Below are positions 1 through 64,000 of a stretch of DNA of 64,000 nt, piece after piece. The notes beneath the pieces were generated by a model, which saw only the letters and a list, made by a program, of their open reading frames with translations, was not told where the DNA came from and ran no database searches. Within the stretch, counting starts at the first letter, position 1; every line of letters starts with the position of its first letter. The translations under genes were made by a program, and so were the position numbers. The stretch spans positions 1,798,001 through 1,862,000 of the forward strand of contig NC_014011.1 of assembly GCF_000025885.1 (NCBI RefSeq), given 5' to 3'. The stretch is from Aminobacterium colombiense DSM 12261. Lineage in GTDB: Bacteria > Synergistota > Synergistia > Synergistales > Aminobacteriaceae.

Positions 1-11
1 TGCCTCCTGCC

Positions 12-1646
12 TTAGCGGATATCTTTTATGTGAGGCCAGTTCTCTATATTCCCGTAGCTGAGCTTGCCGTCAACGAAGGTGTAAAGAGATTCTGTGTCTT
101 TTAATTGCTGTACGGGCATGGTAAAGGGATCCCCGTCTATGATAGTGAAATCGGCAAGATAGCCCTCTTTGATTTTTCCCAGGATATGGCCCATCCCCGC
201 CGCTTCTGGGGGATTGACGGTGTAGATGCGAAGGGCCTGTTCGAGAGTGAGCGTTTCATCTGGATTGAGGTAGCTCAAAGGAGTGCCGTCCATTTCGCTG
301 CGTGCTACGGCCGCCCATATGCCTAACCATGAGTTTGGAAGCTCCATGGGGCAATCACTTGACCCAGTGAGCAACAGGCCTGTTTCGTAGAGGGTTCTAA
401 AATTATACAAATAAGGCAACCGGTCAGAACCAAGGCGTGACGGGGCCATCACCCTGTCTGTGTAAGACTGGGTTGGCTGAATGTCTGCCACAATGGGAAG
501 GGTTTTGAGCTCTTCTATTTGTTCAGGATGGCAGACTATAAGATGGTTGAACCTGAAGGGCAGGGCCGGTTTTTCTATGTTCGAAAGAAGCCGTTTTACA
601 ACCCGGATGCCCTGCTCTATGGCAGCATCGCCGATCATGTGGATCTGAACCTGGATTGAACGGCTGGCGGCGTCATACAGAAGGTTGTAAAGTTCGTCAT
701 CAGAGTAAAGGAGGATTCCTTTTTCATCTGCTTTGTCTGAATAGGGAGAAAGAAGGGCTGCAGTGTGCCCGCCTAAGGATCCATCGAGAAAAACCTTTAA
801 CCCGCCGTAGCGAACCCAGGTATCGCCAAATCCAGTGCGGAATGTAAAGTTTGGAAGGGCGTCATGGTATGTGTTCACCCGAATTGGCAATGCGCCTTCC
901 TCTGCGAGACCCTGAAAGGCAAAAATATCTTCTCCCAAGCCGTATGACCGGGCATCGCTGGCATGAACAGATGTGGTTCCTGTTTTTGCCACGATGAATC
1001 CGGCCTCGGCAACGCCTTTTTGCATCTTTTCGGGAGTCTCATACTCTTCTTCTACACGTCTTAGAAGGGGCATTGCCGCCCGTTCAAAAATATTGCCTGT
1101 GAGTTGGCCAGAACTATCCCGCTCCACTTCATCAGAGGAAAGGTTGGGAGATTGCAGAAGCCCTCCCTTTTCAAGGGCCCAAGTATTGGCTACGTGGGCG
1201 TGGCCGCAATATCGGCTTAGAATAACGGGATGAGGCAGATTTAAAGAATCAAGCACGGAACGGGAGAGTTTTTCGGGTTTTTCCCAGTTCATTTCGTTGT
1301 ATCGAACGCCCCGTATCCATGAACCTGCAGGAACCTGGCGGGCATAGTTTTTAATAGTTTCTAAAAGCTCGTCGAGGGAGCGGATATCCTGAAGATCAAG
1401 ATATAGATTCTGTTTGGCGAAAGCTGTGAAATGAAAGTGAGCATCTGATATACCTGGCATAACAAGATTGCCGTTGAGATGTAACTCAGTGGTTTTTTTA
1501 TTTTCTGCCTTTTTTGCGGCGTTTCTAACTTCCTCTAGGGTACCGACAGCGATAAAACGGTTTCCCTCCACAAGTAACGCCTCTGCAAAGGGCTTATCCG
1601 AATCGCCTGTCCAAACTTTTCCTCCATAGACAAGAAGTTGTTCCAT
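12..1646 (-). CDS. YtcJ-type metal-dependent amidohydrolase (first paralogue)
   Basis: This 545-residue protein belongs to the amidohydrolase_3 (COG1574, YtcJ) group of metal-dependent hydrolases, whose substrates are mostly unknown. Visible marks are an N-terminal strand region with KVWTG, a metal-binding DAHFHF near residue 65-70, FLDGSLGG, HMIGDAAIE and TGSSDCP in the C-terminal barrel half. The start is the ATG at 1646 because TAGGAGGAA lies just upstream; an in-frame earlier start has no ribosome site. It is a paralogue of the hydrolase at 6161-7771 and reads in the same direction as that operon, but a 164-bp repeat element separates it from the operon's last gene. It may be the final gene of that operon or may have its own promoter. 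The substrate cannot be told from sequence. Confidence 0.85.
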   Translation of the reverse strand: MEQLLVYGGKVWTGDSDKPFAEALLVEGNRFIAVGTLEEVRNAAKKAENKKTTELHLNGNLVMPGISDAHFHFTAFAKQNLYLDLQDIRSLDELLETIKNYARQVPAGSWIRGVRYNEMNWEKPEKLSRSVLDSLNLPHPVILSRYCGHAHVANTWALEKGGLLQSPNLSSDEVERDSSGQLTGNIFERAAMPLLRRVEEEYETPEKMQKGVAEAGFIVAKTGTTSVHASDARSYGLGEDIFAFQGLAEEGALPIRVNTYHDALPNFTFRTGFGDTWVRYGGLKVFLDGSLGGHTAALLSPYSDKADEKGILLYSDDELYNLLYDAASRSIQVQIHMIGDAAIEQGIRVVKRLLSNIEKPALPFRFNHLIVCHPEQIEELKTLPIVADIQPTQSYTDRVMAPSRLGSDRLPYLYNFRTLYETGLLLTGSSDCPMELPNSWLGIWAAVARSEMDGTPLSYLNPDETLTLEQALRIYTVNPPEAAGMGHILGKIKEGYLADFTIIDGDPFTMPVQQLKDTESLYTFVDGKLSYGNIENWPHIKDIR

Positions 1647-1758
1647 TATTTTTCCTCCTATCACCATCGTGAGCATCTTACCAAAACTCTATATGATAAG
1701 TATTTGTAGCGTGAATTTTTTAAACATACAATGGATAATAATACCAAAGAGAAGGGAA

Positions 1759-1922
1759 TGGTGCCAGGTCTTGAAAATGTGCAATTGTGTCAGAAGCATG
1801 CTGTAATGGGAATGTTGAGATAAAAGACAGGGGCCGCTCAGATCAACTGAGCAGCCCCTGCTATTACCTGTGTCTTACTCGTGAAACTATACGCTAATGC
1901 ACATTTTCAAGACCTGGCACCA
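1759..1922. mobile_element. Repeat element 1: 164-bp inverted-repeat (MITE/BIME-like) unit
   Basis: Both ends carry the same motif in inverted orientation: GGTGCCAGGTCTTGA... at 1760 and its complement ending at 1921. Inside is a GC-rich hairpin, GGGGCCGCTC / GAGCAGCCCC, at about 1830-1858. The left half is closely similar to element 2 (12465-12635), which shows the two are copies of one unit. The right end overlaps the last codons of the AcoX-type gene. By family knowledge this looks like a non-autonomous element moved by the RAYT at 24636-25490; that link is inference. Confidence 0.85.
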
Positions 1923-3042
1923 CTACGTTATACATTACGTATTCGTTGTACCCCGTAATGAGGCGCATGTAACCAGAAAACTTTTGGTCAATAGAACTGT
2001 CGCCGGTATCTATGAGCAGCGGAGAACCTTCTAAAGCATGAAGCTTTGCCGGCGTGCAGAGAACAAGAATATCGTTACGGGAGAAAAAACGAAGAACTTT
2101 TGAACTTATCTGCTGATTTCCTCGCCCTAGAAGAAAACCTTGTCCCCCGATAGGAGTAATTATGAGCTTTCGCTTTTCGTATTGAGCACAGAGTTTTAAG
2201 AGCGCCTCTTCCGAAAGGTCTTTCTCAACAAGCCGTTTGTTAACAATACAATCGACGCCCAAAAGGGAGTAGTCAAGTTGAAGGACGGTCATTACAGATC
2301 GTGTTGTTGTTCCGGGCCCTATGACATAAAGCGTGTCGGAATTCATTTCGTTGGTAACAACATGGGCCGCTATAGCCTGGTGAAGCGCCTCTTCTGATAT
2401 CGAGCTCCCGGCTTTAAGGCGCTGTACCCTCCTCTTTTCAAAGGGAATTTTGAGGTATCCATAGAGTTTGGCCGTAACAATGCCCTTTCTGAAAAGGTCT
2501 TCATCAATATCCATGACCTCCGCACTTTTTTCCCGTGTTTCGCTACCATTTAAGTACAAGAGTGCCAGCTCTCCCGCCTGTTGGGGGGAGCAGCCAAAAA
2601 CGGCAGAGTGTATTTTTACTCCCGAGGGGATTCCTAATACTGTGAGATTTGTTTTTACACTTTCGTAGATGTCACGGGCTGTGCCGTCCCCTCCTGCAAA
2701 AAGCAGAAGATCTACCTTTTGATCGAGCAGTTCTTTTGCGGCCCTGAGGGTATCATCTCGTGTGGTGTTTTTTTCAGAAACTATCCCTTTCAGGAGGGTC
2801 TGGGTTGAAAAACCCCATTGCTTTGCCACGGTTTCACCCATATCGCCGGGAAAGGTTATAATTTGTATCTGCTCTTTTATACTTAGAAGCTGTTTTAAAG
2901 CCGCAGCGGCACGACCTGGAGAATGGGGGGCGGCTCCCATTTCCAGAGCGCGCGATAATATGCTGAGGCCATCGGTTCCCTTGAGCCCAACCTTGCCACC
3001 CATGCCCGCTATTGGATTTATGATCAGCCCCAGCTTCTTCAT
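1894..3042 (-). CDS. ATP-NAD kinase / AcoX-type kinase family protein
   Basis: The 382-residue product resembles the AcoX branch of ATP-NAD kinases (COG3199). It opens with a Rossmann-like GLIINPIAGMGG segment and carries the kinase motif LLFAGGDGTARD near residue 105-115, plus GTTTRS near 247. In other bacteria AcoX-like genes accompany catabolic operons and their exact role is unsettled. It starts 6 bp after the gcvPB stop, with GAGGAA inside the end of gcvPB, so the two are translationally linked. Oddity: the last eight residues (VPGLENVH) are encoded by the terminal repeat of element 1, so the original C-terminus has probably been replaced or extended. Confidence 0.8.
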   Translation of the reverse strand: MKKLGLIINPIAGMGGKVGLKGTDGLSILSRALEMGAAPHSPGRAAAALKQLLSIKEQIQIITFPGDMGETVAKQWGFSTQTLLKGIVSEKNTTRDDTLRAAKELLDQKVDLLLFAGGDGTARDIYESVKTNLTVLGIPSGVKIHSAVFGCSPQQAGELALLYLNGSETREKSAEVMDIDEDLFRKGIVTAKLYGYLKIPFEKRRVQRLKAGSSISEEALHQAIAAHVVTNEMNSDTLYVIGPGTTTRSVMTVLQLDYSLLGVDCIVNKRLVEKDLSEEALLKLCAQYEKRKLIITPIGGQGFLLGRGNQQISSKVLRFFSRNDILVLCTPAKLHALEGSPLLIDTGDSSIDQKFSGYMRLITGYNEYVMYNVVVPGLENVH

Positions 3043-3048
3043 TTTGAT

Positions 3049-4638
3049 TTATTCCTCTGTTTCTTTTTTCTCAAAGTATCCCTGATATTTTTTATTGTAG
3101 ACCCGCCATGTGATGGCCCATTTTTCCGGATCGTCAAAATACTCATGATGTACATGGTGGATCGTGCTGTTGTGAGGTGCTGTCTTCACAATCTCCGGGT
3201 TTTCGTAAGCTTCCTTCACAATCTGTTCTGTAATGGCAAGGAACTCGTCGAGTTCTTGCTTGGAATAAGATTCCGTAGGTTCGATAGTGAATGGTTCCGG
3301 TACAATCCATGGCTCATGGCTGGTCCAGTAATGAACGCCAAAATCGAACATCCTGTTCTGAACGTCGTTTGTAGTGATGCCTGTTTCTTCTTTTAGTTTC
3401 TGCCAGCTGTAACGAACCTGTTCAATACGATGCTCCCCTTCTGCATAGGGTGCTGACGCTCCCCGAATGGCCAGAATCTTTCTAAACATATAGTTGTTGT
3501 TTAAAACCGCTACTCTGGCAGCCTCTTTAATTCCATCGGCCCCCAAGGCTCTAACCCATGCGTAAGCCTTAAGAATGGCCGAGATGGTTCCGTAGAAGTT
3601 TTTGTTTTTTCCAATGGTATGGGCAAGGTCGTTATTCAAGAAGAAAGCCCCTGTCTCCAGATTCTTTTCTACCACGGGAACAGGAAGGAAGGGCTTCAAC
3701 ATATCGGTAACGCCAACGGCTCCGCTTCCCGGACCGCCGCATCCATGAGGAGCGGAGAAAGTTTTGTGAAGGTTGAAGAAGCAAATGTCAAAACCGGCTT
3801 CCCGGGCCCTGGTAATGCCCATAATGCCGTTGAGGTTGGCCTGGTCGTAACTGCAGAGTCCGCCAACGCTGTGCACCAGGTCTGTGAACTCCTTAATGCG
3901 AGAGTTGTAAATGCCAATGTCTTCAGGGTTTGTAATCATGAGAGCCGCGGTACGTTCCGACACGGCATTTTTAAGGGCTTCGTAATCCGGCCGCCCATCT
4001 GCACCGGGGTAAATGGTGATTACCTTGAAGCCTTTGAGTTTCGCCACAGCTGCATTTGACGGGTGGGAATAGATGGTTGTGATGATTTCATCTTTGGTTT
4101 CCGTCTGTTTGGTATGTTCAACCCAGGCCCTGATAATAGAAATTATCGAATAAAGGGCCTGAGAGCCGCCGCCTGTTTGCAGGGAGAAGGCATCCATGCC
4201 GGAAATGGCTCTCAAGGCATGATCCATGTTATAGATAATTTCGAGAGCTCCCTGAACTGTAGATTCATCCTGATAGGGATGAAGTTTGCTTATTTTGGGA
4301 TTGCGTGCCAATTCTTCATTTATTTTAGGATTATATTTCATGGTGCAGGTTCCTTGCCCAATGTCGATATTAAGATCAGCGCCAAGGTTTTCCTGGGATA
4401 GGCGCAGATAGTGCTTCAACACTCTCATCTGCCCCATTTCAGGAAGATTTGCATAGTCTGAACGAACCATGTGGGAGGGAAGTTTTGCCATAGCATCTTT
4501 TGTGCTGTTCTGAATGCCTTCCTCTATTTCAGGCAAAAGCACTCCTCGCTCACCTGGCGTAGAGAGTTCATAGATAATAGGCTCATCCCATCGAGCCTGA
4601 TGGAAGTCTCTCAGTTTGGTTTGCATATTCATTCCCAT
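3049..4638 (-). CDS. gcvPB: Glycine dehydrogenase (decarboxylating) subunit 2
   Basis: This 529-residue protein is the C-terminal, PLP-binding half of a split glycine cleavage P-protein. It decarboxylates glycine and passes the aminomethyl group to lipoyl-GcvH. The PLP lysine sits in FFNLHKTFSAPHGCGGPG around residue 270. The start at 4638 is chosen for the AAGGAAGG site; a longer frame has no clear site. It follows gcvPA by 19 bp, as usual for two-subunit P-proteins. gcvT, gcvH and lpd are not in this window, and the pair instead sits inside a TRAP/amidohydrolase operon, so it may be fed by a specific imported glycine-yielding compound (inference). Confidence 0.95.
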   Translation of the reverse strand: MGMNMQTKLRDFHQARWDEPIIYELSTPGERGVLLPEIEEGIQNSTKDAMAKLPSHMVRSDYANLPEMGQMRVLKHYLRLSQENLGADLNIDIGQGTCTMKYNPKINEELARNPKISKLHPYQDESTVQGALEIIYNMDHALRAISGMDAFSLQTGGGSQALYSIISIIRAWVEHTKQTETKDEIITTIYSHPSNAAVAKLKGFKVITIYPGADGRPDYEALKNAVSERTAALMITNPEDIGIYNSRIKEFTDLVHSVGGLCSYDQANLNGIMGITRAREAGFDICFFNLHKTFSAPHGCGGPGSGAVGVTDMLKPFLPVPVVEKNLETGAFFLNNDLAHTIGKNKNFYGTISAILKAYAWVRALGADGIKEAARVAVLNNNYMFRKILAIRGASAPYAEGEHRIEQVRYSWQKLKEETGITTNDVQNRMFDFGVHYWTSHEPWIVPEPFTIEPTESYSKQELDEFLAITEQIVKEAYENPEIVKTAPHNSTIHHVHHEYFDDPEKWAITWRVYNKKYQGYFEKKETEE

Positions 4639-4657
4639 GAGTGTTCCTTCCTTTCTT

Positions 4658-6049
4658 TTATGCAAGAATTTCGGCCAGAGCTGTGATGAGCGTATCCATG
4701 TCTTCCTGGGTCACAGTCTCTGTTACGCAGTAGAGGGCACACTCACCGTAGCCGGGGAATATTTTTGAAACGTCAAGGCCGCCAAAAATATTCTTGTCCA
4801 GAAGAGCTTTGTTGATTTTTTGCACCGTTTTTCCAGTACCGTCAAAATTCACAAGGAACTCTTTGAAATGAGCTGTTGATGCAAGAGGAATTTTGACGCC
4901 CGGAAGCTCTTCCATCCTCTTCATGAGGTATTGGCAGCGCACATAAATGCTCTCCCCAAGCTCTTTCATGCCTTTAGGGCCCATAAGGGCTAGGTAGACT
5001 CCTGCGGTGATGCCCCAAAGGGCAGCGGCGGTTCCTACAAATTCCTTTGCGTTCTCCCGTTCGGCAAAGGAGGTACGTTCCCAGGCAACGTCTCCAAACC
5101 CCCATTCTCCATGAGAGGTGGGGGCAATGCCAAAAAGCCGGGATGGATATTCTTTGATAAAGGTTTCATCATCTCGAACCCCCATGAAACCGCCTCTGGC
5201 CCCACCGTAATAGGTGTGCATGCCGAGAGGCTGTATGTCGCCGCACACGATATCAGCGCCGTAACGGGAAGGTGGGGTGAGCAATCCCATGGAGGAAGAA
5301 TCAACCCCTGTGACCATGAGGGCACCGGCGTTATGAAGAATTTCTGCCATTTTTTCGCCGTTGGGATCTATGGTGCCGATAAAAGATGGGTTTTCGAAGT
5401 AAAGAACTGCTGTTTTTGACGAAACAAGACTCTGGAGTTTCTGAAGATCAAGGCAGCCTGTTTTGGGGTCGCATGGAACATAGGCAATAGTGAGATCAGG
5501 GTTGCAGTAGTTTTTTATGACCGACATGGTTTCAGGATGAATATTTTCTGCCACAAGAACCTCCTGTCGGCCTGTAATACGAGCGGCCATTCGAATAGAT
5601 GTAGCGGATGCCTGAGCCCCGTCATATGTGGGGACGTTTACTACATCCATGTCTATAAGCTCGGCCATCATACTTTCATATTCGAAAAGTGCCTGAAATC
5701 TACCATGATCTTCGTAGGGCTCCCCGGCGTAGGCGGTGAGAAACTCAGAACGTTGGTTAACTTCGTCACACACGGCTGGAACGTAGTGGTTCCAGCAACC
5801 TCCGCCAAGAAAACTGATATTTTCAGATATTGTTGCGTTTTTAGAAAGAATCCGTTCGATATGACGCTTCAGCCCTGCCTCGGAGAGAAGAGGGGCAGGA
5901 AGGTCAAGAGGACCTTTAAGTTTAAGCTCTTCAGGAATACATTCAAAAAATTCATCAATGCTTTCTGCTCCTATTTCTTTTAACATTTCTTCTTGAATAT
6001 GAGGAACAGAGTTAGGAATATAAGGATATACAACCTTATTCTTGGCCAT
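4658..6049 (-). CDS. gcvPA: Glycine dehydrogenase (decarboxylating) subunit 1
   Basis: The 463-residue product is the N-terminal half of the split P-protein and forms a heterodimer or heterotetramer with GcvPB. It has the fold-type-I architecture, with SFLGGGCWNHYVP near residue 77 and the glycine-rich QPLGMHTYYGGARGGFMG segment near 265. The start is the ATG at 6049, behind GAGGAGGAA; an upstream in-frame ATG has no site. It lies 111 bp after the stop of the upstream amidohydrolase, a gap large enough for an internal promoter, though none is convincing. Confidence 0.95.
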   Translation of the reverse strand: MAKNKVVYPYIPNSVPHIQEEMLKEIGAESIDEFFECIPEELKLKGPLDLPAPLLSEAGLKRHIERILSKNATISENISFLGGGCWNHYVPAVCDEVNQRSEFLTAYAGEPYEDHGRFQALFEYESMMAELIDMDVVNVPTYDGAQASATSIRMAARITGRQEVLVAENIHPETMSVIKNYCNPDLTIAYVPCDPKTGCLDLQKLQSLVSSKTAVLYFENPSFIGTIDPNGEKMAEILHNAGALMVTGVDSSSMGLLTPPSRYGADIVCGDIQPLGMHTYYGGARGGFMGVRDDETFIKEYPSRLFGIAPTSHGEWGFGDVAWERTSFAERENAKEFVGTAAALWGITAGVYLALMGPKGMKELGESIYVRCQYLMKRMEELPGVKIPLASTAHFKEFLVNFDGTGKTVQKINKALLDKNIFGGLDVSKIFPGYGECALYCVTETVTQEDMDTLITALAEILA

Positions 6050-6160
6050 GAGCTTCCTCCTCTTTCTTGAATTCATGGTGTTCAAAGAATACATATTTTG
6101 ACGATAAACTAATAGTACAAAATACTGATAAGAAACGAATTTGAGATTGCTCTGCGTATT

Positions 6161-7771
6161 TTACTTGCTGATAGTAGGCCAGTCTGTCAAATCGCCAACA
6201 CTTTGAAGCCCATCAACAAATACATATTGAGGGGTAACATCTTTTAATTTCTGGGTGGGCATCCCCCAAATGTCATTGTTTAGAACGACAACGTCTGCTT
6301 TCTTGCCAACTTCCAAAGTTCCAATGTTTTCATACCCCATAGCTTTGTAAGGATTGACAGTGTAAATTTTTAGGGCTTGTTCCAATGTAAGTTTTTCTTT
6401 AGGCGTCCATCCTTCTTCAGGCTTACCGTCGGCGCCAGTGCGATTTACAGCAGCCCACACACCTGTCCACGGGTTGATGGATTCTGCCGGAGTATCGCTC
6501 GAACCTGTCAAAAGCAAACCGCCGTCATAAAGAGAACGCCATGGATAAGCCATTTCAAGACGTTTTTCTCCCAGTCGAGAAGGGGCCATATGCATATCAC
6601 TAGGTAAAAACATGGGTTGAATATCACAGACAACTCTGAGAGATGCCATTCGTTTAATTTGATCCGGCCTGCACAGCTGTGTATGAGCCAAACGAACCGG
6701 CAAAGAATGGGAGGTTGTTCCCCGTTTTGACACAACGTATTCTATAGCGTCAAGTGCCTGATCCAGAGCCCTGTCTCCTATAACATGAATCTGCGCCTGA
6801 ATACCTCTGGACTGACATTCTTCAAGCCAGGCCTTAACTTCGTCAAGGGAATGGTTTAAAAGACCGCAACTTTCCGGATTGTCAGAGTATGGTTCTGTGA
6901 AGGCTGCGGTAGCGGCTCCGAGTGATCCATCCAGAAATGTTTTCCATCCCTGATATTTAACCCAGTCATCACCTAAACCACTTGAAATTGGCAGATTGGG
7001 CATAAAATCGAAATAGGCAAATACTCTTAGTGAAAGACGATTGGCAGCTCTGAGAGACTGGTATACCTCGAGACTCTCTTCAAGACCATAGGAAAAAGCG
7101 CCGCAAGGATGGATCGCTGTTAAGCCATAGGCAGCAATTTCATGGCACTTTTCTGCAACAAGCTCGGTAACTCGCTCTTGAGTGTAGAGACTTTTCTTCA
7201 TTTTTTCCACTACATTAAATCCCGCTTGCTCATGAAGTATGCCGTTGAGTTTGCCGTCAAGTCCTTTTACGGCTCCCTCTATGTCTGCATCTAAGGGAAT
7301 GCCGCATTTCTCCAGCGCATTCGTATTAACCACATTGGTATGGGAACAGATACGGGTTACCACGATAGGATTAGGCAAGTTCAGGGAATCAAGATCTTCC
7401 CGGGTGGGAAGAGCAGGTCTATCCCAATGTGCCTCATTTAATCTGGACGCATACACCCAACTGTCCGAAGTAGAATTCTCAGCGCCTTTTTTTATTCTCT
7501 GCAAGAATTCTTCTTTACTTTTAACATCGCTCAAATCTATAGCTACTTTATATTTGGCAACAGCCGTCAAGTGGAGATGGCTGTCTGTCATGCCTGGAAT
7601 GACTGTTTCTCCCTTGAGTGCAATTTTTTTAGCCTTTGCCGCTTTCGGATGAGATTGCACGCTGCTTTTGCTGCCCACAGCAATTACCTTGTCTCCCCCA
7701 AGAAGAAGCGCTTCTTCTACAGTACCTGCGCCAGTCCAAACTTTGCCGCCCTCTATTAACAAATATTCCAT
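6161..7771 (-). CDS. YtcJ-type metal-dependent amidohydrolase (second paralogue)
   Basis: A 536-residue member of the same COG1574 family as the gene at 12-1646. Shared landmarks are KVWTG at the N-terminus, the metal-binding TDSHLHL near residue 61, FLDGSLGAATAA, HVIGDRALDQ and TGSSDTP. It follows dctM by 42 bp in a TRAP transporter operon and precedes gcvPA, so it probably hydrolyses the imported substrate or a product of it in the cytoplasm (inference). The start at 7771 has AGGGGTG upstream. No signal peptide is seen. Confidence 0.85.
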   Translation of the reverse strand: MEYLLIEGGKVWTGAGTVEEALLLGGDKVIAVGSKSSVQSHPKAAKAKKIALKGETVIPGMTDSHLHLTAVAKYKVAIDLSDVKSKEEFLQRIKKGAENSTSDSWVYASRLNEAHWDRPALPTREDLDSLNLPNPIVVTRICSHTNVVNTNALEKCGIPLDADIEGAVKGLDGKLNGILHEQAGFNVVEKMKKSLYTQERVTELVAEKCHEIAAYGLTAIHPCGAFSYGLEESLEVYQSLRAANRLSLRVFAYFDFMPNLPISSGLGDDWVKYQGWKTFLDGSLGAATAAFTEPYSDNPESCGLLNHSLDEVKAWLEECQSRGIQAQIHVIGDRALDQALDAIEYVVSKRGTTSHSLPVRLAHTQLCRPDQIKRMASLRVVCDIQPMFLPSDMHMAPSRLGEKRLEMAYPWRSLYDGGLLLTGSSDTPAESINPWTGVWAAVNRTGADGKPEEGWTPKEKLTLEQALKIYTVNPYKAMGYENIGTLEVGKKADVVVLNNDIWGMPTQKLKDVTPQYVFVDGLQSVGDLTDWPTISK

Positions 7772-7813
7772 GGTTTAAGCACCCCTTATTTACATATTGA
7801 TTTTCTTGTCAAA

Positions 7814-9124
7814 TTAAATGAGCAACTTCGATAAACCCACAGCTATTTCCGGGAAAAAGGCCAATAAAATGACGGCCAGAATTTGTAGGCCCATGAACGG
7901 CACGCTAGCTGCATAAATATCTGAAATATCAATATCCTTAGGAGTAGCTCCCTTAAGATAAAATAGGCTGAAGCCAAAGGGAGGTGAGATATAAGCCATT
8001 TGAAGCAACATCATAAATACGAGTCCCCACCATAGAGGATCGAAGCCCATTTTTGTCATCAATGGAGAAAGGATTGGAGCTGCAAGCATAATCATGGCTG
8101 TGGGTTCCAAGAACATTCCAAGAAAGAATACAAAAATATTCGCAGCAATGAAAACTCCCCATCGCCCACCAGGAAGGGAGGTCGCAATAGTCATGACAAG
8201 CTGGTTTCCACCTGTTCCGGAAAAGACAGAACCAAAGGCAAGAGCTCCAGCAACAATCCATCCCACCATAGCGGTTATTTCAAGAGTTTCCCATGCTGAC
8301 TCCGCTACCATCTTCCATGTAAGACGGCGGCTCATCACACCAAGCATCAATGCCCCTGCTACGCCAACTCCCGCAGCTTCTGTAGGAGTCGCCGCTCCTG
8401 AAAGGATGGAACCCAAGACAAGGAAAATTAAAATAGTAGGAAGGATAATTCCTTTAGAACTTTTTATTTTTTCTATAAAAGTTGCGCGATCTTCTTCTGG
8501 AAGAGCTGGACAAAAGCCCTTGTCAAGAAATGATCTGGTAAGGATATAGACACAGTAAAGAAAAGCAAGAAAGAGACCGCATGTTATTCCTCCAGCAAAA
8601 AGACCACCGACTGATACTCCCGTTATAGCCCCATAAACCACCATAGTAGTGCTTGGCGGAATAAGCTGTCCAAGGGTTCCTCCCGCAAGAACCGACCCCA
8701 AACTGACTTTTTTATTGTAGCCATATTTCAACATTTGAGGCAAACCGATGAGTCCCAGTCCGATTACACCTGCGGCAACAACACCGGAAACTGCCCCCAA
8801 GATGGCTCCTACCACTATAGTCGTAACAGCCAATCCACCTCGAACGCCTCCAAACCACTTATAACAGGCATCATAGATATCTTCAACAACTCGCGTTTTT
8901 TGCAAAATAAGGGCCATGTAAACAAATAGAACAACAGCTATAAGAGCGAAGTTGTTCATTGTCCCCCATACAGCCGTTGTTAGAAGAGATACGCCGCCAA
9001 AGCCCCAGAGACTCCACGCAAAAATAATACTGATAAAACAGAGAGAAAAAGCAATGGGAATCCCTAAGGCTAAAACCGCAAAAAGAACACCAAACATCGC
9101 AAGAGGTACATATGAAATGGTCAT
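7814..9124 (-). CDS. dctM: TRAP transporter large permease (DctM family)
   Basis: The 436-residue, strongly hydrophobic protein is the large membrane subunit of a tripartite ATP-independent periplasmic transporter, which drives organic-anion uptake with a sodium gradient. Family segments such as GGTLGQLIPPSTTMVVYG near residue 148, and the C-terminal LWWGLVFMMLLQMAYISPPFG, are visible, and length is normal. It begins 15 bp after dctQ with GAAGGAG as ribosome site. With dctP and dctQ it makes a complete system; the neighbouring hydrolases and PpnP hint at a nitrogenous substrate, not proven. Confidence 0.95.
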   Translation of the reverse strand: MTISYVPLAMFGVLFAVLALGIPIAFSLCFISIIFAWSLWGFGGVSLLTTAVWGTMNNFALIAVVLFVYMALILQKTRVVEDIYDACYKWFGGVRGGLAVTTIVVGAILGAVSGVVAAGVIGLGLIGLPQMLKYGYNKKVSLGSVLAGGTLGQLIPPSTTMVVYGAITGVSVGGLFAGGITCGLFLAFLYCVYILTRSFLDKGFCPALPEEDRATFIEKIKSSKGIILPTILIFLVLGSILSGAATPTEAAGVGVAGALMLGVMSRRLTWKMVAESAWETLEITAMVGWIVAGALAFGSVFSGTGGNQLVMTIATSLPGGRWGVFIAANIFVFFLGMFLEPTAMIMLAAPILSPLMTKMGFDPLWWGLVFMMLLQMAYISPPFGFSLFYLKGATPKDIDISDIYAASVPFMGLQILAVILLAFFPEIAVGLSKLLI

Positions 9125-9139
9125 GTTTTCTCCTTCTTT

Positions 9140-9604
9140 TTACTTTCCCCGGCACTCCCGGATTTTTATGCTGAGATTGCGAAAAGATTGCACCATAAGC
9201 AGTAGCGTTCCTACAGGAACAACTGTTTTAAACCACCAGATTGAAGGATTGAATGCTGTTTGATGCATGGATTTTTCACCTATCATAAAGGATTGCCATG
9301 CCCATGGAACGCTGATGTAAATGAGAATAATACAAACGAATAGGATGACACACTCTGAAACAATCTCAAGACGAATTTTACCTTTAGGAGAAAGATATTT
9401 TTCTAAAATATCTACACTTACGTGCTTTTTTCTTGCGTGGCAATACGCTCCTCCCATTATGGCCTGAATACCAAACATAAAAAGAGATATTTCGAAACTC
9501 CAGTCAGGCATGTTGTGAAAGACATATCTCATGAAAGCGCTGTAAACTATAACTACGGCCAAAGGAAGTGTCAGGTAGGCTAATAATTTATTGATCTTTT
9601 CCAT
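9140..9604 (-). CDS. dctQ: TRAP transporter small permease (DctQ family)
   Basis: A 154-residue protein with four hydrophobic segments, typical of the small TRAP membrane subunit that scaffolds DctM. The motif MGGAYCHARKKHVSVDIL between the second and third segments is characteristic of the family. The start at 9604 (MEKINKLL) is preferred because AAAGGAG precedes it and the longer frame would add a hydrophilic leader unlike the family. It sits 102 bp after dctP. Confidence 0.92.
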   Translation of the reverse strand: MEKINKLLAYLTLPLAVVIVYSAFMRYVFHNMPDWSFEISLFMFGIQAIMGGAYCHARKKHVSVDILEKYLSPKGKIRLEIVSECVILFVCIILIYISVPWAWQSFMIGEKSMHQTAFNPSIWWFKTVVPVGTLLLMVQSFRNLSIKIRECRGK

Positions 9605-9706
9605 CAACGGAGATTCTCCTTTCGAGCAATTGCATTGAAAGGCAGAGTGAAGGTTGATCATTAAGAACCCCACCTTCACTCTGTCAAGAACAAAGATTAC
9701 TAATTG

Positions 9707-10783
9707 CTACTGCCCATATCCATAAAATCTTGCTTCTTCCTCGTAACCAAGCTCATGGAGTACACGGGCATATATCTCTAAATACGCCTGACCATTGGGA
9801 GCCTTTTCAACATATTCTTTATAAACTTTCATTCCGACTTTCTGCATTTCCTTAAAATCTTCTGCAGGGAGACTTACGACTTCCACACCGCTTTCTATCC
9901 ACTTTCTCTTGTAAAACTCATCACTAGAATGCATTTTCAGGGCAGACTGATATCTGGCATGATCCATTGCTAGAAGCACTATGGTCTTTAGATCTTCTGG
10001 AAGAGCTTCCCATTTCTTAGGATTCACTGTGAGGAATTTGCTTGAAGTTGCTCCAATATGAACTGCCGGATCAAGAGCATACTTTACTACTTCATGGAAT
10101 CCCATTTCCATATTTTCCTGCCAGTTTGTCCACTCCGCTGCATCGATGGTGCCAAGCTGAAGTGCAGTATAGATTTCAGGACCAGACAATGATACGGCAG
10201 AGGCTCCTAAAGCCTGGTAAAACTGTGTGCCCATTCCGCTTGTACGGATATTCATTCCCTTAAAATCCTGAATGGACTGAATGGGTTTCTTAGCGAGCAT
10301 TAAGGGTTCTGGTGTGCAGGCGTCAAAAGTTCCGAGGAGCGTAAGGCCGTGTTTTGCATAAAGTTCTTTCATAACTGGATAAGCAGCCCTATCAAGATAC
10401 ATAACTTCATGGTAGCTGCGAATAGGACATCCCGGACGGGTGGCAAAGGCTGCAAACATAGGATCTTTACCAGTCCAGTAGCCTGTTGAACACATAGAGA
10501 GTTCTACAATGCCGTTTTTAATAGCATCAAAAGAATCGAAAACTGGAAACAAAACACCAGCACCAAAAGGTTCTATTACAAGTCTGCCGTTTGAAGCCTT
10601 ATTAACCATTTCACAAAATTCTTGAATGATCTTGTAGTCTTCCGTTCCCGAGAGAGAATGGGTTACCGCTCTCCACTTGTAAACAGTGTCAGCTGCTTCA
10701 GATGTTTCTGGGTTCATAAAACCACATGCCAAGAACAACGCGACACATAAAGCAAAAATTCCTATCTTCGACGAAACTTTCAT
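9707..10783 (-). CDS. dctP: TRAP transporter substrate-binding protein (DctP family)
   Basis: The 358-residue protein has a Sec signal (hydrophobic core then AC...AEA region, cleaved near residue 31) and the DctP fold. The binding-site arginine region (NIRTSGMGTQFYQALGASAV) and the GTIDAAEWTNW segment match ligand-contact regions in this family. It acts in the periplasm and delivers substrate to DctQM. A clear GGGAGGGG site supports the start. It lies 15 bp after ppnP. Confidence 0.95.
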   Translation of the reverse strand: MKVSSKIGIFALCVALFLACGFMNPETSEAADTVYKWRAVTHSLSGTEDYKIIQEFCEMVNKASNGRLVIEPFGAGVLFPVFDSFDAIKNGIVELSMCSTGYWTGKDPMFAAFATRPGCPIRSYHEVMYLDRAAYPVMKELYAKHGLTLLGTFDACTPEPLMLAKKPIQSIQDFKGMNIRTSGMGTQFYQALGASAVSLSGPEIYTALQLGTIDAAEWTNWQENMEMGFHEVVKYALDPAVHIGATSSKFLTVNPKKWEALPEDLKTIVLLAMDHARYQSALKMHSSDEFYKRKWIESGVEVVSLPAEDFKEMQKVGMKVYKEYVEKAPNGQAYLEIYARVLHELGYEEEARFYGYGQ

Positions 10784-10798
10784 TTTTTCCCCTCCCTA

Positions 10799-11116
10799 TT
10801 AATTGTTGGAATAACTGCAAACATACTCTACAATTTCTTTGCATTGCAGCTCAAATGAGGTTGATGCAGGGAGCACGTAAAATTCCCCTTCTCCATACCG
10901 TACCCAGCTGCAGGAAGGATGGATCTTAACCTCAATGAAGCCCGAGGTTATCTCTACTTTTTCTTCCCCATCTGTAGAAAAAGAATAACGACCTGGCAAC
11001 AGAATTCCTATCGTCTTTTTCATTCCTTCTTTTGTCCAGAAAGTTCTGCTCGTAACTTTTCCATCGTTATAGACATTTGCGTTGACAGCTATATCCACGT
11101 TTTTAATCACGTTCAT
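10799..11116 (-). CDS. ppnP: Pyrimidine/purine nucleoside phosphorylase-like protein (DUF1255/PpnP)
   Basis: This 105-residue cupin-like protein matches the PpnP (YaiE) family across its length: KVTSRTF, IGILLPGRYSFSTDG, EITSGFIEVKI and a C-terminal SFELQCKEIVEYVCSY. E. coli PpnP cleaves several nucleosides phosphorolytically. The start at 11116 is chosen because GGGGGG is 8 nt upstream; two codons earlier another ATG would be too close. It is the first gene of the TRAP/amidohydrolase/gcvP operon, an unusual place for it, and may point to a nucleoside- or base-derived substrate (inference). Confidence 0.85.
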   Translation of the reverse strand: MNVIKNVDIAVNANVYNDGKVTSRTFWTKEGMKKTIGILLPGRYSFSTDGEEKVEITSGFIEVKIHPSCSWVRYGEGEFYVLPASTSFELQCKEIVEYVCSYSNN

Positions 11117-11817
11117 ACACATAGCCCCCCTAAATTTATGCTGAAAGCAAGAGTCAATTAATGCCGAAGTTTTGATATACTTCATGGTTTCCGCGTTTTC
11201 CACGCAGGGTTTCTAAAACTCCAATTAAAATATTAATTGATTCAAATTAAGCACCTTTTGGAGATAAACGCTATTCTGTCAAAAGAAGCATGTCTTGTAC
11301 AGATGCAAAGAAGCGGGAGATCATTTGAAATATACGTGTTAGAATCATTTTGTATTCTTGGGATACAAGGTATTCATAAGTTATTTATAGCGTATTTTTA
11401 CCTTTTGTCAAGTTTTGAAATTGGCAAGTGTGGCAATTTAAATGAGATGTATCTTAAAACTGTTTAAACAAATACATCTGGTGATGTGAAGATATTCTTT
11501 GACAATTCACTTATCTAACTTTAAAAGATAGTTTTACTTTTTGCTTTACTAACGTTTTTAAAATGAATAATTCTTGACAAGGCTGCTGGCATCTTTTAGT
11601 ATTCAATGGATACAGCAACTTGAGTAAAACTAAAAATTGAGGCTTGTAAAGAAACACAACGCTCAACATAATTGCCAAACTATACTTTTTTTGAAAAGAA
11701 TTGGTACAATATTATAAAAAACAAAGATGGTTTTTGTTTTGTTCGAAAAGCTGATTGTATAGGGGCTCTCAATGGGCCGCCTGTATTAATAAAAACCCAT
11801 GTTGGGGGGAGTTCTTG
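11117..11817. other. 700-bp AT-rich divergent regulatory region
   Basis: No convincing gene lies here; short open frames lack ribosome sites and look random. It separates the ppnP operon from the divergent GntR gene. Visible elements are inverted repeats CAATTA-6-TAATTG (11222-11239) and TTGTAT-7-ATACAA (11350-11368), the palindrome TGTTTAAACA (11461-11470), and two TTGACA boxes reading towards the regulator (11499 and 11574). These are candidates for operators and promoters, not proven ones. Confidence 0.5.
11574..11602 (+). promoter_or_regulatory. Candidate sigma-70 promoter of the GntR regulator
   Basis: TTGACA (11574-11579), a 17-bp spacer and TAGTAT (11597-11602) give a good promoter about 215 bp before the gene. 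A second TTGACA-17-TAAAAG lies at 11499-11527. Either could serve; the choice is uncertain. Confidence 0.45.
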
Positions 11818-12480
11818 TTGAGACACCGTTCGCAAGTTCAATCATCTGTAGATTATGCGTATAAGGAACTGCGCCATAAGATTATGAATAAAGAATTTAA
11901 ACCTGGACAGCGCCTTCCGGAAATCGCTATTGCTGAGCAGTTAAATGTAAGCCGGACCCCTGTGCGGGAAGCCTTTAGGCAATTGGCGAATGAGGGGCTA
12001 ATTAACATTTTCCCTAACGAGGGAGCAAGCCTGGTAAACCCTTCGAAAGAAGAAATAGAGAACACCTTCGAAATGAGGGCCTATCTGGAGTGCCTTGCCA
12101 TTAAAAAAGCTGTGCACCGAATTACTCCACTTCAGCTCTGCATGTTAGAAGAAGAAATTCAGAAAGAAGAAAGCATCTTTGCCGCAAAAGACCTCGATAA
12201 GTATCTGGAAATCAATAATGCTTTTCACAAAATCATCGCAGAGGCCAGCGGAAACGTGGTTTTATACGAATTTATAGTAAGCGTGCTCTCTCGCTCTTTT
12301 GTATATCTGGTTCTTTTTGAGTCGTTTTTTGATTTTGGAGGAAATCCAAGCCTCGATGAACACAGGGAAATCGTTAAGGCATTGAGAAACCGTGATGAAG
12401 AAAGAGCTGTTGAATTGATGCGGGCACACGTTCTCACTTCTGCCGAGGGGATCCGCGACGGAAGTGGTGCCAGGTCTTGA
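11818..12480 (+). CDS. GntR family transcriptional regulator with FCD ligand domain
   Basis: About 220 residues. An N-terminal winged helix (KPGQRLPEIAIAEQLNVSRTPVREAFRQLANEGL) is followed by an all-helical FCD domain that usually binds a small acid through metal-coordinating His and Asp residues (here AFHKII and LDEHREIV). The TTG at 11818 is taken as start because GGGGGGAG is 6 nt upstream; an earlier TTG at 11755 has no site. It is divergent from the ppnP/TRAP operon and is its likely regulator (inference). The last four residues, GARS, and the stop codon are supplied by repeat element 2. Confidence 0.85.
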   Translation: MRHRSQVQSSVDYAYKELRHKIMNKEFKPGQRLPEIAIAEQLNVSRTPVREAFRQLANEGLINIFPNEGASLVNPSKEEIENTFEMRAYLECLAIKKAVHRITPLQLCMLEEEIQKEESIFAAKDLDKYLEINNAFHKIIAEASGNVVLYEFIVSVLSRSFVYLVLFESFFDFGGNPSLDEHREIVKALRNRDEERAVELMRAHVLTSAEGIRDGSGARS

Positions 12481-12635
12481 AAATGTGCAATTGTGTCAGA
12501 AGTATGCAGTAACGGGAATGATGAGAGATAAGACAGGGGCTGCTCGATTGAATTGAGCGGCCCCGTTTTGATTTGTTGCTTTGTGCCTAGATAGTGAAAT
12601 CATGCACCAATGCACATTTTCAAGACCTGGCACCA
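12465..12635. mobile_element. Repeat element 2: 171-bp inverted-repeat unit
   Basis: The left end (12465) reads TGGTGCCAGGTCTTGA and contains the stop codon of the GntR gene. The right end is the complement, ending at 12635. The internal hairpin GGGGCTGCTC / GAGCGGCCCC is followed by GTTTTGATTT and could act as a terminator. The first half matches element 1 at most positions, including GTGTCAGAAG and GGGAATG blocks. Confidence 0.85.
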
Positions 12636-12689
12636 TAGGGTAAAATAGGTAGACTTAATAAGTTGAAATACTGTTCAGGGGGGCACAAA

Positions 12690-13757
12690 ATGACCTTTTC
12701 CACTGATAATAAATACGACTCCAAAGAAAAAGTACAAGTCGTCGGTCGATATGGATTGCGAAGCCAAGTTTTCTTTTTGGGCTTCCTGAGCATTGTTGCT
12801 GCGGGGATGGTATTGCATTTTGCCAGAGGAGTCGTGATGCCGCTTGTAGTAGCCTGGCTTATTTCTTACATTTTCAAGCCAATGATCCGCACCCTTGAGC
12901 GCAAAAAAATTCCGCCTGTTCTTTCTATCACCGCTCTTATAGCGGTTTTTCTTGGGCTTTGCCTATTGGCATTGAGCTTTCTGTACAGGCGCTTAGTTCC
13001 TTTTGCAAACGCTTTCCCTTCGTATTACGATAAGCTATTGCTGCTCGTGCAAGAATTCGGAAAAACAAATGACATTCCTACCGAGCTTTTACTTGAGTTT
13101 GATTGGGGGAAACGGCTTACCGCTTGGCTGATTACTTTGCCTGGAACAGCCATATCGCTCGTTAGCAACCTGTTTCTCATGATCGTTTTTCTTGTTTTTA
13201 TCTTATTAGGGTCCCCCACCTCATCGGACAAATTAAATAGGGCCTTTTCACCTAAGACCTCTGTGCGTGTGCAGCAAATTATCGACTCCATATCAAAACA
13301 AATCGGGAGATATTTGACCACTGCAGTCGTAATCAGCGCAATGACGGGGATAGCCGTATGGATGGCACTGAAGCTCATAGGCGTGGATTTCTCTGTAAAC
13401 TGGGGGGTTTTAGCCTTTCTGCTTAACTTTATTCCCTATATTGGATCGATTTTGGCATCCATTCCGCCCATTCTTGTGGCATTAGTAAAGTTTTATCCTG
13501 ATTTTACACCTGCCATCATAACGGCTTTTGCATTATTGTCTATTCAGGTGGGTATTGGCAATTTACTGGCTCCAAAGGTTATGGGAGACACCCTTGATAT
13601 TAACCCCATTGTGGTGCTTGTTTCGTTGCTCTTTTGGGGATGGCTGTGGGGAGGCGGTGGTGCTGTTTTGGCCGTTCCCATTGCAGTGGTAATAAAAATC
13701 GTATGCGAGAATATCCCTTCTCTCCACCCCGTTGCGATTTTCATGTCGTCAAAGTAA
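12690..13757 (+). CDS. AI-2E family transporter (PF01594 membrane protein)
   Basis: The 355-residue protein has the AI-2E/UPF0118 architecture: paired N-terminal membrane helices, a central soluble segment with PTSSDKLNRAF and the helix region RYLTTAVVISAMTGIAVW, then the family signature FLLNFIPYIGSILASIPP and four or so C-terminal helices. Members export small signals or act as Na+(Li+)/H+ antiporters, so the name should not be taken as a proven function. The start at 12690 follows GGGGGG; the longer frame is not supported. The gene is bracketed by repeat elements 2 and 3, and its stop codon is 2 bp from element 3. Confidence 0.88.
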   Translation: MTFSTDNKYDSKEKVQVVGRYGLRSQVFFLGFLSIVAAGMVLHFARGVVMPLVVAWLISYIFKPMIRTLERKKIPPVLSITALIAVFLGLCLLALSFLYRRLVPFANAFPSYYDKLLLLVQEFGKTNDIPTELLLEFDWGKRLTAWLITLPGTAISLVSNLFLMIVFLVFILLGSPTSSDKLNRAFSPKTSVRVQQIIDSISKQIGRYLTTAVVISAMTGIAVWMALKLIGVDFSVNWGVLAFLLNFIPYIGSILASIPPILVALVKFYPDFTPAIITAFALLSIQVGIGNLLAPKVMGDTLDINPIVVLVSLLFWGWLWGGGGAVLAVPIAVVIKIVCENIPSLHPVAIFMSSK

Positions 13758-13759
13758 TC

Positions 13760-13939
13760 GGTGCCAGGTCTTGAAAATGTGCAATTGTACCAAGAGAATA
13801 CAAAGGGGGCGGCTTTAAGCCGCCCCACTTTCGGAGAGGAGTTGCTGCTCTTTGCGCTATACAGAGAAGGAAGCTTTTCTTTTTAGGGGTATTAATTGTG
13901 AAAACATGCGCTTATGCACATTTTCAAGACCTGGCACCA
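13760..13939. mobile_element. Repeat element 3: 180-bp inverted-repeat unit between convergent genes
   Basis: The left end starts 2 bp after the AI-2E stop and the right end contains the stop of the convergent SelA-like gene. The internal palindrome GGGGCGGCTT / AAGCCGCCCC (about 13806-13826) differs from that of elements 1 and 2, but the sub-terminal right block GTGAAA-n-CATGC shortly before TGCACATTTTC is shared. It probably serves as a two-way terminator for both genes. Confidence 0.8.
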
Positions 13940-15138
13940 TTTATTGTTTCGATTAAGGCCTTTTCTATCTTCTCCGCTATTTCTTTGTTCATATTTATAG
14001 AGTAGATCCTGACTATTCCCTGGTTGACGTAGCGATCACGTAAATAGATATTCTTTAAACGCATCTTTGCGCATATCTCATACGCACTTATGCCGGTGAT
14101 TTTTTCATCCACATTAATTTCAAGGGTGGGGTAAGAGCATAGACAGTATTCGGATTCAACAAAAGTCGCGCTAATGCCAGGAATTTTCTCTATTTCTCCT
14201 TTTATTCCTTGCAACAACTCTATAAGTGATGCCTCTTTAGCCACAAAAGCTTCTACGTTTAGATTCTGCAACGCTGTCAACAGACCTACAATATTTTCTT
14301 TGCTCACTTTCATGGCGCGCCCTATTCCATGGCTTGGAGTTCCCCGGAATTTATCTTTTGGTATGAAAGAGCTTGGCGGGTTCCATTCGTCATAGGCTTC
14401 TGATGGGGCTTCCAACATTTGGATAGCAGCAGAAGCTATGAGATCTTTGCGACCGCAGAGGATGCCGCTGTTCTGAGGTCCGCGGATTCCCTTGCCGCCG
14501 CTGATGCATACCAGATCGGCCCCCATGTCTATAAACTTATGAAGGTTTTCTATTGGAGGAATTTCTGGAGCAGCATCTACAATTACAGGGATATTATACT
14601 TTTTGCCAACTTCGATAACCTCTTCGAGGGACGGATGGCTTCCTGTTCTTACAACATAGGCAATGGCAGCTGTTTTTTCTGTGATCATAGATTCAATGTG
14701 CCATTTATTGGTGATATATACAGAAAAGGGAGCAACTGGCGCGTGGGGGATTCCTACGCCGATAAGTTTGGCGCCAGCTGCCCGTATAGCATGGGTATAT
14801 CCGCTAATCTGGTGGCAAGGCATTATGACTTCGTTCGGCATGTCGGTTGTATCGGGCAGCCGATCCATACGAGCCACATCGTAGCCACAAATACATGCTG
14901 CTGTAGCCAAAGTAAGAGCTGCACAGGCTCCACCTGTTACAAGCCCCGCTTCAGCATGAGTTTTTTCTGCGATGATCTTAGATGCGGCTGCCTGAAGCTG
15001 ATCTAGTGGAACAGAATACTTTGCTGCCTCATCCATGGCATCCAAAGTTTCTTTCTCCATAATGGCGCCGCCGTATCTTGTGAGGGGCCCATCCACATTG
15101 ATAATCGGTTCTATTCCAAATTTCTCGTAAATTGTCAT
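13924..15138 (-). CDS. SelA/DgaE-like PLP-dependent enzyme
   Basis: A 404-residue fold-type-I PLP protein similar to selenocysteine synthase-like enzymes and D-glucosaminate-6-phosphate ammonia-lyase (DgaE). The sequence has GLVTGGACAALTLATAACI near residue 66 and the PLP-lysine segment VCISGGKGIRGPQNSG near 220. Since an aldolase of the DapA family and RidA lie in the same operon, an ammonia-lyase role producing an enamine/2-keto acid is plausible but unproven. The start has GGAGGAG upstream. The C-terminal GARS and the stop come from repeat element 3. Confidence 0.75.
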   Translation of the reverse strand: MTIYEKFGIEPIINVDGPLTRYGGAIMEKETLDAMDEAAKYSVPLDQLQAAASKIIAEKTHAEAGLVTGGACAALTLATAACICGYDVARMDRLPDTTDMPNEVIMPCHQISGYTHAIRAAGAKLIGVGIPHAPVAPFSVYITNKWHIESMITEKTAAIAYVVRTGSHPSLEEVIEVGKKYNIPVIVDAAPEIPPIENLHKFIDMGADLVCISGGKGIRGPQNSGILCGRKDLIASAAIQMLEAPSEAYDEWNPPSSFIPKDKFRGTPSHGIGRAMKVSKENIVGLLTALQNLNVEAFVAKEASLIELLQGIKGEIEKIPGISATFVESEYCLCSYPTLEINVDEKITGISAYEICAKMRLKNIYLRDRYVNQGIVRIYSINMNKEIAEKIEKALIETINGARS

Positions 15139-15170
15139 GGCTACTCCTCCATTACTAAATTTATGATTGG

Positions 15171-16232
15171 TTACTCATAAATCGTTCCGGCAGTTTCCCG
15201 GCCTGAAAATAGGGCAGGAAGACCGCCCGTATGCCAAAATAGAACGCGGCTTCCAGAGGGTATCAATCCTTTTTCTAAATAATCAAGAAGTCCGGACATG
15301 GCTTTTGCTGTGTATACTGGATCTAACAGCACCCCTTCGCTGCGTGCTACATGTTTAATTGCTTCCGTGCTTTTCGGGGTAGGCACATCATATTCTCCGC
15401 CATAGTCAAAGCTGACATGGATGTCGCTTTTGCCGAAAGATAAATCTACCCCTAGGAAATGCGCTGTATCCCTACATGCATTCAAGATGTCGTCTTCCAT
15501 AGTAGGATGCATGCCCGAGGTGCAATATCCATATATCTTCACTTTTGATTCAAATAGTTTTTTTGCCACGAACAGTCCGGCATAGGTTCCCCCGGCACCA
15601 AGGGGGGTTACGATGTAATCAAGATCATCCAGGGTCATTCCCAAATTCTGTAATTGATGAACAAGTTCAGCCATGGCCCATACATAGGCCGCATGGCCTT
15701 TTGGGAAAGGCGCTCCCACCTTGAGGTAGAAACAATTATGACCTGCGTCTTCGAGCTCTTGTATGCGTTTTTTGCGCATTTCCTCAGTTCTGTTGAGCCC
15801 GTCATAAAGGTTCTCTCCCTCATTTAATTTGATAAGGTGAACTTCGGCTCCTAGCGTTTTATCTAATAACAAGTTGCCTTGGCATTCAGTAGGGATGTTG
15901 GGCCCAAAGAGATAGAGAATCGTTTTGAGTCCGCATTGTACGCATGCTGATACCATCTGTCTGCACCAATTTGATTGGATTGAAGCGCCAGTGATAATAT
16001 AATCGGCTTTCGCCGCTAAGGCGTCAGGAAGAACGAATTCGAGTTTGCGAGTTTTATTCCCCCCTAATTCGATCCCCGTCAAGTCGTCCCGTTTAATGAA
16101 TAGTTCTATGTCATACTGGCGAGAAAGTCTTGGGAGCTTATGCAGAGGGGTTGGAAGGAAAGCCAGATTGACCCGCGGCAAAGCTTCCTTTAGTTGATTT
16201 AGCGTTCTTTCTATTTCTTGAATGTCTTTCAT
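15171..16232 (-). CDS. D-cysteine desulfhydrase / ACC-deaminase family PLP enzyme
   Basis: This 353-residue fold-type-II PLP enzyme resembles DcyD, ACC deaminase and L-cysteate sulfo-lyase. The PLP lysine is in GGNKTRKLEF (about K60), and the phosphate-binding loop is the glycine-rich TPLGAGGTYAGL. Products of this family are a 2-keto acid and ammonia (plus sulfide or sulfite in some members); the exact substrate cannot be chosen from sequence. It follows the flavoprotein gene by 57 bp, with AGAGGGGAG as ribosome site. Confidence 0.8.
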   Translation of the reverse strand: MKDIQEIERTLNQLKEALPRVNLAFLPTPLHKLPRLSRQYDIELFIKRDDLTGIELGGNKTRKLEFVLPDALAAKADYIITGASIQSNWCRQMVSACVQCGLKTILYLFGPNIPTECQGNLLLDKTLGAEVHLIKLNEGENLYDGLNRTEEMRKKRIQELEDAGHNCFYLKVGAPFPKGHAAYVWAMAELVHQLQNLGMTLDDLDYIVTPLGAGGTYAGLFVAKKLFESKVKIYGYCTSGMHPTMEDDILNACRDTAHFLGVDLSFGKSDIHVSFDYGGEYDVPTPKSTEAIKHVARSEGVLLDPVYTAKAMSGLLDYLEKGLIPSGSRVLFWHTGGLPALFSGRETAGTIYE

Positions 16233-16289
16233 TATTTGATCTCCCCTCTTATCAAGAGATGTTTTTGCAGTCTGCCCTGGTTGTTAGGT

Positions 16290-17660
16290 CTAATCCCTTT
16301 TTAAAACTACTTTTTTCACTGCCTGGCTGGCCGCAATCAAGATAGGATCGTAAACAGGGGCTACAGAGGGAGCATATACCAAATCGACCTCTGATAGTTC
16401 GGCGACTGTCATACCTGCTGTTATTGCCGTTGCAAGCAAATTTATTCTTCCTGCGATAGATTCACTGCCTATTGCCTGGGCTCCAAGAAGTCTTCCCGTA
16501 TTTTTATCGAATATAAGCTTTATGTTGTTGTCTTTTCCCCCAGGATAATATGACGCTTTATCCTTTTTCACTATTTTCGCCTCTTCTGGCAGAAATCCGG
16601 CTTCTCTCGCCTGATCCACTGTCAATCCCGTTGATGCTATATACAGATCGAAGACTTTTGTGATCTGGGATGCCAGCACTCCTTTAAACGTACTTTTATC
16701 ACCCGCAATATTTCCTCCGGCAATTCTGCCCTGCTTATTGGCAGTTGTTCCGAGAGGGACATAAGTTTCTCTTTTTGTTATAAAATTAAAGGTTTGCACA
16801 CAGTCTCCACATGCCCAAATCGACTCATCAGAGGTTTTCATGTACTCATCTACAACAATAGCGTTTTTAATTCCTGTTTTTAGTCCAGCGTTTTGAGCCA
16901 TACTGGAATTTGGCCTCACACCTATGGAGACAATGGCCATGTCTGTGTCAAATATTTCACCGTTATTTGTTTTGACCCCTACAACATTGCCATTTTCACT
17001 TATAATCTCGCTTACTGTTGTTCCGGTATGCAAGTACACGTTGTTCTCTTCTAAGTTTTTCTTCACCGCGTTGGAATATTCTTCGTCAAGAAGAGGCAGA
17101 AGCCGTGGCAAAGCTTCAACAATTGTGACCTCTATGCCTAAAAAGGATAGCTGCTCCGCCATTTCAAGGCCAATGAACCCTCCACCCACGATAAGAGCTT
17201 TTTTCACATTTCTTTCTTTAATCGCGTTTTTAATAGCCATTCCATCCTCGACGGTTCTAAGGAAGAACACGCCATTGGCATGAACGTGGGGAATATCCGG
17301 TATTATTGGTGACGCTCCCGTCGCAATGACAAGATAATCATAGGGAACCTTGAAAAACTCATTTTTTCTTAAGTCATAAACATCTAGGGTTTTACTGTCT
17401 GCATCAATTTTAGTTACCTCGTGATGGATGTATGTGGAAATATCCCTTTTTTCTTTTAATTCATCTGGGGTAAAATCCGCCAACTTGCCTTCCGTTTTAA
17501 CAAGATCCCCTATGTAATATGGCAATCCGCAAGCACCATATGCTATGAACCCTGTTCTTTCGTACACAGAGACTTTTATGTCAGGATCCATTCTTTTTGC
17601 CTTCGAAGCAGCACTCAATCCAGCGGCTGTTCCACCAATAACTACCAGATGCTTCCCCAC
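16290..17660 (-). CDS. CoA-disulfide reductase / NADH oxidase-like flavoprotein
   Basis: The 456-residue protein has an N-terminal FAD motif (VVIGGTAAGLSAASKAK), the redox cysteine in YGACGLPYYIGD (about C44), an NAD motif (ALIVGGGFIGLEMAE) and the second FAD motif (IWACGDC). C44 is the position that in CoA-disulfide reductases forms a mixed disulfide with CoA. It starts with GTG; GGGAAG lies 11 nt upstream, slightly far. Its place in an uptake/lyase operon suggests thiol or polysulfide chemistry linked to the desulfhydrase next door (inference). A paralogue is at 49662-51008. Confidence 0.85.
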   Translation of the reverse strand: MGKHLVVIGGTAAGLSAASKAKRMDPDIKVSVYERTGFIAYGACGLPYYIGDLVKTEGKLADFTPDELKEKRDISTYIHHEVTKIDADSKTLDVYDLRKNEFFKVPYDYLVIATGASPIIPDIPHVHANGVFFLRTVEDGMAIKNAIKERNVKKALIVGGGFIGLEMAEQLSFLGIEVTIVEALPRLLPLLDEEYSNAVKKNLEENNVYLHTGTTVSEIISENGNVVGVKTNNGEIFDTDMAIVSIGVRPNSSMAQNAGLKTGIKNAIVVDEYMKTSDESIWACGDCVQTFNFITKRETYVPLGTTANKQGRIAGGNIAGDKSTFKGVLASQITKVFDLYIASTGLTVDQAREAGFLPEEAKIVKKDKASYYPGGKDNNIKLIFDKNTGRLLGAQAIGSESIAGRINLLATAITAGMTVAELSEVDLVYAPSVAPVYDPILIAASQAVKKVVLKRD

Positions 17661-17705
17661 CTTGGTTCACACTTCCCTTCTAAAACCTTACGTGACTCTT
17701 TATAA

Positions 17706-18623
17706 TTATTTGCCGTTGCCATACTTTTCTAATACGCCAAGTTCACCCATTAACTTTTTGAGCTCATCAAATTTGGGCCCTACAAAATCAGAATAGGGTT
17801 TTCTCAAGTGACCACCCGGCAAGCCCAGGATCTTCAAAGCAGCCTTAATGACGATTGGGTTAGACAACTGGTAAAGACTTTCAAGAAGCGGAAAGTATTT
17901 AAAGTAGGTTTCTCTGCATGTTTCCATTGTTTTTACGCTATCCCACGGACGGGAAAACAACGCGACTTCCTCAGGAATGATGTTCCCTCCGATATTAGCT
18001 GTTCCGTTTCCGCCAATAGCAAGGGTGGGAATGACAATTGAATAGTTTGGATAATCGCAACAAAGAATATTAATTTTATCGCCACACAGACGTTTTACCT
18101 GCACCAGTTGTTTTACATGAGGCATGGCTTCTTTATCCACAACAAAGTTTGGGTGTTTTTCAGAAAGCCTGGCAATGGTACTTGCCTCTACAAGAACTCC
18201 TATTCTTGATGGGTTGTTATAGATACCACAGGGAATATTAATGGAGCCCATGCATGTATCAAGATGGTCATAGGCTGCGCCTTGAGGAATCAGCACATAT
18301 GGCGGTACCGTAAAAATAACGCCGTCTCCACCCTCGCCTTCAATATACTTCGCAAATTCAACACTTGACTCCGTAGTATTTGACGAAGCATTGAAAAAAA
18401 CTGGGATTCTTCCCTTTGTCATTTTTATTACTTCTTTGACGATCGCTTTCTTTTCTTCAATAGTAAGCAGGCTTGTTTCGCCACATGATCCCAAAACAAA
18501 CAATTGGGATGTTCCATACTTGATTTGTCTTTCAATAAGAATTTCAAACCCGTTATAGTCGATAGTGTCGTCAGACTTGAAAGGAGTGGGCATTGCCACC
18601 CATGAACCAGTAGGTTTAAACAT
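17706..18623 (-). CDS. DapA/NAL-family aldolase
   Basis: A 305-residue class I aldolase or hydro-lyase of the dihydrodipicolinate synthase superfamily. The conserved GSCGETSLLTIEEK block, the tyrosine in GIYNNPSRIGV and the Schiff-base lysine in VVDKEAMP are all present. Genuine DapA is unlikely given the catabolic context; 2-keto-3-deoxy acid aldolase-type chemistry is more plausible. The ATG at 18623 is preferred because GGAGG is 8 nt upstream. It is 56 bp after RidA. Confidence 0.85.
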   Translation of the reverse strand: MFKPTGSWVAMPTPFKSDDTIDYNGFEILIERQIKYGTSQLFVLGSCGETSLLTIEEKKAIVKEVIKMTKGRIPVFFNASSNTTESSVEFAKYIEGEGGDGVIFTVPPYVLIPQGAAYDHLDTCMGSINIPCGIYNNPSRIGVLVEASTIARLSEKHPNFVVDKEAMPHVKQLVQVKRLCGDKINILCCDYPNYSIVIPTLAIGGNGTANIGGNIIPEEVALFSRPWDSVKTMETCRETYFKYFPLLESLYQLSNPIVIKAALKILGLPGGHLRKPYSDFVGPKFDELKKLMGELGVLEKYGNGK

Positions 18624-18679
18624 AAGAAGTGCCTCCATTTGTATTTAAGTTTTAGTCGTAATCTATTTAAAAAGTACCG

Positions 18680-19147
18680 CTAATCTTCTTTTTTTATTTC
18701 AACAATCAAATCTAATTCCACAGACGTATTAACAGGAAGCTCTGCTGTGCCAATTGCGGATCTGGCATGTCGGCCAACTTCTCCCCAAAGTTCTACTAGC
18801 AGGTCTGATGCGCCATTAATCACCTGCGGCTGCTGATAAAACCCTGGTGCGCTATTAACATAGCCCACTAATTTGATTATTTTCGTAACTGCATCGAGGG
18901 TCCCAAGCTCTTTTTTCAAAGAAGCCAGGCAGTTGAGACATGCATCCCTAGCAGAGAGTACTCCTTCTTCTAAAGACACTTCTTTTCCAACTTTACCCAG
19001 GTACCTTCTTTCCCCGTTGATCAACGCCGTCTGTCCAGAAGTAAAGGCCATATTCCCAGAGATTTGAACCGGAACATAAGAACCACCAGGAGTTGGGACA
19101 TCAGGCAAAACAAGACCTAATTCAGCAAGCTTTTTTTCAACATTCAT
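18680..19147 (-). CDS. RidA family enamine/imine deaminase
   Basis: This 155-residue protein has the YjgF/RidA fold signatures GNMAFTSGQ and the C-terminal HARSAIGTAELPVNTSVELDLIVE, whose arginine contacts the carboxylate in active RidA proteins. RidA hydrolyses 2-aminoacrylate and similar enamines released by PLP lyases, which fits the two PLP enzymes of the same operon. The start has GGAGG 8 nt upstream. Confidence 0.9.
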   Translation of the reverse strand: MNVEKKLAELGLVLPDVPTPGGSYVPVQISGNMAFTSGQTALINGERRYLGKVGKEVSLEEGVLSARDACLNCLASLKKELGTLDAVTKIIKLVGYVNSAPGFYQQPQVINGASDLLVELWGEVGRHARSAIGTAELPVNTSVELDLIVEIKKED

Positions 19148-19192
19148 ATAAACATCCTCCCGTAAAATATCTTTTGAACAAAAAGGCGCCTG

Positions 19193-21142
19193 TTAGCTGT
19201 AGCTTACGGCATTTTCAAGTTTCAAAAACTTCTGTATGGCAAAGGCAATGGCAAAAAGAACTATTCCTAATAGAGAAACCTTAAAACTAGGGAAAATTAG
19301 CGCTATGCCTGCTATAACAAAAATAGCTCTCTCAACGACTTTGCACCTTCTAAACAAATATCCAGTTATAGCGACGTCAAAACAAAAGACCCCGGCAAAG
19401 GTTGTGATGACAGTAAACAATATTTGAGAAAGGGTTCCGTCCAAAAGGAGAGCGGGCTGAAAAATAAAAACATAGGGAACACAAAATATTGGAATCGCAA
19501 GTTTAAAGGCAGCTACCCCGGTAGACCATGGGCTTGTTTCCGCAATTCCGGCAGCACCGTAAGCCGCTGTAGCTACAGGAGGAGTTATATTACAAAGAAT
19601 TCCAAAGTAGAAAGCAAATAAATGGCTTCCTAAGGTATGCAGCCCCATAGATGTCATTGCGGGAATTAATAGAACAGAGACGATTATGTACACCCCAACG
19701 GTCATCATTCCTGTGCCCAGTACAAGAGCAGTTATCATGACAAGAGGCAAGAGTATAAGGGCATTTCCTTTTGCAATTTCCACCAGGGAGGTGCTTAATG
19801 TATATCCAAGGCCTGACTGCATAACACACCCTACAATAATGCCTGCGCACGCACAAGCTGTTGTAACGGAAAAAGCCATCTGGACACCTGATTTTAAACC
19901 TGCGCATAAACTTTTAAGGGTGAATCGGGTTTCTTTTCTTATAAGGCTCACCGCAAGAAGAGAAATTATTCCCCAAAACCCCGCTCTGACCTCGCTAAAA
20001 CCCATAACCATTATTAAAATCAGCACGATCATGGGCACTGCCAAATAGCTTCTCTGGAACAAATACCCCCAAGAAGGCAAATTGGCGTGATCTTCATCGG
20101 TAAGCTGTTTGAGGTTCCATTTCCGCGCCTCCAAATGGACTATCACATAGAGGGAAAAGAACCATAAGAGAGCCGGCACCAAAGCAGCTTTGCATACTTC
20201 GTTGTAAGAAATGCCAAGGAACATCGCTATGATAAAAGCCGCCGATCCCATGATGGGAGGCATAACTTGTCCGCCAGTGGAAGCCGCAGCTTCTACAGCC
20301 GCTGCAAAGGGCGGTTTATATCCCATTTTCTTCATAATTGGAATGGAAACCTGACCAGTGAGGAGGGCATTTCCTACGGCTGTTCCATTAACCATTCCTA
20401 CTAGCGTACTAGAGACTATTGCCACTTTAGCAGGGCCACCAACAGATTTACCAACAAGCTTCATAGAAAAATCCATAAAAACATCCAGGATACCCGTTTC
20501 TATAAGCAAGCCGGCAAATATAAGAAAAACAATGACAAAGCTGGCAGAAGCACCTAACGGAGAGCCCCAAATACCCTCAAGATCCAGGTATTGGATATTA
20601 ATAATTTCACCAATAGTAAAGGGTGCGTGACTTAAAAATCCGGGGAACCACGGCCCGGCGTAAACGTAAAAGAGGAAGAACACACTTACTATCACGATAC
20701 CTAGACCAACGTGCCTTCGCGCGGCCTCTATGGTTAAAAAAAGGATGATACCGCCAATGATGATGTCGTAAGTATTTGGATTCCCCGCACGTAAAGGAAG
20801 AACAGTGCTGTTTGTAAAGGTATAGTACAAACTCACAGCTGCCAATAACGCGAATAGGATATCTAGCGATATCAACCACTTTTGGCCACTTGACTTATGG
20901 ACGTCTTTAATCCTTTTTTCTATAGAGCTCAAAAAAACTAATACCAGAATAACCAAAAGGTGTGTCGCCCGGTGCTGGAAAGCTTCAAGTTGACCTACAT
21001 AGGACGTAATTATGTGAAATAAAGCAAGCGATACAGTAACAAGACCAATGAAAGTAGAAAGAATGCCATTTTTTCTTAGTTCCGACCAGATGGTTTCTTC
21101 GTCGGGGATACCTAATATATGTTTTTTTATGTTAGCAAGCAT
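19193..21142 (-). CDS. TRAP transporter fused permease (4TM/12TM, TAXI type)
   Basis: A 649-residue membrane protein in which the small (DctQ-like) and large (DctM-like) TRAP subunits are fused, as is usual for systems with TAXI binding proteins. Family blocks EAAASTGGQVMPPIMGSAAF near residue 286 and TPPVATAAYGAAGIA near 515 are seen. It follows its binding protein by 78 bp and has AGGAGGG before the ATG. It should import the substrate of the operon, probably with sodium. Confidence 0.93.
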   Translation of the reverse strand: MLANIKKHILGIPDEETIWSELRKNGILSTFIGLVTVSLALFHIITSYVGQLEAFQHRATHLLVILVLVFLSSIEKRIKDVHKSSGQKWLISLDILFALLAAVSLYYTFTNSTVLPLRAGNPNTYDIIIGGIILFLTIEAARRHVGLGIVIVSVFFLFYVYAGPWFPGFLSHAPFTIGEIINIQYLDLEGIWGSPLGASASFVIVFLIFAGLLIETGILDVFMDFSMKLVGKSVGGPAKVAIVSSTLVGMVNGTAVGNALLTGQVSIPIMKKMGYKPPFAAAVEAAASTGGQVMPPIMGSAAFIIAMFLGISYNEVCKAALVPALLWFFSLYVIVHLEARKWNLKQLTDEDHANLPSWGYLFQRSYLAVPMIVLILIMVMGFSEVRAGFWGIISLLAVSLIRKETRFTLKSLCAGLKSGVQMAFSVTTACACAGIIVGCVMQSGLGYTLSTSLVEIAKGNALILLPLVMITALVLGTGMMTVGVYIIVSVLLIPAMTSMGLHTLGSHLFAFYFGILCNITPPVATAAYGAAGIAETSPWSTGVAAFKLAIPIFCVPYVFIFQPALLLDGTLSQILFTVITTFAGVFCFDVAITGYLFRRCKVVERAIFVIAGIALIFPSFKVSLLGIVLFAIAFAIQKFLKLENAVSYS

Positions 21143-21220
21143 AGGCCAACCCTCCTGTTTAATACTCTACGCACCGGTAGACACACTCTTTTGAAACGCT
21201 TTTTCTAAATTGACATCAAA

Positions 21221-22216
21221 CTATTTAAGGGGCATACCCGCCTCAGGAATTTCCATACCCTTTTCTTTGTAAAATTTATAGGCTCCTTCGTGAAGAGGAA
21301 GCACTGTTCCACGAAGAGCGTTCTCAAGCTTAATCTGGCTCTTAAATGAAGCTGGCGCAGCGTCAACGAATCTCTCATAATTTTCCCAAAGAGCTTTGGT
21401 TATTTCATAAACCAGGTCTTCAGGCAAATCTTTGTTGCAATAGAATCCACCGCCATAACCAACTGTGGTGATATCATTTTTCACACCAGAATATGCACCA
21501 GCGGGGATAATCCATTTTTCCATACCATATTTTTCAGCCATTCTATTTAGCAAATCTTCAGGAAGCTGCAGGATATCGACAGCGGAAAATGTGTCTACAT
21601 CCATAAACGCGGAATTAGGAGGCATTGTCAAAATTGCATAAAAATCAAGGTGTTTATCTTTCATCAGAAGAGCTCCGTCTGGGAAACCTACATACGTTGC
21701 TTTTCCAAGCATGTCATAAGAGATATTGGCTTCTTCTAGCAAACGGTCAAAAACGATTTTTCCCGTAAAACCTTCCTTACCAGGGCTAAAGGATTTACCT
21801 TTTAAATCATCTAAAGATTTGAAACCTTGTTCTTTTAGAAACAGGATGTGAAATGGTTCAATATATTGGTTTCCGATGTATCTCAAATTTTTTAATGGCT
21901 TTTCAAAGGGAACTCTACCTTCCCATGCATCAAGAGCCGTTCCACTATAGGAATATCCAATCTGTGCTCTATTGGCATCTACGTCCCTGCAGTTACTTAC
22001 TCCGCCGCCAATCGTAGGGGAAGCGTTTGCGCCTTCTACCTTTTCTGTAATAATGCTTGCCAAAACTGACCCGCCGGAAAACCACGTGCCGCCCACAGTG
22101 CCTGTCGCTATTTTGAGGTATTTCGTACCCCCACTGGCCAAACCAATTCCAGAGAAAAGAAAGATGCATAATAACACTGACAAGATCCTTACTAGCTTTG
22201 TGTTGATTTTGCTCAT
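21221..22216 (-). CDS. TAXI family TRAP transporter substrate-binding protein
   Basis: A 331-residue exported protein with a signal peptide ending near LASGG and the family start KIATGTVGGTWFSGGSVLASII. Family-typical features include the LKEQGFKSLDDLKGKSFSPG segment and YYCNKD-like C-terminal part. It binds an organic acid or amino acid in the periplasm for the permease downstream. The ribosome site AAGGAGGTAAGG is strong. It is 56 bp after the operon's regulator. Confidence 0.93.
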   Translation of the reverse strand: MSKINTKLVRILSVLLCIFLFSGIGLASGGTKYLKIATGTVGGTWFSGGSVLASIITEKVEGANASPTIGGGVSNCRDVDANRAQIGYSYSGTALDAWEGRVPFEKPLKNLRYIGNQYIEPFHILFLKEQGFKSLDDLKGKSFSPGKEGFTGKIVFDRLLEEANISYDMLGKATYVGFPDGALLMKDKHLDFYAILTMPPNSAFMDVDTFSAVDILQLPEDLLNRMAEKYGMEKWIIPAGAYSGVKNDITTVGYGGGFYCNKDLPEDLVYEITKALWENYERFVDAAPASFKSQIKLENALRGTVLPLHEGAYKFYKEKGMEIPEAGMPLK

Positions 22217-22272
22217 GACCTTACCTCCTTTTAATCTTGTTTAAAATAGAGTGTTCAAACATAAGCACACCT

Positions 22273-23013
22273 TTAAATGCAGACACTTTCGTTAGACTCC
22301 TGTGTGGTTTTCTCCACAAAAGACAAATCTTTTAAGATGTTATTCAAATGTTCAGTCATAAGTTGGCGCGCTTCTTCTTTCTCTTTGTTTTTTATTGCCC
22401 TGTATATGGCTTTATGGTCTGACCCAATAGTGCTTCCGGCCTGATTTCTCAACCTCTCAACAATTGAAGAGTCTTGGCCGCCGTGCCGAATGACACGCAA
22501 GGCGGTTTCAATAATTCGATTCTTGGAGGCCCTGGCAATGGCGTCGTGAAACTTAACGTCAGTAACTGCCATACTCTTATTAGAAGCAAGTAACTTTTCC
22601 ATTTCGCATAAGATTTTTTCGATTTCCTGCAAGTCTTCCAAAGTTGCGTTTTCAGCCGCAAGGGCGGCAGCTTCAGACTCTAAAGCACGTCTCGCAACCA
22701 AAATATCTCGCACATACGTGCCTTCTTCTGTGAATAAAAATTGACTAAAATCCCTTAAAGATTCTTTTTTCTCTTGCAAAGAAAGAAGATACTTAAGGTA
22801 TTCTTTCCCTTTATCGGAGAGTATCCTTCCCTGAAAACCAATCTTGTTGAGAAGTCCACCATCGTCTAACTTTCTTAGAATCCGTCCAACAGTGGCCTCT
22901 CCAAGTTGAAAGCCCTTCTTATCCAGAAAAACACGTATTGCCCCCGCACCCTGGGGACTGTCGTTCATGGAAAAAAAAGAAAGAACTAGACATTCAATTT
23001 TTTTATTGCTCAT
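22273..23013 (-). CDS. FCD-domain transcriptional regulator with atypical N-terminal winged helix
   Basis: A 246-residue regulator. The C-terminal two thirds is an FCD domain (ARRALESEAAALAAENAT, VKFHDAIARASKNR, GSDHKAIYRAIKNK) as in GntR/FadR proteins. The N-terminus (SPQGAGAIRVFLDKKGF, TVGRILRKLDDGGLL) is not the GntR helix-turn-helix; it resembles the HTH_12/NrpR N-terminal winged helix. It is first in the operon, so it likely regulates itself and all downstream genes through the palindrome at 23032-23046. Start 23013 has GAGGAGGGG upstream. Confidence 0.8.
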   Translation of the reverse strand: MSNKKIECLVLSFFSMNDSPQGAGAIRVFLDKKGFQLGEATVGRILRKLDDGGLLNKIGFQGRILSDKGKEYLKYLLSLQEKKESLRDFSQFLFTEEGTYVRDILVARRALESEAAALAAENATLEDLQEIEKILCEMEKLLASNKSMAVTDVKFHDAIARASKNRIIETALRVIRHGGQDSSIVERLRNQAGSTIGSDHKAIYRAIKNKEKEEARQLMTEHLNNILKDLSFVEKTTQESNESVCI

Positions 23014-23031
23014 CTGTACCCCTCCTCGCTG

Positions 23032-23046
23032 CTCATCACTGATGAG
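23032..23046. promoter_or_regulatory. Candidate operator CTCATCA-C-TGATGAG
   Basis: A perfect 7-1-7 inverted repeat lies just downstream of the predicted transcription start and before the ribosome site of the FCD regulator. This is where a repressor would block the polymerase, so autoregulation is likely. Binding by that regulator is inferred from position only. Confidence 0.6.
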
Positions 23047-23058
23047 TAGCTTGTTATT

Positions 23059-23086
23059 ATTATAGTCATTTTTTGCACAATGTCAA
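23059..23086 (-). promoter_or_regulatory. Sigma-70 promoter of the TAXI/RidA/aldolase operon
   Basis: On the minus strand TTGACA (23081-23086), a 16-bp spacer and TATAAT (23059-23064) match both consensus hexamers exactly. Transcription should begin near 23052 and run about 9 kb to element 3. Confidence 0.75.
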
Positions 23087-23100
23087 GAAGCTGGAGAAGC

Positions 23101-23125
23101 TGGTGCCAGGTCTTGAAAATGTGCA
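23101..23125 (+). repeat. Solo copy of the GGTGCCAGGTCTTGA repeat
   Basis: A forward copy identical to the element ends over about 25 bp, without an inverted partner nearby. It lies between the divergent FCD-regulator promoter and arsM. Confidence 0.85.
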
Positions 23126-23227
23126 TGAATGAATTTTTTCACAAACTGTGAGCTTTTGCTCGCTTTTGCCCATTTACATGACCCAGTGTGGTCTTATATA
23201 TTTAAAATGTTGGGGGGGGGGAGAAAT

Positions 23228-24031
23228 ATGACTGATAAGAAAAAACATAAAGCAAAAAGCGCTGATGAAATTCGAAGTAAAATACGGGAGCGATATGGAG
23301 CTATTGCGCAATCCGAGACATCGTGTTGCGGCCAGGGTGCTTCATGCTGTTCACCCTCCTCCCAACCTGACATTTCACAAGTATTGGGATATTCTGATGC
23401 AGAACTTTCCTCCACAGCAAAGGGGGCAAATATGGGGCTTGGTTGCGGGAATCCTCTAGGAATTGCAAGCCTTAAGCCTGGAGACATCGTTTTAGACCTG
23501 GGAAGCGGAGGAGGTTTTGACTGTTTTCTTGCAGCACAGGCTGTTGGAAAGGATGGTTTTGTTATAGGAGTCGACATGACTCCCAACATGATTGACAAAG
23601 CACGCTCCATAGCGGAAAAAGAAAACTATTCCAATGTGGAGTTCAGACTCGGGGAAATAGAACATCTTCCTGTAGCAGATGCCTCTGTGGATATTGTTAT
23701 ATCAAATTGCGTTATCAATCTTTCTTTTCATAAGCAGCAGGTTTTTTTGGAAATATACAGGGTGCTTCGCAAGGAAGGGCGAGTCGCTATTGCTGATATA
23801 GTAGCTTTACAGAATCTTCCGGACGAAATTCGAACAAATCAGAACGCTTATAGCGGGTGTGTTGCAGGAGCGGCCCTTGTTAAAGAAGTAGAAGAAATGT
23901 TAAAAAATGCTGGTTTCAAAGATATTATAATTACAGTAAAAGAAGAAAGCCGTGAATATATAAAAGACTGGTTTCCTGGGAGTGGCGTTGAAAATTTTGT
24001 GCGATCCGCATATGTCGAAGCTAAAAAGTAG
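23228..24031 (+). CDS. arsM: Arsenite methyltransferase
   Basis: A 267-residue SAM-dependent methyltransferase. The SAM motif VLDLGSGGGFDCFLAA, the three conserved arsenic-binding cysteines in GLGCGNP, SNCVINL and YSGCVAGA, and an extra N-terminal Cys-rich patch (CCGQGASCC) identify ArsM, which methylates As(III) to volatile or less retained forms. The start is 23228, right behind a run of ten G that forms the ribosome site; an earlier in-frame start is unsupported. No other ars gene is nearby. A repeat copy starts 2 bp after its stop. Confidence 0.92.
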   Translation: MTDKKKHKAKSADEIRSKIRERYGAIAQSETSCCGQGASCCSPSSQPDISQVLGYSDAELSSTAKGANMGLGCGNPLGIASLKPGDIVLDLGSGGGFDCFLAAQAVGKDGFVIGVDMTPNMIDKARSIAEKENYSNVEFRLGEIEHLPVADASVDIVISNCVINLSFHKQQVFLEIYRVLRKEGRVAIADIVALQNLPDEIRTNQNAYSGCVAGAALVKEVEEMLKNAGFKDIIITVKEESREYIKDWFPGSGVENFVRSAYVEAKK

Positions 24032-24032
24032 C

Positions 24033-24056
24033 AGTGCCAGGTCTTGAAATTGTGCA
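24033..24056 (+). repeat. Repeat copy at the 3' end of arsM
   Basis: A forward copy with the variant AAATTGTGCA tail, beginning 2 bp after the arsM stop and in the gene's sense orientation. Downstream, a perfect 8-bp stem (TGCGCCCA-3-TGGGCGCA) occupies 24080-24098. Confidence 0.8.
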
Positions 24057-24103
24057 TTCCAGACTCTCACCGTATAGATTGCGCCCATGCTGGGCGCACA
24101 CAA

Positions 24104-24133
24104 AAAAACGGCCTCGAAAGAGGCCGTTTTTAT
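24104..24133 (-). terminator. Intrinsic terminator of the cold-shock gene
   Basis: The stem AACGGCCTC / GAGGCCGTT with a short loop is flanked by A and T runs on both sides. It can stop transcription from the cold-shock gene (minus) and from arsM (plus). Confidence 0.8.
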
Positions 24134-24146
24134 ACTCAGCTGAGTC

Positions 24147-24347
24147 TTAAAGCTTGACTACGTTTGCTGCCTGGTCACCTTTAGCGCCAGCTGTCACTTC
24201 AAATGTAACTCTCTGACCCTCATCAAGAGTTTTAAAGCCATCACCCTGAATAGAGCTGAAGTGAACGAACACGTCTTTACCTTCGTCGCTGGTGATAAAT
24301 CCATAGCCCTTTGTCGCATTAAACCATTTGACTGTTCCCTGACTCAA
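24147..24347 (-). CDS. csp: Cold-shock domain protein (CspA family)
   Basis: A 66-residue single CSD protein with both RNA-binding motifs, KGYGFI and DVFVHF, and the full family length. It acts as an RNA chaperone. Translation begins at TTG (24347), 7 nt after GGAGG; no ATG fits. A repeat copy lies at each side (24033 and 24461), and the gene is divergent from the transposase. Confidence 0.95.
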
Positions 24348-24635
24348 GTTGTTGCCTCCTAATTAAACGAGTAGCCGGCAAGTAACCAGCGATAGTAAAA
24401 TTATCACATTTACATACAACGGTCTAGTAGGCGCCTTTCTTTTATACAAAAAACATTAAATGGTGCCAGGTCTTGAAATTGTGCAAAAGTGCACGGATTC
24501 ACATAAAACAACGAGAAATCTTCGCTTTATAAAAATGATGTCTTAACAACTTTACAAAAAGTTCTTTATCTCTCTTGAATCTGTACCTACATGCATAATT
24601 TCACTTTTTCCTTTATGTATGCTATGTTATAAGGC

Positions 24636-25490
24636 ATGGCAAGACCACTCCGAATTGAGTTCCCAGGAGCTCTTTACCATGTCACTTCCCGAGGAAACGC
24701 CCGGCAGAATATATTTAAAGACGATCTGGATCGTCGCCAGTTCCTAAAAATTTACGCCCGGAACTACAGTCGGCTTGGGTGGAGATGTTACGCCTATTGT
24801 CTTATGTCAAACCATTATCATTTTGTCATTGAAACACCCCTGCCTAATTTGTCCGCTGGCATGCGGGATTTGAACGGGAATTATACCCGCTTCTTTAACA
24901 CGCGTCACGAACGGGTCGGCCATTTATTTCAGGGACGCTATAAAGCTTTTTTAGTCGATCGCGATGAGTATTTACTTGAAGCCGTTCGCTATGTAGAGCT
25001 AAACCCCGTTCGGGCGGAAATCGTAGCCAGCCCTGAAAAATGGAACTGGAGTAGCTACCGCAGCACTGTCGGGATAGCGAATTCGCCTGTTTGGCTTCAT
25101 AGTCAGGAGGTGTTACAGCATTTTAACGGTTCTGCTTCTCAGGCAAAAATGGAGTATTCTAGTTTCATATCTGAGGGAATACCTCATTGTGATTCTATAT
25201 ATGATCTCGTAAAAAAGAACCTCTACTTAGGAAATGACAGCTTTGTGGGAAACATAGAAAAGGCCATTCGAGATCAGAAAACTTTATCCTCCGAGATTCC
25301 TCGCGAGCAACATCCAGAGAGCAAACCACATAAAAGTCTTTCTTATTACGAAAAAGCCTACACAGACCAAAGGGAAGGAATGGCAAGAGCTTACGAATCA
25401 GGCGACTTTACCATATCCGAAATTGCACGTTTTTATCAGGTTCACTACAGCACCGTAAGCCGCGTTGTCAAAAAATTTCGAAAAGAATAA
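24636..25490 (+). CDS. REP-associated tyrosine transposase (RAYT, Y1_Tnp superfamily)
   Basis: A 284-residue HUH-type single-strand transposase. The metal-binding HUH motif is MSNHYHFVIE (H60-Y-H62), GHLFQGRYKA follows near residue 95-104, and the catalytic tyrosine is Y119 in RYVELNPVRA. The last 50 residues form an added helix-turn-helix (FTISEIARFYQVHYSTVSRVVKKF), as in some RAYT groups. RAYTs cut and join one strand at REP-type repeats, and the repeat family around it is the natural substrate candidate. The frame is intact. The ribosome site is weak (AAGG), common for transposases. Confidence 0.9.
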   Translation: MARPLRIEFPGALYHVTSRGNARQNIFKDDLDRRQFLKIYARNYSRLGWRCYAYCLMSNHYHFVIETPLPNLSAGMRDLNGNYTRFFNTRHERVGHLFQGRYKAFLVDRDEYLLEAVRYVELNPVRAEIVASPEKWNWSSYRSTVGIANSPVWLHSQEVLQHFNGSASQAKMEYSSFISEGIPHCDSIYDLVKKNLYLGNDSFVGNIEKAIRDQKTLSSEIPREQHPESKPHKSLSYYEKAYTDQREGMARAYESGDFTISEIARFYQVHYSTVSRVVKKFRKE

Positions 25491-25500
25491 TGGTGAAGAA

Positions 25501-25737
25501 CGGTGCCAAACTTTGGAAATGGGCAGTTTTATAGATGATGTACAAAGTGACATAAAAAAAGGGAAAGGTCCTATTACAGGCTCTCCTCTCCCTAGTTTTC
25601 CTTTGAACAAATGACAAAATCCAAAATGAATAAAACTTTCCTCTATCTATATTCCTCTCACAGTCTCTATATTCCTTACTTATCGCTCTACTTGGTGCCC
25701 TGAATCACTAATGCACATTTTCAAGACCTGGCACCAT
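25501..25737. repeat. Degenerate 237-bp inverted-repeat unit next to mscL
   Basis: The left end is a decayed forward copy (CGGTGCCAAACTTTGG) 10 bp after the RAYT stop. The right end (25712-25737) is intact and inverted, and directly abuts the mscL stop codon. The interior carries an mscL terminator. It resembles elements 1-3 in layout but not in internal sequence. Confidence 0.65.
25554..25593 (-). terminator. Intrinsic terminator downstream of mscL
   Basis: On the minus strand a 9-bp stem with one mismatch (AGGGAGAGG / CCTTTCCCT) is followed by seven T. It lies 145 bp beyond the mscL stop, inside the repeat-bounded unit. Confidence 0.7.
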
Positions 25738-26196
25738 TTAGCTGGCTTCGAGGGTAGATGTGCAGGCTGGACATCTGACGGCTTTTTCTGGAATCTCCGT
25801 TAAGCAATATGGGCAAATCTTAACGGGAGCTTTGGGAGCAGGTTCTGGTGGCTTGCGCAGCCGGTTTATATTTTTAACAAGAATAAAAACAGCAAAAGCT
25901 ACAATGAGAAAGCTGATCACCGTATTTAAAAACACCCCCAAATTCAGTGTGACCGCACCCGCTTCCTGGGCCTGGGTTAAAGAAACATAAGGTTTGGGAG
26001 TGGCACCTTCCTTAAGCACCAGATAGAGATCTTTAAAATCCACGTTTCCCAGGGCTAAGCCAATAGGCGGCATAATAACATCCTTTACAAGAGACGAAAC
26101 GACTCCCCCAAATGCGCCGCCTATAATGATACCCACAGCCATGTCCAGGGCATTCCCCTTCACAGCAAACTCTTTAAACTCTTTTATTATTGACAT
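25738..26196 (-). CDS. mscL: Large-conductance mechanosensitive channel with C-terminal zinc ribbon
   Basis: A 152-residue MscL. The N-terminal [27 protein letters not shown] is the canonical gate helix, followed by the periplasmic loop and a second helix ([18 protein letters not shown]). Unlike the 136-residue E. coli form, the C-terminus ends in CPYC...CPAC, a small zinc ribbon. It opens under hypo-osmotic stress. Its stop codon is directly adjacent to an inverted repeat copy. Ribosome site GGGGGGAAGG. Confidence 0.93.
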
Positions 26197-26577
26197 TTTC
26201 CTTCCCCCCTGTCATTAAAAAGGTATTACATTATAATTATGTTGATTATAAACAGAAAGCTAAAATGTAACAACAGACACTTTTTCAACAAAATTGCAAA
26301 ACAAAGTCTGTTTCGCGAAGGCCTTTTTGATACACTTGTCGGAACCAAAGTAGGCAATCTACACAATACGTTTCAAGGCATCTTAAGATCCGTCTGCTTA
26401 AAAAACACCTGCGGCTACTATGCAGAATCTGATACCATGACACTATAAGTTCATAAATATTATACACAGCTAGATGGCTTCTAAACGCCATTATCAAATA
26501 GAGCGCCAATATAAAACAGGCATGATACCGCTATGGGTATGCAAAAATTCAAGACCTGGCACCGTGGGGGTGGGAGA
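26197..26577. other. 380-bp region without a gene, holding one solo repeat
   Basis: AT-rich DNA between mscL and the peptide transporter. The only open frame (about 26239-26448) lacks a ribosome site and family features. The region must contain the promoters of mscL (minus) and the dpp-like operon (plus), but no hexamer pair is convincing. Confidence 0.5.
26540..26564 (-). repeat. Solo inverted repeat copy before the peptide transporter
   Basis: A complement-orientation copy (TTCAAGACCTGGCACC) with a slightly changed inner end, 13 bp before the start codon of the binding protein. The ribosome site GTGGGGGTGGG directly follows it. Confidence 0.8.
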
Positions 26578-28236
26578 ATGAGACGATTTTCTATTTTGAT
26601 TGGGGTTATTCTTTGTTTGAGCACTGCTGCCTTTGCTTTTGATGCCACCACTTTTAAGGGGCCGAAGGTAGAAGACCTTTATTTAGTTATTGTGCGGGAT
26701 CCTGACGCCCAGCTGCTGGCCCTCGAGAAAGATGAGATTCATATTCTTTCTGACATTGCCCGGCCGGCTGATATAGAAAGGCTATCACAAAATTCTTCTG
26801 TGCTTATGTCCCTGGCCAAGGGGTTTCACGGCTTTTTCTTCGGTTTGAATCTTCGTACTTTCCCTTGGAACCGCCTTGAACTGAGACAGGCCGCCTGGGA
26901 AGCCATCCCCAGGGAGAAGCTTGTCCGCGATCTTTTTGCGGGGTACGCCGAACCCCTTTCAACTTTTTTGCCTCCTGCGTCTCCTTATTTTGAGGATGAC
27001 GTGGTGAAGTATTCCCATAGTTTTGAAAAGGCTAAGGAACGTCTGGGCAACGCCGGCTGGAGCTGGAACAATAAGGGGATTCTTATGGCCCCAGCAGGGG
27101 AAGGCTCAACAGAGAAGATTACTCTTTCGCCCATGAAGCTTCTTTCTCCCACTGCTCAGGTGGCTCCAACAACCGCGGAGATTGCCGAGCGGATTGCCGC
27201 GTCTCTTCGGGGCATTGGCGTTCCCATAGAAGTGGAACCTATGGATTTTTCTGCCATGATCGCCCGCCTCGACGAGAGGAACTTCGATTCTTACGTCATG
27301 GCCTGGCAGATGACCCGTGACCCTGACTCCCTTTTCGCCTTTTACCATTCTTCCATGGATGTAAAGGGCGGCTACAATATTCCCGGCATTGCTGAACCTC
27401 GCCTCGATAAGGTTCTTGCTGAGCTTCGGTGGGCTCCTGACGAAGCATCTGCGCGGCAGGCTGCTTCAGAAAGCCAGAAGCTTCTTGCGGAGCTTGTTCC
27501 CGTGATCCCAATTTATAGCCGCTACTTTATTACGGCAGCATCTTCTTCGTGGAAGGGCTACGTGACCACTCCCTACGCTACAGCGGATAATACGTGGAGT
27601 CTTTTTCAGCTGGAACCAGCCTCCGGTGCTATGAAGCCGCTCCGCTGGGCCCTTTCAGATGAGCCCCGTTCACTCAACCCCCTTGCTGCAGGTTCGGCCT
27701 ATGACTGGAGTGTGCTGGGATTTATCTATGATGCCCTCATTACCGTGGATCCGGAAACTCTTCTGGATTTGCCGTGGATTGCAGAGTCATGGACTATTGA
27801 CACTGCCGATGGGGGAACAAGGCTGACCTTCCATCTGAAGGAAGGGCTCATCTGGCAGGATGGCCGTCCCATTACTGCTGGAGATAGCGCCTACACCATT
27901 CAGTATCTGCGAGAGCACCAGCCGCCCCGCTATTACGATTCTGTTCGGGATGTGGCCTCTGTAGAGACACCTGACGACCTGACCCTTGTGGTTACTATGA
28001 ATTCCACCAGTTACTGGCACCTCCACAACATTGGCGGTCTGCCCATCTTCCCCCGCCATGTTCTTGAGCAGGTAAAGGACTGGCGAAGCTGGAAACCGGC
28101 TGAAACCTGGCTTGACAAAGATAAAAAACTCACCCAGCTCATGGGGTCGGGGCCTTTTATTTTCAGAGAATACCGTCCCGGCGAATATGTGCATCTTACC
28201 CGTAATCCCGCCTTCTGGCTTCTGAACAGCAGGTGA
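26578..28236 (+). CDS. Peptide ABC transporter binding protein (SBP_bac_5), apparently circularly permuted
   Basis: A 552-residue exported protein with a signal peptide cleaved near AFA (residue 20). Residues about 30-350 correspond to the C-terminal part of DppA/OppA proteins: LYLVIVRDPDAQLLALEKDE, FFFGLNLRTFPWNRLELRQA, FDSYVMAWQMTRDPDS and the usual end LVPVIPIYSRYF...SWKGYV. Residues about 360-552 correspond to the N-terminal part: LRWALSDEPRSLNPLA, LTFHLKEGLIWQDGRPITA and finally GSGPFIFREYRPGEY...RNPAFW, which normally sits mid-protein. The two parts together equal one full domain in permuted order. The start at 26578 gives the signal peptide. It leads an ABC operon. Confidence 0.85.
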   Translation: MRRFSILIGVILCLSTAAFAFDATTFKGPKVEDLYLVIVRDPDAQLLALEKDEIHILSDIARPADIERLSQNSSVLMSLAKGFHGFFFGLNLRTFPWNRLELRQAAWEAIPREKLVRDLFAGYAEPLSTFLPPASPYFEDDVVKYSHSFEKAKERLGNAGWSWNNKGILMAPAGEGSTEKITLSPMKLLSPTAQVAPTTAEIAERIAASLRGIGVPIEVEPMDFSAMIARLDERNFDSYVMAWQMTRDPDSLFAFYHSSMDVKGGYNIPGIAEPRLDKVLAELRWAPDEASARQAASESQKLLAELVPVIPIYSRYFITAASSSWKGYVTTPYATADNTWSLFQLEPASGAMKPLRWALSDEPRSLNPLAAGSAYDWSVLGFIYDALITVDPETLLDLPWIAESWTIDTADGGTRLTFHLKEGLIWQDGRPITAGDSAYTIQYLREHQPPRYYDSVRDVASVETPDDLTLVVTMNSTSYWHLHNIGGLPIFPRHVLEQVKDWRSWKPAETWLDKDKKLTQLMGSGPFIFREYRPGEYVHLTRNPAFWLLNSR

Positions 28237-28241
28237 AAGAG

Positions 28242-29216
28242 ATGAAAAATTACTGGTTGCGAAGGGTTGCAGGCTCTTTTCTGGTGCTGCTCGTAGTGCT
28301 CATTTTAAATTTCTTGCTTTTTCGCCTTATGCCGGGAGATCCTGTGGCCTCTATTCTCGATCCACGCTTTTCTCCTGAAGCAAAAGCTGAGTTACAGCGG
28401 CTTTACGGCCTCGACAAGCCTTTAAGCTTTCAGTTTTTGCTCTATATGAAACAGATGGTTACTTTCGAGTTTGGCTATTCCTTTTTAACAGGTCGCCCTG
28501 TATGGGATGAGCTGGCCTCGCGCCTTCCCAATACCGTGGCCCTTCTGGGGAGCGCCCTTTTCCTTTCCGCTCTTCTTGGAACCTGGCTCGGGATCCAGGC
28601 TGCGCTGGAACGGGGCCGCTGGCTCGAGAAGATGGTGCTATGGAGCGGTGCCGTTTCTTTTTCTTTCCCTTCTTTTTTCGTGCAGCTGGTGCTCCTCATG
28701 ACCTTTGCCTACGCTATTCCGGTTTTCCCCTTGCGCGGGAGCATTTCTGTTCCTCCGCCCACGGCCTTCTGGGCCAGGGTTTCTGACTATATGTGGCATC
28801 TCGCCCTTCCTGTAAGCTCTCTGGTTCTTCTCAGTTTTGGCGGATGGGCCCTTTACGTACGAAATCTTATGGTGAGGGTTATGGGTGAGGATTTTATTCT
28901 CATGGGCCGTGCCCGAGGACTTCCACAGAAGCGCATTGTCTGGAATCACGCTTTCCGCACCCTCCTGCCTCCCCTTTTGACAATCCTCCTTCTCTCTTTG
29001 CCCGGAGTTATTTCAGGAGCGGTCATAACGGAAACTGTTTTTTCCCTCCACGGAGTGGGACGTTTTCTGCTCGAAGCGGTGACTGGTCAGGACTACCCTG
29101 CTGCCGGAGCTTCCTTTTACCTTTTAGCCATCATGACGGTGTTCTGCAACCTCGTCGCAGACCTGCTCTACGGCCTGGTCGATCCCCGTGTCCGCTTTGA
29201 AAGGAGGGGGCGCTGA
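28242..29216 (+). CDS. Peptide ABC transporter permease (DppB family)
   Basis: A 324-residue inner-membrane permease. The N-terminal LRRVAGSFLVLLVVLILNFLLFRLMPGDPV and the EAA loop (DFILMGRARGLPQKRIVWNHAFR) are typical of DppB/OppB. Start at 28242 with AGGTGA; it follows the binding protein by 5 bp. Confidence 0.93.
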   Translation: MKNYWLRRVAGSFLVLLVVLILNFLLFRLMPGDPVASILDPRFSPEAKAELQRLYGLDKPLSFQFLLYMKQMVTFEFGYSFLTGRPVWDELASRLPNTVALLGSALFLSALLGTWLGIQAALERGRWLEKMVLWSGAVSFSFPSFFVQLVLLMTFAYAIPVFPLRGSISVPPPTAFWARVSDYMWHLALPVSSLVLLSFGGWALYVRNLMVRVMGEDFILMGRARGLPQKRIVWNHAFRTLLPPLLTILLLSLPGVISGAVITETVFSLHGVGRFLLEAVTGQDYPAAGASFYLLAIMTVFCNLVADLLYGLVDPRVRFERRGR

Positions 29217-30400
29217 TGAGAGGCCTTTTCACTCGATGGAGTTTTATCACTCTCTTGCTCCTTCTGTCCGTCGGTTTTCTTGGGTCTCACTTTTTTACCA
29301 TTTCTCCCAACTTAGAGGTGGCGCCGCCCTTTTCAACGCCCTTATGGCTTAACAGGAACCTTCCTCCCACCATGGCCATAACCCTTTCAGATACGTCGGT
29401 GGAGGCCCATGTGGATTGGGAGTATGAAGCCCCATCCCAGGTTCATCTTTCTGGGAAGGTGACCCTCGCCGCTCCAGCAGCCCTTATCTGGGAAACCCCG
29501 TCAAAAAGAATGATTCTTCAGAAGCTCCCTGGAGGAGCCAGCTTCTTTGACATTGACAGCCGAGACCTCTCCTTTAAACAGATGCTGGGGCTCAGCCCCT
29601 TCACCCAGGTAGCCGGAGCGCTTTTTTCAGAGAAGGGGAAATACTCCCTGAAGCTGGAACCTGCTCAGGCCATAGATGGAACCATCATCCTCCACCTGAA
29701 AGGAGGCCGATGGGGATTTCTGGGAACTGACCAGCGGGGGCGGGATATTTTTGCCCTCTTTATCGCCGGAATCCGGGTTTCTCTTATCGTCGGCATTTCT
29801 GCTACCCTTCTCGCTTCTTTGCTGGGGCTCTTCTTCGGCCTGGCAAGCGGATATAAAGGAGGTTGGGTGGATGGGGCCATTATGCGCGCCGTGGATATTC
29901 TTCTCTCCATTCCCATTCTTCCCATCCTTATGGTGCTTGCCGCTTTCTGGGGCAAGGGATTGTGGCAGCTAGTGCTCATACTTTCACTCTTTTCGTGGAT
30001 GGGAACCGCCAGAACAGTTAGAGCCATGACGTTATCGCTGCGGGACAGCTATTATATTGAAGGGCTGCGCGGCCTTGGCGCACCCACCTTTTATATTCTG
30101 TGGCGCCATCTGCTGCCCGAGACCCTTCCCCTTCTTCTGGCCAATATAGCTCTGGGCGTTCCCGGAGCCATTCTGGCAGAGGCAGGTATCTCTTTTCTCG
30201 GCCTCTCCGACCCCCGCATCATCTCTTGGGGGCGAATGCTTCATGAAGCCCATTCCTTCGGGGCTTTCACCCAGGGGGCGTGGTGGATGCTGATCCCTCC
30301 GGGATTGGGCATTACTCTGCTGTGTCTGATTTTCCTTGACCTCGGCAAGTTTCTGGAGGAACAGGTGGATCCTCAACTGAAGGAGGCTCGTCGGCTATGA
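29216..30400 (+). CDS. Peptide ABC transporter permease (DppC family) with a large extracytoplasmic insert
   Basis: A 394-residue permease, longer than the usual 280-300. After a first helix (residues 8-28) there is about 130 residues of polar, beta-rich sequence, then the standard DppC core from GFLGTDQRGRDIFALF, with the EAA loop RDSYYIEGLRGLGAPTFYILWRHLLPE. The insert should lie outside the membrane and might touch the permuted binding protein (inference). Its ATG overlaps the dppB-like stop (TGATG). Confidence 0.9.
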   Translation: MRGLFTRWSFITLLLLLSVGFLGSHFFTISPNLEVAPPFSTPLWLNRNLPPTMAITLSDTSVEAHVDWEYEAPSQVHLSGKVTLAAPAALIWETPSKRMILQKLPGGASFFDIDSRDLSFKQMLGLSPFTQVAGALFSEKGKYSLKLEPAQAIDGTIILHLKGGRWGFLGTDQRGRDIFALFIAGIRVSLIVGISATLLASLLGLFFGLASGYKGGWVDGAIMRAVDILLSIPILPILMVLAAFWGKGLWQLVLILSLFSWMGTARTVRAMTLSLRDSYYIEGLRGLGAPTFYILWRHLLPETLPLLLANIALGVPGAILAEAGISFLGLSDPRIISWGRMLHEAHSFGAFTQGAWWMLIPPGLGITLLCLIFLDLGKFLEEQVDPQLKEARRL

Positions 30401-31179
30401 TTGAAATCGTTGATCTTTCCATTACCTATAAAACCGAAAGCCACGACGTGTCAGCTGTAAAGAATGCCTTCCTCTCCATACCCCGTGGGAGGATCACTGG
30501 CCTTGTGGGAGAATCAGGGAGCGGAAAAAGTTCGCTGCTTATGGCCATTCCAGGACTCCTCCCTTCAAACACAGAGGTGTCTGGAGCCGTTATTTTCGAC
30601 AATCTCAATCTTATCTCTCTCCGGCCGGAAATGCTCAACGCCATCCGCTGGAAGGATATCGCCCTCATCCCCCAGGGGGCCATGAATTCCTTTACTCCTG
30701 TGCTGACCATTGGGAAGCATATAGAAGAAGTTCTCGCAATCCATCTTGGACTTTCGGGAGAAGCGCGCAGACATCGCTGCCGCTCCCTTCTTGAGGAAGC
30801 TGATCTTGAGTGGTCCCTGGCCAATCGGTACCCTCATGAACTCTCTGGGGGACAGAAGCAGCGTGCCGCCATCGCCACAGCCCTGGCCTGCGACCCAGAC
30901 TTTCTTCTCGCTGATGAACCGACTACCGCACTAGACGTCATTACACAAAAGGAAATTATCCTTACTTTGGAACGATTGGCCCGAGGCAGAAACATGGGCC
31001 TTCTCCTCGTAACCCACGACCTGCCACTGGCCGTCCAGATCTGCGACGCCATCGCCGTGATGCATGAGGGAGAGATCGTGGAAGAGGGGGCCCCCGCTGA
31101 TATTGTCACAAAACCTCGCCACAGACATACGACACAACTCGTGAAAGCATTGCTGGAACTGGAAGGTGAATACGTATGA
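30397..31179 (+). CDS. Peptide ABC transporter ATPase (DppD family)
   Basis: A 260-residue ATPase with Walker A GESGSGKSS, Q-loop LIPQGAMNSF, signature LSGGQKQR, Walker B LLADEPTTALD and the H-loop THD. It is shorter than classical DppD because the C-terminal oligopeptide-transporter extension with its Fe-S cysteines is missing. ATGA overlap couples it to the permease gene. Confidence 0.93.
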   Translation: MIEIVDLSITYKTESHDVSAVKNAFLSIPRGRITGLVGESGSGKSSLLMAIPGLLPSNTEVSGAVIFDNLNLISLRPEMLNAIRWKDIALIPQGAMNSFTPVLTIGKHIEEVLAIHLGLSGEARRHRCRSLLEEADLEWSLANRYPHELSGGQKQRAAIATALACDPDFLLADEPTTALDVITQKEIILTLERLARGRNMGLLLVTHDLPLAVQICDAIAVMHEGEIVEEGAPADIVTKPRHRHTTQLVKALLELEGEYV

Positions 31180-32003
31180 CAAACCCTATAGCAAAGACAG
31201 ATAAGGTTAGCGTCTTCTACCCCTCAAGGGATGGTAAAAATTCGGGACAATGGGCCCTTCGCAACATTTCCCTCTCTCTTCAGCAGGGGGAAAGTCTGGC
31301 TTTGATAGGAGAATCAGGAAGCGGAAAAACTTCACTTCTCAGGGTTCTGCTTGGTCTGATAAGTCCAACTGAAGGAAATGTGGAACTCTTTGGTGAGAAC
31401 ATCGACAAATGTTCCCACTCCCAGCTTATAGAGCTGAGGAGAAGATGCGGCTATGTGCCCCAGGATCCTTACGGAAGCCTGCCGCCCACCCTTACCGTCC
31501 TCGATGCTGTGGCAGAACCCTGGATTATCGTGAATGGGCGAAAATCTCGTCTTGAGGCCTATAGCAAGGCCCGCCGCCTTTTAAAAACCCTCGGCATAGA
31601 AGAGGAGCGCATTCTTCTATCAAGGGTCCGCTCCGGATTATCAGGGGGGCAGCGTCAGCGAGTTTCTATTGCGCGATCTCTGATTCTGGAGCCTGCCCTG
31701 CTGCTGTGCGACGAGCCCACAAGCATGCAGGACGCTTCTACCAGAAGTGAAATTATCCATGTGCTCAATGAAAGGGTGAAAGAGGGGATGGCCATGGTCT
31801 TTGTCACCCATGATCTCTATCTGGCCCGTGGGGCGGCAAAACGAGGCATTGTCCTCCTCGAGGGAGAATGTTGCGAAGAGAACTCTACAGAAGCCCTGCT
31901 CTCCGCACCGAAACATGCCTATACGAGGGCGCTTGTAGCAGCTATTCCTACGCTTTCCGCCATACGTGGAGACTCAGGAAAAACCCTCCGGCAAGGGCAG
32001 TAA
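31176..32003 (+). CDS. Peptide ABC transporter ATPase (DppF family)
   Basis: A 275-residue second ATPase with GESGSGKTS, YVPQDPYGSLPP, LSGGQRQR and LLCDEPTSMQD. Together with the previous gene it completes the two-ATPase peptide transporter. It starts with a 4-bp overlap. Its last 56 bp overlap the 3' end of the convergent MFS gene. Confidence 0.93.
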   Translation: MTNPIAKTDKVSVFYPSRDGKNSGQWALRNISLSLQQGESLALIGESGSGKTSLLRVLLGLISPTEGNVELFGENIDKCSHSQLIELRRRCGYVPQDPYGSLPPTLTVLDAVAEPWIIVNGRKSRLEAYSKARRLLKTLGIEEERILLSRVRSGLSGGQRQRVSIARSLILEPALLLCDEPTSMQDASTRSEIIHVLNERVKEGMAMVFVTHDLYLARGAAKRGIVLLEGECCEENSTEALLSAPKHAYTRALVAAIPTLSAIRGDSGKTLRQGQ

Positions 32004-33171
32004 CCCCGATGAAGGTCATGACATTTCCCAAGCCAAAGAAGCCCCCTCCGTAGCTGATGATAAAAGGGGTAAAAATAAAACCCGATTCCATGAGCAGGGT
32101 GCCGATGGCAATGCCTTTGGGCCTCAGCCGCTCGGGAAAAACATCTGGCATAAGGGCCAGTATCATAGGAAAACCTAAACCCATTCCCAATCCATAGATG
32201 AGTCCCAAAAGGAAAAATGAATGGTTTGAAAAGGCAAAGCGCGTTCCAACCACAACAGCTCCCATTAAGGTGATGGCAAGGGCAGCTCCTGTTCTTCTGT
32301 CGATGAGGTCCATAAATCTCGTGGCAAAAAGCCGCAAGGAAAGAGAAACCCCGGCATTTGCGGCCACAAAGGAGCTGGCAATCAAACCTCGGGAGCGTAT
32401 AAAGGCCGGCATATACTGTAATGTGGAGGTATTGACAAAAGACCAGGTTAAAAGTGTTAAAACAAGAGGCCAGAACCCTTTCACACGAACCATTTCACCC
32501 CAGCTGCCCCATTGCTGTGAAGAAGCCGGAAATACCACCTTTGAATCTTGGTCTGGCGAAAGGCTGTTTTCCTGAGAATCTGATTCAGAATTGACTTTGC
32601 TTTCTTTTGAGAAATTTTTGAGTTTCGGGAGGTTTTTTGAGATCAGGAACGTTGCAGCAGCGACGGCCGGTGCCAGGGCCAGAAAAGCTTGGACACTTAT
32701 GGAGGAAATAAGAAACTCACTTAGAGGCACTATGGAAAGTTGCGGCAGCACATAGGCCACGGCTATCCACGCATAGAGGCTTCCCCTTCGCTCTTCCGGG
32801 ATGCTCAGGGCCTGATACGTGGTCACAGCAAGCATGACAACGCCATAAAAAAGACCCATGAGTCCTCGAGCAACAAGGAGGGCATTAAAGGATCGGAAAA
32901 AGAGAAGAGGCATAGAGCAGCAAAAAAGAAAAACCGATGCGTAGAGAAGGCTTTTTCTCACCCCGAGCCTTTCGTTTAATATGCTGCCTGCCGGACGCAT
33001 AAGCATGGAACCCACACTGAAGATACTCATGAGCCAGCCAGAGAGAGCCAAGGGGATCCCCTGCCGCTGCAAGGCTACAGGATACAAAAAGAACATAGAT
33101 AGATAGGCTTGCCCAAGATAGGTAACGAGCCAGCACAGAAAAAAGGTCCGACGATCATACTCCGATGTCAT
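31948..33171 (-). CDS. Major facilitator superfamily transporter
   Basis: A 407-residue, 12-helix permease. The MFS loop motif appears as GSILNERLGVRKSLLY after helix 2, and MGLFYGVVMLA follows. A charged central loop (ESKVNSESDSQENSLSPDQ) separates the two halves. Substrate unknown. The gene converges on and overlaps the DppF-like gene by 56 bp. Ribosome site GGGAGG. Confidence 0.88.
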   Translation of the reverse strand: MTSEYDRRTFFLCWLVTYLGQAYLSMFFLYPVALQRQGIPLALSGWLMSIFSVGSMLMRPAGSILNERLGVRKSLLYASVFLFCCSMPLLFFRSFNALLVARGLMGLFYGVVMLAVTTYQALSIPEERRGSLYAWIAVAYVLPQLSIVPLSEFLISSISVQAFLALAPAVAAATFLISKNLPKLKNFSKESKVNSESDSQENSLSPDQDSKVVFPASSQQWGSWGEMVRVKGFWPLVLTLLTWSFVNTSTLQYMPAFIRSRGLIASSFVAANAGVSLSLRLFATRFMDLIDRRTGAALAITLMGAVVVGTRFAFSNHSFFLLGLIYGLGMGLGFPMILALMPDVFPERLRPKGIAIGTLLMESGFIFTPFIISYGGGFFGLGNVMTFIGVTALAGGFFLSLHVWRKA

Positions 33172-33203
33172 GCCATGGGCCTCCCTTAAATTACTCTGCT
33201 GAT

Positions 33204-33815
33204 TTAATCGAAAGACGGTTTCTGCTCTAGCTTTCGCAATGCCGCTTCAAGGTGCTTGCACTGCTTGCGATTGACAAATGCCGGGCAGGTACATGCCCGG
33301 TGAAGGATATCCACAGCATAATCTTCAGAACCGTGGGCAATGAAAATGGTGGGTGTGATTCGCTCTAAACGGACAGCATTCAAATCTGCCTTGAGAACTG
33401 CTTTTCCTGAATGCTCATCAATAGCCTTATTCGACAGCAGGTCCGCATTGCTGTTTTCCTTTCTTGGAACCCACTCGAAGGTTGCCTGGCATCCTTTGAG
33501 CAGACTCTGGGCTTCCTCCCAGAGTTCCTTCAAGTGAGGGCTGTTGACCTTCCACTCTTTTTTCATCTGACAAATAACGAGACGGCTATCTCCTCGAATC
33601 ACAATTTTTTTAATTCCTCTAAGCTGTATTTCTCGAAGGAGGAGGAGCAGACCTCCGTACTCAGCTTCGTTATTTGTTTGTGAGCCGAGGTAGGCAAACT
33701 TTTGCCATACCATGTGTCCTTCTTCGTTGTACAGAACAGCTCCAGCCCCGGCTTCACCGGGGTTTCCCCTCGACGCTCCGTCAAAATGACCGCTATACAT
33801 TGTTGTTACCGCCAT
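33204..33815 (-). CDS. RNase HI-like protein fused to a C-terminal SWIM-type zinc finger
   Basis: 203 residues. The first about 140 form an RNase HI domain with the acidic residues in FDGASRGNPG, NNEAEYGGL, RGDSRLV and NSNADLLSN. The tail carries CTCPAFVNRKQCKH, the CxCx(n)CxH pattern of SWIM fingers, which bind nucleic acid or protein. The enzyme should remove RNA from RNA-DNA hybrids, with the finger adding binding specificity (inference). The start overlaps the end of rfbD by 23 bp. Confidence 0.85.
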   Translation of the reverse strand: MAVTTMYSGHFDGASRGNPGEAGAGAVLYNEEGHMVWQKFAYLGSQTNNEAEYGGLLLLLREIQLRGIKKIVIRGDSRLVICQMKKEWKVNSPHLKELWEEAQSLLKGCQATFEWVPRKENSNADLLSNKAIDEHSGKAVLKADLNAVRLERITPTIFIAHGSEDYAVDILHRACTCPAFVNRKQCKHLEAALRKLEQKPSFD

Positions 33816-34668
33816 TTTTCTGCCCTATGGCTTTAAGGAAACGCAGGGTTGAATCTTCCCACCGCGGCATAAAAATGCCGAATTCTTCTAAGGGGAAGGA
33901 GTCAAGAGAGCTCATGGCTGGACGCTGGGCAAGGGTTCTGAATTCATTGCTCTGTGCCTGAACAATGTTCTTTTTCCATCCTATTTCTTTAAGGGCAAAA
34001 GAAGCCCACTCATAACGGCTGCACCGTCCGCTGCACGACAGATGATAGGTTCCCCACGCGCGAAGGGTTAGAAGTTCCATTACACGCTCCGCAAGATCAG
34101 GTGCGTATGTAGGGCTTGAGATCTGATCTGAGACAATTTTTAGCTCATCCTTCTCTCGGCTCCACCGCAGAACCTTTTTGAGAAAGTTCGATTCTTCCCT
34201 TCCTTCTGGCCCGAAGACCCAGCTCACCCGTACGATGAGAAAACGGCGGATGTGATCTTTTACAAATTCTTCTCCCAGAAGTTTTGTCTGTCCATATACA
34301 TTAATAGGATCCGGTTTATCTGCGATGGTCCATGACCGGACGCTTTTTCCGTTAAAAACATAATCAGAACTGAAGGTTACAAGGGGAATCCCCAGTTCTT
34401 CTGCTGCGATGGCCAGGTTCCTTGGGCCAATGGCATTGACCATATAGGCGCCCCGCCAGTTCTGCTCGGCGCTGTCCACATCATTCCACGCCGCGCAATT
34501 TATAACGACATCAGGCTTTTCCTCCTGCATTCGTTTTCGCACTCTTGTGATGTCTGTTATATCAAGCTCCTGGCGGGAATATACAGCGAAAGGCAGATTT
34601 TCCTCTTTTAAAAGCCGCTGGAAGGCAAGGGCTAACTGGCCGCCCCCTCCTGTTATAAAAAACTTCAT
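33793..34668 (-). CDS. rfbD: dTDP-4-dehydrorhamnose reductase
   Basis: A 291-residue extended SDR. It has the NAD(P)H motif FITGGGGQLALAF, TFSSDYVFNG and the catalytic YGQTKLLGE. RfbD makes dTDP-L-rhamnose in the last step of that pathway; rfbA, B and C are not in the window, so it is a detached copy. Start 34668 follows GGAGAGAGG. Confidence 0.9.
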   Translation of the reverse strand: MKFFITGGGGQLALAFQRLLKEENLPFAVYSRQELDITDITRVRKRMQEEKPDVVINCAAWNDVDSAEQNWRGAYMVNAIGPRNLAIAAEELGIPLVTFSSDYVFNGKSVRSWTIADKPDPINVYGQTKLLGEEFVKDHIRRFLIVRVSWVFGPEGREESNFLKKVLRWSREKDELKIVSDQISSPTYAPDLAERVMELLTLRAWGTYHLSCSGRCSRYEWASFALKEIGWKKNIVQAQSNEFRTLAQRPAMSSLDSFPLEEFGIFMPRWEDSTLRFLKAIGQKNGGNNNV

Positions 34669-34732
34669 GCCTCTCTCCTCCCTAGATGTAGTGTTCAACA
34701 TTCTATCATAATGGAAGCATTTTTCTGGAGTG

Positions 34733-34912
34733 TTATTGACCTTTCAAAACAAGAAAACGCTCGTAGAACATGATCGCCATGGCGGCAAAAAGGGCGAGAG
34801 CAGCTGCCACAAAGACCTGGATCATACCTAACTTGAGGGGTGGCGATGGGAATAAGGATAGTGAAGCTAAAAAGAAACTGCAGCTGCTTCTTGTCAGGAA
34901 CGCGGACGGCAT
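34733..34912 (-). CDS. Possible small membrane protein
   Basis: A 59-codon frame ending in a hydrophobic helix (MIQVFVAAALALFAAMAIMFYE) followed by RFLVLKGQ and a stop. The N-terminal part is also fairly hydrophobic. No good ribosome site is present before either possible ATG (34912 or about 34825), so it may be a remnant of a membrane protein rather than a working gene. It fills part of the gap between glyA and rfbD. Confidence 0.3.
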   Translation of the reverse strand: MPSAFLTRSSCSFFLASLSLFPSPPLKLGMIQVFVAAALALFAAMAIMFYERFLVLKGQ

Positions 34913-34950
34913 AAGCTGCCGGAAAGAACGGCGGTCAGTGGAAGGTTCGT

Positions 34951-34982
34951 TAAAAAGAGGGTCGGGAAATCATCCGACCCTC
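34951..34982 (-). terminator. Intrinsic terminator of glyA
   Basis: A perfect 9-bp stem GAGGGTCGG / CCGACCCTC with an 8-nt loop, followed on the minus strand by TTTTTA. It ends the tdh-kbl-glyA transcript 47 bp after the glyA stop. Confidence 0.88.
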
Positions 34983-35029
34983 CATACTTATGGCCTTTTA
35001 AAAGCAAGTAACTTACAACGGCAAGACGC

Positions 35030-36286
35030 TTACATTCCCGCGTAGAGGGGATATTTGCCACAGAGATCAAGGACCTCGGCGCGGATGCGGGAAAGTACCT
35101 TATCGTTCTCTACGTTCTTCGCCACTTCGTCCATCCAGGACGCTATCTGCTTCATCTCGCTGGAACCAAAGCCGCGGGTGGTCACCGCCGGCGTGCCGAT
35201 TCTCACTCCGCTGGTGATAAAGGGGCTCTGGGTGTCGAAAGGCACTGTGTTCTTGTTCACCGTGATGCCTGCCTTGTCAAGGGCTGTCTCAAGGGCCTTA
35301 CCCGTTACGCCACGGCTCGTGAGGTTGATCAGGATAAGGTGGTTGTCCGTTCCACCGGAAACAAGATGAAAATCATGTTTCAGAAGGGCTTCCGCGAGGG
35401 AGGCCGCGTTCTTAACTATTCTGCCCTGGTACTCCTTGAAGGACGGCTGAAGGGCTTCCTCAAAAGCCACTGCCTTGGACGCGATAATGTGCATAAGAGG
35501 ACCGCCCTGCATACCGGGGAAGATGCTCTTGTCAACTCCCTTGGCAAAGGCCTCTCGGCACATGATCATGCCGCCGCGGGGGCCGCGAAGGGTCTTATGG
35601 GTGGTGGTGGTGACAAAATCGCAGAATGGAATGGGGTCTTTGTGAAGCTTCGCCGCCACAAGACCCGCTATGTGCGCAATGTCGAACATCAGCAGAGAGC
35701 CTGCCTTGTCTGCTATCTCGCGGAATTTCTCCGCATCAATCTCACGGGGATAGGCGCTGCCGCCGCAGACGATGAGCTTAGGCCTGTGGGCTAGGGCAAG
35801 GCGTTCAACTTCGGCAAAGTCGATGGTCTCTGTATCTTTGCTCACTCCGTAAGGAATGATGTTGTACAGCTGTCCGGAAAAGTTCACCGGGGAGCCATGG
35901 GTCAGGTGGCCGCCGTGGGACAAGTTCATGGCCAGAATGGTGTCGCCGGGCTCAAGGCATGTAAAGTAGACTGCCATGTTGGCCTGGGAGCCGGAGTGAG
36001 GCTGGACGTTCACGTGGTCGCAGCCAAAAAGCTGTTTCGCTCTGTCACGGGCAAGGTTCTCGGCTTCATCAACTACGTGGCAGCCTCCGTAGTAGCGGTG
36101 GGCAGGGTAGCCTTCCGCGTATTTATTGGTCAGCACTGATCCCATGGCGCACATGACGGCGGGGGATACAAAGTTCTCTGAGGCTATAAGCTCGATGCCA
36201 TGTTCCTGACGCTCCCGTTCACGGGTTATAACGTCAGCTATGGCCCGATCCGTCTTCTCTAATTCTTCCCATGCTTTCTCAAACAT
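35030..36286 (-). CDS. glyA: Serine hydroxymethyltransferase
   Basis: A 418-residue PLP enzyme interconverting serine and glycine with tetrahydrofolate. The family blocks [26 protein letters not shown] and the PLP-lysine segment [13 protein letters not shown] are all present. The ATG at 36286 is taken because GGAG is 8 nt upstream; the ATG two codons earlier is too close. It is third in the threonine operon and would turn the glycine formed by Kbl into serine. Confidence 0.97.
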
Positions 36287-36327
36287 ATACATTTCTCCTT
36301 CCACTCTATGTGTATCCTCGTTTATAT

Positions 36328-37521
36328 CTATCTCGATGATGAGATAATTTTCATTTCCTCTCCAACAAGCTGGAATTTCTGAAGGGCAAAATTAAGGTCT
36401 TCCTTTGTGTGAGCAGCTGAGACCATCACTCGAATGCGAGCTGTCCCCATAGGCACTGTGGGGAATGTAATAGCGCCGGCAAAGACTCCCTCTTCAAAGA
36501 GGCGGGCGCTGAATTTCTTGGCCTCTGTAGCTTCCCCAATAATGACAGGTGTGATGGGCGTTTCGCTATGCCCAATGTTGAAGCCCATGTCTTTAAGTCC
36601 CTTTTTGAGGTATCGTCCGTTTTCCCAGAGGCGTTTAACCCGATCTTCACTTCTTGAAAGCTCTTCAAGGGCAGCCAGGTTCGCACCAATATCAGGAACG
36701 GTCATAGCGCTGCTGAAAAGGTTGGGACGAGCTTTTTGCCTAATATAATCTACCAATTCGGCATCTCCGGCTACAAAACCGCCAACTACGCCAAAAGCCT
36801 TGGAAAGGGTGCCAACTTCTACATCGACCCGGCCATGAAGATTGAAGTGGTCCACAATACCTCTGCCGCCTCGGCCAAGGACACCTTCTCCATGGGCGTC
36901 ATCCACCATGATCATAGCTCCATGCTTTTCTGCCACTTCAACAAGCGCTGGCAGCGGAGCTATATCGCCGTCCATGGAAAAGACCCCATCGCTGATAACA
37001 AGTTTGTGACAGTTTACATTGTCATATTTTGCCAGCTGAGCATCAAGATTCTCTGGATCCGCGTGTTTAAAGCGGACTATTTCAGCTCGGCTTAAACGGC
37101 ACCCGTCGATAATTGACGCATGGTTTAATTCGTCACTAAAGATAAGATCTCCTTTGCTTACCAGAGGAGGAATGGCTGCCAGGTTTGCGCAAAAACCGGA
37201 CTGGACCACCATAGCCGCCTCTGTACCCTTAAATTCTGCGAGTTTTTTCTCTAGTTCCAGGTGAAGGTCAAGGGTTCCCGCAATGGTACGGACCGCTCCG
37301 GGCCCAACTCCCCATTTATCAACATACTTCTTGACCGCTTCAATAAGAGCGGGGTCGTTACAGAAACCCAGATAGTTATTAGAGCAGCACGAAAGATATT
37401 TTTTCCCCTCTATCTCTACCCATGCTCCCTGAGGGCCTGCTATGACAGGTATATTCGTATACAAGCCTTCCCTTTTCAACCGGTCCAGCTCTTCTGTAAT
37501 AAAGGTTTTCTTTATGGTCAT
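36328..37521 (-). CDS. kbl: Glycine C-acetyltransferase (2-amino-3-ketobutyrate CoA ligase)
   Basis: A 397-residue alpha-oxoamine synthase. It cleaves 2-amino-3-ketobutyrate with CoA to glycine and acetyl-CoA. [17 protein letters not shown] and the PLP lysine in [12 protein letters not shown] are diagnostic. It lies 31 bp after tdh and 41 bp before glyA. Ribosome site AGAGGGGGAAG. Confidence 0.95.
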
Positions 37522-37552
37522 CTTTTCTTCCCCCTCTTAGATAATTTTTCTT

Positions 37553-38521
37553 TTACTTTTTGTTACATTTTTTCACTTTTAGGGTCTCTTTGAGATGGGC
37601 CAACATATCCTCGGTCATTTTATCGAGATCATATTTGGGGTCAAATCCCCACTCTTCCCTGGCAGCGCTTACATCCAGAGAGTTTGGCCAGGACTCGGCA
37701 ATAGACTGTCGAACAGGATCCACTTTATATCCCAACGTGAAATGGGGTATGTACTTTCTGATTGAAGCCGCCAACTCCTCGGGATCAAAGCTCATGGCAG
37801 AAATATTGAAGGCGTTGCGATGTTTCAGTTTTGAAGAATCTGCCTCCATAAGCTGGATAACAGCATCTATAGCATCGGGCATATACATCATATCCATATA
37901 GGTGCCCGCGGCAATGAATGAATCATAATGACCATCGGCAATAGCCTTATAGTAAATTTCTACGGCATAGTCAGTCGTTCCTCCACCTGGTTCTGTCTCG
38001 TAGGATATCAGGCCTGGAAAACGGACACCTCGTGTATCCAGGCCATATTTTTTATGGTAGTAATCGCAAAGAAGCTCTCCTGTTACCTTCGTAATGCCAT
38101 ACATGGTGGCGGGCCTTTGAATGGTATCCTGAGGCGTATGGTCCAAAGGTGTATTAGGCCCAAAGGCCGCTATGGAACTGGGGAAAAAAACCGCACACTG
38201 TTTTTCTCGCGCTACTTCTAATGTATTAAAAAGCCCGCCAGCATTAATTTGCCAGGCAAGCTGAGGCTTTGCTTCGCCAACAGCCGAAAGAAGACCCGCC
38301 AGATGAAGAATCGTATCAATATTATATTTCTCCACAATACGTACAAGGGTGTCACTTTCACGGACATCAAGAATTTCAAAAGGTCCGTCACCAAGCTTTT
38401 CTATGCCTGTCGTTTTAATATCAGACCCCACAACATGGTCGGAGCCGTACTGGCAACGAAGCTTCTTTACAAGTTCCGTTCCAATCTGCCCTAGACACCC
38501 TGTGACCAAAAAATTTTTCAC
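37553..38521 (-). CDS. tdh: SDR-type L-threonine 3-dehydrogenase
   Basis: A 322-residue NAD-dependent extended SDR with VTGCLGQIG, FPSSIAAFGP and the catalytic YGITKVTGE. This short-chain form of threonine dehydrogenase differs from the zinc enzyme of E. coli. With kbl directly downstream its assignment is firm. The GTG at 38521 is selected: AAGGAGGAG is 6 nt upstream, while an upstream ATG lies before that site. Expression probably depends on the threonine-rich leader ORF and terminator just upstream. Confidence 0.93.
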   Translation of the reverse strand: MKNFLVTGCLGQIGTELVKKLRCQYGSDHVVGSDIKTTGIEKLGDGPFEILDVRESDTLVRIVEKYNIDTILHLAGLLSAVGEAKPQLAWQINAGGLFNTLEVAREKQCAVFFPSSIAAFGPNTPLDHTPQDTIQRPATMYGITKVTGELLCDYYHKKYGLDTRGVRFPGLISYETEPGGGTTDYAVEIYYKAIADGHYDSFIAAGTYMDMMYMPDAIDAVIQLMEADSSKLKHRNAFNISAMSFDPEELAASIRKYIPHFTLGYKVDPVRQSIAESWPNSLDVSAAREEWGFDPKYDLDKMTEDMLAHLKETLKVKKCNKK

Positions 38522-38546
38522 CACCCACTCCTCCTTCATCACCTTT

Positions 38547-38831
38547 TTATGAATTATTAAATAAAATAAAGGACCCCCGAAGAGGCCCTTTATGGTATTG
38601 TTCCGTACAAACTCCTGATGTCATAGCAGTTGATGTAGTAGTAGTCGACGTAGTAGTCGACGTGGTAGTCATTGTAGTTGCAGTTACTGTTTTATTTTTG
38701 TGACCTGCCATAGGAGAACCTGCTCTCAAGGCTTGGCGCTGTGAGCTCATTTCTTCCACGAAAGAAACTGTTTTTATTTTAAGACAGGGGGTGATAAGCC
38801 CTTTGGCAAAGTTCGATGTTAAAGCCCGCAT
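38547..38831 (-). CDS. Threonine-rich leader ORF of the tdh operon
   Basis: A 94-codon frame with GGGAGG 5 nt before its ATG. Positions 47-75 contain 16 Thr among 25 residues (TTMTTTSTTTSTTTTSTAMTS), spelled with ACT, ACA, ACC and ACG and including a short tandem repeat of GTCGACTACTAC type. The intrinsic terminator falls inside the frame (codons for HKGPLRGS), and the stop comes only after it, 26 bp before the tdh start. Internal starts at the two later ATGs are possible. It resembles thrL-type leader peptides in composition, but thrL stops before its terminator. It is a regulatory peptide by inference. Confidence 0.6.
   Translation of the reverse strand: MRALTSNFAKGLITPCLKIKTVSFVEEMSSQRQALRAGSPMAGHKNKTVTATTMTTTSTTTSTTTTSTAMTSGVCTEQYHKGPLRGSFILFNNS
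38556..38591 (-). terminator. Terminator/attenuator before tdh
   Basis: On the minus strand AAAGGGCCTC-TTCG-GGGGTCCTTT forms a 10-bp stem (two G-T pairs) closed by a stable TTCG loop, followed by ATTTTATTTAAT. It lies inside the leader ORF and would stop transcription unless a ribosome is on it. Confidence 0.7.
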
Positions 38832-38890
38832 TACGTCCTCCCACTTCTTTACTTGACAGCTTTATCTTAGTATTTTAACTCAACCTGCCT

Positions 38891-38919
38891 AGTATACGCA
38901 CAGTCTTTAGAAGAAACAA
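38891..38919 (-). promoter_or_regulatory. Sigma-70 promoter of the threonine operon
   Basis: TTGTTT (38914-38919), a 17-bp spacer and TATACT (38891-38896) on the minus strand. Start of transcription is expected near 38884, about 50 nt before the leader ORF. Confidence 0.6.
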
Positions 38920-38980
38920 GCTAAAACACTCACTCTTTTTTTATTTTACCATGGCCCCGAACCGGGGCCTGTTTCTTTTA

Positions 38981-39571
38981 TCAGGTGGTACGGCACTCCG
39001 CCTGTTTTCTTCTGGGAAGGAAGGGAAGGTCAAGTTCTCCGGCAAAGGCCTCCATTCGGTGAGGAGCCACAAAGCCCCGCCCATCTTTCCATTCCACGTA
39101 GACCCAATTTTCAGGAGTGCCCCTTAAACGCACTTTTCCTCTATACCAGCCCCGCTGTTTTATGCCGTCTGTGATTATTTTTTGCCCCTCTGTGGTGTTT
39201 CTCTTTTTGACAGTCCAATATCCATCATCTCCCCAGGGGACGGTTCGGCTCTTAAAGACCCAGGCAGAATCTTTATATTCCAGATAGGAAAAAGTATCCG
39301 GCACAGGGTTTCCTTCTACATGAAGAAAGCTATGTCTCACCTCTCTTGGAGTCCCCTGATCTGAATAAGTTATTTCTTGTCGAAGCCCTTCTGGCAAGGA
39401 TTGGGAGGCTCCATCCTCTGAGATTGGAGCGGAAACCTCCTTCCCGGAATTTTTCAGGGATTCTGGGAGTTCTATTTCATCGGGTTGAACAGAACTTTGG
39501 GCGAGAGCAGCTGTTGCAAATAAAAAGATAAGACAGACAATACCCACCCAACGAAAAAACCTGTTTGCCAT
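38981..39571 (-). CDS. Secreted protein of unknown function
   Basis: A 196-residue protein with a clear Sec signal (RFFRWVGIVCLIFLFATAALA, cut after ALA). The mature part has an acidic, proline-containing N-terminal stretch, then a region with several tryptophans and aromatics (DSAWVFKSRTVPWGDDGYW, ENWVYVEWKDGRGFVAPH). No family was recognised. Start 39571 has AGAGG 8 nt upstream. It may be exported to the periplasm or cell surface. Confidence 0.7.
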   Translation of the reverse strand: MANRFFRWVGIVCLIFLFATAALAQSSVQPDEIELPESLKNSGKEVSAPISEDGASQSLPEGLRQEITYSDQGTPREVRHSFLHVEGNPVPDTFSYLEYKDSAWVFKSRTVPWGDDGYWTVKKRNTTEGQKIITDGIKQRGWYRGKVRLRGTPENWVYVEWKDGRGFVAPHRMEAFAGELDLPFLPRRKQAECRTT

Positions 39572-39738
39572 ACCACTCACCTCTCTTTTGTTTATTCTCT
39601 CATAATTTTTTATAAGTCGTCAAAGAAAAAGAAGACGAAAAGGCGATTTGATGTGTAGAATAATAAGCTGGTAATTATAAACTATCGGGGGAATTCGCTA
39701 TCTCGCCTAGCAGCCCACGAAATAAAAGGAGGATTCCC

Positions 39739-40923
39739 ATGCGGAAAGAAGCAATCTTCGCCAAGGCCCTATTAGCCCATCAGCAGTCAAAAGGGAAAGT
39801 TGCCATTACAAGCAAACTTCCTGTTGAAAGTATGGAAGACCTTGCCATCGCCTATACTCCAGGCGTCGCTGAACCGTGCAGAGAAATAGAGAAAAACCCT
39901 GACGCTGTCTATGATGTCACCTCTAAGGGAAACATGGTGGCTGTCGTTACCGACGGATCTGCCGTGCTTGGTCTGGGAGATATTGGCCCTGACGCAGCCC
40001 TGCCTGTCATGGAAGGCAAAGCCGTTCTCTTTAAGCGCTTTGCAAATGTAGACGCTTTTCCAATCTGTATCAGATCCCAGGATCCTGAAGAAATCGTGCG
40101 GACCACTGCCCTTATTACCCCAGCTTTTGGCGGCATAAATCTTGAGGACATTTCAGCTCCCCGATGCTTCGAAATTGAACGCCGGCTTAAGGAGGTATGT
40201 GATATTCCCGTATTCCATGATGATCAGCATGGAACGGCGGTTATAGTTCTTGCAGGCCTCATAAACTCTTTCAAGCTGGTTAAGAAAAACATCGAAGATG
40301 TGAAGATCGTCATGAGCGGCGCTGGTGCCGCTGGCATTGCCATATGCCGCTTTTTGCTCTCTGCCGGAGCAAAGAATGTTATACTCTGCGACCGGAGCGG
40401 CGCTATTTACAATGGCCGGCCTGAGCATATGAACTGGGCCAAAGATGAGATTGCAAAAGAGACAAATCCCAATAAAGAGATGGGAAACCTTGCCGAGGTC
40501 CTGAAGGGGGCCGATGTCTTCCTTGGCATTTCGGCTCCCGGAGTGGTGACCACAGAAATGGTGAAGACCATGGCCAAGGACCCTATTCTTTTTGCCATGG
40601 CCAACCCAACCCCTGAAATTTACCCTGATGAGGCCCAGGCTGGCGGAGCCGCTGTTGTCGCTACAGGACGAAGTGATTTTCCAAACCAGATAAACAATTG
40701 TCTTGGCTTCCCAGGCATTTTCAGAGGAACACTCGATGTACGGGCCAGCACAATAAATGAAGAAATGAAGCTTGCTGCCAGTGAAGCAATAGCGTCGCTC
40801 ATATCAGATGAAGAGCTGACGGCTGAGCGGATCATCCCCGAGCCCCTTGATTCGCGGGTTGTTCCCTCCGTTGCTAAAGCAGTGGCCGAAGCAGCTAGAA
40901 GGACAGGCGTGGCAAGAATCTAA
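39739..40923 (+). CDS. NAD(P)-dependent malic enzyme (short type)
   Basis: A 394-residue oxidative decarboxylase converting malate to pyruvate. The motifs AYTPGVAEPC, TDGSAVLGLGDIGP, VFHDDQHGTA and the dinucleotide loop MSGAGAAGIAI are typical of short bacterial malic enzymes without the phosphotransacetylase tail. It stands alone, with AAAGGAGG upstream and a strong terminator downstream. Confidence 0.95.
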   Translation: MRKEAIFAKALLAHQQSKGKVAITSKLPVESMEDLAIAYTPGVAEPCREIEKNPDAVYDVTSKGNMVAVVTDGSAVLGLGDIGPDAALPVMEGKAVLFKRFANVDAFPICIRSQDPEEIVRTTALITPAFGGINLEDISAPRCFEIERRLKEVCDIPVFHDDQHGTAVIVLAGLINSFKLVKKNIEDVKIVMSGAGAAGIAICRFLLSAGAKNVILCDRSGAIYNGRPEHMNWAKDEIAKETNPNKEMGNLAEVLKGADVFLGISAPGVVTTEMVKTMAKDPILFAMANPTPEIYPDEAQAGGAAVVATGRSDFPNQINNCLGFPGIFRGTLDVRASTINEEMKLAASEAIASLISDEELTAERIIPEPLDSRVVPSVAKAVAEAARRTGVARI

Positions 40924-40950
40924 AAGTACGAAAACGTAATCTTTACATAG

Positions 40951-40986
40951 CCAAAGAGAGGCGGTGGAAATATCGCCTCTCTTTGG
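40951..40986. terminator. Two-way terminator between malic enzyme and acyl-CoA ligase
   Basis: A perfect 13-bp stem CCAAAGAGAGGCG / CGCCTCTCTTTGG with a 10-nt loop, followed by TTTA, between convergent genes. Confidence 0.85.
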
Positions 40987-41000
40987 TTTATGGAGTAAAC

Positions 41001-42512
41001 TTATATTACTCGGTTATTCTGCTCTAACTCTCTGAGCTGCTGCTCTCTCAGCTTTCTTCTTAAAACTTTCCCCACTCCTGAAAGAGGAAGCTCTCGCACA
41101 AAACATATCTTTCTGGGAATTTTATAATAGGCAAGCTGATCTTTACAGAAATTCGCCAGTTCAGAAGACGTGAGTCCGCTTCCTTCTTCCCTTACCACAA
41201 ATGCCACCGGAATTTCTCCGCTTACAGGATGTTTGCCGCCAATGACAGCCGCTTCGATAACGTCGGGGTGGCGTTTCAGGATTCGCTCTATTTCTTGAGG
41301 GAAGACATTGTACCCGCCAACAATAAGCATATCGCTGACCCTGTCAAGAATTGTAATAAAGCCATCTTCGTCGATCCGAACCATATCTCCAGTATTGAAC
41401 CACCCTTCAGAAAATCGTTCGGCTGTCAATTCAGGGGCTTTTAAGTAGCCTGAAGCAACAGAAGGCCCCTTAACCCAGAGAACGCCTTCCTTTCCTTTTT
41501 TCAGGGAGTTTCCCTCTTCGTCCCGAACATCCAGAGAGTAGCCTGGAAGGGCTGGTCCCACCGTGCCCTCTTTTCGCATCGTGTCGTTAGGGTTACATGA
41601 AACCACAGGGGAACATTCGGTAAGGCCGTATCCTTGATAGATAATAACGCTAAAAGTATCTCGAACCCGCTGTTCCAGCTCTGGTTCCAGGGCTCCCCCC
41701 CCGGTAAGAATATACTGGAGAGAGGAAGGCAAAGCCTCTCCCTTACTCACAGCCCCGAGGAGGAAGGGCAGCATCGTGGGAACTGCGATAAGGATATTTG
41801 TTTCTGAATCACGAAGGGCCCTGAAGAAGTTCTTTGTGGGCATAAAGGAAGGGACTATCACTTCGCGAAGACCCCAGAGCATGGGCAATAATCCGCAAAT
41901 CGTATATCCCAGAGAGTGAAAATTGGGCAGCACGTTCAGCAATGTCTGATGTTCCTCAAAACCCTCTATGGTCTGCTGTACCTTCAGAGTGTTATCGTAA
42001 AGGTTTGAATGGGTAAGAGGCACTGCCTTGGGATCCCCCGTGGTTCCAGAAGTAGCAAAAATAACGGCAACTTCAGGATCCCCCTTCTCCACATGACGGC
42101 CTTGAAAGGGCGGGAGAGGTCCTTCAAGAGGAGCAACGGTCCAGGGAAAGGAAGAGAGGGACAGGGCTTCAGCCACAACCCCTTTTTCATCAGAAGTAAT
42201 AACGCCCCATGGACAAATATGATGGAGCATGGCAATAGTGGCTTCTTTTCCCGAACGACTGTTCAGCGGAACGACGGTTCCCCCAAGCTGCCACACGGCA
42301 AGGGAAAGATAGAGTACCAGAGGAGAGTTGGGAAGAAAAAGAACCAGACGGTCCCCAGCGCCAAAACCTTTTTCCTCCAGGTTTTTACGGCACTGATCAA
42401 CGACATCCAGCACATGGCTTCCTGATAACCACTTTCCTTCCCACCAGAGAATAGCATTATCTTTATCGTTTTTAAGACGGGAGAAAGCGATTTCTTCCAG
42501 GCGTTTTCTCAT
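41001..42512 (-). CDS. AMP-dependent acyl-CoA ligase
   Basis: A 503-residue member of the ANL adenylating family, close to FadD-type ligases. The P-loop FATSGTTGDPKAVPLTH, the A5 motif YQGYGLTECSP and the hinge/A8 region FNTGDMVRIDEDGFITILDR are present, plus a C-terminal lysine region (YYKIPRKICFV...GVGKVLRR). It should activate a carboxylic acid of unknown chain length. Divergent from larE. Confidence 0.9.
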   Translation of the reverse strand: MRKRLEEIAFSRLKNDKDNAILWWEGKWLSGSHVLDVVDQCRKNLEEKGFGAGDRLVLFLPNSPLVLYLSLAVWQLGGTVVPLNSRSGKEATIAMLHHICPWGVITSDEKGVVAEALSLSSFPWTVAPLEGPLPPFQGRHVEKGDPEVAVIFATSGTTGDPKAVPLTHSNLYDNTLKVQQTIEGFEEHQTLLNVLPNFHSLGYTICGLLPMLWGLREVIVPSFMPTKNFFRALRDSETNILIAVPTMLPFLLGAVSKGEALPSSLQYILTGGGALEPELEQRVRDTFSVIIYQGYGLTECSPVVSCNPNDTMRKEGTVGPALPGYSLDVRDEEGNSLKKGKEGVLWVKGPSVASGYLKAPELTAERFSEGWFNTGDMVRIDEDGFITILDRVSDMLIVGGYNVFPQEIERILKRHPDVIEAAVIGGKHPVSGEIPVAFVVREEGSGLTSSELANFCKDQLAYYKIPRKICFVRELPLSGVGKVLRRKLREQQLRELEQNNRVI

Positions 42513-42589
42513 AGGCGGCCCCTTCTTTCTTTTTTATATGGTGTTAGAATACCACGGATAGGAAAAGTGGTGAACCACAGTAAGAGAAA

Positions 42590-43480
42590 ATGATACAATC
42601 ATTGATGTTTAAAAGAGAGTTGGTGGGAGAGTTGAGCTATACTATCTTAAAAAAATATTTACCTGATGCTGTTATTAAAAAACTGAAGCAATCTCGACGA
42701 TGTGTCGTTTCTTTCTCTGGAGGAATTGACAGCGCCGTAGTGGTGGCTATCATGGCGTCTCTCATGGCTCCGGAGGATGTACATGCTGCCATGTTTCGTT
42801 CCTTTTTGCATTTCCCAGAGGAGATGGAACGGGGGGGCCTATTTTGCCACAGCCTGGGAGTTACCCTTCACCCTCTCCCTGGCCCCGAGCTGGATGTAGA
42901 CGAAGTTATGAACAACAGCAGTGAACGCTGTAGATTTTGCAAGAAAGCACGGGGACGGGAGCTCCTTGAATTTGCCAAAGGCATAGAGGCCGATCTTGTT
43001 CTGGAAGGCTCTAACGCGGATGACCTCAAAGATGCTACACGTCTTGGCACAAAAGTACTGAAAGAAATGCCCCAAATCTATTCCCCCCTTGCGGAGGGTG
43101 GTCTTTCGAAAGACAAGGTGCGAACTCTTGCCAAAGAACTGGATATTTCATGGTGGGACGAACAGGCAACAGCGTGTCTTGCCACCCGTTTTCCTGAGGG
43201 ACATCCTCTCGCGGCAGCAGAATGTTCACGTGTCGCCAGAGCTGAATGGGCCTTAAGAAAAGCAGGGTTTTCACAGGTGAGGATAAAGGTTTTGGGAGCC
43301 ATAGCCTGTCTGCAAGTTCCTCAGACTCTCATGGAACAGGCTTTAACGCGAAGAGAGGAAATTCTCGAAATAGGGATGAAAGAAGGCTTTCACCATCTCA
43401 TGCTCGATTTGCAGGGATATGAATGGGGAAGAAAGTGGATAGAAGAAAAAGATCTTTCAGGAAGGACGGAGCACATATGA
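42590..43480 (+). CDS. larE: LarE-type ATP-dependent sulfur transferase
   Basis: A 296-residue PP-loop protein (VVSFSGGIDSAVV) that builds the sulfur atoms of the nickel-pincer cofactor. Three cysteines, CRFC and TACLATRFP, match LarE forms that hold a [4Fe-4S] cluster instead of the single sacrificial cysteine of the lactobacillus enzyme. The ribosome site is modest. It overlaps larC by 4 bp (ATGA). larA and larB are not visible nearby. Confidence 0.9.
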   Translation: MIQSLMFKRELVGELSYTILKKYLPDAVIKKLKQSRRCVVSFSGGIDSAVVVAIMASLMAPEDVHAAMFRSFLHFPEEMERGGLFCHSLGVTLHPLPGPELDVDEVMNNSSERCRFCKKARGRELLEFAKGIEADLVLEGSNADDLKDATRLGTKVLKEMPQIYSPLAEGGLSKDKVRTLAKELDISWWDEQATACLATRFPEGHPLAAAECSRVARAEWALRKAGFSQVRIKVLGAIACLQVPQTLMEQALTRREEILEIGMKEGFHHLMLDLQGYEWGRKWIEEKDLSGRTEHI

Positions 43481-44730
43481 AAACTCTTTACCTGGATTGT
43501 TTTTCTGGTATTTCAGGAAACATGTTCCTCGCGGCCCTTCTAGATCTTGGGCTCGATAGAAAAGAATTTCTTGAAAAGATGGAAACCTTGCGAATTCCAT
43601 CGGGGCACCATCATCATGGTGAGGTACACCATGATAGCGGCGCGGGATATGAGATCCATATCAAGGACACCGTGCGGAACGGGTTTTCCGGCATCGATCT
43701 GACCGTTACAAGTACGGAGGATCACCCTCACCGCGGACTTATGGACGTGTGGGATGTTATTGACAAAAGCGGCCTTTCCCATAACGTAAAACAAAAGAGC
43801 AAAGACGCTTTTAAGCTCCTTGCCGAAGCTGAAGGAAAAGTACATGGCCTTCCTCCGGAGAAGGTCCATTTTCATGAGGTGGGAGCTGTTGATTCCATTG
43901 TTGATATTGTGGGTGCCTTTGTTCTCATGGAAATGCTCGAACCTGACTCTGTTATCTGCTCGCCTCTTAATGTGGGAAGCGGAACGATCAGATGCGCTCA
44001 TGGCGTTCTTCCTGTTCCAGCTCCCGCCACTGAAAATCTCCTCATTGGCATGCCCGTATATTCAGCAGGCTCTCCCATAGAGCGGGTTACCCCCACAGGA
44101 GCCCTGCTGGTGAAGATGCTTGCATCCCACTTTGGAACCATGCCGGCAGGCAAGGTGATGGGAAGCGGACGGGGGTTAGGGTCTCGTGAAAGCGATATTC
44201 CAAACTTTTTACGAGTTACCCTTCTTGAGGAAACAAAAGAGAAGGACAATGCCCCTTCAGCATCAAAAGAAGAGCCCTTTATTCGCGATGTAGGAATCCT
44301 TCTTGAAACGAACATTGACGATATGAACCCTCAATACTATGAGCCTGTAATGGAACGTCTTTTCTCTATTGGCGCCATGGATGTCTGGCTTGAAACCATT
44401 ATCATGAAAAAGGGACGGCCTGCCATTCGCCTTTGCTGCCTTGTATCTCTTTCCCAGGAAGAACAAGCCGCGGAAATTATCTTAAAGGGAACTACAACGC
44501 TGGGGCTGCGGCGTTCTGAAGTAGACCGGATAAAGCTTCGCCACCACATTACGCCAATGGAAACTACTTTTGGCCTGGTGCGGATCAAAGAAGCCTGGTG
44601 GGGGAACGAAAGGCTTCGCGCCAATCCAGAGTATGAAGACCTCAAACGAATTTCGAAAGAAACTGGCATTCCTCTAAACAGCCTGCGGGAAGAAGTGCTG
44701 CGTCAAATTGAAGAAATGGGTCATCCATAG
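43477..44730 (+). CDS. larC: LarC nickel-insertion enzyme (single-frame)
   Basis: A 417-residue cyclometallase of the nickel-pincer cofactor pathway. It begins YLDCFSGISGNMFLAALLDLG, has a histidine-rich GHHHHGEVHHDSG loop, and contains HFHEVGAVDSIVDIVGA and NIDDMNPQ. In Lactiplantibacillus the gene is read through a programmed frameshift; here it is one frame. Start at 43477 overlaps the larE stop. Confidence 0.93.
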   Translation: MKTLYLDCFSGISGNMFLAALLDLGLDRKEFLEKMETLRIPSGHHHHGEVHHDSGAGYEIHIKDTVRNGFSGIDLTVTSTEDHPHRGLMDVWDVIDKSGLSHNVKQKSKDAFKLLAEAEGKVHGLPPEKVHFHEVGAVDSIVDIVGAFVLMEMLEPDSVICSPLNVGSGTIRCAHGVLPVPAPATENLLIGMPVYSAGSPIERVTPTGALLVKMLASHFGTMPAGKVMGSGRGLGSRESDIPNFLRVTLLEETKEKDNAPSASKEEPFIRDVGILLETNIDDMNPQYYEPVMERLFSIGAMDVWLETIIMKKGRPAIRLCCLVSLSQEEQAAEIILKGTTTLGLRRSEVDRIKLRHHITPMETTFGLVRIKEAWWGNERLRANPEYEDLKRISKETGIPLNSLREEVLRQIEEMGHP

Positions 44731-44756
44731 CGCTCGACCAGCAAAGAAATGTATGT

Positions 44757-44803
44757 AAAAACGCCCCATTTCTTCTCAGGGAGAAAAGATGGGGCGTTTC
44801 TTG
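44757..44803 (+). terminator. Intrinsic terminator after larC
   Basis: Stem AAACGCCCCAT / ATGGGGCGTTT with an inner TCTTCTC/GAGAAAAGA extension and T-rich tail, 27 bp after larC. It may also serve the convergent PLP gene. Confidence 0.8.
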
Positions 44804-44829
44804 TATCGATCAAAATATAGTATATAATC

Positions 44830-45960
44830 CTATTTCGACATTCCCCTGGCTAGAATCTTATACTCCTCCTGAACCTGTCCATTCCTCACGCCGTAAAGTA
44901 CAGGATACAGATTACATGTGGGACACGCGTGGTTGGGTATGATCTCTACCTTGTCACCGATGCGGAATGCCATGTCCTCGGGAGGGGTAAACATGCCGTG
45001 CTCCTCTGAGAGGCTTTTCAAATAGACGGTGGGTCTCTTTTTCAGCAGTCCGAAACCGGGGCTCGATGTTATGTTCCCACGGTGAAAATAAAAGGTCAGC
45101 GCCTTCGTTCCAGCGTCCAGAACTATACGGTCAGGAGCCGGGCAGCTGATTACCGTAGCCAGCACTGAGAGGGCACAATGTTCGTAGGTTCCTATAACCC
45201 CTGCCTGGTCGGCGTCCAGAAACACGTAGGTTCCCGGTCTGATCTCTGTAATTCCCTGCATAATTTCCGAAACAAGAAGAGATGGCGTAGAGCCAATACT
45301 GATCTCCTCAACCCCTATGCCTTCTTTTCGAAGAAATTCAGCCATCTCAAGCATCATATTTTGGCTGCTTTGGGAAATTGACCGGACTTCTGATATGGTT
45401 GTCGCATTATAGCAGTTCCCATCGTGGGTAAAGATACCTCTCAATTTAAGAGAGTCACGGTATCGAATAAGTTTCGCCAACTCAAGAATCTCTTCTTTTG
45501 AGCCCACCCCTGTACGATGATAACCGGTGTCCACATCAATCATTATTTCCATGGGACGAGACTCCCCATCGAAGGTTTCCGCCAGCATTTTGACATGATC
45601 AGGATGATCAACACCTACAGCGAGGGTTGTTTTTCGAGCGAGGGCAAGAAGACGATCCATTTTTATATCGCCCGCAAGCTCATTGGCTATAAAAATATCG
45701 TCAATCCCTTCTGCCGCCATAACCTCTCCTTCGCCAAGCTTTGCCACAGTAATACCTTTAGCGCCGGCAGCCAGCTGTTTTTTTGCTATATCCGGCGTTC
45801 TATGGGTCTTTATGTGAGGGCGAAGATTGACCCCTGCTCTCTGGGCCTTTTGCTGCATCCAGCTTATGTTTCTCTCCATAACATCCAGGTCCACAAGTAA
45901 TGAAGGGGTATCAAGATCTGTTATCTCACAACCTCTGAAAGACTCATGAAGACATTTCAT
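44830..45960 (-). CDS. DSD1/D-threonine aldolase family PLP enzyme
   Basis: A 376-residue fold-type-III PLP enzyme (alanine-racemase-like barrel). The PLP lysine is in RPHIKTHRTP (about K51), and the zinc ligands are in NHACPTC near the C-terminus, as in D-serine dehydratase and D-threonine aldolase. It would act on a D-hydroxyamino acid. The second of two adjacent ATGs (45960) has better spacing from GGGAG. It lies 88 bp after the M20 hydrolase and may belong to the same operon. Confidence 0.85.
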   Translation of the reverse strand: MKCLHESFRGCEITDLDTPSLLVDLDVMERNISWMQQKAQRAGVNLRPHIKTHRTPDIAKKQLAAGAKGITVAKLGEGEVMAAEGIDDIFIANELAGDIKMDRLLALARKTTLAVGVDHPDHVKMLAETFDGESRPMEIMIDVDTGYHRTGVGSKEEILELAKLIRYRDSLKLRGIFTHDGNCYNATTISEVRSISQSSQNMMLEMAEFLRKEGIGVEEISIGSTPSLLVSEIMQGITEIRPGTYVFLDADQAGVIGTYEHCALSVLATVISCPAPDRIVLDAGTKALTFYFHRGNITSSPGFGLLKKRPTVYLKSLSEEHGMFTPPEDMAFRIGDKVEIIPNHACPTCNLYPVLYGVRNGQVQEEYKILARGMSK

Positions 45961-46048
45961 CATACTCTCCCACCTCTATTCTCTTTCTTATCATGATGCA
46001 TATATTCACACTCTATTATAATCGGAAATTTTTCTCATGCCTTCTCTC

Positions 46049-47248
46049 TTATCTATTAAAAGTTTCAAGAAAACGCCAGGCCAAAGACGAAAGGAGGGCC
46101 ACTCCATTGGGCAACACGCTATCGTTTGTTCGGAAATTGGGGCTATGGTGCTGAGCATCCGTTCCCTTTGATGGATCGCCCATCCCGAGGAAGAATAGCA
46201 CTCCTGGCACTTTCTGCTGATAGAAGCTGAAATCCTCAGATCCCATGATAATGGGAAGTTCCTCAAGGGCTTCTTCACCCAGAAGTTCACCTGTGGTTTC
46301 CCTAAGAAGGCCTACCATGGCCGCATCGTTGACCGTGACAGGATAGATAGGTATAAAATCGACCTTGACCTCACATCGAAGGGCTGCGGCAATTCCTTCA
46401 GCAATACGGCTGATCCGCCCCCCCATGCTTTCTCTGACTTGAGGGTTTGTTGTGCGCACATTGCCCTGGATACGGGCTGTCTCTGGAATAATGTTGACTG
46501 CTGTTCCCGACTCAATCTTTCCAACGCTAAGAACCGCTGTCTCAAGAGGGTCTATTTCACGGCTCACTACAGTTTGAATCGTCGTAATTATGGTGGCCGC
46601 GGCTATAGTGGGGTCTATGGCCTCGTGGGGCCTTGATCCGTGTCCTCCCCGCCCCTTTACTTCGATCTCCCATATATCGGCAGAGGCCATCATGGGGCCA
46701 CTGCGAAAACCTATCTTTCCCGCCTCAAGGGTACTCCAGACATGAAGCCCGCAAATTGCGTCCACTCCAGCCAACGCGCCTTCTTTAATGAGCATCGGAG
46801 CACCAGAATTAACCCCCGCCTCCTCCGCCGGCTGAAAGACGAGGCGGACCCGGCCGGGCAGTTCTTCTTTAAGGGCAGCGAGAACATGGGCCACCCCAAG
46901 AAGGATCGCCGCATGGGCGTCGTGTCCGCAGGCATGCATAACCCCGTCACAAGTGGATTTCCAGGGGTCATCCACAGCTTCCTGAAGAGGAAGGGCATCG
47001 ATGTCAGCTCGGATAGCAATGACCGGGCCATCTTCCTTTCCTGTTATATCCGCTATGACTCCCGACCCTGTTCCATAAAAACCTCGACGGATATTTTCAT
47101 ATCCAAGGTCTATTAAGACCGATTCGATCTTTTTTGATGTTTCTTCTTCTTTCCACGACAGCTCTGGATGAGCATGAAGTTCATGACGGAACTCTATAAC
47201 TTTCTGCTCAACTTCAGATGCAAGGGCGTGGATTTTTTCTGTGTTCAT
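46049..47248 (-). CDS. M20 family amidohydrolase (N-acyl amino acid hydrolase type)
   Basis: A 399-residue metalloenzyme with the metal motifs MHACGHDAHAA, FQPAEEAG and GLHVWS, and a dimerisation domain between. The family removes acyl groups from N-acyl amino acids, as in hippurate hydrolase. It follows a membrane transporter by 18 bp under an aromatic-leader attenuator, so an aromatic N-acyl amino acid or related conjugate is a reasonable substrate guess. Ribosome site AAAGGAG. Confidence 0.92.
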   Translation of the reverse strand: MNTEKIHALASEVEQKVIEFRHELHAHPELSWKEEETSKKIESVLIDLGYENIRRGFYGTGSGVIADITGKEDGPVIAIRADIDALPLQEAVDDPWKSTCDGVMHACGHDAHAAILLGVAHVLAALKEELPGRVRLVFQPAEEAGVNSGAPMLIKEGALAGVDAICGLHVWSTLEAGKIGFRSGPMMASADIWEIEVKGRGGHGSRPHEAIDPTIAAATIITTIQTVVSREIDPLETAVLSVGKIESGTAVNIIPETARIQGNVRTTNPQVRESMGGRISRIAEGIAAALRCEVKVDFIPIYPVTVNDAAMVGLLRETTGELLGEEALEELPIIMGSEDFSFYQQKVPGVLFFLGMGDPSKGTDAQHHSPNFRTNDSVLPNGVALLSSLAWRFLETFNR

Positions 47249-47266
47249 AATAATAGCTCCTTTGAC

Positions 47267-48448
47267 CTAAAGTAATTTCACGAGGAATCCCGCAAGGAAG
47301 ACAGATGCAATGGTCACTGTAGTAAAACCGGATACAAGCATTTTGGGAAGAATGCCCGTGAGTATAAAATCCCTTTCCTCTGATGTTTCTCCCACGGCAT
47401 TGGCCACTTCCTGAGAAACAATAAATGTTCCGGGGAAACCAAAGAGGCAGCATACCCCCACAGCCAGACACATTTCCCAGGTGTAACCAAAGATCTTAGA
47501 TGAGACAAAGGCGACAATGGCAATACCGACTACGGAAACTGCGAAGGCTACGACGATGGGAAAAATCAGAGACGCCACCATCTGGGGGGTTGCCTTGTTC
47601 AGGCTCATGAATATAGGCACTAAAAGGGCGAAAAGGGCCAAGCCTGTGGAATTGGCCTTGTCGAGAATTTTATGCTCAAGGAAACCAATTTCGTAAAAAA
47701 CAATTCCAAAGATAAGGGCCATAACAAATTGATTTATTACCCCGCCAAGGGCCTTGGCACACATAACAGCGAGCCAGCCGACAAGCATGGCCTTCATAAT
47801 GAGTATAAAAGGCGTTTGCAAATCTTTGGGGGTAGCAGGAAAAAGTCTCCATGTGGGCTCCTCTGGGTTGCTTTTGGCCTTGCTTCCTTTATCAGCTGTA
47901 AGACCTTCGCCCCTCCTGAAAATTTCACGAAGGCGCCGGCCTTCTCTGGAAAGGCAGACAGAAGCAACAGGAAGACCCACAAAATTCTGAAGAACGAGGA
48001 GCAATGTAACAAAAACAAGCACTGTTTCAAGCCCCTTGGCTTTGGCAGCCTCGCTCATAATAAGGGTCGCTACAACCCCGCCTGAAATAGGGCCTGCGGC
48101 AGGAACAGCATACTCTTTGCCTATGATGGGCGAACCGATGATAAAGAGGGCAGCCGCGGCGGCAACGATAGCTCCGAGAGCTATAATGACGGTCTTCCAC
48201 TCCTCTTTGAGATCTCGAAGTTTCATCAAAGTGCCCATATGGATCATCAACATGGGAATAAGGGCAATAGCCAGTTTGACTATAACAGCATCTTCAAAGA
48301 GTGTTGCGGGAATGCCAAACCAGAACCCCACCATGAAAATAATGCCGGAAACAAAAAGCATGGAACAGACAGCCTTTGTTTTTTGAGCTACAAAATCACC
48401 GATAGCGTAAACAACTGCTATGACTAAAAGTGCTGTTACTGCATTCAT
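47267..48448 (-). CDS. Integral membrane transporter, family not identified
   Basis: A 393-residue protein with about ten hydrophobic segments and a central charged loop (SREGRRLREIFRRGEGLTADKG). Features such as AAGPISGGVVATLIMSEAAKAKG and VCCLFGFPGTFIVSQEVANAVG look like transporter re-entrant or binding regions. I could not place it in a named family with confidence. It is the first gene after the aromatic leader/attenuator and is co-transcribed with the M20 hydrolase. Ribosome site AAAGGAGG. Confidence 0.7.
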   Translation of the reverse strand: MNAVTALLVIAVVYAIGDFVAQKTKAVCSMLFVSGIIFMVGFWFGIPATLFEDAVIVKLAIALIPMLMIHMGTLMKLRDLKEEWKTVIIALGAIVAAAAALFIIGSPIIGKEYAVPAAGPISGGVVATLIMSEAAKAKGLETVLVFVTLLLVLQNFVGLPVASVCLSREGRRLREIFRRGEGLTADKGSKAKSNPEEPTWRLFPATPKDLQTPFILIMKAMLVGWLAVMCAKALGGVINQFVMALIFGIVFYEIGFLEHKILDKANSTGLALFALLVPIFMSLNKATPQMVASLIFPIVVAFAVSVVGIAIVAFVSSKIFGYTWEMCLAVGVCCLFGFPGTFIVSQEVANAVGETSEERDFILTGILPKMLVSGFTTVTIASVFLAGFLVKLL

Positions 48449-48478
48449 TTCTATTCCTCCTTTAGGAATTTATTTAAA

Positions 48479-48518
48479 TAAAAAAGGCCAGGACCCCGTC
48501 TTCGGAGGTCCTGGCCTT
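48479..48518 (-). terminator. Attenuator terminator
   Basis: A perfect 12-bp stem AAGGCCAGGACC / GGTCCTGGCCTT with an 11-nt loop, followed on the minus strand by TTTTT. It lies 31 bp after the leader peptide stop and 30 bp before the transporter gene. Confidence 0.88.
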
Positions 48519-48548
48519 GAAGCGCACAAAGTACCTGCGCCAGCAGGC

Positions 48549-48623
48549 TTATAGGGCCTCCTCGCATGGGTACCAATAGGCAAAAAAGAAAGAAAAAAAT
48601 TCACGAACTAAAGATTTTTTCAT
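48549..48623 (-). CDS. Aromatic amino acid leader peptide
   Basis: A 24-codon ORF: ATG, then KKSLVRE, then FFSFFFAYWYPCEEAL and stop. Five Phe, two Tyr and one Trp fall within ten codons. TGAGG lies 11 nt upstream. Its end overlaps the first arm of the RNA structure, as in phe/trp attenuators. Stalling at aromatic codons would free the downstream RNA and favour readthrough. Too short for ordinary gene calling. Confidence 0.8.
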   Translation of the reverse strand: MKKSLVREFFSFFFAYWYPCEEAL

Positions 48624-48656
48624 TAAAACAACAACCTCACATAAAAAGTTGCTCTC

Positions 48657-48685
48657 TTCTTACCATGATTTATCTATGCCGTCAA
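48657..48685 (-). promoter_or_regulatory. Promoter of the aromatic-leader operon
   Basis: TTGACG (48680-48685), a 17-bp spacer and TAAGAA (48657-48662) on the minus strand, giving a leader RNA of about 200 nt. Confidence 0.5.
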
Positions 48686-48782
48686 GAAAATACTTTCATG
48701 ATATTATGACGTTATCTGCTTTAGTGTAGAAAGTAGATTGCGAGTTTCAGGATTCCATTAAACACGAGGAGGAAACATTTTT

Positions 48783-49007
48783 ATGAAGTGTCTTGTAACC
48801 TTTCATGTCACCAGTATGGCCCTCATGTTCGAAAAACTGTGTCGAAAAGAGGGAATGGACGTAAAGATTATCCCCGTTCCCCGCCAGATTTCTGCTAGCT
48901 GCGGTCTTGCCTGCAGCTACCCTTGTGATAAAGAAGAAGCTGTTCGCCAGGTCTGCGAGAAAAAGAAAATTGAAACCGCAGGATTTCATGTAATAGAAGA
49001 TCTCTAA
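48783..49007 (+). CDS. DUF3343 (putative Se/S carrier-like) protein
   Basis: A 74-residue protein matching the DUF3343 pattern: a short alpha/beta fold with ISASCGLACSY, in which the first cysteine lies on a loop as in small sulfur or selenium carriers. Function in the cell is not established. The ribosome site GAGGAGG is strong. It stands alone, divergent from the aromatic-leader operon. Confidence 0.8.
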   Translation: MKCLVTFHVTSMALMFEKLCRKEGMDVKIIPVPRQISASCGLACSYPCDKEEAVRQVCEKKKIETAGFHVIEDL

Positions 49008-49160
49008 TCTTCTCTAGACAAATTTTTCCTGGCCTGCCCTTACGAATTGCGGTAGAAATTCAGTAAAAATGCCGAAATTCTCACTGTCCTTTCTCACGAT
49101 ATGCAAACTCCCCCAGGGTTTTAAAATATGGATACCATTTAATTAAGGGGGAGTTTAGTG

Positions 49161-49571
49161 ATGAAGAAAAGTTTCTTTATTGTTGTCATAGCAGTTCTTG
49201 TTTTAACCTTCGCAGGTTCAGCGTGGGCCCATGGCGGCGGCAACACTGGCAGAAGATATGGAGGAAGAGGTCATATGGCCTATGGCAGTGCTCAAAATCA
49301 GAGTTTCGGCCATCACATGATGAGAAGAACACAACCAGGGATGGGATTTAGGAATTCAAGCAACCTTCCTTTTGATCAGAGGAATATTCCTCAGGATATT
49401 CTGAACAAACGAGATGAGATGAAAAGAACCCATTTGGAATTGCGACTAGAGCTTGCACAGCCCCAGGTCAATCGCGAGAAAGCCTTGTCACTCCATGAAA
49501 AGATGCTCAACCTTCGTCAGGAGCTATCCCGCTGGATGTTTAACCAGAGGCTTGCCAATGGAATGAGATAA
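49161..49571 (+). CDS. Spy/ZraP-like periplasmic protein
   Basis: A 136-residue exported protein with a signal peptide ending AWA. The mature part starts with a Gly/His/Met/Arg-rich region (GGGNTGRRYGG, GHHMMRR) that could bind metal, then a helical stretch (ILNKRDEMKRTHLELRLELAQPQVNREKALSLHEKM) of the Spy/CpxP/ZraP heavy-metal sensor type. Start 49161 has GGGGGAG 7 nt upstream. Confidence 0.7.
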   Translation: MKKSFFIVVIAVLVLTFAGSAWAHGGGNTGRRYGGRGHMAYGSAQNQSFGHHMMRRTQPGMGFRNSSNLPFDQRNIPQDILNKRDEMKRTHLELRLELAQPQVNREKALSLHEKMLNLRQELSRWMFNQRLANGMR

Positions 49572-49611
49572 TAGAACTTTTAATTCTTCACAGTCCTGAA
49601 TAAATAAGAGG

Positions 49612-49645
49612 ATGGGTCCTTCTCGATGGGAGGGCCCATTTTCTT
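49612..49645. terminator. Two-way terminator between the Spy-like gene and the flavoprotein
   Basis: A 9-bp stem ATGGGTCCT / AGGGCCCAT (one G-T) followed by TTTTC, between convergent genes. Confidence 0.75.
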
Positions 49646-49661
49646 ATGGCCTAACTTCTAA

Positions 49662-51008
49662 TCATATCAACTGGCGGGCAGCTATTTGTATTGGATCCCA
49701 GGGAAGGGAAAATGGCGGGGCATATCCCAAATCAAGATCTACAAGCTCACGTACAGTCATTCGTGCTGCTATTGCTGTGGCAACCACATCAATACGCTTC
49801 GCAGAACCATGATTTCCCACGATTTGGGCACCTAGAATGCGTCCTCCCGGCTTTTCCGCAATCATTTTTACGTGGATCTGCCCAGCGTCAGGATAATAGC
49901 CCGCCTGGGTCTTGCTTTTAATAGTCACCGTGTCGTAATTAAAATCAAGGTCCTCCAGCTCTTTCTCAGAGACCCCTGTTCTTGCCACCTCAAGCTCGCA
50001 GTGCTTGCTCACTGCTGTTCCTATGACTCCGGGGAAACGTTCCTCTCCCCCTGCCATATTTATGCCTGCGGCCCTGCCCGTTTTATTGGCCACAGATCCA
50101 AGGGCGATCCAAAAGGGGCGGTTTGTTACCATATGCCATGTTTGGGCACAGTCACCGGCAGCCCAAATACCTTCTGTTTCTGTTGCCATGGCCTGATCTA
50201 CAAGAATTGAATCCTTTGCGCCAAGAGGAAGGCCTGCCTCCTTGGCAAGTTTCGAGTTGGGACGCACGCCAAGACCAAGAATAACCATATCTGCGGGGAT
50301 GGCGCGCTGGTCTGTGATAACTGCTTTAACCCGGCCGCTGTCTCTTTCAATGGCTTTCACCGTTTCACCAAGATAGAGTTCGGTGCCCACGTGGCGAATG
50401 GCCTGAGCTATATGCTCCGCCATGTCTATATCGAAGGTATTCATGACCTGAAACGAACGATCCACCAGGCTCACCTTCATCCGCCTCATACAAAAGGCTT
50501 CGGCCATTTCAAGGCCAATATAGCCTCCCCCAACCACTACTACACGCTGAGGCTGTCTCTCTTCAATAAATTGATGAAGCAAAATACCATCTTGCAGAAC
50601 GCTCAGCTGAAAAACTCCCTCTCCATCAAGGCCTTCTACAGCCGGACGGATAGGTTGAGATCCTGTAGCAAAAAGCAGATGGTCAAAGGTATCGGCAAAA
50701 ACTTCCCCTGTTTTCAAATCCAAAACATTGACAGTTCTATCCTGAATATCCACACTAAGCACTTCATGAAGCACGAGGGCCCGTATGTTCTGCTTAGACA
50801 TAAACTCCTCAGGTGTCCGAACAATGAGTTTGTTTTCTTTTTCCACCAGGCCGGCTATGTAATAGGGCATGCCGCATGCTGAATAGGATGTATGGGGAGA
50901 GCGTTCGTATGCTACGATCTCAGCTTTGGGCTGCAACTTTCGGATCTGCCCTGCCGCTGACATTCCCGCCGCATCGCCACCGATAATAACGTATTTTTCT
51001 CGTTCCAT
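49662..51008 (-). CDS. CoA-disulfide reductase / NADH oxidase-like flavoprotein (second paralogue)
   Basis: A 448-residue FAD enzyme homologous to the one at 16290-17660. FAD motif YVIIGGDAAGMSAAGQ, redox cysteine in YSACGMPYYIAG (about C45), NAD motif VVVVGGGYIGLEMAE and GIWAAGDCAQT are visible. Roles in the family include CoA-disulfide, polysulfide and oxygen reduction. Start 51008 has GGAGG 8 nt upstream. It lies 58 bp after pepV on the same strand and may be co-transcribed. Confidence 0.88.
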   Translation of the reverse strand: MEREKYVIIGGDAAGMSAAGQIRKLQPKAEIVAYERSPHTSYSACGMPYYIAGLVEKENKLIVRTPEEFMSKQNIRALVLHEVLSVDIQDRTVNVLDLKTGEVFADTFDHLLFATGSQPIRPAVEGLDGEGVFQLSVLQDGILLHQFIEERQPQRVVVVGGGYIGLEMAEAFCMRRMKVSLVDRSFQVMNTFDIDMAEHIAQAIRHVGTELYLGETVKAIERDSGRVKAVITDQRAIPADMVILGLGVRPNSKLAKEAGLPLGAKDSILVDQAMATETEGIWAAGDCAQTWHMVTNRPFWIALGSVANKTGRAAGINMAGGEERFPGVIGTAVSKHCELEVARTGVSEKELEDLDFNYDTVTIKSKTQAGYYPDAGQIHVKMIAEKPGGRILGAQIVGNHGSAKRIDVVATAIAARMTVRELVDLDLGYAPPFSLPWDPIQIAARQLI

Positions 51009-51066
51009 CAGGGGCACCTCCTTATCAGTTCGTAAGATGGAGTTTCCTCTACCTTTACTTCATCGC

Positions 51067-52458
51067 CTAACGCGCCAACGTTACCATGGCCTGAGCCATT
51101 ATCTTCACATTTTTCATCAGATCCTCTATTGCCCAACACTCGTTCTCTTCGTGAATCGTATAAGACTGACCTGGAAAGATGGGGCCAAAAGCCACTACAT
51201 TAGGCATAGATTTTGCATAGGTGCCGCCGCCAATAGCAAGAAGATCGGCCTGAAGGCCCGTCTGTTCTTCATAAACCCTCTTAAGAGTTTTGATCAGTTC
51301 AGTTTCTGGATCTACATAGAGAGGAGCTGCATGTTTCACCTTCGTAATGGTTATGCCCGCATTAGTGAGGGTTTTCTCGAGAATTGGCATAACATCAGAT
51401 TCTTTTTTCGTTACGGGATAGCGCAAATTTAAGGTAAATTCAACTTCAGGTCCGTTGCTGCTCATTGTCCCAAGACAGACGGTCAACGGTCCAGAAATAC
51501 GGTCTCTCATGGCAACGCCAAGGGATTTTCCATCTGTTTCAAAGCCAATGATACCGTTAAGGGAACGTACAAAAGAAGCCTGGGAGCCTCCCAAATTGAT
51601 CTTTGAAAGAATATCATTGACACAGAGAAGAGCGTTCACACCAAGCTCTGGAGTGCTTCCATGGGCAGGTACTCCCTGAATTTCTATTACAAGGGTTCCC
51701 TCAGCGGTGTCTTCGACTATCTTATATCCGCTTCTATCAGGTCCATTCCAGGAATCCACTATGGATGCGAGGCGTCTTCTCTCTTCGGCTGGAGCCCGAA
51801 GGATAACCTGGCTTGACGCAGCCACAACATTAGGAGCCACCCCGCCATTGAGGGAAGAGATGACAACCGGGCCATCTCCTTCGAAAGAAGCTTTACACGT
51901 TACTGTCAAAACCCCTTTTTCGGCATAGATGATGGGATACTCTGCATCGGGAGTGAATCCAGCTGCTGGCAGATCTTCAGTTTTGACGTAGCGAGCCATG
52001 CACTGACTGCCTGATTCTTCATTGGTTCCAAAGATGATGCGAATTCGCCGTTTTAAGGGAATTTGAAGATCTTTAATGGCTTTCAGCGCAAATAGCGCTC
52101 CCAACGTAGGGCCTTTGTCGTCAAGAACCCCCCGCCCCCATATCTTTCCGTCATGGATTTCTCCGCTGTAAGGATCGCAGGTCCAGCCTTTTCCCTCTGG
52201 CACCACATCGAGATGGCCGAGAACTGCAACCATTTCTTCCCCTTCTCCCCATTCGGCATACCCTGCCACGTTATCTACGTTTTTCGTTCGGAAGCCAAGC
52301 TCTTCTGCCAGGGTCAGTGTATGGTCAAGGGCGCGCCTGACCTCCCGCCCGAAAGGAGCATTTTCTTCAGGAGTCCCCGCAACGCTGGGGATTCGAATAG
52401 ATTCCTGTACGGCTGATACAATATGGTGTTTCAGCCCATCAATAGCGCGGTTGAGCAT
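51067..52458 (-). CDS. pepV: M20 family dipeptidase (PepV type)
   Basis: A 463-residue di-zinc dipeptidase. The metal ligands are in GHLDVVPEG, GVLDDKGP and GTNEESGSQ, with a lid domain in the middle and a C-terminal HEENECW motif. It splits dipeptides in the cytoplasm, fitting a peptide-fermenting life and the peptide ABC transporter at 26-32 kb. Ribosome site TAGGAGGG. Confidence 0.92.
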   Translation of the reverse strand: MLNRAIDGLKHHIVSAVQESIRIPSVAGTPEENAPFGREVRRALDHTLTLAEELGFRTKNVDNVAGYAEWGEGEEMVAVLGHLDVVPEGKGWTCDPYSGEIHDGKIWGRGVLDDKGPTLGALFALKAIKDLQIPLKRRIRIIFGTNEESGSQCMARYVKTEDLPAAGFTPDAEYPIIYAEKGVLTVTCKASFEGDGPVVISSLNGGVAPNVVAASSQVILRAPAEERRRLASIVDSWNGPDRSGYKIVEDTAEGTLVIEIQGVPAHGSTPELGVNALLCVNDILSKINLGGSQASFVRSLNGIIGFETDGKSLGVAMRDRISGPLTVCLGTMSSNGPEVEFTLNLRYPVTKKESDVMPILEKTLTNAGITITKVKHAAPLYVDPETELIKTLKRVYEEQTGLQADLLAIGGGTYAKSMPNVVAFGPIFPGQSYTIHEENECWAIEDLMKNVKIMAQAMVTLAR

Positions 52459-52581
52459 AAAAGTCCCTCCTAAGATATTTAGATCTTTCCTTACCCCCGA
52501 TCCACTTTATCTGTTTCTACGAAAAGACCGGCTAGGTATACCATATTGTAACAGAGGACCACCTGACCATACCTACTTTCC

Positions 52582-54471
52582 TTAACTATCGCTCCCCTGG
52601 CCTGAATCAGTAAATTCAGCATCCACCACATCTTCAGACTGGCTGCCTTCCCCTTGACCTTCTTTTTGATTGCCCGGTTCAGCGGAAGCTACCACCTGAA
52701 GGACCTGTTGCAGTTCAGATATGCTTACCTTCATGCTCTCGACTGTTGCATCAGGTTTTTTGAGCAGATCTTTCCCTTCCTCCAGCAAATTACGGGCCCT
52801 GGATCTTTGGGCCGGCTCAAGGATGCTTTCTTTTTCAGTCAGTTCTTTCTCCAGTCTGTATGTAAGGGTTTCCAGTTCATTCTTAGCATCAGCCCTTTCC
52901 CTTTTTTTACGGTCTTCCGCAGAATGCTCCTGAGCTTCCCGCACCATCCGTTCCACCTCTTTTTTATCGAGGTTGGTAGAACCGGCTATGGTAATCTGCT
53001 GTTCTTTTCCCGTATCTCTATCTCGTGCCGAAACTTTCAGGATTCCATTAGCATCGACATCGAGGGTCACTTCTATTTGAGGAATGCCTCGAGGGGCCCT
53101 TCGTATGCCCTCTAATTTAAAATTACCGAGAACTCTGTTATCCGCAGCCATTTCCCGCTCTCCCTGGAGAATGACAATGTCCACCGCCGGCTGGTTGTCT
53201 TCAGCTGTTGTGAAGGTCTCAGTCTTTTTATAAGGGATGGTGGTATTCTTCTCGATGACCTTTGTCATAACGCCTCCCATGGTCTCCACTCCAAGAGACA
53301 GGGGAATGACGTCGAGAAGAAGAACATCTTTCATTTCACCCTTTAAAATACCAGCCTGGATAGCCGCTCCCATAGCCACGACCTCATCGGGATTAACAGA
53401 CATATTTGGATTTTTTCCCCCTGTAAACTCTTTAACAATGGCCTGTACAGCGGGCATTCGCGTAGCCCCTCCCACAAGAACAACTTCATCGATATCCGAA
53501 GCAGACAGTTTGGCTCCGGCAAGAGCATCTTGCATGGGCTTAAGACATCGTTTCACTAGCGGTTCCGTAAGCTGCTCTAATTTAGCCCTGGTCAGATTCA
53601 TGCTTAGATGCTTGGGTCCAGTAGCGTCAGCAGTAATAAAGGGCAGACTGATCTCTGTAGACGTTCTCCCGGAAAGCTCGCATTTCGCCTTTTCCGCCCC
53701 TTCATAAAGCCGCTGAAGGGCCTGACGATCTTTTCTCAAATCAATGCCATTTTCTTTTCTAAATTCATCTGCGATATAATCCACGAGAACTTTATCGAAA
53801 TCGTCACCGCCGAGGTGGGTATCACCAGAAGTGGCCAACACTTCGACAACCCCCTCGCCGATATCGAGGATGGAAACGTCAAAGGTTCCGCCGCCCAAAT
53901 CAAAAACAAGAATCTTCTGCTCTTTCTGTTTTTCAAGGCCGTAGGCAAGAGCCGCAGCTGTGGGTTCATTGATGATTCTGAGCACATTTAAGCCGGCAAT
54001 GGATGCCGCGTCTTTCGTTGCCTGCCGCTGGGCATCGTTAAAGTATGCCGGTATGGTAATGACAACATCTGTAATGGCATCCCCAAGGTACGAACTCGCG
54101 TCGCTGACCAATTTTTTCAGCACCTGGGCGCTTATCTCCTCTGGAGCATATTCTTTGCCCCAGGCCTCAAATCGTACCGCCTTGTTCGGTCCTTCCTTGA
54201 CTTTGTAGGGAACTATTTTCATCTCTGATGTTACTTCATCGTAAGTACGCCCTATAAAACGCTTCACAGAAAAAAGGGTTCCATCGGGATTTAAGGTCGC
54301 CTGCCGTTTTGCCATAGCTCCCACCAAACGCTCCCCATCTCTGGTATAGGCGACTACAGACGGGGTTGTCCGGCTTCCTTCTGAATTGGCGATAACAGTA
54401 GGAACTCCGCCCTCTACCACTGCAATAACAGAATTGGTCGTTCCAAGATCAATACCAACAGCTTTTTTCAT
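52582..54471 (-). CDS. dnaK: Hsp70 chaperone DnaK
   Basis: A 629-residue Hsp70. The nucleotide domain shows [31 protein letters not shown] and [13 protein letters not shown]; the substrate domain and lid follow, and the acidic tail ends [11 protein letters not shown]. Length is normal. grpE, dnaJ and hrcA are not next to it, so it is a lone copy in this window. Ribosome site GGGAGGG. Confidence 0.97.
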
Positions 54472-54508
54472 CCTTTATCCCTCCCAGTTTTGACCTTTGT
54501 TGACCAAT

Positions 54509-54544
54509 ATATTACACTCGCCCATTACTTATTGTCAATAATGG
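54509..54544 (-). promoter_or_regulatory. dnaK promoter with overlapping palindromes
   Basis: TTGACA (54533-54538), an 18-bp spacer and TAATAT (54509-54514) on the minus strand. The perfect palindrome TTATTG-T-CAATAA (54529-54541) covers the -35 box, and CCATTA...TAATGG (54522-54544) encloses most of it. The CIRCE element usual for HrcA control is absent. Confidence 0.5.
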
Positions 54545-54708
54545 TCAGAAATATTTTGGCTCCTTATTCTTCCTTTTTTTATCCTAAGACAGGAAATTCC
54601 AGCCATATGCCCCTCACAAGTTTCTTGACTTTTATAATTTTCATGTATAATCGTTCCATGATTCAAAGTATTCCTACTTTCATTTTATTATAAGAAAGAG
54701 GTGGCTGT

Positions 54709-55539
54709 ATGGATCATATTTTGAATGAAGAGTTTTTTTTGGTCAAAAAAGAAAAAGGAGTTCGAAAGAACATCTTATGCCATATGAGGCTGCTTTCTGA
54801 AAGGGAAACTCCTTTAGCTCTTGCCCTTCATGAAAAGATCGCTCAGGAAATTGGCGATGAAAATATTTTCTGCGCAGTTCACACAATAGAAGAAAGTATA
54901 AGGGGAGAAGGGTTCGTTATTGGAATTTTTTCTGGAAACCGCCTGGTGGCCATGCGCGCTGTTTCCTATGAAGGGAAATATATGGAAGAAGCCCTCGCAG
55001 ACCTGCGATTGCCGTTGGCAGAAAAAGAACATGCGGCGGTAATGGATTTTTGCATCACTGAAAAAAACTTTCGCGGCAACTATATTCAGCATTTTACTTT
55101 TCTTAAGGCAGAAGGGATCCTCTATCCCGAACGCTATCACCTCCATTGCACTATTTCTCCTCTTAACGTTTTCAGCCTTAGGAATGTTCTTCGGTCCGGC
55201 TTCCACATTGTGGATCTCAAAGAAAAGTATGGAGGATATCTACGCTTCATCCTTCACAAAAACCTCAAAAACGCTCCCTGCATCTATACCCACGACCACA
55301 TTGAGGTTCCTATAGAAGATTATGAAAGCCATCTGGCCCTGCTCTCAATGGGCTATTGCGGATATGCCGTGAAGGGCGCTCATTCCGGCTTTTCCATTAT
55401 GTATGGGACAAAGGTGGCTCAACATCTTCCATTGCACGCCGTGAGCGGTGGGAGGCCCATTTTCCACCTCAAGCAGAAGGGGAAACCGCACCGTGGCAAA
55501 ATTCTGCACTGGGACCGCTATTTCCCAAATAAACAATAG
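54709..55539 (+). CDS. GNAT-like acetyltransferase domain protein
   Basis: A 276-residue protein. Residues about 30-190 follow the GNAT plan: FVIGIFSGNRLVAMRAV, then VMDFCITEKNFRGNYIQHFTFLKAEGIL where the acetyl-CoA loop would be, and a late CTISPLNVFSLRNVLRSGFHIVDLKEKYGG motif. The C-terminal 80 residues are of unknown type. The substrate is unknown. Ribosome site AGAGGTGG; divergent from dnaK. Confidence 0.65.
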   Translation: MDHILNEEFFLVKKEKGVRKNILCHMRLLSERETPLALALHEKIAQEIGDENIFCAVHTIEESIRGEGFVIGIFSGNRLVAMRAVSYEGKYMEEALADLRLPLAEKEHAAVMDFCITEKNFRGNYIQHFTFLKAEGILYPERYHLHCTISPLNVFSLRNVLRSGFHIVDLKEKYGGYLRFILHKNLKNAPCIYTHDHIEVPIEDYESHLALLSMGYCGYAVKGAHSGFSIMYGTKVAQHLPLHAVSGGRPIFHLKQKGKPHRGKILHWDRYFPNKQ

Positions 55540-55575
55540 GGGAAAGAGCATTTTCGCCCTTCCCCCTATATTTAC
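55536..55575. terminator. Two-way terminator
   Basis: Stem ATAGGGG-A-AAG-A-GC with its complement (two mismatches), including the stop codon of the GNAT-like gene, followed by ATATTTAC on plus and TGTTTATTT on minus. Confidence 0.7.
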
Positions 55576-55582
55576 TCTCTCT

Positions 55583-56683
55583 TTATGGCAGCGGCGTACC
55601 TGTTGCGACAAACTTTTTCAAATCATCAAGAAAAACCCCTTCTAGCCCCAGACGGGCGAGAGTTCTTCCTTCTGCCCGATAATCCTTCTGATGGATCAGG
55701 TTGGCAAGATCAATCATCAGGTTCATGGTGGGAGTAGGAACACCGGTAATGCGTCCAAACTCTGCCAGGGGAACCAGGCTCATGGGGACATCCTCAGAAA
55801 TGTACCTGGCGAAAGGATTTTGAGGGGCTTCGATGCCTCGGTAGCCGTCCTGTTTCTGTACGGCTTCATAAATAGAATCACTGTCTGTATGGGGAGACCC
55901 GTAGACATCCTCAAGCCATTCAATACATGTCATCGTCTTTACGCCAAAAGCTTTGGCAACAGCCACACGCTCTGCGTCGATCCGCTCTAAAACGTTGCTT
56001 ACACAAGGGGTGATGCCATCCATGTAATACTCAAAAAGTTCTTTGTTTTCTATTCTTGCGATGTTGAGCAAGGCGGGTGTAGGATGAAAAATAGCCCCAA
56101 TATTAAGCAGACTTGTCTCGAGAACATTTTCTGCCGCGATGAACTGAGGGTAGAAAGGCTTCAGTTCCTGAAGCACTTCCTCTGTTCTCGTGGCGGGAAG
56201 AGCAGCCAAAGCCATTTCATTTTTAACCTTGAAAATAGTGACTTCTGCAGGTCCCGTTTTACGGCAGGCGTAAATGAGGGACTGAGCCTCTGCCACTACA
56301 AAATCTGCTTTGGGATTGATAGCCTTCGCTCTCATATGAAACTCTATGGCTCCGGCAGTTCGACCCGGGTTCAAAACGATTTTCTGTCCCCTATCAAGAT
56401 AGGGGGCCATCGTCTCTGCCAGTTCCCTGTGGGCAAAGGCCGGAGTGACCACAAGGATCATGCGGCAACCCTCTATGGCTTCCACTACATTTGTGGTTAT
56501 CATGTCAAACTTAGCAAAACCGGTACGAGAAACCCCTTTAAGGGTAACGCCGCCAGCCTCTCTGATTTGCTCGATCGCCGCTGGGAATTTATCAAAAAGC
56601 TGTACGCTACATCCGCTCAGTGATAAAAAAGCCCCTATACTTAATCCGCCGTTTCCGGCTCCGAGGACAGCAACTCTATTCAA
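55583..56683 (-). CDS. Octopine/opine dehydrogenase family protein
   Basis: A 366-residue NAD(P)-dependent protein. The N-terminal Rossmann motif is VAVLGAGNGGLSIGAFL, and the C-terminal Octopine_DH domain contains NIGAIFHPTPALLN and the conserved GSPHTDSDSIYEAV. Family members reduce imines of amino acids and keto acids, or run the reverse. The TTG at 56683 is preferred, with GAGGTGG 6-8 nt upstream; a GTG 15 bp earlier lacks a spaced site. It overlaps the permease gene by 8 bp. Confidence 0.85.
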   Translation of the reverse strand: MNRVAVLGAGNGGLSIGAFLSLSGCSVQLFDKFPAAIEQIREAGGVTLKGVSRTGFAKFDMITTNVVEAIEGCRMILVVTPAFAHRELAETMAPYLDRGQKIVLNPGRTAGAIEFHMRAKAINPKADFVVAEAQSLIYACRKTGPAEVTIFKVKNEMALAALPATRTEEVLQELKPFYPQFIAAENVLETSLLNIGAIFHPTPALLNIARIENKELFEYYMDGITPCVSNVLERIDAERVAVAKAFGVKTMTCIEWLEDVYGSPHTDSDSIYEAVQKQDGYRGIEAPQNPFARYISEDVPMSLVPLAEFGRITGVPTPTMNLMIDLANLIHQKDYRAEGRTLARLGLEGVFLDDLKKFVATGTPLP

Positions 56684-58637
56684 GTGGATCCACCTCACCT
56701 TTTAGATCCCGCTTTTTCTTGCGGGCATTGACCTGGAGAAAAATAATTGCTGAAAGAAGAACCAGACCGACAATATCGCCTTTCCAGCCTGGATCAATAA
56801 GGAAAATAGCCGCAACTCCCGCAACAACCCTCACAAAGAGGGAAAGGTTTCCCATAAAGTATCCTTCCAGACAGGCAGACAGGGCCATAACCCCTAAAGT
56901 TGCGGTAACAGTAGCCATTATGGCAGCCCCGACAGTGGTATCCAGAAGCAAAATGCGGGGGGACAGGGCAAAAACGAAGGGCAATATAAATGCAGATGAA
57001 GAAAGTTTAAGCCCCTGCAATGCAGTTTTAACAGAATCCGCTCTGGCAATGGCCGCAGCCAGATAGGAACTGAGAGCCACAGGAGGGGTGACAGACGCCA
57101 TGCAGCCGAAATAAAAAATAAAGAGGTGAGCGGCAACAACAGGTATATTCAGCTTTACCAGAGCCGGCGCTACCATGGATCCCAAAATAATGTAGAGAGC
57201 CGTGGTAGGCATACCCATACCCATAATAAGAGAAGCGATCATGGTGAGGAATAAAGCTAAATAAAGGCTTCCTCCAGACAAAACGATAATGAAATCGGCA
57301 AACTTGAGCCCCAGCCCTGTCAATGTTACCGTTCCTACAATGAGACCTGCCACAGCACATGCCGCGATTACGCTCAGGGCACCCCTCGCCCCCAGATCCA
57401 ACGCTCTCAAAAAGGACTTAAATGAAAGCCGCGTAGCCTTTCTAAAAGAGCTCGTAATAATAACGATCAGAACAGCTGTAACAGAAGCCTTTATTGGCGA
57501 GTACCCTGCTAAAAGCATGTAGACAATACTTAGGGGGGCCAGAAGTAAAAAAGCACCATCTTTGAATACTTTTGAAAAAACAGGGAGTTCACTCTTTTTC
57601 ATTCCATAAAGCTTGAGCTTGGCCGCTTCCATGTCAACCATAATAAAAACAGCAACATAATACAAAATGGCTGGTATAGCTGCGTGGATAATCAACTTTC
57701 CATAAGGAACTCCTGTCATTTCTGCCATTACGAAAGCCGCGGCTCCCATAATGGGCGGCATAATCTGACCGCCCGTGGAAGCGGAAGCCTCTACTCCGCC
57801 AGCAAATTCAGGCTTATACCCTACACTTTTCATGAGTGGAATCGTAAAAGTTCCTGTTCCAGCCACATTGGCAAAAGAGCTTCCCGATATAGTTCCCATA
57901 AGGCCGCTTGCAACAACCGCAGCTTTAGCAGGGCCGCCGCGATACCGGCCGGTAATGGAAAAGGCCAGGTCAATAAAAGCCTGGGCCCCGCCGGTCTCGG
58001 TAAGAAAAGAGCCCAGAAGTATGAATATGAACACGAATGTAGCCGTTACATAAATAGCTACCCCATATATTCCTTCACTTGTCAAGAACATATGCTCTAT
58101 AATTCGCGCTACTTCATATTGCCTGTGGCCAAGGGTCCCGGGAATAAGGTGCCCAAAAAAAGCATAGAGAAGGAAGCTCACTGCAACAATGACAAGAGGC
58201 CAACCCATAGTTCGGCGGGTTGCCTCCAGTACTATAAAGATCATAATGGCTCCTATGATAATATCTCTTGTTGCGGGATCCCCCATTCGAAAAACGATAT
58301 TCATGTAGTCTAAGGTAAGATAGACACCCACTCCCAGTGAAAAAAGGATTGCCCCAATATCCCATAGGGGAATTTTGTCTTTCTGTTTGCTCGTTGCCGG
58401 GAAAATAAAGAATGTCAAAGCAAGGGCAAAGGCCAGGTGTATGGCTCTATGCTGAAACTGAGGAAGCATATGCACTCCGGACGAATACATATGATATAAA
58501 GACATGCATATGGCCAAAATGCTGCAAATTCGTGCGGAAATACCTGTCAAGTTCCTCTTTCTTTCAAATTTTTCGTTGAGCTCTTTAAGTTTTTCTTCAG
58601 GAGTAAGCTCTTCCTGTTTTTTTCTCTTGAAAAACAT
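56676..58637 (-). CDS. TRAP transporter fused permease (4TM/12TM, TAXI type)
   Basis: A 653-residue fused permease homologous to the one at 19193-21142, with EASASTGGQIMPPIMGAAAF and SVTPPVALSSYLAAAIA. A charged N-terminal extension (KRKKQEELTPEEKLKELNEKFERKR) precedes the first helix. It overlaps the DUF1850 gene upstream and the opine dehydrogenase gene downstream, so all three are coupled. Confidence 0.93.
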   Translation of the reverse strand: MFFKRKKQEELTPEEKLKELNEKFERKRNLTGISARICSILAICMSLYHMYSSGVHMLPQFQHRAIHLAFALALTFFIFPATSKQKDKIPLWDIGAILFSLGVGVYLTLDYMNIVFRMGDPATRDIIIGAIMIFIVLEATRRTMGWPLVIVAVSFLLYAFFGHLIPGTLGHRQYEVARIIEHMFLTSEGIYGVAIYVTATFVFIFILLGSFLTETGGAQAFIDLAFSITGRYRGGPAKAAVVASGLMGTISGSSFANVAGTGTFTIPLMKSVGYKPEFAGGVEASASTGGQIMPPIMGAAAFVMAEMTGVPYGKLIIHAAIPAILYYVAVFIMVDMEAAKLKLYGMKKSELPVFSKVFKDGAFLLLAPLSIVYMLLAGYSPIKASVTAVLIVIITSSFRKATRLSFKSFLRALDLGARGALSVIAACAVAGLIVGTVTLTGLGLKFADFIIVLSGGSLYLALFLTMIASLIMGMGMPTTALYIILGSMVAPALVKLNIPVVAAHLFIFYFGCMASVTPPVALSSYLAAAIARADSVKTALQGLKLSSSAFILPFVFALSPRILLLDTTVGAAIMATVTATLGVMALSACLEGYFMGNLSLFVRVVAGVAAIFLIDPGWKGDIVGLVLLSAIIFLQVNARKKKRDLKGEVDPLE

Positions 58638-59142
58638 CGGACTCACCTCGTCTTAAGTACTGAAAATACGATATTTTTTCGACCAATACGTCCATGCGCT
58701 CCATATCGTCAAAATATAGCTTCAAATCAATTTCCCGCCGGCCGCCATCTAAAAGCAGGCGTGGTTCAGCTATATAGCTAATCCTGAAAGGAACTAGATC
58801 CAGAGGTATATTGAGCCCTTGAATAACCATATAACCATTTTCAAAATGAACCGTCTGGTCACATGTGGAAGGAACACCCCATCCCAGATCCTGAAGCCTT
58901 GTTTCCACCACCAGTATGCTGCCGCTCCCGTCAACCCTGTAAAATTCATATACAGGTGTCAAATGAACTGAATGCCGAATACAGGTGGCGAAGGAATAAC
59001 CAGCCAGTATTTTCTGTCGATACAATATCTGATCTGTTTTGTAATTTTTTACACTCAAAACAAGTACGGGAGAGAAGAAGAGAAAATACAAAATCACTAC
59101 TGCACCTGAAAAAAAGAGACTTGCTAAAACCCTCTTTCTCAT
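58597..59142 (-). CDS. DUF1850 domain protein
   Basis: A 181-residue protein with an N-terminal membrane anchor (VLASLFFSGAVVILYFLFF) and an extracytoplasmic part with RHSVHLTPVYEFYRVD and TRLQDLGWGVPSTCDQT, matching DUF1850. Such genes accompany TAXI TRAP transporters and may help the permease assemble or accept substrate. Start 59142 follows GAGGACGG. It overlaps the permease start by 41 bp. Confidence 0.85.
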   Translation of the reverse strand: MRKRVLASLFFSGAVVILYFLFFSPVLVLSVKNYKTDQILYRQKILAGYSFATCIRHSVHLTPVYEFYRVDGSGSILVVETRLQDLGWGVPSTCDQTVHFENGYMVIQGLNIPLDLVPFRISYIAEPRLLLDGGRREIDLKLYFDDMERMDVLVEKISYFQYLRRGESDVFQEKKTGRAYS

Positions 59143-59161
59143 TTTTACCGTCCTCAATTAA

Positions 59162-59197
59162 GAAGAGAGGGGTACAAGGGCATACCCCTCTCTTCTA
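59162..59197. other. Intercistronic hairpin between TAXI binding protein and DUF1850
   Basis: A perfect 14-bp stem AGAAGAGAGGGGTA / TACCCCTCTCTTCT with an 8-nt loop. It has no U-run on the transcribed strand, so it is more likely an mRNA stabiliser or partial attenuator giving more binding protein than permease. Confidence 0.6.
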
Positions 59198-59210
59198 ATC
59201 GTTTTTTCGC

Positions 59211-60188
59211 TTATTTAACAACCCACTTGCTTACATCTACGCCTTTTTCTTCATAATATTTTGCGGCACCGGCATGAAGAGGAATAGACATAGCGCTTAG
59301 CGCAGTTTCAAAACTGATCATTTTACCCTGAACGTGAGAGTCTGCAACGACATCAAGATGGTCGAAGAAAGCCTTTGTTATCTGATAGATAGTGTCTTCA
59401 GGAAGGTCTTCGCGAGCGACAAACAGTGCGGGGCTTGCTACAGCCGCTACATCTTCATCAACACCGCGGTACGTTCCTGCAGGGATATTGATCATTGCGA
59501 GATAGGAGCGCTCTTTCAAAAATTCATTCATTATGTCTGCATCAAGGGTAAGAAGCTGGATGTCAAGGGTTGTAGAAGCATCAACAACCGCTGATGTGGG
59601 AATGCCTGAGCCTATTACCGCACAATCGATAAGGCGGTCTTTCAGGGCTGTAATGGCTTCGCCAAAGTTGAGGAACTGAGGAGAGAATTTATCGTAATCC
59701 AGTCCGTGAGCCTCAAGAACCATTTTTGCCGTCCGTTCTGTTCCGCTTCCAGGAGCCCCAACAGCAACCTTCTTGCCGGCAAGATCCTTGGCGGTTTTCA
59801 GATTAGACCCCTTTAATACGACAAACTGGAAAATTTCAGGATAAAGACAGGCAATACCTCGAATATTCTCCACGGGCTCATTTTCAAATGGGGGCTGGCC
59901 GCTGTATCCTCCAAAACTGGTGTTTGAAGCACCCATCATAAGCTCTACCTTGCCTTCGCGGATCATTTTCAGATTCGCCACGGAAGCGCCGGTTGACTCT
60001 GCTGTAACCTCGATGCCAGGCACGTATTTTGTGATGATAGATGCGATTGCCGAACCGATAGGATAATACGTCCCCGCTGTTCCTCCTGTAGCGAAAGAGT
60101 AGCGCTCTACCGCCATAGCTGATACAGAAATCCCTAAAACCAGTACTAGTGTTAGAAAAACCACAAAACCTCTTGCATATTTTCGCAT
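59211..60188 (-). CDS. TAXI family TRAP transporter substrate-binding protein
   Basis: A 325-residue exported protein. Signal peptide ends SAMA; the mature start RYSFATGGTAGTYYPIGSAIA is the TAXI signature. APGSGTERTAKMVLEAHGL near residue 150 and NIPAGTYRGVDEDV in the second lobe are typical. Glutamate-like substrates are common in the family, but specificity cannot be read here. Ribosome site AAGGGGG. Confidence 0.93.
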   Translation of the reverse strand: MRKYARGFVVFLTLVLVLGISVSAMAVERYSFATGGTAGTYYPIGSAIASIITKYVPGIEVTAESTGASVANLKMIREGKVELMMGASNTSFGGYSGQPPFENEPVENIRGIACLYPEIFQFVVLKGSNLKTAKDLAGKKVAVGAPGSGTERTAKMVLEAHGLDYDKFSPQFLNFGEAITALKDRLIDCAVIGSGIPTSAVVDASTTLDIQLLTLDADIMNEFLKERSYLAMINIPAGTYRGVDEDVAAVASPALFVAREDLPEDTIYQITKAFFDHLDVVADSHVQGKMISFETALSAMSIPLHAGAAKYYEEKGVDVSKWVVK

Positions 60189-60315
60189 GCTTTTTCCCCC
60201 TTCATTTAGAGTATGGATTAATAAACTCCTAAAATTACAGAGACAAAACCCTTGGCCTTCGATTGACCAACGGAACTTTGAGCAGTTTTTTCCACCTATA
60301 GGGACTTATCTATCT

Positions 60316-60337
60316 TTTGATATTTATGGATATCAAA
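60316..60337. promoter_or_regulatory. Inverted repeat TTTGATAT-6-ATATCAAA
   Basis: A perfect 8-bp inverted repeat in the divergent region between the TAXI operon and the RpiR gene, just upstream of the RpiR promoter. It is a candidate operator. Confidence 0.45.
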
Positions 60338-60355
60338 GATTTTAAAAGTGATATA

Positions 60356-60383
60356 TTGAATTTCAGAATATACTCACTATAAT
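60356..60383 (+). promoter_or_regulatory. Sigma-70 promoter of the RpiR regulator
   Basis: TTGAAT (60356-60361), a 16-bp spacer and TATAAT (60378-60383). Transcription should start near 60390. Confidence 0.65.
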
Positions 60384-60426
60384 TTTAAGGGGAGAGAATG
60401 TCAACTGAGGATACAGAGAATGTGTA

Positions 60427-60438
60427 AATGTATACATT
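60427..60438. promoter_or_regulatory. Palindrome AATGTATACATT
   Basis: A perfect 12-bp palindrome in the predicted 5' untranslated region of the RpiR gene, 25 bp before its start codon. It could be the site for autoregulation. Confidence 0.45.
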
Positions 60439-60463
60439 ATGCCTTCTAGAAAGGAGGGACAGA

Positions 60464-61360
60464 ATGCACAATAGAAAACAGGATGTTTCTATTGAAAAAA
60501 AAAGCAGTGAAAAAGACCTCTTTGAACATATGAGAGAAACGAGCCTTAAGTTGCCCTCACAACAAAAAAACGTTTGCGATTATATCCTCGCCCATTACCA
60601 ACAGGCAGCCTTTATGAAAGTGGAAGAAGTAGCCCTGGCCACAAAAACAAGTAATGCCACTGTGATACGGACTGCGGGAAGCCTCGGTTTTAAAAGCTAT
60701 ACGGAGATGAAAGAAGAGATTCAGCATGTTCTTACCTCTACAACTCCTCCTCCTCTCGATCGTTTGCGGAAAAACATAGCTGGAGACTCCGGTTTAAACG
60801 TTCTCGATCACGTTATTAAAGAAAATATTCAAAGCTTACAGACACTCTACAGTCAGCATTTGGCCGAAAGTTTTCCTCGAGCAATCCAAATCCTTCAAAA
60901 TGCTTCCAGAATCTACATTCTGGGACTTCGTTCAACTCGGGGGCTCGCAGTGTACCTTCACGCCCTTTTGCACCAACTGTTTAAAGATATTTATCTTGCC
61001 GACGGTTCCGGATCAGACAATCTTTTTGATGAACTTTATGACATGACTGAAGATGACGTATTTATCGCCTTAATGGCCGGGAGTCCCCACTATACGAAAC
61101 GAACTATCAATGCCGTAAAATATGTCCGCAGCCGCTCAATACCCGTTATATTGATAACTAACAATCTTTCGAATGTCGCGGCACCGCTGGCTTCTGCCGT
61201 ACTACTCGCCCCGCAGAACACGAATCACTACTCTACAGTAACGCTCCTAACCATTATCGATGCCCTGGTATTCCAGCTGGGACAGCTTAAAGCAGACGAC
61301 GCAAGGCCTAAACTTGAGCAATTAGGCGGCCTTTTAGTAAAAAATGATATTTCCGTATAG
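60464..61360 (+). CDS. MurR/RpiR family transcriptional regulator
   Basis: A 298-residue regulator. The N-terminal HTH_6 domain (LPSQQKNVCDYILAHYQQAAFMKVEEVALATKTSNATVIRTAGSL is its general region) precedes a SIS domain with IYILGLRSTRGLAVYLHALL and VFIALMAGSPHYTKRTI, where sugar phosphates usually bind. It is divergent from the TAXI/opine-dehydrogenase operon and its probable controller; an amino-acid-like ligand would be unusual. Start 60464 has GGAGGG upstream. Confidence 0.88.
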   Translation: MHNRKQDVSIEKKSSEKDLFEHMRETSLKLPSQQKNVCDYILAHYQQAAFMKVEEVALATKTSNATVIRTAGSLGFKSYTEMKEEIQHVLTSTTPPPLDRLRKNIAGDSGLNVLDHVIKENIQSLQTLYSQHLAESFPRAIQILQNASRIYILGLRSTRGLAVYLHALLHQLFKDIYLADGSGSDNLFDELYDMTEDDVFIALMAGSPHYTKRTINAVKYVRSRSIPVILITNNLSNVAAPLASAVLLAPQNTNHYSTVTLLTIIDALVFQLGQLKADDARPKLEQLGGLLVKNDISV

Positions 61361-61369
61361 AGAACAGAT

Positions 61370-61406
61370 GAGGGAAACGACCCTCTGAGAAGAGGCCTTT
61401 TCCCTC
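61370..61406. terminator. Terminator-like hairpin between convergent genes
   Basis: GAGGGAAA / TTTCCCTC encloses a second small stem CCTCT-4-AGAGG. It lies between the RpiR gene and the convergent ATPase gene. Confidence 0.5.
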
Positions 61407-61411
61407 GCTGC

Positions 61412-64000
61412 TCACGGTTGGACAGAAAAAATTTTGCCGTTTTTCATCTCATATGTTGAAAATTTATGCGCCATGCCATCCCTTGCCTCGAGGAACACAT
61501 CTTCTATATCCCTTCTGCACGAGAAGAGGAGGATCTGCCCTCTTGACGCTACATCAAGAACAACCCTGGCCGCCCCAATCTGGCGCCTCTCATCAAAGCG
61601 AACAAAAACATCATCGAGTATGAGGGGAAGGGGCTCCATTCTCTTTCCATAAAGCTCTGCCAGGGCCAGACGGATAGAAAGATATACCTGGTCAGCGAGG
61701 CCGCTGCTCCAGACATCTTCCTTTTTGCGAAGGAATCCCGACTTTTCTTCAAGCTCTACTGAAAACCCCCCTTCTTCCGATGCTGTAGAGATAAGGGAGT
61801 ACCGTCCTTCTGTCATAAGTTCAAGGAAATCCCCCGCCTTTTTAAAGACTTCAGGCTGTCGCTCCTGTTCATGTTTTTGACGGGTCTGCTCGAGAACGCA
61901 GCGGCATGCCACCACGGCGAGCCATTCTTTAAGAGCGAGCCTAAGCTCTTCTTCCAGCTTCTCCCGTTCTAAAAACAATGCGCTTAATTCCTTGTCTTTT
62001 TCCAGTTCATCAATGCGGGTTTTCAAATGACCGCGCTCTTCATTCAGCTCCTCCAGTTGCTGGGAAAGAAGCTGCTCCTGCTCTTTACTCTCACCTATGA
62101 GGATTTGCGACTCTGCTGGTGTTCTTTTAGGGAGCTCCTCCAAAACTTTTGTGAGATTCTCGTTTCCGCCAGCTATGGCAAGAAGAGAGAGCCTGTGGTT
62201 TTCAATGATCTTTTTCAGGTCGTTACAGCGCTGCCATCTCTCACCCAGCTCTAAAAAAGACGGCTCATCGTGAACCTTCGCCTGCTCAAACAATTCCTTT
62301 TTTAGCGTTCTGCTTTCATTCCATGCCTTATGGGCTCTTTCGTATATCTCCTCGTTCCGTTTTTTCTCTCGTTGGATCATGGTTATCTGGTTCCACTGCT
62401 CCTCTGCTTCTTCAAGGCGGGATGTGAGAATATCGATAGGAGAGACGAGACTAAGCTTGCTCCATGGACCTAAAGACAGTGAGCGGAAAAGAGAATGGAT
62501 TTCCTCCTCCTTAGCTGATATATACTCCTGAGAAGAGGAGAGCTGCTTTTCCATATCCCTTATCTGAGCAAGCCGGCCGCGAAGCTGTTTGACCAGGCTT
62601 TCAAATTCTGTCCAATGTTCTACTTTCAATGAAGCGGAGAATCCTTTCTCCTCTACAAAGCTTTTCCACTCTGCATCAGTTTGATCTAAAAGCTTTTTTA
62701 TACTGTTGAGGGAGCTTTCGCAATCTTCGAGTTTCCTTTGGCGGCGACCCAGTTCTTCCTCCGCATCCCTTTGGGACTGAAGAGCCTGGTCGTACTCACG
62801 AATACCGTCAATACAGTCATCGATATACATTTCTGCTTTCTCCAGCTCAAGATAATCCTTCGGGCACTCTATCGCCAGGCCTTCCACTGTATGGCTAAGC
62901 TCTTCCTCTGTTTCTACAAGATTTTTTCTTAGGCGGCAAAGAAGCTCTTCTTTTTCATTGAAGAACTTCCTTTTCTGGAAAAAATCCACGATTATAAAAC
63001 CTAAGCTTGCAGCTATGGCTGTTATCCCTGTCTTCAAAAAGAATATGTCTCCTGTCCTGTAGCCCGCTCCAAGAAAAGCTAAACCTAAAGTTCCTGCTGC
63101 TGCCCCTCCCCACTGCAACTCTTTTTTCTGCCGGAAAAGGTCAAGATTCATTTCATTTTCTTTTATCTGATTTTGAATCTGATGCCAACGGGTGAAGAAT
63201 TGGCGTAACGATCCGCACTTCTCTCTCAATGTCTGAACTGACAGTGGGGAGACATTTCGTTCCATCTTCTCAACATGCTCTTTTCGTGTTTTAAGCAGGG
63301 ACCTTGCTTCGTCTCTGGCTTTTCGGGCCTGCTCGCAAGTTTCATTACGTATGACATGCTGATTGCGAAAATCTTCTTTCTGCTTTTCTAAATCCCCTGC
63401 TTTTTGGGAAACGCCAAAAGACAAATCAAGGGATTCCAGGTCATCAATAGTCCATGACTGATGGATTTCCCGTACCTCACGGTCAAGACGCTGTTTCATC
63501 GACAGAATATCTAAACTGAGATTCTGAATGATTTCTTCTTCTTTTTCGATGCGATTTCGATTCTGAGCCAGTGCCCGAATGGCGCCTTTCTGTTCAAGGA
63601 CCTTCTGAATAGAGGGAATATGGAAGGCCTGAAGCTGCTTGTCTAAGTTTCGGCATTGGAAGACCAGTTCCTCAAGTTCTCTTTCTCTAGCCCCTTCTTC
63701 CTCATGAATTTTTTTGAATCGCAGAAGACCTTCGTCTGGGAAAAAGAGAACTTCACCAATCTCTTCAAGCTTTCTCTGTGCTTCCGTCATTTCCACCCAG
63801 GGAGACCTGGCCTTTTCAACCCATTCCATCAAGGAAAGATCGTAACGGATGGCTTCTAAGTTTTTTCGCGCCGATTCTATCTGATGACCTGTCTTTTCCA
63901 ATTCTTCTTTCTTTTGCAGATACTCGTCTTTTTGTTGCTGGAGAAGTTTTATTTGTTCTTTTGTCTCCTGTATTTTTTTTAGGAAAACATTGATCTCCGC
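61412..64000 (-). CDS. YhaN/SbcC-like coiled-coil ATPase (5' end outside the window)
   Basis: The frame stays open to the window edge, so at least 862 residues are seen and the N-terminal Walker A lies beyond. Long heptad-rich coiled coils (LEKQKEDFRNQ, LEELNEERGHLKTRIDELEKDKEL) flank a hydrophobic segment AAGTLGLAFLGAGYRTG...ITAIAASLGFIIVDFF that could be two membrane helices, as in YhaN. The C-terminal ATPase half has LSIRLALAELYG and Walker B LPLILDDVFVRFDERR. Such proteins pair with an SbcD/YhaO-type nuclease in DNA repair; the partner would be upstream, out of view. Confidence 0.8.
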   Translation of the reverse strand, partial: AEINVFLKKIQETKEQIKLLQQQKDEYLQKKEELEKTGHQIESARKNLEAIRYDLSLMEWVEKARSPWVEMTEAQRKLEEIGEVLFFPDEGLLRFKKIHEEEGARERELEELVFQCRNLDKQLQAFHIPSIQKVLEQKGAIRALAQNRNRIEKEEEIIQNLSLDILSMKQRLDREVREIHQSWTIDDLESLDLSFGVSQKAGDLEKQKEDFRNQHVIRNETCEQARKARDEARSLLKTRKEHVEKMERNVSPLSVQTLREKCGSLRQFFTRWHQIQNQIKENEMNLDLFRQKKELQWGGAAAGTLGLAFLGAGYRTGDIFFLKTGITAIAASLGFIIVDFFQKRKFFNEKEELLCRLRKNLVETEEELSHTVEGLAIECPKDYLELEKAEMYIDDCIDGIREYDQALQSQRDAEEELGRRQRKLEDCESSLNSIKKLLDQTDAEWKSFVEEKGFSASLKVEHWTEFESLVKQLRGRLAQIRDMEKQLSSSQEYISAKEEEIHSLFRSLSLGPWSKLSLVSPIDILTSRLEEAEEQWNQITMIQREKKRNEEIYERAHKAWNESRTLKKELFEQAKVHDEPSFLELGERWQRCNDLKKIIENHRLSLLAIAGGNENLTKVLEELPKRTPAESQILIGESKEQEQLLSQQLEELNEERGHLKTRIDELEKDKELSALFLEREKLEEELRLALKEWLAVVACRCVLEQTRQKHEQERQPEVFKKAGDFLELMTEGRYSLISTASEEGGFSVELEEKSGFLRKKEDVWSSGLADQVYLSIRLALAELYGKRMEPLPLILDDVFVRFDERRQIGAARVVLDVASRGQILLFSCRRDIEDVFLEARDGMAHKFSTYEMKNGKIFSVQP

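Follow-up and report, generated by a model that had tools for sequence, protein, structure and literature searches.

Descent of a threonine-rich open reading frame before tdh-kbl-glyA of Aminobacterium colombiense from a symporter gene

In the genome of A. colombiense, an open reading frame (ORF) crowded with threonine codons and enclosing an intrinsic terminator stands before the degradative genes tdh-kbl-glyA. Is it a leader peptide evolved to sense threonine, or did it come about in another way? The control of these genes is central to the organism because it grows by fermenting serine, threonine, glycine and pyruvate (PMC3035294). An earlier note on the same DNA had proposed a leader peptide working in reverse: with ample threonine the ribosome would mask the terminator stem and degradation would be switched on, a logic that is physically sound. 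Our literature search found no description of a threonine leader upstream of a threonine dehydrogenase. Here we follow the locus in a stretch of 64,000 nucleotides (the window), which belongs to a genome of a single contig of 1,980,592 bp, and in related genomes.

A leader-like arrangement on the minus strand

The ORF, its ribosome site, the threonine run, the terminator and tdh-kbl-glyA all lie on the minus strand of the window. The ORF encodes 94 aa (38831-38547, stop TAA at 38549-38547) and has a ribosome site of its own, as the earlier note had held, with a GGGAGG motif (38842-38837) 5 nt upstream of the ATG at 38831. Its threonine-rich stretch covers 25 codons (38690-38616), and the count of 16 Thr codons given before was exact; within it, 14 Ser/Thr codons follow one another uninterrupted (38669-38628). 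Since the threonine run is a short tandem repeat with units of approximately 12 bp, low-complexity expansion contributes to its making. Elsewhere in the genome, one run of at least nine Ser/Thr codons lies in an open frame without assignment, and a second corresponds to Glu/Val codons on the opposite strand.

The intrinsic terminator (38593-38556) is made up of a 12-bp stem with a UUCG loop (38593-38566) and a U-rich tail. With -17.6 kcal/mol it is far more stable than shuffled sequences, none of which equals it (z = -5.0), and the stem does precede the stop codon of the ORF. When the whole leader was folded in silico, both the minimum-energy and the centroid structures kept the terminator hairpin, and the overall stability was ordinary (z = -1.1). 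No Rfam family reached its gathering score at the locus, the best match having 23.9 bits against the 47 required.

The identity of the genes behind the leader was also borne out. The tdh gene (38521-37553, start GTG at 38521) encodes an SDR-type L-threonine 3-dehydrogenase that matches solved enzymes of this kind (E 1e-130). Based on NCBIfam and Pfam family matches, kbl (37521-36328) encodes a member of the glycine C-acetyltransferase/2-amino-3-ketobutyrate CoA ligase family, and glyA (36304-35030) a serine hydroxymethyltransferase. The promoter had been called good: by direct reading the site exists (38919-38891; TTGTTT at 38919-38914, 17 nt, TATACT at 38896-38891), but it shares 8 of 12 consensus bases and scores under the threshold of the promoter scan, so that it can be called moderate only.

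Further upstream lies a minus-strand gene without family match (39580-38981). Between this gene and the ORF there is a G+C-rich hairpin, GGCCCCGGTTCGGGGCC, at 38953-38969. It is followed by a T-run on the plus strand only and no gene ends there, so that transcripts of the upstream gene could run on into tdh.

Origin of the open reading frame

Searching the family for tdh led us to two genomes of the same genus (G006 and G007). In both of them, the gene directly upstream of tdh encodes a complete symporter of approximately 411-428 aa (PF00375). Its best NCBIfam match is SstT, with 74 bits, far below the cut-off of 308; by these matches the protein can be called no more than SDF/SstT-like. The symporters end in Ser/Thr-rich tails (GSSSTSTSSTTTSSTTTTSEAYTH in G006 and AGKESTSTSSSSSTMTTSTSTSTSGAYTE in G007), in which Ser is as abundant as Thr. 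The stop codon comes after the tail, the hairpin GGACCTC-TTCG-GAGGTCC follows 8-9 nt on, and tdh comes next. This hairpin is the same one as in the window, where the counterpart of the sister tails reads ...TTTSTTTSTTTTSTAMTSGVCTEQ.

The homology extends into the first half of the ORF. Positions 38840-38706 of the window and codons 106-150 of the symporter can be aligned in frame with no gap. In a register test against G007, 76 of the 135 bases were identical (56% at the nucleotide level, z = 8.1), against 34 ± 5.2 in random registers and 57 in the runner-up among approximately 13,000; with G006, the best register fell on the same codons 106-150 (65/135). Mismatches between the window and G007 are spread over the first, second and third codon positions as 19/19/21, against 6/2/24 between the two intact sister genes. 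Such an even spread indicates that this piece decayed without coding constraint, as pseudogenes do. The GGGAGG motif and the start codon of the ORF go back to codons in the interior of the symporter gene (in G007, AAGGAGGGCAGTATG). In all, two collinear pieces are left, that is, about 45 codons and the tail. Judged from these alignments, the ORF is the remnant of a symporter gene truncated at its 5' end and carrying an in-frame internal deletion. The terminator now lies inside the ORF because the old stop was lost: the TAA of G007 corresponds to CAA in the window (38600-38598), and coordinates place the GC core of the stem 9 nt from the lost stop.

The remnant escaped the profile HMMs of the symporter in six-frame translations; it is the DNA register test that carries the case for it. 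That the frame of the remnant is open is not strong evidence of selection; by our own arithmetic, 45 random codons remain open in about 11% of cases. The promoter candidate of the window showed no significant homology to the symporter promoters of the sister genomes (p 0.13 and 0.5).

A different origin was considered for the first half of the ORF (38831-38671, minus strand), which resembles the phosphate-binding region of OTC-like carbamoyltransferases (profile E 0.014), with shuffle p values of about 1e-7 for some orthologs. It was dropped, as the match of the ortholog in the sister genome is much poorer and there is no synteny. We judged the likeness to be due to chance, given that the alignment with the symporter runs in frame and collinear, needs no gaps and falls in the right place.

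The neighborhood tells the same history of loss. The window genome was searched for the symporter and none is present, nor was an ortholog found in it of the propeller histidine kinase whose gene stands upstream of the symporter in the sister genomes. The upstream gene at 38981-39580 gives the outer limit of the deletion: its counterpart in G007 sits beyond a block made up of kinase, regulator and symporter. Moreover, the order kinase, regulator, symporter, terminator, tdh and Kbl-like acyltransferase is also found in a genome of another family (G108), which indicates that the block is ancestral and was lost in A. colombiense.

These results do not support a threonine leader peptide that evolved as such, since the ORF is a transporter remnant whose first half lacks coding constraint. 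Ser/Thr codons are indeed conserved beside the terminator in both sister species, but there they belong to the C-terminus of a transporter and comprise serine along with threonine. The same leader layout was not recovered before tdh in relatives: the sisters carry the full transporter there, and other Synergistota have kbl or unrelated genes. A Thr-rich ORF before tdh was found in none of the other Synergistota and, convincingly, in none of 80 further loci, mostly from Bacillota. A dying gene can thus yield a convincing "leader peptide", which is a warning for searches of leader ORFs in single genomes.

Survival of the tail and the terminator

Beside the decayed piece, the end of the tail and the terminator have fared differently. 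They retain 75% identity to G007, a value close to that between the intact sisters (74%) and to that of tdh (78%), and two substitutions in the stem core keep the pairing as G-U. In simulations of neutral decay with 30-40% change per site, the run of 14 Ser/Thr codons was kept in about 0.1% of cases or fewer. Its survival in the sequence thus appears to exceed what plain decay predicts and counts against the reading of a mere remnant, with the real caveat that the run repeats in tandem with units of about 12 bp and that repeats can regrow without selection.

A comparison of symporter genes of Synergistota, limited to those in which a terminator was found, revealed an association between tail and terminator. 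All three genes with Thr/Ser-rich tails (in G006, G007 and G109) have the stem 8-10 nt past the stop, whereas in the other 11 the stem lies 26-68 nt past the stop and such a tail is found in none (0/11). This association was spotted post hoc, after inspection of the data, and involves only two independent origins of the tail. We count two because G109 belongs to a different family, its congeners have neither the tail nor a close terminator, and its Thr residues are spelled with all four synonymous codons, which form no repeat. On the other hand, six Dethiosulfovibrio-like junctions have kept the terminator and have no Thr/Ser tail. In G109 (L033; L196 6257-8516), the symporter ends in TGKTTTTHTTGSNTA, the terminator stands 10 nt past the stop, and the tdh gene downstream is not followed by kbl.

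Threonine attenuators of the thrL type have a Thr-rich coding stretch before a terminator, ahead of a set of threonine genes. The window locus shares with them the Thr-rich codons, the terminator and the threonine genes. It differs in that the operon is degradative, no competing antiterminator is seen in predicted folds, and the ORF is unconstrained as a peptide, its Thr run coming from a transporter tail. With SDF symporters (PF00375) the ORF has homology that is in frame and collinear with intact orthologs, but only about 45 codons and the tail are kept and coding constraint is lost.

A closer parallel is the pyrBI attenuator of E. coli, in which the terminator lies in the leader ORF and the hairpin is suppressed by a ribosome that follows RNA polymerase closely, no antiterminator being needed (PMC4824070). 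The stem of the window is also inside an ORF, and in G006, G007 and G109 the stem stands 8-10 nt past the stop. However, pyrBI senses UTP through polymerase pausing, whereas sensing in the window, if any, would go through Thr/Ser codons, and the ORF of the window is a gene remnant. In E. coli, ribosomes nearly abolish terminators located a few bases past a stop codon, an effect that is gone beyond about 27 nt, and they also repress terminators in later coding regions (PMC4824070). By analogy, the 8-10 nt in the three symporter genes would fall within the range of ribosome occlusion, as it was described for the repression of tR2 (Li et al. 2015; PMC4824070). That repression is a physical effect of a general kind, for which the measurements come from E. 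coli and were not connected with Thr/Ser codons; for Synergistota it is an extrapolation. The geometry of the window, with the stem in ribosome reach and no competing fold seen in predicted folds, fits ribosome occlusion by the same analogy.

How transcription may reach tdh

We regard the following explanation as the best one and hold it to be fairly probable: a symporter remnant together with the old junction terminator, through which translation helps transcription into tdh-kbl-glyA. The sequence comparison shows that the ancestral operon ran symporter, terminator, tdh, kbl and glyA, with a propeller-type histidine kinase and a LuxR-type response regulator upstream. The lineage of the window lost kinase, regulator and most of the symporter, leaving behind the piece of codons 106-150, the Ser/Thr tail and the junction terminator, with the stop before the latter mutated away. 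From this arrangement we infer that transcription reaches tdh-kbl-glyA by crossing the old terminator: a ribosome translating the remnant would occlude the stem and allow read-through, and with no ribosome close behind, part of the transcripts would end at the stem. Only about 45 nt separate the terminator from the start of tdh, which leaves little room for another promoter between them. Any dependence on threonine would be owed to the Ser/Thr codons that immediately precede the stem, and threonine-dependent read-through at this junction is plausible.

The surviving tail and terminator may play a cis-regulatory role, a possibility that we retain because they outlast the decayed sequence beside them and because of the association between tail and distance. 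Taken further, this leads to a less probable explanation, to which we give roughly one chance in four or somewhat below, in which the junction is a true conditional terminator responsive to threonine and serine. In the sister species, a ribosome that completes the transporter and arrives at its stop codon, 8-9 nt short of the stem, would mask the stem only if Thr- and Ser-tRNA are charged, and threonine degradation would be switched on; the transporter gene would thus carry an attenuator in its last codons, coupling amino-acid uptake to the expression of the degradation genes, and A. colombiense would have kept this switch as a stand-alone leader after the death of the transporter. Tails found only where the stem is 8-10 nt past the stop, the non-repeat Thr codons of G109, the rarity of run survival under neutral simulation and the E. 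coli limit of about 27 nt (PMC4824070) speak for such a switch; that the origins number two only, that the run of the window could have regrown as a repeat, that Ser equals Thr in the sister tails and that the Dethiosulfovibrio-like junctions do without a tail speak against it. As far as sequence comparison goes, the case for a translation-dependent switch at the 3' end of the gene is modest. If true, the switch began in the end of a transporter gene and not as a leader peptide. It would represent a testable type of control, in which the amino-acid-rich end of an upstream gene, in ribosome reach of an operon-internal terminator, senses for the degradative genes downstream.

It is improbable, in our view, that tdh has a promoter within or past the tail and that remnant and terminator are genomic debris without a role. 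Such a reading would agree with the unconstrained decay of the remnant and with a promoter-like site in the tail (38624-38597, 9 of 12 bases), which would start transcription near the stem and could carry it into tdh past the stem. Nevertheless, a stretch of this length should by chance contain about one site of this quality (0.7 ± 1.0), the -10 and -35 positions of the candidate are not conserved in the sisters, and the stem substitutions preserve pairing. Very improbable is a threonine leader peptide that evolved for the purpose and acts by reverse attenuation; the same holds for a classical attenuator that relies on an antiterminator. In favor of such a leader, the order of the elements is right, from the ribosome site through the Thr codons and the terminator to the degradative genes; against it are the descent of the ORF from a transporter gene, the unconstrained first half, a hairpin that stays formed in a whole-leader fold of ordinary stability, the lack of such a leader before tdh in the loci examined and, for a classical attenuator, the lack of an Rfam match.

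Two observations concern the genes upstream of the intact symporters. In G006, the response regulator and the symporter are separated by a gene that by eye resembles one for glycerate kinase (L026 3540-4820); G007 has no such gene in that place. Upstream of symporter and tdh, two families carry a histidine kinase of the propeller type together with a LuxR-type regulator (L025 1217-5148; L195 8457-12340); the pair, which is missing from the window genome, is a candidate for the control of threonine uptake and degradation.
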